DNA from: a virus
IMG/VR virus record: IMGVR_UViG_3300035701_001717
Span: 1-22,425 of that record
Length of the DNA: 22,425 nt
Strand: one strand, 5' to 3'
The translations under genes were made by a program, and so were the position numbers. Below are positions 1-22,425 of this stretch, piece after piece. The stretch's first letter is position 1. Each line of letters begins with the position of its first letter. The notes beneath the pieces are model-generated. The model saw only the letters and a list, made by a program, of their open reading frames with translations. It ran no database searches and was not told the origin of the DNA.

Positions 1-499
1 AGAGTTCGAGTTGTGCGTCGGGGGTGGGGGCGGGGGGCGGCGGTGTTGGCCGCGGTGGATCAGGTGGGTGAAAGAGAGCCGAGGAGCTGGATTGGCTCGA
101 TAGGTCAGCGTCAAGTTCACGCTCAACATCGGCTCGCAGCTTCGCGTCGTCGTGGTCTTTGAGCAGCCCGGTTCGACGGGCGAAAGAGATGATGGCTCTG
201 GCCCGTCGGTCGGATCCTAAAGCCTTTCGGAGCGTAGTCCTATAGGCCATGAGGATTTCCTGTTCGGTGGATTTGGATGCGAGCTTGTAGCCGTCGGAGC
301 AGGACAGGATTGCTCCCGCCGAGGATTCAGCCGCCGAGGCTATGGAGCGCCGGTCCCACCCGGCGATGCTGTGTCCGCTCTGGCGCGCGGCCAGTCGCAA
401 ATCTGCCCATGTGGTCCATGCGTTGCGTTGCCCGAGCAGTCGGATCAGATCAGGCAACAACGGATGGCCGGTGGTCTCGGTGGTCTCGGCTCCTGACAT
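1..499 (-). CDS. Winged-helix-like putative DNA-binding protein (partial, runs off left edge)
   Basis: Reading leftward from an ATG at 499, the frame stays open for 166 codons to the window edge, so the C-terminus is missing. The start is well supported: the leftward strand reads AAGGGGG four bases before the ATG, a strong ribosome binding site. The product begins MSGAETTETTGHPLLPDL. It has a helical region (about residues 15-60) followed by GAILSCSDGYKLAS, which resembles the wing of small phage winged-helix proteins, then an Arg-rich helix (KALGSDRRARAIISFARR) and a Pro-rich tail. This fits a replication, regulatory or accessory DNA-binding protein, but I cannot name a family. It is the only leftward gene seen and is divergent from the late operon, so it may be the end of an early or control module. 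Confidence 0.7.
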   Translation of the reverse strand, partial: MSGAETTETTGHPLLPDLIRLLGQRNAWTTWADLRLAARQSGHSIAGWDRRSIASAAESSAGAILSCSDGYKLASKSTEQEILMAYRTTLRKALGSDRRARAIISFARRTGLLKDHDDAKLRADVERELDADLSSQSSSSALFHPPDPPRPTPPPPAPTPDAQLEL

Positions 500-709
500 G
501 TTTCCCCCTTGTCAATTATGTCGCCACGAATTTCCGGAATTACTTTTCAAATACGGGCCGAGCATACGTGATGCCCGTGAGAATATCAACAATTATCTGG
601 CGTTTTTTTCTGTCAAGCTGGGTGGCCGATTATTCGCAATCGTCAGACTCCTTTTTTTCCCACGATTCCAGTTGCGTTACGTGTATGTTATCTGGTATCG
701 TTCGCGTCA
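500..709. promoter_or_regulatory. Divergent intergenic region between leftward and rightward genes
   Basis: This 210-bp gap is more AT-rich than the rest and has T-runs at 603-609 and 652-658. An 8-bp palindrome TTCCGGAA (about 533-541) lies upstream of the leftward start and could be an operator. The leftward strand has a perfect TTGACA (616 to 611), but the best -10 behind it (TAATTG, 595 to 590) is only 15 bp away, so that promoter is weak on paper. No convincing gene is present; short reading frames here lack the G-ending codon bias of the neighbours. Confidence 0.5.
672..701 (+). promoter_or_regulatory. Candidate extended -10 promoter for the rightward operon
   Basis: TTGCGT (672-677), an 18-bp spacer and TATCGT (696-701), preceded by TGG, which makes an extended -10. 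The layout resembles the promoter at 5154-5182 (TGGTATTGT). Transcription would begin near 708, at or just before the ATG at 710, implying a nearly leaderless mRNA. The gene at 710 indeed shows no ribosome binding site. Confidence 0.4.
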
Positions 710-1057
710 ATGCTGAACGACATGATACATTACAAGACGCTGTTTCTGGCTTCGGAGCGGCTGCGGTGCATCCCTCCGGAAGCGTGGGCGATCATTCGCA
801 ATAAACCAGCCGGCGCGGACCGGTCGGCGGATACCGCGTGGCGCCGGGAATGCGCGCATTGGAACATTGACACTGGCCCGCTGAAGGTCACCATAGGCAG
901 GCATAGAGTCACCTATGACCGCATTCGGACTCTGGAATCGAGAGCATCGTCTCTGGAGAGCGAGTTGTCATCCGTGCGGGAGCAACTGGCCAAGTCGGAG
1001 TCGGAGTTGAGATGGAAGACGCGCGAGGCGCAGGCCGCCGCGATAGAGGCCAACTGA
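710..1057 (+). CDS. Small protein with C-terminal coiled coil, function unknown
   Basis: The product has 115 residues. The N-terminal half contains a basic, Trp-containing segment (PPEAWAIIRNKPAG, AWRRECAHWNIDTG). Residues about 72-112 form a likely coiled coil (RIRTLESRASSLESELSS and on) rich in Leu, Glu, Ser and Arg. Codon use matches the neighbours. The next gene starts one base after the stop, so the two are probably translated together. I do not recognise the family. Its position directly before the small terminase candidate suggests a packaging-associated or regulatory role. A second ATG at 722 is an alternative start; neither has a ribosome binding site. Confidence 0.6.
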   Translation: MLNDMIHYKTLFLASERLRCIPPEAWAIIRNKPAGADRSADTAWRRECAHWNIDTGPLKVTIGRHRVTYDRIRTLESRASSLESELSSVREQLAKSESELRWKTREAQAAAIEAN

Positions 1058-1058
1058 C

Positions 1059-1757
1059 GTGGACATATCGGAAATAGCCGGACGTGTCGTGGAGCGTGGT
1101 GCAAGTCTGACTCGGTTGTTGGATTTGTCCGACACTCCGGCGGGTGGCCTGCCGGCACAGCCGGACCTGCCAAGGGCTGAGGGCGGGGGTGAGAGTGATG
1201 GTTCGTTCCCTCTCGCTGATCCTCGTTGGGAGGCGTTTTGTTGCGCTGTCGCCAGTGGGACAGTTGAGTGGAGGAGCTACATGGACCATGTTTCGAGCCG
1301 TTGTAGCCGCCAAACCGCCGCTCAGCAGGCGTCAAGGGGGGTGAGGAGGGCTGAGGTCCGGGCGAGAGTGAGTTGGTTGATTCGGACGCGCAATCAGCAA
1401 CGGGCGGCGGCGCTGGTGTCGGGCGGGGAGAGTGTCGATCCAAGCCGGCCGATGAGCCGGGAGGCCAAATTGCGCGAGATTGAGGGGTTGCTGAGGGATT
1501 CGAGCCTGAGTCCGTCGGATCGACTTCGGGCGATCGAGCAGCATAATCGAATGATGGCCGGGGAGACGGACGGCAAGAAGGCGAGCATCACGGATGTGGA
1601 CCCGGCGGACCTGGTGGAGTACCTCCGGAAAGCGGCGGAACAGGGGCAGGACATCGCGACGGCTGGGCAAACCGAGGTCGGGACGGGGGTGGACCCGGTT
1701 GACCGTTTTGGGGCTGATACGCCAAAAGAGGCACAACCTGTAGGGGGTGGGGCGTGA
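1059..1757 (+). CDS. Putative terminase small subunit
   Basis: GTG start with GAGG nine bases upstream; 232 residues. The central part (about residues 55-110: DPRWEAFCCAVASGT, then RSYMDHVSSRC, then VRRAEVRARVSWLI) has the pattern of small terminase N-domains: 'F..A.A.GT....A......' followed by a helix ending in V.ARV. A second helical block (about 133-195, KLREIEGLLRD, SPSDRLRAIEQHNRMM, ADLVEYLRKAAEQ) could be the oligomerisation region, and the tail is disordered. Small terminases bind the packaging site as rings and hand DNA to the large subunit. The large terminase lies about 1.65 kb downstream, separated by a repeat array that could be the binding site. The family call is by pattern and gene order. 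Confidence 0.65.
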   Translation: MDISEIAGRVVERGASLTRLLDLSDTPAGGLPAQPDLPRAEGGGESDGSFPLADPRWEAFCCAVASGTVEWRSYMDHVSSRCSRQTAAQQASRGVRRAEVRARVSWLIRTRNQQRAAALVSGGESVDPSRPMSREAKLREIEGLLRDSSLSPSDRLRAIEQHNRMMAGETDGKKASITDVDPADLVEYLRKAAEQGQDIATAGQTEVGTGVDPVDRFGADTPKEAQPVGGGA

Positions 1758-2022
1758 GACCACCGAAAATAAGAGCGGTTTCGTTGATTACCAATGGGTT
1801 ACAAGTAGCCATAAACAGTATTATGCGACGCTGGGCGCCGATTTGGACGTTCGGAGCGATGGACGTTTCGGGGAGAGTTCGAGGGGTGTCGGAGGGTCGG
1901 GAGGGGTGGGGCTTGGATGACGTGGATGGGTGGGGGGTGGATGGGTGGGGGGGTGGCCAGACCCCCCCGGCGCAAACTTGGCATATTACAGTACTGGGTT
2001 GGGCGGCGCGCACGGTTTTGGA
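1758..2022. other. Non-coding stretch after the small terminase, with a G-rich segment
   Basis: No gene-like reading frame is visible here. From 1925 the + strand carries runs of G (GGGTGGGGGG and a second similar block) that could form a G-quadruplex. The last run, GGGGGGGT at 1947-1954, can instead pair with ACCCCCCC at 1961-1968 around a six-base loop. There is no T-run after the stem, so it is not a standard terminator. The rest (1758-1924) shows nothing I can identify. Confidence 0.45.
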
Positions 2023-2080
2023 GTTGTCCTACAACTTTCTCCAGTGGTTGTCCTACACGTTGCGCGGTTTGTCCTACAAC
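2023..2080. repeat. Three near-palindromic 13-mers (operator-like)
   Basis: GTTGTCCTACAAC occurs at 2023-2035, with near copies at 2047-2059 (3' end altered to ACACG) and 2068-2080 (first base T). The arms GTTGT and ACAAC are inverted repeats around a three-base centre, the usual form of a dimeric repressor site. Starts are 24 and 21 bp apart, about two helical turns, so bound dimers would sit on one face of the DNA. The regulator is unknown. The array lies just before the 22-bp repeat array. Confidence 0.6.
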
Positions 2081-2115
2081 TGGATTTCGATCAAATTCGC
2101 CAATGTTTTTGGGGT

Positions 2116-2321
2116 CCGCCGATCTGGAATGCGTTTGCCGCCGATCTGGAGGCCATTTGCCGCCGATCTGGAGGCGGTTTGCCGCCGATCTTGTTGGCTT
2201 ATAAGGGCATGACTTGGAAGGGGTTATATTGGTGGTGTGCGTTTGCCGCCGATCTGGAGGCGGTTTGCCGCCGATCTGGAGGCGGTTTGCCGCCGATCTT
2301 AAATGCGTTTGCCGCCGATCT
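2116..2321. repeat. Iteron-like array: eight copies of a 22-bp repeat in two blocks of four
   Basis: The core GCCGCCGATCT ends at 2147, 2169, 2191, 2255, 2277, 2299 and 2321. A degenerate copy (CCGCCGATCT) ends at 2125. Within each block of four the pitch is exactly 22 bp; the blocks are 64 bp apart (2191 to 2255). Most units read core, GGAGGCG, GTTT, core, so GGCGG and CCGCC flank TTTG as a small dyad. Every copy contains GATC. Since 22 is not a multiple of three, any reading frame rotates from copy to copy, which argues against coding. Possible roles are a packaging (pac) site, a replication or partition iteron set, or operators for the RHH protein encoded just downstream. Confidence 0.85.
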
Positions 2322-2336
2322 CTTTCCATATATTAT
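2309..2336 (+). promoter_or_regulatory. Candidate promoter overlapping the last 22-bp repeat
   Basis: TTGCCG (2309-2314) lies within the eighth repeat copy, followed by a 16-bp spacer and TATTAT (2331-2336), five of six matches to the -10 consensus. The DNA from 2321 to 2360 is AT-rich. Transcription would start near 2343 and read into the RHH gene at 2440. A protein bound to the array would cover the -35, so repression is the natural prediction. Confidence 0.45.
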
Positions 2337-2363
2337 TAAGAAGTAAGAGAAGAAGTATAAGAA

Positions 2364-2400
2364 CCCCCTTACCCCCAGAGGGGGATGAGTGAGGGGGGGG
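2364..2400 (+). other. C/G-tract hairpin and G8 tract in the leader of the RHH gene
   Basis: C5 at 2364-2368, C5 at 2372-2376, G5 at 2380-2384 and G8 at 2393-2400. The inner C5/G5 pair closes an AGA loop; the outer C5 can pair with the G8. No T-run follows, so it does not look like an intrinsic terminator. The G8 run is a possible slippage site about 40 bp before the RHH start. Confidence 0.4.
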
Positions 2401-2439
2401 AGGTAGCATGTGGGGAAAAGAGAAGAGGGGGACGAGCGG

Positions 2440-2847
2440 ATGGATACGATCAAAGTAAGCTGCCGGATTTCGGCAGAGAATGTGGAGTGGCTGGATGAGC
2501 AAGTGCGCATTGTCGGGGAGCGGAAGACGAGCCGAAACGCCGAGATTGAAAAGGCTATCGTTCAACGGAGGGTCAGTATGTTGCCGAAGTGGCAGCAGGA
2601 GAAAATCGCCAAACACATTGCAGCGCAACAAGAAGATGGTGTTGGCGATGGATCTTCTGGAGTCGGGGGAGGAGACGGGAAATCTTGCGATGCTGGAGGT
2701 GGAGGGGAGCGTAAAGTTGGCCGGGTGGAGCCAGTCGCTACGCACGATTTATTTGAGCTTGGGAGCGATGAACGAGTCGATGCGGACGGTGAAGAGGCTG
2801 GTGATGAGCATGGGGAAGTGAGCCCCGGAAAGGATGCGGAGGTATGA
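2440..2847 (+). CDS. Ribbon-helix-helix (CopG/Arc-like) protein, possibly frameshifted
   Basis: The ATG at 2440 is preceded by GAGGGGG with eight bases between; an in-frame GTG at 2410 is less likely. The N-terminus MDTIKVSCRISAENVEWLDE has the RHH pattern: a beta-strand of alternating polar residues (TIKVSCRIS), helix 1 (ENVEWLDEQV) and helix 2 after the turn (SRNAEIEKAIVQRR). RHH dimers use the strand to contact DNA and often repress their own promoter from tandem sites, which fits the array 120-320 bp upstream. After about residue 60 this frame becomes Gly/Asp/Glu-rich with atypical codons, while the +1 frame (see 2636-2821) takes on the G-ending bias. The true C-terminus is therefore uncertain: this frame, a frameshifted fusion, or an indel. 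The stop overlaps the next ATG (ATGA). Confidence 0.65.
   Translation: MDTIKVSCRISAENVEWLDEQVRIVGERKTSRNAEIEKAIVQRRVSMLPKWQQEKIAKHIAAQQEDGVGDGSSGVGGGDGKSCDAGGGGERKVGRVEPVATHDLFELGSDERVDADGEEAGDEHGEVSPGKDAEV
2636..2821 (+). CDS. Overlapping small ORF or frameshifted C-terminus of the RHH gene
   Basis: In the +1 frame relative to the RHH gene, an open stretch gives a 61-residue product starting MVLAMDLLESGEETGNLAML and ending in a basic helix (ESMRTVKRLVMSMGK). It looks helical and natural, and nearly all its codons end in G, as in confirmed genes of this window, whereas the RHH frame over the same bases does not. There is no clear ribosome binding site before 2636, and the codon bias already begins near 2618. 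So it may be the real C-terminus of the RHH protein reached by a +1 shift around 2610-2620, or by a missing base in the assembly. Confidence 0.45.
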   Translation: MVLAMDLLESGEETGNLAMLEVEGSVKLAGWSQSLRTIYLSLGAMNESMRTVKRLVMSMGK

Positions 2848-3350
2848 GCAAGAAGAGTTGGTTTGAGCGGCTGATTGACTGGTTGCTTGGGAGAAAGGCG
2901 ACTGATGTGGTTGAGCCTGTGAAACCTACGCCGGAAGCTGCCTATTCGCGGAAGGGGTGGGATGAGGCTCGGTTTGTGACGTGCCCGGAGGCGGTGCGAA
3001 CGTGGCCGGTGGTGGACCGGCTGACGGTGCAGTTGCGGGGCGGGCAATTCAGCTACGGGCTGGAACACCCGGAGTTGTGGCCGGTGGTGAAGGGGAAGAA
3101 GCCAACGATCGGGAATTTGTTCTGCTTCCTGGTGCGGGATGGGCAGATGTGGGCTGGGCCGTGCGACAAGTTGCGGCCGGTTGGGGCGGTGAAGGAGAAG
3201 AAGGACGTGTGCGTGCCGGACGGGGATGACCGGCTCTATGTGCCGATGAGCGGGGAAACGGTGGGGATCGGGCTGGCCGGGTTTTGCCGGCGGGGCGAAA
3301 CGATGGCGCCGAAGCAGGTGGCGGAAGTGGCATGGGTGGTGTGGCCGTGA
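2844..3350 (+). CDS. Hypothetical protein upstream of the large terminase
   Basis: 168 residues. The start overlaps the upstream RHH-frame stop as ATGA; AAAGGA lies nine bases before it and GGAGGT directly abuts it. The N-terminus is a basic amphipathic helix (SKKSWFERLIDWLLGRK), which might sit on a membrane or partner protein. The body (about 40-168) looks like a compact beta-rich domain with many Trp, Val and Gly residues and four Cys, ending in WVVWP. I recognise no catalytic motif or family. Position between the RHH gene and the large terminase suggests a packaging or head-completion accessory. Confidence 0.65.
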   Translation: MSKKSWFERLIDWLLGRKATDVVEPVKPTPEAAYSRKGWDEARFVTCPEAVRTWPVVDRLTVQLRGGQFSYGLEHPELWPVVKGKKPTIGNLFCFLVRDGQMWAGPCDKLRPVGAVKEKKDVCVPDGDDRLYVPMSGETVGIGLAGFCRRGETMAPKQVAEVAWVVWP

Positions 3351-3364
3351 TGAGAAACGGAAGG

Positions 3365-3402
3365 CTGGCTTCGCTGGCGCTCGCGGCGCTGGCGTGAGGA
3401 AG
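3365..3402. repeat. Intergenic GGCTTCGCT-type element before the large terminase
   Basis: The spacer reads GCTGGCTTCGCTGGCGCTCG and continues to GTGAGG before the ribosome binding site. A related string, GCTGGCTTCGCTTTCGCTCG, lies in the spacer before the gene at 22348. Both end in GTGAG followed by a purine-rich ribosome binding site, so they may be copies of one intergenic spacer element. Confidence 0.4.
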
Positions 3403-3407
3403 GGCTG

Positions 3408-4958
3408 ATGAGGGTGGAGATTGATAAGCGGGAGGCGAGTGAACGGAAACTTGAGGCGAAGGTGGAGTGGCCTTTGCATGGGGATCCGATCTCGCAGGCT
3501 TCGCTGTGGCTGCCGCTGATGATGTACCGCTGGCAGACGGAGGTTATCCGGGCTTGCATGACGGCTGGTGCCCGTGTGGCTTGCGTAACGCCAAATGAGA
3601 GCGGGAAGACGAGCATGGTGCTGCCGGCGCTGGGGCTGGCTTGGATGGCGGCTTTCCCGGGGTCGCAGGTGGTGAGCACGTCGGGCGTGGAACGGCAAAT
3701 CAAGAAGCAGTTGTGGCCGGTGCTGCGGAGCATTCTGGCGCCGTACCCGAGATGGCAGATTACGGAGGATCTGCATATCAAGGCGCCGAGTGTGCGGGGG
3801 ATTCCGGGGAGCGAGTGGGAGGCGTTTACGACGAAAGATCCAGCATATGCTGAGGGGTTTCATCCACGGTGGTATCTGGATGAGAACCGGAAGCCAGTGT
3901 ATGCGCCGCTGCTGATTATTATCGACGAGGCGAAGACGTTTAACGATCCGGAGTTGATGTTTGCGTTTCAGAAGCGGTGTGACCCGGATGTGCTGCTGAT
4001 GGTGAGTACGCCGGGGGAGGATGTGGGGGCGTTTTATGATGCGTTTCACAAGGACAAGAAGGCGTGGAAAACCTTTGAAGTTGGGTGGCGGGATTGTCCG
4101 CACTTGTGCCGCGGGGTGAAGCTTGAGAAGCGGTTGGAGACGATTCGGGAGCTGGGGGAGAATCATCCGCTGGTTCAAAGCTGGGTGTATGGGAAGTTCT
4201 ACCGGAGTGGGAGTCGGTTGCTGTTCGACAACATGGTTGATGTTGAGATGGCGATGAGTGGGACGCTGCCGGCGGTGAAGGGGGCTGGGCGGGGTGTGGC
4301 GTTGGATTTCTCGGGCGGTGGTGATGAGCAGGTGTTGGCGTGGCGGGATGGGAACCGGGTGATGCCGCTGGAGATTTTCCACGAGAAAGATGCGGTGAAG
4401 CTGGCGGATATGTGGGTGCGGAGGTTCAAGGAGTTGCGGGTGGAGGCGACGGATATCGTGGCGGACAATGGGGGACTGGGGAAAGTCTGCATCGACCTGT
4501 TGGAGAGCAAGGGGTTTCAAGGCATTCAGCGGTATATGGCGGCGGATGAGGCGCGGGCACCGGAGATGTATAAGTTTCGGGTGACGGAGGATCATTACGA
4601 GCTGCGGGAGCGGCTGATGATGCAGAGCGTTATTCTGCCGGATGATGACAAGTTGAAGGAGCAGATGCGGAAGCGGCGGTATCTGGTGAAGAATGAGGAG
4701 AACCAGATTCAGATTGAGCCGAAGGAGAAGATGCGGGACCGGGGCGAGGGGAGCCCGGACCGGCTTGATGCGGTGGTGATGCTGCTGACGCGGATGGAGA
4801 TGAAGGGGATGGCGGGGCAGCATGGGGCGACCGGGACAGAGCCGCGCAAGGATGCGCGATGCGGGAATTGGCAGGAGTGTATGCCGGGCTGGCAGGGGGG
4901 GGCGACGCAGGAGGCGGGCGGTGCGTATTGGAGCGGGGGCGGGGTGCTGGATGATTGA
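3408..4958 (+). CDS. terL: Terminase large subunit (ATPase and nuclease)
   Basis: 516 residues; ATG preceded by AGGAAGGG. The N-terminal ATPase drives DNA into the prohead and the C-terminal RNase H-like nuclease cuts concatemers. Visible motifs: Walker A TPNESGKTS at residues 61-69; Walker B LLIIIDEA at about 168-175 with D173 and E174; the coupling motif LLMVSTPG at about 196-203. The nuclease acidic residues are D300 in VALDFSGGGDE, D353 in VADNGG, and D451/D454 in SPDRLDAVVML. The length is normal for the family. Motif order and residues are complete, so the protein is expected to be active. The last 40 residues are low-complexity and Gly/Ala-rich. The next gene overlaps its end by eight bases. 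Confidence 0.95.
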   Translation: MRVEIDKREASERKLEAKVEWPLHGDPISQASLWLPLMMYRWQTEVIRACMTAGARVACVTPNESGKTSMVLPALGLAWMAAFPGSQVVSTSGVERQIKKQLWPVLRSILAPYPRWQITEDLHIKAPSVRGIPGSEWEAFTTKDPAYAEGFHPRWYLDENRKPVYAPLLIIIDEAKTFNDPELMFAFQKRCDPDVLLMVSTPGEDVGAFYDAFHKDKKAWKTFEVGWRDCPHLCRGVKLEKRLETIRELGENHPLVQSWVYGKFYRSGSRLLFDNMVDVEMAMSGTLPAVKGAGRGVALDFSGGGDEQVLAWRDGNRVMPLEIFHEKDAVKLADMWVRRFKELRVEATDIVADNGGLGKVCIDLLESKGFQGIQRYMAADEARAPEMYKFRVTEDHYELRERLMMQSVILPDDDKLKEQMRKRRYLVKNEENQIQIEPKEKMRDRGEGSPDRLDAVVMLLTRMEMKGMAGQHGATGTEPRKDARCGNWQECMPGWQGGATQEAGGAYWSGGGVLDD

Positions 4959-5157
4959 GGAATATCCATTCCCGGAGGTGTGGTGGCTGTGGGATGGGTG
5001 GCGGGTGTGGGTGGATCCGGCGGGGAAGGCGATGTGGTCGGTTACGGTGACGGAGGGGACGCGGCGTCGGTGGGAAAAGCGGGTGGGGGCGGAGACGAGT
5101 TTGGGGGCGATGAGCGAGGGATTGGATTGGGTTACGTCGCATAACAAATGCGCTTGA
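4951..5157 (+). CDS. Small Trp-rich protein overlapping the terminase end
   Basis: 68 residues starting at the ATG that overlaps the last eight bases of the terminase gene; GGGGT precedes it by five bases. Codons overwhelmingly end in G, as in the neighbours, which supports coding. The sequence MIEEYPFPEVWWLWDGWRVW is followed by a strand-rich middle (KAMWSVTVTEGTRRRW) and a short polar tail, suggesting a small beta-sheet protein. No family recognised. Its stop codon overlaps the -35 element of the promoter at 5154. Confidence 0.6.
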   Translation: MIEEYPFPEVWWLWDGWRVWVDPAGKAMWSVTVTEGTRRRWEKRVGAETSLGAMSEGLDWVTSHNKCA

Positions 5158-5182
5158 CGGCAGATGTTCTCTGTGGTATTGT
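5154..5182 (+). promoter_or_regulatory. Strong candidate sigma-70-type promoter with extended -10
   Basis: TTGACG (5154-5159), a 17-bp spacer and TATTGT (5177-5182), with TGG immediately before the -10. The -35 matches consensus at five of six positions and the spacing is ideal. Predicted start is near 5189. It lies at the boundary between the packaging genes and the head genes. Confidence 0.65.
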
Positions 5183-5188
5183 GCGGGC

Positions 5189-5259
5189 TGAAGATTGGGA
5201 AGTGCGAGCCACCAGACGGGGGCTTCATCGAAGCATGGGCGTCTGTGAAGCCCCTTTTT
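5189..5259 (+). ncRNA. Short leader or small RNA with alternative hairpins, ending in an intrinsic terminator
   Basis: From the predicted start to the T-run the transcript would be about 70 nt. Two folds compete. Fold 1 pairs CAGACG (5213-5218) with CGTCTG (5240-5245) and, inside it, GCTTC (5222-5226) with GAAGC (5230-5234). Fold 2 is the terminator pairing 5219-5227 with 5246-5254. Fold 1's inner stem uses the same bases as the terminator's 5' arm, so the inner stem and the terminator exclude each other. CAGACG/CGTCTG could alternatively coexist with the terminator as a pseudoknot. A further TGAAG at 5189-5193 can also pair with CTTCA. This is the layout of an attenuator or riboregulator, or of a free small RNA. 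I recognise no known class. Confidence 0.5.
5219..5259 (+). terminator. Intrinsic terminator
   Basis: A perfect 9-bp stem pairs GGGGCTTCA (5219-5227) with TGAAGCCCC (5246-5254), followed by TTTTT (5255-5259). The loop is 18 nt and contains an arm able to pair upstream. It lies 36 bases before the next start codon, so it must be read through or attenuated for head genes to be transcribed from the promoter at 5154. Confidence 0.75.
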
Positions 5260-5294
5260 GTTTGGGGGTTTGCGAAATGTCATAAGGAGGCGGT

Positions 5295-5810
5295 ATGAAG
5301 CGGTTTGGAATGCTGGTTGGGTTTGGGTTGGCGATTGTGTGTGTGACGTGCATGGGGGCGTACACGGGGTGGAATTACAACACGGCGGATCTGAATGGGT
5401 CGAGCAGCCTTCAGGAGCGGGTGGATGACCTGGATAATCGGCTGGATGCGGCCGGGATGACGAGCGCGACAACGGCGCTGACGCCGACATTTACCAGTCT
5501 GACCAATACCACGTTGAACCGTTGCAAGGAATCCATTGGCTCGAAGTATTTGATGGCCGGGCCGAGCGCCACGTATTCGTGGGGTATGGAAGCTGGAACG
5601 GTGACATTGGCATCTAATGGCGCTGGTCTTTTCACCAACACGTACACGTATGTCCGGACCTATGCGGCGGCGCCATTTCCTGTGGCGAGCTATGCGGCGG
5701 CGGTGGGCAATGTGACGAACGTGTTTACCACGGGACAGACCACGAATGTGCTGATTTCGGGCGGCGCGGCTGTCGCGGTGAATGTGATTGTGACCGGCCG
5801 CATTGAGTAA
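5295..5810 (+). CDS. Exported protein with signal peptide, function unknown
   Basis: 171 residues; a perfect AAGGAGG lies just upstream of the ATG. The N-terminus MKRFGMLVGFGLAIVCVTCM is basic then hydrophobic, a Sec signal peptide ending near residue 22. A short coiled coil follows (about 38-52, SLQERVDDLDNRLDAAG), then Thr/Ala/Val-rich beta-type sequence to a C-terminus (TNVLISGGAAVAVNVIVTG) that resembles the end strands of fibre or decoration proteins. It sits between terminase and portal genes, an odd place for an exported protein. It could modify the host envelope (superinfection exclusion) or be a virion protein whose hydrophobic N-terminus is not cleaved. Family not recognised. Confidence 0.7.
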   Translation: MKRFGMLVGFGLAIVCVTCMGAYTGWNYNTADLNGSSSLQERVDDLDNRLDAAGMTSATTALTPTFTSLTNTTLNRCKESIGSKYLMAGPSATYSWGMEAGTVTLASNGAGLFTNTYTYVRTYAAAPFPVASYAAAVGNVTNVFTTGQTTNVLISGGAAVAVNVIVTGRIE

Positions 5811-5836
5811 TTGATACGGTTGTGCTGCAACCCTGG

Positions 5837-5870
5837 GGCGGACGCGGGCAACCCCCTTGTCCCGTCCGCC
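5837..5870 (+). other. GC-rich hairpin between the exported protein and portal genes
   Basis: GGCGGAC (5837-5843) pairs with GTCCGCC (5864-5870) and GGG (5846-5848) with CCC (5861-5863). Only scattered T residues follow (TGCATCTTTCT), so it is at best a weak terminator; it may tune transcript levels or stability. The portal start at 5892 shows no clear ribosome binding site. Confidence 0.45.
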
Positions 5871-5891
5871 TGCATCTTTCTGTGATCGGAT

Positions 5892-7880
5892 ATGGCTGAC
5901 AAGATCATACCGGAGAAGAAAGTTACCGCCGATGTGGATTTCTCCGGAAATCCGTGGATTGAGAAGATCAAGCAGGATGCTGGGAACCGCCAGAAGTGGG
6001 CGAGCCGGGACCGGCAAATCCAGAAGCGCAGGCTGACGGACCGGCCGGCGAAGAAGAACAAGCCGTATCCGGGGGCTCCGAATTTCGTTGTGCCTATCGT
6101 GGATGATGTGGTTCGGGAGAAGACGGACCAAGAAATCACGATGATGAGCAATGCTCGGTTCTTGGCGTATTTCATTCCGATGGGGCCGGGGCTTTCGGCG
6201 CCGATGCGGATGAAGGCGCAACTGGCGTTCGACACGTACCTCCGGCACGTTATTCAGGTGATGCCGAAGCTTGAGGAGGCGTTGGACTGCAAGAACGCGC
6301 GGGGATTCTCGATTGTGAAGGTGGTTCGGACGTTTGTGGAGCGGTGGGGTGGGGAGTTTCCGGATATCGACGTGCGGGATCCGGCGGATATGGTTGTGCC
6401 GGTGTATGCGCGGCGGGATCTGACGAAGGCGGACCGGATTTGCGACGTGTACCGCTACAGCGCGGAAGAGTTCGAGCGGATGGCGGAGGGGAACCCGACT
6501 TGGAAGAACGTGGAGAAGGTGTTGACCACGGCGGCGGCGCCGGACAAGCAGACGGCGGAGCTTCAAGGGGCGCTGGAGACGCTGAAAGATTTGATCGGGG
6601 TGCAGGTGGCCGGGGATGGGAGCAAGCAGGTGGTGCTTTGCGAGTTCTGGCACTACGCGGATGAGTGGACTTGCCGGAAGGCGGTGGAGTTGTACGGGGC
6701 GGAGATGGGTGGGCGGATTCTGAAGGGGCGGAAGTGCAAGATGCTGTTCTGCCTGGATGCGCCGGAAGACATTGTGGCCATTTCGCCGTGGCGGGAAAAA
6801 GACACGGTGACGATGGAGGATCAGATTGACCCTTCGACGGGTATGCCGGTGTTGGACCCGCTGACCATGAAGCCTGTGCAGGCGGCGCGGGACGTGATTG
6901 GGAAGGATCGGTCTTGGCCGTACATTCAGGCGCGGTATGAGAACCGGAGCCCGTTCTACTATGACTCCCGGGGCGTTGGGCAGTTGGTGATGGATGACCA
7001 GATTGCGGCGAGCGCGACGCGGAATTGCAAGCATATCCTGATGGATTACTACCAGTTGCCGCAATACAGGGGGACTGGGACGCGGAACAGCCCGCAGATT
7101 ACGCATGAGCCGGGGGGGTATCTGCCGGAGGGGGTGGAGCGGGTGGACCCGGCACAGATACCGATGAGTTTCGATTTTACGGTTGACCAGTTCCGGCGGG
7201 AGGCTGGGCGGCGGTGTGGGGCGGGTGGGCAGTATGAGTTTTCGGACCAGATGGCGGAGAGCCGGAAGGTGCAGAAGACGGCGGCGGAGGTGAGGCAGCA
7301 GAGTATTCGGGGGGACATGGTTTCGACGGCGAGTGTGGATCGGTTTGTTTCGCCGATTGGGGAAATCTTCATGCAGCTCTGGGAAGACTTGGGGCGGTTG
7401 CAGGTGCCGCTGCCGATGATTGCGAATCGGGCTTTCCTGGGGCAGATGGAGGTGAGCGTCTATGAGATTCCGGTGCTGATTATCCCGGTGGCGAACGCGA
7501 AGACGTTAAATCCGGACCTGCAATTCCAGCGGGACCGTGAGATTTGGGGGTTTCTGGCGACGATGGCGCAGATGGGGGTGGTGGTGGATCCGCAACGGGC
7601 GGCGATAGATATTCTTGGGAATGTGGACCCGGAGAAGATGGAGTGGGTGATTGACCCGAGTGAGCCGGGGCCGGCGTTGCCCGCGGGGGGTGCGGCTGGG
7701 CAGCCTGCCCAACAGCAGCCGGTGTATATGGCGCTTGGTGAGCTGAAGCAGACGGTTGCGCAGTTGGTTCAGGCTGTGCAGGCTACAGCGCAGTTGGCGC
7801 AGCATACGAGCGAGGAAATGGACAAGGGGGCGATGGCGGCGGAGACTACGGCGATGGCGCGGGGAGGGCGGCGGCGATGA
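5892..7880 (+). CDS. Portal protein
   Basis: 662 residues, in the size range of podovirus portals. The N-terminal third has the portal opening pattern: a basic segment (RQIQKRRLTDRPAKKNKPYP), then GAPNFVVPIVDDVV and helices. A Trp/Tyr-rich middle follows (QVVLCEFWHYADEW), then the long stem and clip helices with SRGVGQLVMDDQIAASATRN and RKVQKTAAEVRQQSIRGDMVS, a segment typical of portal C-terminal halves (K.A.EV......). The last 60 residues form a Gln/Ala-rich coiled coil like the barrel of P22-type portals. Portals form the dodecameric DNA channel at one head vertex and dock the terminase. The start lacks a strong ribosome binding site; the next gene overlaps the stop by four bases. Confidence 0.85.
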   Translation: MADKIIPEKKVTADVDFSGNPWIEKIKQDAGNRQKWASRDRQIQKRRLTDRPAKKNKPYPGAPNFVVPIVDDVVREKTDQEITMMSNARFLAYFIPMGPGLSAPMRMKAQLAFDTYLRHVIQVMPKLEEALDCKNARGFSIVKVVRTFVERWGGEFPDIDVRDPADMVVPVYARRDLTKADRICDVYRYSAEEFERMAEGNPTWKNVEKVLTTAAAPDKQTAELQGALETLKDLIGVQVAGDGSKQVVLCEFWHYADEWTCRKAVELYGAEMGGRILKGRKCKMLFCLDAPEDIVAISPWREKDTVTMEDQIDPSTGMPVLDPLTMKPVQAARDVIGKDRSWPYIQARYENRSPFYYDSRGVGQLVMDDQIAASATRNCKHILMDYYQLPQYRGTGTRNSPQITHEPGGYLPEGVERVDPAQIPMSFDFTVDQFRREAGRRCGAGGQYEFSDQMAESRKVQKTAAEVRQQSIRGDMVSTASVDRFVSPIGEIFMQLWEDLGRLQVPLPMIANRAFLGQMEVSVYEIPVLIIPVANAKTLNPDLQFQRDREIWGFLATMAQMGVVVDPQRAAIDILGNVDPEKMEWVIDPSEPGPALPAGGAAGQPAQQQPVYMALGELKQTVAQLVQAVQATAQLAQHTSEEMDKGAMAAETTAMARGGRRR

Positions 7881-8290
7881 TGCAGAGGTTCAAGAGCTGG
7901 TGGCGACGAGTGACGATGCCGAATGGGATGGCCGGACGGCGAACGACGGTGATTATCCGGCGGTCGGACTCGGAGAAGTGGACGGAGGCTGACCAGATGT
8001 GGCTGGGGGCGACGATGGAATATTCGGTGTGGGGGAAGCTGATGAGGCTTTCGGAAGATTCGATCTGCTGTGATGTGCTGGATCACGGGGGGAACCGATT
8101 GATTGACCCGGATTGGCTGAAGGGGTTTGTGGCGGGGCGGAAGGCGCAGATGGATTACCAGGCGCGGCATGGTTTTGTGATGGCGGAGGCGCAATCGCCC
8201 GATCCTGAGCGGGATTGGGAGGACGCGGAGAAGAAGACGGCGGATGCGAGCGGAGAGCGGAGCGTGTTGGAAGAAAACCCGGAGAGATGA
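7877..8290 (+). CDS. Small head-region protein, function unknown
   Basis: 137 residues; its start overlaps the portal stop (ATGA), so translation is probably coupled. The N-terminus is very basic (MQRFKSWWRRVTMPNGMAGR), followed by a compact domain of about 80 residues (SEKWTEADQMWLGATMEYSV, GFVAGRKAQMDYQARHG) and an acidic disordered tail. No motif recognised. Position between portal and scaffold-like genes suggests a role in prohead assembly. The gene order (portal, small protein, scaffold, coat) is standard. Confidence 0.65.
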   Translation: MMQRFKSWWRRVTMPNGMAGRRTTVIIRRSDSEKWTEADQMWLGATMEYSVWGKLMRLSEDSICCDVLDHGGNRLIDPDWLKGFVAGRKAQMDYQARHGFVMAEAQSPDPERDWEDAEKKTADASGERSVLEENPER

Positions 8291-8291
8291 C

Positions 8292-9434
8292 ATGAGCGAA
8301 GAGAACAAGGTTGAGACGGCGGTGCCCACGGCGGGGACGGAAGAGGGAAGAGGGAAACCGGCCGCAGGGGCTGCGGCCGGAACTGGACCCGAAGAGGAAA
8401 AAGGGGTGGGGGATTTGGGGGCGATTCTGGACAAGTGGGATCCTGACAAGAGGGAAGACGGAAATGGGAAACCGGCCGCAGGGGCTGCGGCCGGAACTGG
8501 ACCGGGGGCTGCGGCCGGAACTGGACCGGCGGCGGTGCCGGTGCCGGGGGCGACGGATGAGGACTTGAATGATCTGCCGGACTTCAAGGGGAATGAGGGG
8601 GTGAAGGCGGCGTTTATCGCGGAACGGATTGCGGCGCGGCATCGGGTTGAAGAGGCGCGGGCGGCGGCGAAACCGGCGGAAGATGGGAAACGGAAGACGG
8701 AAGACGGAAAAGGGAAGACGGAAGAGGCGGCGGGGCCTACGGCGGCTGATGATGCGAAGGTGTTTGAGCTTCGGGCAACGGCGCAACGGGTGATGGATGG
8801 GGTGGCGGTGGACGGCTGGGACGAGGCGAAGGCGCAGAAGGTGCTGAAGCTTTCGGAAGATGTGATTGGGGAAATGCGGGATGAGGGGCGGGCGCTGGAG
8901 GTTCTGAAGCTGGCGAAAGAGGGGAAGTTTGGGGAGTTGTCGGCGGCGATGGCGCAGGAGATCGAACGGGCGCTTCCGACGGTGACGGCGCGGGCGAGGA
9001 CTTCGGAGAAGGCGGCGGCGGATGAGGCGCAACGGGCATCGGCGGTTCAGAAGGAAGTGGCGTCCGAGTTCGAGAAGGTGCAGGAGAAGTATCCGGCGTT
9101 GAAGGAGCTTGTGCCGGGCAAGGAAAGCCGGGAAGTGAAGTTTGTTCAGCAGTGGATGCGGGACAATGTGGGGACTCCGGATAGCCCGGGGCGGCGTTTT
9201 CAGGAGATTCTGAACCCGAAGAACATCGGGGCGATGATGGAAGACGCGATGATTGCATTTCGAGCCAATGATTCGGCGGCGGCGATTGCGGAACGGGACC
9301 GGCTCCGACGGGAGCGGGATGGTTTCGAGAAGCCGTTGAGCGGCGGTGGACCCGGCGCGGGGGCTGGCGGCGGAGAGCCGAAGCCGGGGAGTTCGGAGGC
9401 TTTGAAGGGTGTTTTTGCGAAGTATGGGAAGTGA
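8292..9434 (+). CDS. Putative scaffolding protein
   Basis: 380 residues from the ATG at 8292, preceded by GGAGA; an upstream in-frame ATG at 8244 lies within the previous gene. The protein is highly charged and almost wholly helical or disordered, with Ala, Glu, Lys and Gly dominant. It has an acidic N-terminus, low-complexity repeats (PAAGAAAGTGP at about 22-33 and 60-72) and a long helical middle (about 155-270). The C-terminal region (about 270-380) includes SEFEKVQEKYPALKELVPG and a Gly-rich stretch before KGVFAKYGK. A basic C-terminus that binds coat, directly upstream of the coat gene, is the usual layout of scaffolds, which guide prohead assembly and then leave. No protease gene is seen. 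Identification is by composition and order. Confidence 0.7.
   Translation: MSEENKVETAVPTAGTEEGRGKPAAGAAAGTGPEEEKGVGDLGAILDKWDPDKREDGNGKPAAGAAAGTGPGAAAGTGPAAVPVPGATDEDLNDLPDFKGNEGVKAAFIAERIAARHRVEEARAAAKPAEDGKRKTEDGKGKTEEAAGPTAADDAKVFELRATAQRVMDGVAVDGWDEAKAQKVLKLSEDVIGEMRDEGRALEVLKLAKEGKFGELSAAMAQEIERALPTVTARARTSEKAAADEAQRASAVQKEVASEFEKVQEKYPALKELVPGKESREVKFVQQWMRDNVGTPDSPGRRFQEILNPKNIGAMMEDAMIAFRANDSAAAIAERDRLRRERDGFEKPLSGGGPGAGAGGGEPKPGSSEALKGVFAKYGK
8351..8525. repeat. Palindromic GC-rich insert repeated within the scaffold-like gene
   Basis: A perfect 10-bp inverted repeat, CCGGCCGCAG and CTGCGGCCGG separated by GGG, occurs at 8358-8380 and again at 8472-8494. In both it is preceded by GGGAAA and followed by AACTGGACC. 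A third copy keeps only the right arm (about 8509-8518). The reading frame is preserved, adding PAAGAAAGTGP repeats to the protein. Confidence 0.8.
8678..8726 (+). repeat. In-gene tandem heptads (GGAAGAC type)
   Basis: Seven consecutive 7-bp units: GGAAGAT, GGGAAAC, GGAAGAC (twice), GGAAAAG, GGAAGAC, GGAAGAG. They lie in the scaffold-like gene and encode a charged EDGKRKTEDGKGKTEE segment. Shorter runs of the same unit precede both palindromes near 8341-8357 and 8452-8471. Confidence 0.75.
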
Positions 9435-9692
9435 AAAGAGGGGCGACCTGCGGGTCGCCCGTACGGCCTGAGTGCGCCGGCTGAAAACGCGCACGGTGCC
9501 CGGAGCCTGAGCCGGAGTGTCCAGCATGGCGGACTTTAATTCCATGCGGTGCCCCTAGCCTGAGTGGGAGTGGTCGCCCGGGAACCTTGATTCCGGAGTG
9601 CGTGGCCGTGGTCGCTTGGAAAAACCACGGGGTATGTACGGTGCGCTCAAGGTGAGCGCGCTTCGATGTGGAATCAAGTTACGGAGACGACC
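9435..9692 (+). promoter_or_regulatory. Structured 258-nt leader of the coat protein gene
   Basis: No reading frame here looks coding. At least four hairpins are visible: GGGCGACC/GGTCGCCC (9441-9460, loop TGCG), GCATGG/CCATGC (9524-9547), CCGTGGT/ACCACGG (9606-9630, 11-nt loop), and GCGCTCA/TGAGCGC (9643-9659, loop AGG, extendable to 9641-9661). An imperfect tandem duplication of about 53 bp covers 9494-9597, with CGGTGCCC at 9494 and 9547, GCCTGAG at 9505 and 9558, GGAGTG at 9514 and 9567. No T-run follows any hairpin, so these are not terminators. Roles could be mRNA stabilisation or translational control of the most abundant virion protein. Confidence 0.6.
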
Positions 9693-10769
9693 ATGAACGA
9701 TCTAAATACCATCCTGGATCAGGATGGGGCACGAGCAGAGATACAGAAGTGGCTGCTGGATAGCTGGCTGGCCCGCGAAGAATATGACAGTGGGTTGGCG
9801 AGTTCGACCTACGCGGATAACCTGACGCTGCCGGCCAGTAAGGGCCAGTACGTTGAGGCGAGCCGCAAGGGTCAACCCCGGCGCCCGCAGAACCTTTCGA
9901 TCACCTCCCCGCAGAGCGATCCGGCGAGCGGAATGCTTCTGTCGGAAGTGAAGGTGAAACTGCCTATCGAGTTCATCCAGGAGTACGCCGGGGTGGGCCT
10001 GGTGGCAGGTTTGACGAGTCGGCACGATCTGGAGAGCTGGGCACGGGAAGACCTGCCGGAAGCGTTGCAGCGTCGGGCGCATGAGCTGACGCAGAACGCG
10101 ATGAAGGTTGGCCGGATGGCGCCTGGCGTGTGGGCGGCTGACGGAACGGCGAGCACAGCCTTCGATGCGTCGAAGGCAGCGACGGTTTCGATGTGGGGCT
10201 TGTCGTTCGTGTTTGCTGAGGCTCACCACAGTTTCTCCGGCGGGAAGAGCGCATTCGCGCAGATGAACCCTGGCGACCGGGTGACGATGGGCGACTTCGA
10301 GCGGGAACATAACCGCTTGGCCCTCCGGCACGCTCCGAAGATCAACGGGAAGTACGTGGCCTATATCAGCGAGAGCACGAAGCGCGAGCTGATGAAGGAT
10401 GAGCGGTATGAGAAGGCGGTTCTGGCTTGGAACGGCAAGGGTCTGGCCGAGAATCAGATTGCGGACTACGCCGGCTTCCACTGGATGCTGGACGACAATC
10501 CGTTCACGGAAGCCTGGGGCGCCGCGAATGTGCGAGCCTCGTTTGGCCCGGTGCATACGAGCTTCTGCTTTGGGGCTCATGCCTTTGCCTACCTGAAACT
10601 GGGTGGCAAGAGCGGACTGCGGCCTACCTACAAAATTCAGGACACGACGATTACCGGCGTTTACAAGACGATCGGTTACACGGTGCCCTTCCAGGTTGGT
10701 GTGCTGAATGAAGACTGGTGCGGGACGATTGCCGCGCCGGTGAGCTTCTATAACCCCGACAACATGTAA
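9693..10769 (+). CDS. Major capsid protein, N4-gp56-like
   Basis: 358 residues from the ATG at 9693, preceded by GGAG seven bases away; an in-frame ATG nine codons earlier lacks such a site. The sequence follows the N4-gp56 coat pattern: an N-terminal helix with extended arm, KVKLPIEFIQEYAGVG, a helix with EALQRRAHELTQNAMKV, a central block EREHNRLALRHAPKINGKYV, and KGLAENQIADYAGFHWMLDD with WGAANV. It then has HTSFCFGAHAFAYLKLGG and a C-terminal strand block. Coat proteins of this kind have the HK97 fold and build the icosahedral shell. Codon use differs from the flanking genes, with more C-ending codons, as expected of a highly expressed gene or a separately acquired module. Confidence 0.8.
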   Translation: MNDLNTILDQDGARAEIQKWLLDSWLAREEYDSGLASSTYADNLTLPASKGQYVEASRKGQPRRPQNLSITSPQSDPASGMLLSEVKVKLPIEFIQEYAGVGLVAGLTSRHDLESWAREDLPEALQRRAHELTQNAMKVGRMAPGVWAADGTASTAFDASKAATVSMWGLSFVFAEAHHSFSGGKSAFAQMNPGDRVTMGDFEREHNRLALRHAPKINGKYVAYISESTKRELMKDERYEKAVLAWNGKGLAENQIADYAGFHWMLDDNPFTEAWGAANVRASFGPVHTSFCFGAHAFAYLKLGGKSGLRPTYKIQDTTITGVYKTIGYTVPFQVGVLNEDWCGTIAAPVSFYNPDNM

Positions 10770-10783
10770 TTCCGACAGCGAAG

Positions 10784-10808
10784 CGCCCCGGGCGAGGAGC
10801 CCGGGGCG
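10784..10808 (+). other. Strong GC hairpin after the coat gene
   Basis: CGCCCCGGGC (10784-10793) pairs perfectly with GCCCGGGGCG (10799-10808) around a five-base GAGGA loop. No T-run follows, so it probably stabilises the coat transcript or limits read-through rather than ending it. Confidence 0.65.
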
Positions 10809-10838
10809 AACGCTGGAACTTCACAAGGAGACAGAGCA

Positions 10839-11387
10839 ATGCAGAAGACAAAGTTGGGTATGTTCTATGGGACCGGCAGCGGGACCGCCAAGGCAACGAT
10901 CGGGGCTGAGGTGGGGCAGATTGTGTGCGCACGTATGGCGTACACGAGCGCGGCGGCCGGAACGCTGGTTATCTATCGCCCGGACATTGCGGCCCGGGCG
11001 AATGCGGCCGTCAGCTCCAGCGCTACGCTGGTTATCAAGACGGACGCGACTGGATACGTGGAAGGCTACACGCCGACCACGAGCGACTACGTTCTGGTTG
11101 GCAACAGTACCACGTCGGGAACGACATGGTATTTGCAGTCGATCAGTAGCGTGGCTGGGGTGTCTTCCAGTACTCGGAGCCTGGGGCTGGGCGGGAACAT
11201 CTACTGTGCGGCAGATGATTTCGTGTTCATCTGCAAGGCGGCGAATCTGGTTTCGATTACGACGGGAACGGAAACCGTGAACCAGATCTACGATGCCTTC
11301 GTGGGCTTCAAGAACATGCCGGTGCATGTTCTGTTGACGGCGACGGGCACGGACATGGTGAGCGGGAAGTATGAGGTTTGGGACTGA
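10839..11387 (+). CDS. Putative head decoration or structural protein
   Basis: 182 residues; AAGGAG lies eight bases before the ATG. The protein is rich in Ala, Thr, Ser, Val and Gly with alternating hydrophobic residues (TLVIYRPDIAAR, SATLVIKTDATGYVEGY), indicating a beta-rich fold, and has few charges. It directly follows the coat gene and shares its C-ending codon style, so the two were probably inherited together. That place usually holds a decoration or cementing protein. The family is not recognised. It is bracketed by two related GC hairpins (10784 and 11411). Confidence 0.6.
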   Translation: MQKTKLGMFYGTGSGTAKATIGAEVGQIVCARMAYTSAAAGTLVIYRPDIAARANAAVSSSATLVIKTDATGYVEGYTPTTSDYVLVGNSTTSGTTWYLQSISSVAGVSSSTRSLGLGGNIYCAADDFVFICKAANLVSITTGTETVNQIYDAFVGFKNMPVHVLLTATGTDMVSGKYEVWD

Positions 11388-11410
11388 AGAGGCCCGGACT
11401 GAGAGCATGA

Positions 11411-11444
11411 AGGTTGGCCCGGGGCGTGAGCCCCGGGCCGGCCT
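11411..11444 (+). other. Long GC hairpin with GTGA tetraloop
   Basis: GGCCCGGGGC (11416-11425) pairs perfectly with GCCCCGGGCC (11430-11439) around GTGA, a GNRA-type loop. The stem extends outward to 11411-11444 with two wobble pairs, 15 pairs in all. No T-run follows. Its arms resemble those of the hairpin at 10784. Confidence 0.7.
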
Positions 11445-11465
11445 TGCTGGATGGAGAGCGAGCCC

Positions 11466-12182
11466 ATGACCTATGACACGCTGATCCGGGATTGCATCGC
11501 GGAGGCGCTTTGCCTGCCGAGGGATCCGATTCAATCGGAGTTGCTTGATGTGGGGTTGGCGAGCGCGAATGAACATGCGCTGATTATCTGGATGAGCTGG
11601 AAGTGGGACAACGAGAAGATGGATGAGTTCACGACGCCGACGGTGGGTGCGGATGGGATTATCACGTTCGCGAGCGACGTGGATAGCGTGATGGCGGTGA
11701 AGTGTTTGAACGATGGGAGCGATGTTGAAGTTCCGATCTGGCCGGAAGATGAGTATATCGCGGCGAGTCAAGGGGGGACGGTTTCGAGTGACCGTTTCCA
11801 GCAGATTGCGAGCACGACGGCGGGGCTGCGGAGAATCAAGGTGGAAGTGCCGGAGACTGGGGAAACGCCGGTCTACAAGGCGCTGTGTCTGAAGAAGTAT
11901 GTGGATGCGATTATTGACCCGGCGTATCCGGCTACGCTGCCGGCGACTACTCCGACGGATTACCGGGTGCTGGAGGTGGTGATTGACCGGGGTATTCCGG
12001 CGCTGAAGGCGGCGGTGAAGGATTCGCTGCGGCGGATGCAGGGGATGAATCCGGACGGGAATTTCAAGGCGCTGCTGAATCTGGCGTTGCAGCGGGAGAC
12101 GTATGACAGCGCGCGGGATCGGCGGACAAACCCGAGGAGCCCGGGGTATTCGGATGTTGGGGCGTGGGATTCGGATGGATGA
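11466..12182 (+). CDS. Putative head-tail adaptor (connector) protein
   Basis: 238 residues from the ATG at 11466, preceded by GGAGAG; another in-frame ATG at 11451 lies just after the hairpin and has no ribosome binding site. The N-terminal half is helical (TLIRDCIAEALCLPRDP, LLDVGLASANEHALIIWMSW), then strands (GIITFASDVDSVMAVKCL), then basic helices (GIPALKAAVKDSLRRMQGMN, ALLNLALQRETYDSARDRR). Mixed helical proteins of this size between coat and nozzle genes in short-tailed phages are the ring that joins portal to tail (T7 gp11, P22 gp4). This is assigned mainly by position and size. Confidence 0.55.
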   Translation: MTYDTLIRDCIAEALCLPRDPIQSELLDVGLASANEHALIIWMSWKWDNEKMDEFTTPTVGADGIITFASDVDSVMAVKCLNDGSDVEVPIWPEDEYIAASQGGTVSSDRFQQIASTTAGLRRIKVEVPETGETPVYKALCLKKYVDAIIDPAYPATLPATTPTDYRVLEVVIDRGIPALKAAVKDSLRRMQGMNPDGNFKALLNLALQRETYDSARDRRTNPRSPGYSDVGAWDSDG

Positions 12183-12226
12183 ACCGAGGCGGGATTTGAA
12201 ATTTGAGATTTGAGAGGGAATGACGG
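12183..12226 (+). repeat. Intergenic heptad module A
   Basis: After the stop codon comes ACCGAGGCGGG, then ATTTGAA (12194), ATTTGAG (12201), ATTTGAG (12208), AGGGAAT and GACGG before the ATG at 12227. The ribosome binding site GAGAGGGA is formed at the end of the array. Confidence 0.75.
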
Positions 12227-14599
12227 ATGCCGGTGGCGGATGCGAGAGATCAGGAGTTGTTGGAGCAGCGGCGCTTCGATGGGGGCGTGAACATGCTGGC
12301 TCAGGGGCCGGACCAGTTGGCGGACGCTGAGAATGTGGTGATTCGGGATGGGAAGGTTACGACGCGGGGCGGGGTGAGGCGGTATCTGGCGGCGGATGGC
12401 GGGTATTTGATTGGGTTCTGGTTCAATGAAGACCATGAGAAGTTCAACGATGCAACTCATACGGGGTTCTGGTTTCCGTTTGCATTCGTTCGGAGCCCGT
12501 GGGGAGAAGTGCAGGGGTGTGCGATGATTCGATTGGCATCCTGGGAGAAGGCGAAGATTCTGTTTGTGTGCGCGGGGGAGGTGTTTATCTACGAGAACGG
12601 GTTTGTGGATACGGTGTTGGTGTCGGGGGTGGGGGCGACGGAGAAGGTTGAGCTGGTGCAGACGGATAATCAGGTGTTGATGTTCCGGACGGGTGGCGCG
12701 CCGAAGGTTTGGGATGGGGATGAGAATGGGGCGGGGTTTGTGGATGTGCCGGCGGCGGTGGTGGGTGAGGATATTCCGAGCGCGGACAATGGGCTCTTCC
12801 ACCAGGGGCGGATTTGGGTGACGGTGGATGATGATGCGTATGCGAGTTTGATTCTGGACTATACGGAATGGGACTCGGTGAAGCGGTATTGGACGGTGCA
12901 GCGGGGGGCGGGGAAGCCGGGGGTGATTCTCTATCCGTTCAACGAGGATATACTGTTGGCGTTTAAGGATGATCGGGTGATGGCGTTTGCGGGGGTGAAT
13001 AGCGTGATTGAGGCGGGGGCGGACCTGGCGAGCTATGTGACACAGCAGGTGGTGAATGTGAAGACGGGTTGCGTGGCGCGATATGCGATTGTGACGATTG
13101 GGGAAGATGTCTGGTATCTGGGGTATGGGGGAATCTGGAGCTTGCAGCGGAATCAGCAGAGCAAGGTGGAGATGGATCCGGTGGCGGTGAGTGTGCCGAT
13201 TCAGCCTTATATCGACCGGATCAACTGGGATAACCAAACGGCGATTGAAGGGGCCTGTGCGGCGGTGCATGACAATTACATTCTGTTTGCGGTGCCGGTG
13301 GATGGGAGCCCGACGAACAACATGATTCTGGTGTATGACCGGGTGGCCCGGAATGGGGCGGGGGCTTGGGTGGGGGTGTGGAAGGGGAACACGCTGAATC
13401 CGGTGCGGTTCTTTAATGACGGTGGGAAGCTGCTGTTTCTTTCGGCAGATAATGCGGTGCGGATTATGTTCACGGATGATCCGTGGGACAGTGAGAGTGC
13501 GTTGGCGGATACGCCAACGTGGGATGAGGATGTGACGTATGAGCCCGGGGAACTGGTCTACTACGAGGAGAGCGGGGAGCAGATTTGGCGGGCGCTGGTG
13601 CCGAACCGGGGGCAGGTGCCGGGGGTGTTTGAGCCGGTGGAAGTGCTGGATCAGTGGCATACCATCGCTGGAGGGGCCGGCGGCGTGGGTGGACTGAGTT
13701 CTATGTGGCAGTCGTTTACGGCCGGGGTTACGGCGCGGATGACGCGGGTGATGATGAGCGTGGGAGTCTCGTATGGGCCACCGACAATGTTGTTCCGCAT
13801 TCTGGACGGGGGTGCGGGGGCGGGAGCGGTGTTGTTTGAAAAGGAGATTACGGATCCGCTGTCTATCACTATTGACCCGCCGGTGACGGTGATTGCCGGG
13901 CAGCAGTACTCGCTGACGTTGGATATTACGGTGCCGGGGCAGGAATTGGGTTTCGGTTATCAAATGCTGATGTTTGTGCCTGGACATGAGCCGGAGGGGT
14001 ATGTGCGGTACGATGGTGGGGGATCTTCGGAAGGGGCTCTTTGTGATATCACGTTTGCCACCTATTACGAGGGATTTGTGCCGAACACGTATTGGGAGCT
14101 GGCGGATAACGATGGGCATCTCTACGACATTGAGAGTCGGATTCTGACGCAGGCGCTGGGGGTGCCGGTGGGGCAGGGGGCGTTTCGGGCGGGGCGGATG
14201 GAGGTGCTTCTCCAAAACCAGAATGCGCTGGTGGATATCAATTTGCTGGGGCGGGATCATGGGGAGGAAGTGGAGTTGTTTGCGGATCTGGAGTGGCTGC
14301 GAACGGGGTGGGATATCGCGGGGGTGGCGGACTGGGAAGAGGATAATGCGAATCTGGATGCGAATGATCCACACCGGAAGGATTATAGCCTGGTGATGGA
14401 TGAGACGGATGGGCTGTGGATGGATGGGGATGGGCTCTATGCCGGGGTGTGGGAGACTCATGCGGTGCGATTTATTCCGATGGTGGTGCAGGATCGGTGG
14501 GTGCGGGTGGAGGTTATCAATCGGCGCGGGAAGTTGAGGGTGCTGGGGGTGGCGTGGCTGTTTGCGAGTATGCCGATGGGAGGGCGGGCGGTGGCGTAG
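12227..14599 (+). CDS. Tail nozzle/hub protein (T7 gp12 / P22 gp10-like) with inserted carbohydrate-binding-like domains
   Basis: 790 residues, close to T7 gp12 in length. The opening FDGGVNMLAQGPDQLADAEN with VVIRDGKVTTRGGVRRYL matches the start of many podovirus tail-tube or nozzle proteins. Repeated strand blocks (VELVQTDNQVLMFRTGG, GIWSLQRNQQSKVEM, NYILFAVPVDGS) suggest a beta-propeller. Residues about 429-478 (TWDEDVTYEPGELVYY, IWRALVPNRGQVPG) resemble a CBM5/12 chitin-binding-type module. About 490-611 (WQSFTAGVTARMTRVMM, TVIAGQQYSLTLD) resembles a jelly-roll domain common in secreted proteins. The C-terminal part returns to the core (YSLVMDETDGLWMDGDG). The core would form the tail channel and the inserts could hold host surface glycans. 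Confidence 0.7.
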   Translation: MPVADARDQELLEQRRFDGGVNMLAQGPDQLADAENVVIRDGKVTTRGGVRRYLAADGGYLIGFWFNEDHEKFNDATHTGFWFPFAFVRSPWGEVQGCAMIRLASWEKAKILFVCAGEVFIYENGFVDTVLVSGVGATEKVELVQTDNQVLMFRTGGAPKVWDGDENGAGFVDVPAAVVGEDIPSADNGLFHQGRIWVTVDDDAYASLILDYTEWDSVKRYWTVQRGAGKPGVILYPFNEDILLAFKDDRVMAFAGVNSVIEAGADLASYVTQQVVNVKTGCVARYAIVTIGEDVWYLGYGGIWSLQRNQQSKVEMDPVAVSVPIQPYIDRINWDNQTAIEGACAAVHDNYILFAVPVDGSPTNNMILVYDRVARNGAGAWVGVWKGNTLNPVRFFNDGGKLLFLSADNAVRIMFTDDPWDSESALADTPTWDEDVTYEPGELVYYEESGEQIWRALVPNRGQVPGVFEPVEVLDQWHTIAGGAGGVGGLSSMWQSFTAGVTARMTRVMMSVGVSYGPPTMLFRILDGGAGAGAVLFEKEITDPLSITIDPPVTVIAGQQYSLTLDITVPGQELGFGYQMLMFVPGHEPEGYVRYDGGGSSEGALCDITFATYYEGFVPNTYWELADNDGHLYDIESRILTQALGVPVGQGAFRAGRMEVLLQNQNALVDINLLGRDHGEEVELFADLEWLRTGWDIAGVADWEEDNANLDANDPHRKDYSLVMDETDGLWMDGDGLYAGVWETHAVRFIPMVVQDRWVRVEVINRRGKLRVLGVAWLFASMPMGGRAVA

Positions 14600-14651
14600 G
14601 CCGAGGCGGCATTTGAGATTTGAGATTTGAAATTGGAGATAGGAGGTCGGT
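14600..14651 (+). repeat. Intergenic heptad module B
   Basis: After the stop: GCCGAGGCGGC, then five heptads ATTTGAG (14611), ATTTGAG, ATTTGAA, ATTGGAG, ATAGGAG (ending 14645), six bases, and ATG at 14652. The last heptad is itself the ribosome binding site. Confidence 0.85.
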
Positions 14652-15398
14652 ATGGGAACGATGAGTGACATGTTTGTTAGGGGGAAGTTGTTTGACGGGC
14701 AGACGGGGCTGAAGTCGGGGGCGGAGTTGGAAGACCTGGCGACGCGGGCTTATCCGACGGTGGCGAGCCAGTTGGTTGACCAGACGAGTTTGGCGACGTA
14801 TTCGGATGCGGCGGTTACGGATGATGGTGGGGCGGCGATCAATCGGCTGCAAGTGAAGGATGGGGGGATTACACACGCGAAGCTGGCGGATGATTGCGTG
14901 GAGGGGCACAACATTAAGGATGGGACGATTACGGCGGCGGACCTGGCGCCGGGAGCGATTACGGCGGCGAAGATTGCGCTGGTGCCGCTATTCCATGCGG
15001 CGGCGGCGGTGTACCAGTGGCTATTGGTGAGTGCGTGGACGAAGGTGACGCTGGGGACAGAGGTGGTGGATTCGCATTCGTATTTCGCGGCGAGCCGGTT
15101 TACTCCGCTGACGGCTGGGTATTACGTGTTCACGGGGTATGTGGATATTTCGGCGGTGTTCACGAATGGGATGCTGATTGCGGCGATCTACAAGAATGGC
15201 GCCATTGCGGGGTATGCCCGGAACTTTGGGACGGCGAGCGCGAATGCAGCCATTGGGGTGAGTGTGATGAGTCCGCCGCTGGCGGCGAACGGGACTACCG
15301 ATTATTTCGAGTTGTACGCCTATCAGGATGAATACCCGACGATGCCCATTACGGGGGGCAGTTATTTCGGGGGATGGTTTGTGTGTGGGGCGGCGTAG
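14652..15398 (+). CDS. Tail fibre/receptor-binding protein with C1q-like C-terminal domain
   Basis: 248 residues; AGGAG lies six bases before the ATG. Residues about 60-115 hold fibre-type repeats (GGITHAKLADD, KDGTITAADLAPGAITAAK), which usually form trimeric shafts. The C-terminal part (about 130-248) reads VTLGTEVVDSHSYFA, FTPLTAGYYVFTGYVDI, AAIYKNGAIAGYARN and DYFELYAYQDE. This is the strand pattern of C1q/TNF-like jelly-roll heads found on phage receptor-binding proteins. It likely trimerises at the tail and contacts the cell surface. The short N-terminus probably docks to the nozzle. Confidence 0.7.
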   Translation: MGTMSDMFVRGKLFDGQTGLKSGAELEDLATRAYPTVASQLVDQTSLATYSDAAVTDDGGAAINRLQVKDGGITHAKLADDCVEGHNIKDGTITAADLAPGAITAAKIALVPLFHAAAAVYQWLLVSAWTKVTLGTEVVDSHSYFAASRFTPLTAGYYVFTGYVDISAVFTNGMLIAAIYKNGAIAGYARNFGTASANAAIGVSVMSPPLAANGTTDYFELYAYQDEYPTMPITGGSYFGGWFVCGAA

Positions 15399-15449
15399 CC
15401 GGGACGGCATTGGAGATTTGAGATTGGAGATTTGAGAGAGGAGTTTGGA
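15399..15449 (+). repeat. Intergenic heptad module C
   Basis: After the stop: CCGGGACGGC, then five heptads ATTGGAG (15409), ATTTGAG, ATTGGAG, ATTTGAG, AGAGGAG (ending 15443), six bases, and ATG at 15450. As in module B there are five units, the last supplies the ribosome binding site, and six bases precede the start. Confidence 0.85.
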
Positions 15450-16010
15450 ATGAGCACGGTTAATGCGAATGTGTCGGCGGGGTATATCTTCGTGGCGGAT
15501 GGGGATGGGAAGGTGCAGATTACCAAGGACCGGCTGAATCTGCTGGGGGTGCCGACGGTGACGGTGGAGCTTTCGGGGGTGATTCAGACGGCGGATATCG
15601 TGGATGGGGTAGTGACCGCGGCGAAGCTGGTGGATGCGGTTGCGGATAGGCTTGTGACGGCTGTGGCGACGGTGCCGGCGGAGGACACGAACAATATTGA
15701 CGTGTCGGTGCAGGCGAAGGACGCGCAGGGGAATGCGCTGTCGGCGGTGGTGCCGATTTTCGCGTTTATTTCGGCGACGGCGACGGGGACGCTGGCGGCA
15801 CTGCCGAGCGGCGGGGCTCCGACTATTGTGAGCAGCCAAGGGACTATCATCATCGGGATGAGCGCGACGTTGCTGGGGGTCTATTACACGAATGCGAGTG
15901 GGTTGCTGGTGCTGAGGTTTACGGAGGCGGGGGCGTTGACGCGGTATTTCCGGGCGATTGTGGGAGGGAAGACGATAGAGGGTAGTGCGGCGATGACGTG
16001 GGCGGCGTAG
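15450..16010 (+). CDS. Fibre-type virion protein with Ig-like domain
   Basis: 186 residues; GAGAGGAG precedes the ATG by six bases, which decides this start over an upstream TTG in frame. The N-terminal part has fibre-type sequence (SGVIQTADIVDGVVTAAKL). Residues about 70-186 alternate hydrophobic and polar residues (NNIDVSVQAKDAQGNALSA, GLLVLRFTEAGALTRYFRA), resembling bacterial Ig-like domains that decorate tail proteins. It probably belongs to the tail or head surface and shares module spacing with the fibre genes on both sides. Specific role unknown. Confidence 0.6.
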   Translation: MSTVNANVSAGYIFVADGDGKVQITKDRLNLLGVPTVTVELSGVIQTADIVDGVVTAAKLVDAVADRLVTAVATVPAEDTNNIDVSVQAKDAQGNALSAVVPIFAFISATATGTLAALPSGGAPTIVSSQGTIIIGMSATLLGVYYTNASGLLVLRFTEAGALTRYFRAIVGGKTIEGSAAMTWAA

Positions 16011-16072
16011 GCCGAAGCGGAATTTGAGATTTGAGATTTAAGAACAGGAAAAATGAAACATAGGAGGCGGTT
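16011..16072 (+). repeat. Intergenic heptad module D
   Basis: After the stop: GCCGAAGCGGA, then ATTTGAG (16022), ATTTGAG (16029), ATTTAAG (16036), then drifted A-rich sequence and AGGAGG five bases before the ATG at 16073. Confidence 0.75.
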
Positions 16073-16528
16073 ATGTGGATGAGTAAGAAACCGGTGAGTG
16101 TGAGTGTGACGGATGCTTCGACGTTGGTGATTCCGGCTTGTGCTCCGGGAACGGTGGCGACGTGGGTGGCCGGGTTGGTTGCCGCGGCGGGGAGTGTGTG
16201 CCGGAATGCGACGGGGCAACTCTATTGGACGGTGGCGGGCGGGACGTGCGGGGCGACGGCGCTGACGCACGATAGCGGAGACGCGAGCGACGGGGGGGTG
16301 ACGTGGCGGCGGCTGTATCAGGATCGGAGCCAGTTGGTGCTGGTGAATGATTCTACCGTGGTGATTTACCTGGGGATCGGATTCGCGGCGGAGGCGAATA
16401 GGGGAATTCGGCTGAATGCGGGTGGGGGGGCCATGAACTTTCTGGAGTTCGGGCGGGTTCCGGAATGCGCGATCTATGCGATTGGCGCGAGCGCGGGGCC
16501 TAGTGTGCTGGGGGTGCAGGAGGGCTGA
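16073..16528 (+). CDS. Small virion-type beta protein
   Basis: 151 residues; AGGAGG precedes the ATG (a second in-frame ATG lies at 16079). The middle (YWTVAGGTCGATALTHDSGD, DGGVTWRRL) resembles short surface modules in phage tail proteins with the 'G..... P.....DG.v.W' pattern. The C-terminal half (SQLVLVNDSTVVIYLGIGFA, NRGIRLNAGGGAMNFLEFG) follows a pattern of small beta-sandwich virion proteins. Its cysteines (CAPG, VCRN, GTCG, ECAI) could allow disulfides. A structural role fits the position between fibre genes, but the family is not certain. Confidence 0.55.
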   Translation: MWMSKKPVSVSVTDASTLVIPACAPGTVATWVAGLVAAAGSVCRNATGQLYWTVAGGTCGATALTHDSGDASDGGVTWRRLYQDRSQLVLVNDSTVVIYLGIGFAAEANRGIRLNAGGGAMNFLEFGRVPECAIYAIGASAGPSVLGVQEG

Positions 16529-16530
16529 GG

Positions 16531-16586
16531 GTTGAGGGATGAGGGCTGAAGGATGAGGGATGAGGGATGAAAGATGAGGGATGTAA
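16531..16586 (+). repeat. Intergenic heptad array of a second type (GATGAGG)
   Basis: Eight contiguous 7-bp units from 16531: GTTGAGG, GATGAGG, GCTGAAG, GATGAGG, GATGAGG, GATGAAA, GATGAGG, GATGTAA, then one base and the ATG at 16588. GAGGGA near the end may serve as the ribosome binding site. The unit differs from ATTTGAG but has the same length and shares TGAG. Confidence 0.85.
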
Positions 16587-16587
16587 G

Positions 16588-17436
16588 ATGAAAAGAAGTG
16601 TGTTGATTGCGATGGTGGTGGCGATGGCTGGGGTGGGGTGGGGACAGGGAGTGGTTAATCCGGCGGGTGATGCGGTGACGCTGGGTGGGAATAGCGTGGC
16701 GCAGATCGTGGCGGCGGCAAGTAACGCGGCGGCGGCCGGGGCGGCGGCGGCTTATATTCCGTTGACTGGCACAACACTCGCGGACACAGACGTTGCTGGC
16801 AGCAGATACATCAAGGGGCCTGGAAATTCCGGGACCGACGGGCCAGTTGTCATGTGGGATTTCTGGGATTTGAAACTTTACTCTGGTTACATGGATGCGT
16901 TTGGTAATTGGGGGACGATCCAAATGTATCCATTTGGGCCAAGCCAAACGAATGGAGCGATGCTGCTCGTCGGTTCTCAATCAACATACCCGAGTCCTGA
17001 ATTCAATGGCTTGTGCGTTTGGTCAAAAGAAAAATTGATTGTTGACAAGGACATCTACGAGAAGGGCATTCCTTTGGAAAGCAAGTACGCGGCGAAGGCA
17101 TCCGGTGATCTGGTTTCGATCGACACCGTGATCGTCGCAACCAATGACCTCAACTACAGCGTGGCACGGAAGCGCAGTTTGGGTTGCAACGTGACGGTCA
17201 CAAATATCAACGGAATGTCCACTTGCGGGACCGGGACGTGGTATCTCTGTCAGGGCACGACGTTCAACTCAGGATGGGCAACGAGCGGGACGTATTCGGC
17301 GTCCACGACGGGAGACACGTTCACAACCAGTTTCACCTGGACGAATGGAAATTCGCTGTTCTTCGTGGTGGATGGCGCGAAATGCAACGGCTTCGGAACC
17401 AACGCGCTGATGATGAGCATTATCGGGAGCAGGTAA
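16588..17436 (+). CDS. Secreted fibre-like protein with signal peptide and Cys-rich C-terminus
   Basis: 282 residues from the ATG at 16588; an upstream in-frame ATG (16567) lies inside the heptad array. MKRSVLIAMVVAMAGVGWGQ is a clear Sec signal peptide. An Ala-rich segment (AQIVAAASNAAAAGAAAA) leads into YIPLTGTTLADTD, a phrase typical of tail fibre shafts. The C-terminal domain (about 200-282) has four cysteines (LGCNVTV, STCGTG, YLCQG, AKCNG), fitting disulfides formed outside the cytoplasm. Codon use changes sharply near 16770 (residue about 61): G-rich before, balanced after. That suggests a native N-terminus joined to an imported C-terminus. It may be an exported adhesin derived from a fibre. 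Confidence 0.7.
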   Translation: MKRSVLIAMVVAMAGVGWGQGVVNPAGDAVTLGGNSVAQIVAAASNAAAAGAAAAYIPLTGTTLADTDVAGSRYIKGPGNSGTDGPVVMWDFWDLKLYSGYMDAFGNWGTIQMYPFGPSQTNGAMLLVGSQSTYPSPEFNGLCVWSKEKLIVDKDIYEKGIPLESKYAAKASGDLVSIDTVIVATNDLNYSVARKRSLGCNVTVTNINGMSTCGTGTWYLCQGTTFNSGWATSGTYSASTTGDTFTTSFTWTNGNSLFFVVDGAKCNGFGTNALMMSIIGSR

Positions 17437-17440
17437 TACC

Positions 17441-19021
17441 ATGCGGGTTACGCTCAAACTGACGCTGTGCGGACTGCTGGCAGCGGTCTCTGTGGCGACT
17501 GCGGACGGCATTATCCAGTCGGTGCGGTCGGGGGTTACGCACGGGGCGTCTCCGGCTCCGCAGGGGTGGAATGATCCCAACGCCTCCATTACTAGATTTA
17601 CGTTTGAGCCAACCGCAACCAATTCCTACGGTCTGGTTATTGACTCTGGTGCCTATCTGCATCACGGCACAGGCGTCGGGTGGACGTGGACGATTATCGG
17701 AACGAACACTGTGGCTGGTGTTAACGCCGGCAGAGTGGAACATGGCGGAAGTTTTGACGGAATTGATGACGAGATAAAGTATCCGTCGTCTACTGGGACG
17801 AGTGATTATTCCGTTGTTGTGTGGATATGTCCGTCGTCGTTGCCAGCACACGGAACAATATGGTCGGAACGTGATGCGTCTTTGAACGTAAGAGGTATTT
17901 CGATGCTGTTTGGGTTATTGCGATTTGAGTTGATTCCGGGAAGCTTAACTGGAGAGATTTCTCCATCTGTAACTACGGGAGTGTGGCAACATATTGCGGT
18001 ATCATGCAGCAACAACTTGGCGTATTGCTATACCAATGGACTGCTATCCTCCGTGCTGCCCGCGACTAATTCGTGGACTCCAAACACTGGAAGTGTTGCC
18101 GGTTGTTGGGGTATAAGTCAACCGTATCCCGGACTTGTCGATGACCTGACTATCTACAGTAAGGCGTTAACGGCAACAGAGATATTGGCGCATTATAACA
18201 ACACGGCCAAGAATGGATCTCATCCCAATGGACAGGATCAAAATGCAACCGACACCGCCGTTGCGTCGTCTGGCTCTGTGACAACGGACGGCTTGTACCG
18301 AGTACACACATACCTCTCCAATGGGGTGTACAACTGTGCATCCGCAACGACGGTGGACATGCTGATTGTGGCTGGTGGCGGCGGCGGCGGTTCCGGTGGT
18401 GGTGGCGGCGGCGGAGTCGTTGTGACAAATCTATCGCTGGGCAAAGGGGATCATTGGGTATCGGTTGGGTTAGGTGGAGCGCCGAGAACCGTGGGCAACA
18501 ACACATCGGTTGACGCCGTCTATATGGCCCGTGGCGGTGGAAAAGGAGGCCAAGCTGATATCGCAGTGGGTGGTACGGGAGGATCAGGAGGGGGCGGTGG
18601 GGCGTGTTCAACTGGCGTCACGGGCGGTGGCACCAACGTAGTTGGACAGGGAAGTCTTGGTGGTGGAAATGGAAACTATAGAGGCAGTCCTTATCCAGCC
18701 GGTGGTGGAGGCGGAGCGGCGCAGGTTGGTGGGTCTGCAACAGCAAACAATCAAGGAGGAATCGGCGGGGAAGGCATCACGAATGCGTATTCTGGAGTAG
18801 CCATGGTATATGGTTCTGGCGGAGGGGGTGCGTGTTTTGTAGGGGGCGGAACTGGAGGGACTGGAGGGACGGGTGCTGGAAATGGAGCGTCCGGCACGTT
18901 GGGGGGAGATGCCACGGCGAATAGAGGTGGAGGCGGAGGAGGAGGAGGATTAGACACACCTAGTGGCGGAAACGGCGGGAGCGGAGGAAGCGGAATCGTT
19001 ATCATTCGAGAATTGAAATGA
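17441..19021 (+). CDS. Secreted LamG-domain adhesin with polyglycine C-terminal region
   Basis: 526 residues. The N-terminus MRVTLKLTLCGLLAAVSVAT followed by ADG is a signal peptide. Residues about 75-260 form a LamG/concanavalin A-like lectin domain: HGGSFDGIDDEIKY, DYSVVVWICPSS, GVWQHIAVSCSNNLAYCYTN and PYPGLVDDLTIYSKALTATE are its usual strand signatures. From about 283 (GLYRVHTYLSNGVYN, VDMLIVAGGGGGG) to the end (GSGIVIIRELK) it is the glycine-rich domain of bacterial surface proteins. Polyglycine helices build the S16-type phage adhesin. LamG binds glycans or proteins. Composition is less G-rich than the phage core, suggesting acquisition from a host surface protein. It could be a receptor-binding adhesin or an exported protein coating the infected cell. 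Confidence 0.8.
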   Translation: MRVTLKLTLCGLLAAVSVATADGIIQSVRSGVTHGASPAPQGWNDPNASITRFTFEPTATNSYGLVIDSGAYLHHGTGVGWTWTIIGTNTVAGVNAGRVEHGGSFDGIDDEIKYPSSTGTSDYSVVVWICPSSLPAHGTIWSERDASLNVRGISMLFGLLRFELIPGSLTGEISPSVTTGVWQHIAVSCSNNLAYCYTNGLLSSVLPATNSWTPNTGSVAGCWGISQPYPGLVDDLTIYSKALTATEILAHYNNTAKNGSHPNGQDQNATDTAVASSGSVTTDGLYRVHTYLSNGVYNCASATTVDMLIVAGGGGGGSGGGGGGGVVVTNLSLGKGDHWVSVGLGGAPRTVGNNTSVDAVYMARGGGKGGQADIAVGGTGGSGGGGGACSTGVTGGGTNVVGQGSLGGGNGNYRGSPYPAGGGGGAAQVGGSATANNQGGIGGEGITNAYSGVAMVYGSGGGGACFVGGGTGGTGGTGAGNGASGTLGGDATANRGGGGGGGGLDTPSGGNGGSGGSGIVIIRELK

Positions 19022-19425
19022 AGAAACTACTCATACTTGTGGCGCTGCTATCCGCAACGGCAATTGCAGGCGAACGCTACATCATCATCGCGGCGCGTGA
19101 CGACCTGACCAACGCCGACAAGCTCAAGATACGGGACAAGATCAAGGAACTCCCTAGGCACGACTGGCACAATATCGAGCGCATGACCGACATGCCGCAG
19201 TACCGGTCGATCGCCAACACCAACATCACCTGGCGCATCATCTGCCTCGACCGCGCGAAACACAGCAGCCCCTGGCCCAAGATCCCGTGGACGAAGGAGC
19301 AATACGAGGCGTGGAAAGACAACAACCTCGCGGCACCGAACAAGGTGCAGGTGCGCAAGAGCGACGACCCGACAGCCGAGTTAACGGCGGCGGGGCTCGA
19401 ACCGATGCCGAGCGTAAAACCATAA
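19018..19425 (+). CDS. Small secreted protein, function unknown
   Basis: 135 residues; the start overlaps the previous stop (ATGA), indicating coupled translation. MKKLLILVALLSATAIAGER is a signal peptide with an A-x-A type site. The mature part has helices (LTNADKLKIRDKIKELPRHD) and a basic, Trp-rich middle (ITWRIICLDRAKHSS, IPWTKEQYEAW), with a Pro-rich end. Codons end mainly in C, unlike both neighbours, so it may have been imported. No family recognised. The tight link to the LamG adhesin gene suggests they act together at the envelope. Confidence 0.65.
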   Translation: MKKLLILVALLSATAIAGERYIIIAARDDLTNADKLKIRDKIKELPRHDWHNIERMTDMPQYRSIANTNITWRIICLDRAKHSSPWPKIPWTKEQYEAWKDNNLAAPNKVQVRKSDDPTAELTAAGLEPMPSVKP

Positions 19426-19453
19426 GGGGCGACGTGGGATGTGAGGTGGCGCT

Positions 19454-19786
19454 ATGGAGCTGAGTAAGACACAGCGTTTGCAGTCGGAGCGGGAGGAGTT
19501 TCAGCGCGAGGTGTTGACTCGGTTGGCGGAGCATGGGGAGGCGCTGCGGCGGATTGATGAGCGGATAACGGACGTGAGTACGAATGGGCTGCGAATATGC
19601 GCGGAACATAAGGCGGACTTGGTGAATATCAAGCAGCAGGAAAAGGCGTTGTGGTCGGCGGTGAATGGTTTGCGGAGAGTACCGCGACAACAGGCGACAA
19701 TATGGGGAGCGGGTGGCGTGGGGGTGGGTGGGGCTCTGTTGGTGTTGTTGGAATGGCTGCAAAAGCACAACGGAGGCACACCATGA
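19454..19786 (+). CDS. XhlA/holin-like membrane protein
   Basis: 110 residues; GTGAGG lies upstream of the ATG. The N-terminal 60 residues form a coiled coil (QRLQSEREEFQREVLTRLAE, ALRRIDERITDVS). A basic stretch (NGLRRVPRQQ) precedes one hydrophobic segment (about 82-102, IWGAGGVGVGGALLVLLEWL) and a short polar tail. This layout, coiled coil then a single membrane helix at the C-terminus, is that of XhlA-like lysis proteins and small holin partners. The overlapping genes after it look like a lysis or envelope cassette. No cysteine or catalytic site suggests an enzyme. Confidence 0.55.
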   Translation: MELSKTQRLQSEREEFQREVLTRLAEHGEALRRIDERITDVSTNGLRICAEHKADLVNIKQQEKALWSAVNGLRRVPRQQATIWGAGGVGVGGALLVLLEWLQKHNGGTP

Positions 19787-19968
19787 GTGAGACGATCGAT
19801 GGGCTGGAGCGGAAGTTGGCGGAGGCTATTCTGAAGCGGAATGGGCTGTATGCGTCGCTGCGGGAAGTGGAGCTGGAGATGGATAATCTGCGCCTGGCGA
19901 TTTCGCGGCATGTTGCGGCGCTGCATAACTCGCATGTTGTGGAAGCGGATGAGGGGGTGTTGCGATGA
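19783..19968 (+). CDS. Small coiled-coil protein
   Basis: 61 residues from the ATG that overlaps the previous stop (ATGA). It is almost all one helix with heptad-like leucines (IDGLERKLAEAILKRNGLYA, LREVELEMDNLRLAISRHV). It has no membrane segment, so it is not an inner-membrane spanin by itself. The next gene again overlaps by ATGA. It may bind the coiled coil of the preceding protein. Function unknown. Confidence 0.65.
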   Translation: MSETIDGLERKLAEAILKRNGLYASLREVELEMDNLRLAISRHVAALHNSHVVEADEGVLR

Positions 19969-20234
19969 AATGGGTTGTGGCGCTGATTATCGCGCTGGCG
20001 ATTGTGGTGCTGGTGATGTTGTCGGGTTGCTGTTCGGGGGATCCGGCGGGGCGGCCGGGGGATGGGGGATGGTCGATTAGCCTGGTGAACATTACGGTTC
20101 AGTTGGGCGGGAGCCGGACGGACCCGACGATTACCACGCGGAATGAGGTGGGGCCGAATGCGGTGCAGACGCATTCGGTGCCGGTGAAGGAAACGCAGAG
20201 CGCGGGGGCAACGAGTATTCCTGTGACGCCATGA
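19965..20234 (+). CDS. Small lipoprotein (possible outer spanin)
   Basis: 89 residues; start overlaps the previous stop. MKWVVALIIALAIVVLVMLS followed by GCC gives a lipobox (L-S-G-C), so the mature protein of about 68 residues should carry a lipid on its first cysteine. The rest is small, polar and Pro/Thr-rich (VNITVQLGGSRTDPTITTR). Small lipoproteins in phage lysis cassettes are often outer-membrane spanins. Here no matching inner-membrane spanin is obvious, so a superinfection-exclusion lipoprotein is equally possible. Confidence 0.7.
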   Translation: MKWVVALIIALAIVVLVMLSGCCSGDPAGRPGDGGWSISLVNITVQLGGSRTDPTITTRNEVGPNAVQTHSVPVKETQSAGATSIPVTP

Positions 20235-20701
20235 AAACTGCAAGCGACAAGTTCGGAAGGTTCGTGAACACAAGGCCGATCCATTGTGAGTGGCAGGGAC
20301 AAGAGTCCTGGGGTTGGTTGTGGAAGGTGGATTCTTGGATTTACTACTCGGACCCGATTCGGCCGCTGACGTATCTGGCGCCGGATGGGAGGCAGATGCA
20401 GCCGAATCGGAAGTTCCACACTGACTTTGGGAGCATTCCGCCACCATTGATGGCATTGCCGACTTTGAGCCGGACGCGGTTTTTGCATGCGTATTTGTTC
20501 CACGATTCGGGATGCCGGCAGGGTGGGCTCTATGTGCGGCAGGGTGCGGTGGGGGCGTTTGGGTTCGAACAGATGACGCGGGCGCAGATGGACCATTGGC
20601 TTTGGATATGGGTTGGGGCGCAGGGTGGGAATGCGTACCAACGGAACGTGATTTATGCGGGTGTTCGAGTTGGGGCGCGATGGGACGGAAAGGCAAGGTG
20701 A
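20231..20701 (+). CDS. DUF1353-like protein
   Basis: 156 residues; the start overlaps the lipoprotein stop (ATGA) and has no ribosome binding site of its own, so translation is coupled. The motif FHTDFGSIPPPLMALP followed by FLHAYLFHDSGC is the signature of the DUF1353 family, small phage proteins with conserved Asp, Ser and His-Asp positions and no settled function. The conserved His-Asp could be catalytic or metal-binding. Its place in a lysis-type cassette without a recognisable endolysin makes a cell-wall role worth testing. Confidence 0.7.
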   Translation: MKTASDKFGRFVNTRPIHCEWQGQESWGWLWKVDSWIYYSDPIRPLTYLAPDGRQMQPNRKFHTDFGSIPPPLMALPTLSRTRFLHAYLFHDSGCRQGGLYVRQGAVGAFGFEQMTRAQMDHWLWIWVGAQGGNAYQRNVIYAGVRVGARWDGKAR

Positions 20702-20705
20702 GGTT

Positions 20706-21608
20706 ATGAGTTGGCTTTCGGAAGCGTTGAATAAGGGAAGTCGGGAGCAGAGAATCGGGGCGGTGCAGAATTTGCTGCTTGGGGGGATTGACCCGGCGGG
20801 GTCTGGGATGTTCGTGGGGACGGCGGAGTATCTGAACGCGGAGCGGAAGAAGAAGAAAAAGAAGGAAGAGGCGGCGGCCGCCGGTGGAGAAGAGGGCGGC
20901 GGCGGCGAAGCGGGGGGCGGCGGGGACTCTGGGATGAGCGCGGCGGAGAAGCAGTTGGCGATGTGGTTCAAGTATAACCCGCAGTTTGCGGAGCAGTATT
21001 GGAAGCTGACACAGCAGTATGAGCCGCAGTACGCGGCGCTTCAGAATGAGCTGGCTGGGAAGGAGCGGGAATCTACCCTTGGAGATATTTCGAGGCTGGC
21101 GCCGCAGTTGCAGGGGATTCGCACGTCGGCGGAGATGCCGCAAACGACGGCGATGCGGGAACTGCTGATGAATCAGGTGCTGGGTGAGCTGGGGATGGGG
21201 AGCAAGTTGACTACGGAGCAGGCGAAGATGACGAGCGAGCAGCTCCGGAGCGCGCAGTATGCGCGGGGCCTGGGAACGGGACAGGGGGCGGCGAATCGGG
21301 AGGCGGTGGGGCGGGCTATCGAGGGGCTGAATCTGCTGGGGCAACGGCAGCAGAAGGCGTCTGGTGTGATTGCGGCGGAGAGTGCGCAGGGGCCGGACCC
21401 GTTTGCGATTATCGGGGGGATGCCGACAACGCAGACGCAGAGCGCGGTGGCGCAGACGCAGAGCAACATTAAGGATCCGTCGTTGGACTTCTTTTCGACG
21501 AACTATTGGAATGCTGCGAATCTGGGGCAGCAGCAGGCGCAGTACAACCTGATGCTGCAGATTGCGAAGGCGAATCCGAATCTGGATTTGACGGGAACAG
21601 GACTCTAA
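20706..21608 (+). CDS. Putative internal virion / DNA ejection protein 1
   Basis: 300 residues from the ATG at 20706, preceded by AAGGTGAGG; an in-frame ATG at 20655 lies inside the previous gene. A helical N-terminus (WLSEALNKGSREQRIGAVQN) is followed by a poly-Lys tract (about 45-51), an Ala/Gly/Glu-rich linker, and long helices (AMWFKYNPQFAEQYWKLTQQ, AALQNELAGKERES, TMRELLMNQVLGELGMG-like). The Gln/Ala-rich C-terminus ends NPNLDLTGTGL. Helical, Gln-rich proteins after the tail genes in podoviruses are usually carried inside the head and ejected with DNA. No enzymatic motif is seen. Confidence 0.5.
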   Translation: MSWLSEALNKGSREQRIGAVQNLLLGGIDPAGSGMFVGTAEYLNAERKKKKKKEEAAAAGGEEGGGGEAGGGGDSGMSAAEKQLAMWFKYNPQFAEQYWKLTQQYEPQYAALQNELAGKERESTLGDISRLAPQLQGIRTSAEMPQTTAMRELLMNQVLGELGMGSKLTTEQAKMTSEQLRSAQYARGLGTGQGAANREAVGRAIEGLNLLGQRQQKASGVIAAESAQGPDPFAIIGGMPTTQTQSAVAQTQSNIKDPSLDFFSTNYWNAANLGQQQAQYNLMLQIAKANPNLDLTGTGL

Positions 21609-21630
21609 CACAAGAGAAAGTGAGGCGATT

Positions 21631-22284
21631 ATGGCGGTGGATTGGGGAAGTATTGCGGGGATAGCGGGTTCGCTGTATTCGATGTACGAGCAGTACGCGG
21701 CGCGGCAGGACGCGAAGCGGGCGGCGAAGAAGCAGCGGCAACAGGATGCTTGGGATCAGTTGCTGTCTGCCGCGGGTGGTTATCAGCCGGGACGGCAGGC
21801 GCCGGCGGAGGCGCCGCCACCTACGAATTACGGGGCGACGGTGGCGGGGATGGGGAATGCGTGGAGCGCGCGGCAGGCTGGGGAGGAACAGCAGGCGGTT
21901 GTGAACCAGCAGAATCAGGCGAAGATTGATGAGGCGAATCGGACGGCGCTGGCGCAGGAGGAGATTGCGCGGACTCGGGTGGAGACGCGGGCGGCGGCGA
22001 AGCCGTTGGAGTTGCATTCGGGGACGGCGAAGCGAAATGACCTGGCGGAGCAGATTGCGGCGGCGGTGAGCGGGCGGCCGCCACCGGAGCGGGTGGAGAC
22101 GGGGAGCGATGATTTGGAGCGGAACATCACCAATATGGAAGTGCTGAAGTCGGCGGGGCAGTTGGATGATACGGACTTGGCGACGCTGGATGAGATGAAG
22201 CGGCGATATAAGACGCAACTGGGTAAGCAGTATTCGGCGCCGTTGAGCCGGGAAGCGGTTCGGGCTGCGGCTGGAAATATGTGA
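21631..22284 (+). CDS. Putative internal virion / DNA ejection protein 2
   Basis: 217 residues; GTGAGG lies five bases before the ATG. The start VDWGSIAGIAGSLYSMYEQY is a short amphipathic helix of the kind that opens podovirus ejection proteins. A basic segment follows (ARQDAKRAAKKQRQQDAWDQ), then a Pro-rich linker and Gln/Ala-rich helices (NQQNQAKIDEANRTALAQEE). The C-terminus has a helical hairpin-like block (NMEVLKSAGQLDDTDLATLD). It sits between another helical protein and a further gene, the usual place of a three-member ejection set. Assigned by composition and order. Confidence 0.5.
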   Translation: MAVDWGSIAGIAGSLYSMYEQYAARQDAKRAAKKQRQQDAWDQLLSAAGGYQPGRQAPAEAPPPTNYGATVAGMGNAWSARQAGEEQQAVVNQQNQAKIDEANRTALAQEEIARTRVETRAAAKPLELHSGTAKRNDLAEQIAAAVSGRPPPERVETGSDDLERNITNMEVLKSAGQLDDTDLATLDEMKRRYKTQLGKQYSAPLSREAVRAAAGNM

Positions 22285-22347
22285 TAGGCTGGCTGAGGGG
22301 CTGGCTTCGCTTTCGCTCGCTGACGCGGTGAGACGCTGAGGAGAGAC
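22285..22347. repeat. Spacer with GGCTTCGCT-type element
   Basis: The spacer carries a direct repeat of GGCTGGCT-like sequence and then GCTGGCTTCGCTTTCGCTCG, closely like the string at 3365-3402. It ends in GAGGAGAG, the ribosome binding site of the gene at 22348. Confidence 0.4.
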
Positions 22348-22425
22348 ATGGACTACCCTTATACTCGGAATTCGGCGCTTCGGAAGATTCGGGAGATTGA
22401 TCCGAAGCTGAGATATGCTTCTGAC
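22348..22425 (+). CDS. Start of a further gene (partial, runs off right edge)
   Basis: An ATG at 22348, preceded by GAGGAGAG, opens a frame of 26 codons to the window edge: MDYPYTRNSALRKIREIDPK and six more residues. Codon use matches the late genes. Following two ejection-like proteins, it may be the large internal virion protein, sometimes a transglycosylase in podoviruses, but 26 residues are too few to tell. Confidence 0.6.
   Translation, partial: MDYPYTRNSALRKIREIDPKLRYASD

Follow-up and report, generated by a model that had tools for sequence, protein, structure and literature searches.

In phage lambda, the late genes lie behind a promoter (pR'), a short leader and an intrinsic terminator (tR'), in that order, and are transcribed by read-through only. 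The Q proteins of lambda and phage 21 load at the promoter and carry RNA polymerase past the terminator (PMC7171158). At alpB of P. aeruginosa, the DNA-binding protein AlpA likewise loads at the promoter and bypasses tB, a terminator upstream of the first gene (PMC7969949), and at the structural cluster of the Caulobacter crescentus GTA, the promoter-loaded protein GafZ permits read-through of terGTA by transcripts from PgtaT (PMC11150451). Literature searches turned up no report of such a unit ahead of a portal gene. Here we describe a candidate from an uncharacterised tailed phage, which we suggest joins these terminator-gated promoter systems, by a mechanism that we infer from their example.

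The likeness to each system is partial. As in lambda and phage 21, a promoter, a short leader, an intrinsic terminator and late genes follow one another in the same order, but the unit described here sits between the terminase and the portal gene, whereas that of lambda lies before the terminase. Searches of nine records with the Q-family models PF06530 and PF03589, for which controls were positive, and with the Q82 model PF06323, whose control did not work, gave no match, most of these records, including ours, being fragments. Because these searches found no Q-family protein, we do not claim membership of the Q module. What recalls alpB-tB is a single intrinsic terminator directly ahead of an operon's first gene; alpB, however, is a host lysis operon, and the AlpA motif GGGACG-N5-GGTA, which sits between the -35 and -10 boxes of alpB, is absent from the corresponding spacer here, GCAGATGTTCTCTGTGG. 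With the Caulobacter GTA, the locus shares a phage-type structural cluster with a gating terminator close to its beginning, but terGTA consists of three 150-bp repeats past the first gene. GafZ has as its site a palindrome between the -35 and -10 boxes, whereas our promoter has no such palindrome; a search for an inverted repeat at this promoter found none.

The unit and its genomic setting

The stretch of DNA analysed (the window) comprises positions 1 to 22,425 of virus record IMGVR_UViG_3300035701_001717 (22,425 nt; 22.4 kb). Phage records searched with its DNA yielded no direct DNA match and no close relative. The terminase large subunit gene (3408-4958, + strand; PHROG 2, E 1.8e-19), the upstream anchor of the arrangement, encodes a protein about 30% identical to Akkermansia phage terminases, 46-52% identical to those of two related loci (L028 and L029) and 55% identical to that of a third (L032). 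On the same strand, the head operon begins with a gene for a 171-aa protein with a hydrophobic N-terminus (5295-5810), relatives of which occur in L008, L028, L029, L031 and L032. It is followed by the portal gene (5892-7880), the first recognised structural gene, whose product is 33-43% identical to the portals of related loci and matches an annotated portal weakly, and then by a scaffold-like gene (from 8244) and the major head protein gene (from 9666). The 171-aa protein, just upstream of the portal, has a signal-peptide-like N-terminus and shares with its relatives (starting at L028 4214, L029 8278, L031 7988, L032 6069 and L008 25) a motif around W-x(5)-D-L-x-G. Elsewhere in the window, a degenerate 22-bp repeat, CCGCCGATCTGGAGGCGGTTTG, occurs in about 9.5 copies at 2116-2321, in a stretch with no convincing gene. 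A search for tRNA and tmRNA genes found none.

Between the terminase gene and the promoter lies a short ORF of 67 aa (4954-5157, + strand) with no match in PHROG or Pfam, and its stop codon overlaps the -35 box. The predicted sigma-70-like promoter (5154-5182, + strand) consists of TTGACG (5154-5159), a 17-nt spacer and TATTGT (5177-5182), with a TG one base upstream of the -10 box (TGg), and is thus the near-consensus promoter with an extended -10 that had been recognised in the initial annotation. A simple consensus pattern would not single it out, as one such site was found in 5 kb against 1.3 expected; by a weight matrix, it is the top site on the + strand of the 22 kb and comes third when both strands are counted (P for the region, about 0.012).

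If transcription initiates 6-8 nt past the -10 box, as we assume, the leader RNA would start near 5189 and, judged from the positions of promoter and terminator, run for about 70 nt (5189-5259, + strand). It would end at an intrinsic terminator (5219-5259, + strand) with a perfect 9-bp stem, formed by a 5' arm GGGGCTTCA (5219-5227) and a 3' arm TGAAGCCCC (5246-5254), an 18-nt loop and a run of five T (TTTTT, 5255-5259). The window has no other stem of at least 7 bp followed by at least four T, whichever strand is read, and none of at least 9 bp with T5 turned up in 100 dinucleotide shuffles. The perfect terminator about 70 nt past the promoter, proposed from the first inspection of the DNA, is confirmed as a sequence feature. 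The strong ribosome binding site that the same inspection had placed fewer than 40 bases downstream is also present: a Shine-Dalgarno sequence, AAGGAGG (5284-5290, + strand), lies about 25 nt beyond the end of the T-run and serves the first gene past the terminator (ATG at 5295).

Recurrence of the arrangement in related loci

Relatives were recruited from one distant head-protein match and then by alignments of head protein, portal and terminase. The terminase as a lone query against IMG/VR returned nothing, and prophage copies in bacterial genomes, sought by head protein or portal, were not found. L007 duplicates L006 in this stretch and L008 starts just past the leader; ten other loci were scored, over the interval from the terminase (or a gene behind it) to the first head gene. 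The best promoter-like site had a P of 0.01-0.04 in seven of the ten (L002, L004, L006, L028, L030, L031 and L035), was weak in L005 and L032 (P 0.34 each) and did not stand out in L029 (P 0.87). Combined by Fisher's method, which treats the loci as independent, these values give P 5e-7 over eleven loci with the window and 3e-6 without it. Independence is a roughly fair assumption because the intervals are unalignable, apart from similarity near the -35 box between L028 and L035 and, marginally, L031. As the leaders of the eleven loci share no sequence outside this exception, it is position, not sequence, that has been kept.

Strong terminators, defined as hairpins of -18 kcal/mol or better with at least 8 pairs and TTTT, are also concentrated here. 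There are ten in the eleven loci (156 kb, both strands), and five of them fall within the 0.6% of the searched bases that belong to the leaders (P 2e-9, a guide rather than a blind test, because these loci had already been scanned when the rule was fixed). The five loci with a leader terminator are the window, L004, L029, L030 and L032, and the terminator sequences are unrelated. Six others have a promoter-like site but no leader terminator (L002, L005, L006, L028, L031 and L035), so the gate recurs in part of the group rather than throughout. The comparison of sequences shows promoter and terminator to be real and to recur in this position, a non-random placement. An attenuator before the head operon, one of the possibilities raised initially, gains support from this recurrence of a promoter and, in some relatives, a terminator between the terminase and the first head gene.

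The relatives also bear on how the downstream genes would be reached. In L029 and L032, whose terminases are the nearest to that of the window, the terminator is followed within tens of bases by a ribosome site and a gene, as it is in the window itself. L004 and L030 have a short ORF between promoter and terminator, and the end of the T-run is about 3 nt and about 22 nt, respectively, from the portal ATG. These gaps leave no room for a second promoter, so the portal gene would be reached by terminator read-through alone, whether transcription starts at the leader promoter or farther upstream.

Several further features of these loci deserve mention. A small protein of 50-57 aa is encoded right behind the promoter in L004 (6407-6580), L030 (3865-4017) and L031 (7802-7975), and before the terminator in the first two; the three proteins share the pattern G-x-L-x-V/I-x-K ... 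E-x-T, and the two that were searched belong to no known family. A further strong terminator (T5) lies in the head operon of L031 (11126-11155), about 90 bp ahead of the gene next upstream of that for the major head protein. The promoters of L005 (8958-8998) and L006 (6590-6640) lie so near the portal start codon that the mRNA would have little or no leader. Inverted repeats of 8 bp overlap the head-operon promoters of L002 (434-463) and L035 (2081-2119), both of which have no leader terminator; on a post hoc reading, they weakly suggest repressor sites, as if another form of control had replaced the terminator. Finally, L031 carries a perfect 16-bp palindrome, TGTTCCACGTGGAACA (7728-7743), which is separated by about 20 bp from the -35 box of its head-operon promoter downstream. 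We take it to resemble a chromosomal parS site, and a search of the 43-kb L031 record for a ParB_N protein found none.

Proposed regulated read-through and its alternatives

With moderate confidence, we read the unit as a control leader of the late structural operon, in which a promoter and a short leader are followed by a terminator that requires read-through, probably regulated. RNA polymerase would initiate at a host-type promoter immediately past the terminase genes and make a leader of about 70 nt, and the intrinsic terminator would halt it some 25 nt short of the first head gene's ribosome site, so that the head genes would be expressed only from polymerases that pass the terminator. Late in infection, an antitermination protein of the phage or host would most likely load at the promoter or close to it, on the model of Q at pR' of lambda. 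A gate of this kind would delay and restrain the synthesis of head proteins, even though the promoter itself would work from the outset. Like the 6S RNA of lambda, the short terminated RNA would be a by-product.

Read-through is implied because the only route from this promoter to the head genes crosses the terminator. That the terminator is functional, that its read-through is regulated and that a protein is responsible are steps that we infer; we favour regulated over leaky read-through because three characterised systems share both this anatomy and a promoter-loaded protein. More tentatively, and with rather less confidence, we suggest that an uncharacterised group of tailed phages, with a terminase closest to those of Akkermansia phages, may gate its head operon by terminator read-through that depends on an antitermination protein unrelated to Q, AlpA and GafZ, and that the terminator has repeatedly been acquired or exchanged in this one place.

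The terminator could instead be simply leaky, setting a fixed, lower level of head-gene transcription with no antitermination factor, a possibility that we consider somewhat unlikely. The T-run of the window is only five long before a G, the 18-nt loop is large, and no antiterminator protein was recognised; moreover, relatives that have no terminator keep a similar promoter position, as if the terminator merely tuned the level. On the other hand, the terminators of L004, L029 and L030 (T6 to T8, with stems of -20 to -21 kcal/mol) are not obviously weak, and a missing antiterminator gene says little, because the window is a fragment that holds mostly structural genes.

We find it improbable that the terminator is an insulator or a leftover, blocking stray transcription from the terminase side or from the host into a prophage, with the promoter-like site weak or unimportant. 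Terminators can insulate mobile elements, and Tn916 has one together with an antiterminator (PMC11658703); some relatives, such as L029, also have no convincing promoter. An insulator, however, would be expected upstream of the operon promoter and not downstream of it, and the promoter of the window is the best on its own strand, with promoter-like sites recurring in the same interval.

A third alternative places the control in the RNA itself. The initial annotation had described two mutually exclusive folds, and both hairpins do exist and overlap. The alternative one (5213-5245, + strand) pairs GCTTC (5222-5226) with GAAGC (5230-5234) inside CAGACG (5213-5218) and CGTCTG (5240-5245), overlaps the 5' arm of the terminator and is the minimum-energy fold for RNA ending at 5245-5251, while the 3' arm is still incomplete. 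Stabilised by a ligand, a ribosome or a protein, it could act as the antiterminator of a cis-acting switch or attenuator. Once the 3' arm is complete, however, the terminator is favoured by 10.7 kcal/mol. Before that, the fold of the leader has an energy of -14.5 kcal/mol, whereas shuffles of leader and loop with the terminator arms kept (300 per locus) come to -15.8 +/- 2.9; 203 of the 300 fold as stably, and 153 do so with at least equal pairing of the 5' arm. The competing hairpin is therefore present, yet no more stable than chance, and a competing fold is to be expected in this leader because the sequence is G+C-rich. Among the five loci tested, the 5' arm is sequestered somewhat more than in shuffles in L004 (matched by 3 of 300) and L032 (7 of 300), a weak signal, and not clearly so in L029 (20 of 300) or L030 (218 of 300). 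The covariation test suggested initially calls for an alignable homologue of the window leader, and none was found among the eleven loci. The initial annotation did not recognise the element as a known class, and a search of Rfam with the window and its relatives gave no match at the gathering threshold, matches below it being far under the curated cut-offs.

Leader RNAs could in principle cause read-through by themselves, as in HK022 put and Tn916 canT, which act on terminators farther downstream (PMC9378689, PMC11658703). The leader of about 70 nt described here has, the terminator aside, no fold better than its shuffles. On these energies and shuffles, we rejected a switch between competing folds; a ligand-sensing leader, as had been suggested, is unlikely, and we give a cis-acting RNA switch of any kind little credence.

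Least credible is a free-standing small RNA of the phage, about 70 nt long, whether a regulator or a terminase-adjacent packaging RNA: a compact unit bearing its own promoter and terminator would suit one, but this initial suggestion is unlikely and unsupported, as the leaders share no sequence (on which ground a packaging RNA was rejected), the terminated unit is absent from several relatives, Rfam holds no match, and the 16-mer GGGGCTTCATCGAAGC of the hairpin occurs in only 19 other IMG/VR stretches, by our estimate about the chance level for a collection of that size.

Implications for head-gene control

What a gated head operon would mean depends on how the terminator is passed. A merely leaky terminator would be ordinary. 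If read-through is regulated, the locus would extend terminator gating of head genes to a phage group far from the lambdoids, with the gate placed after the terminase, and would point to an antitermination protein that may be found through genes co-occurring with the leader terminator in complete relatives.
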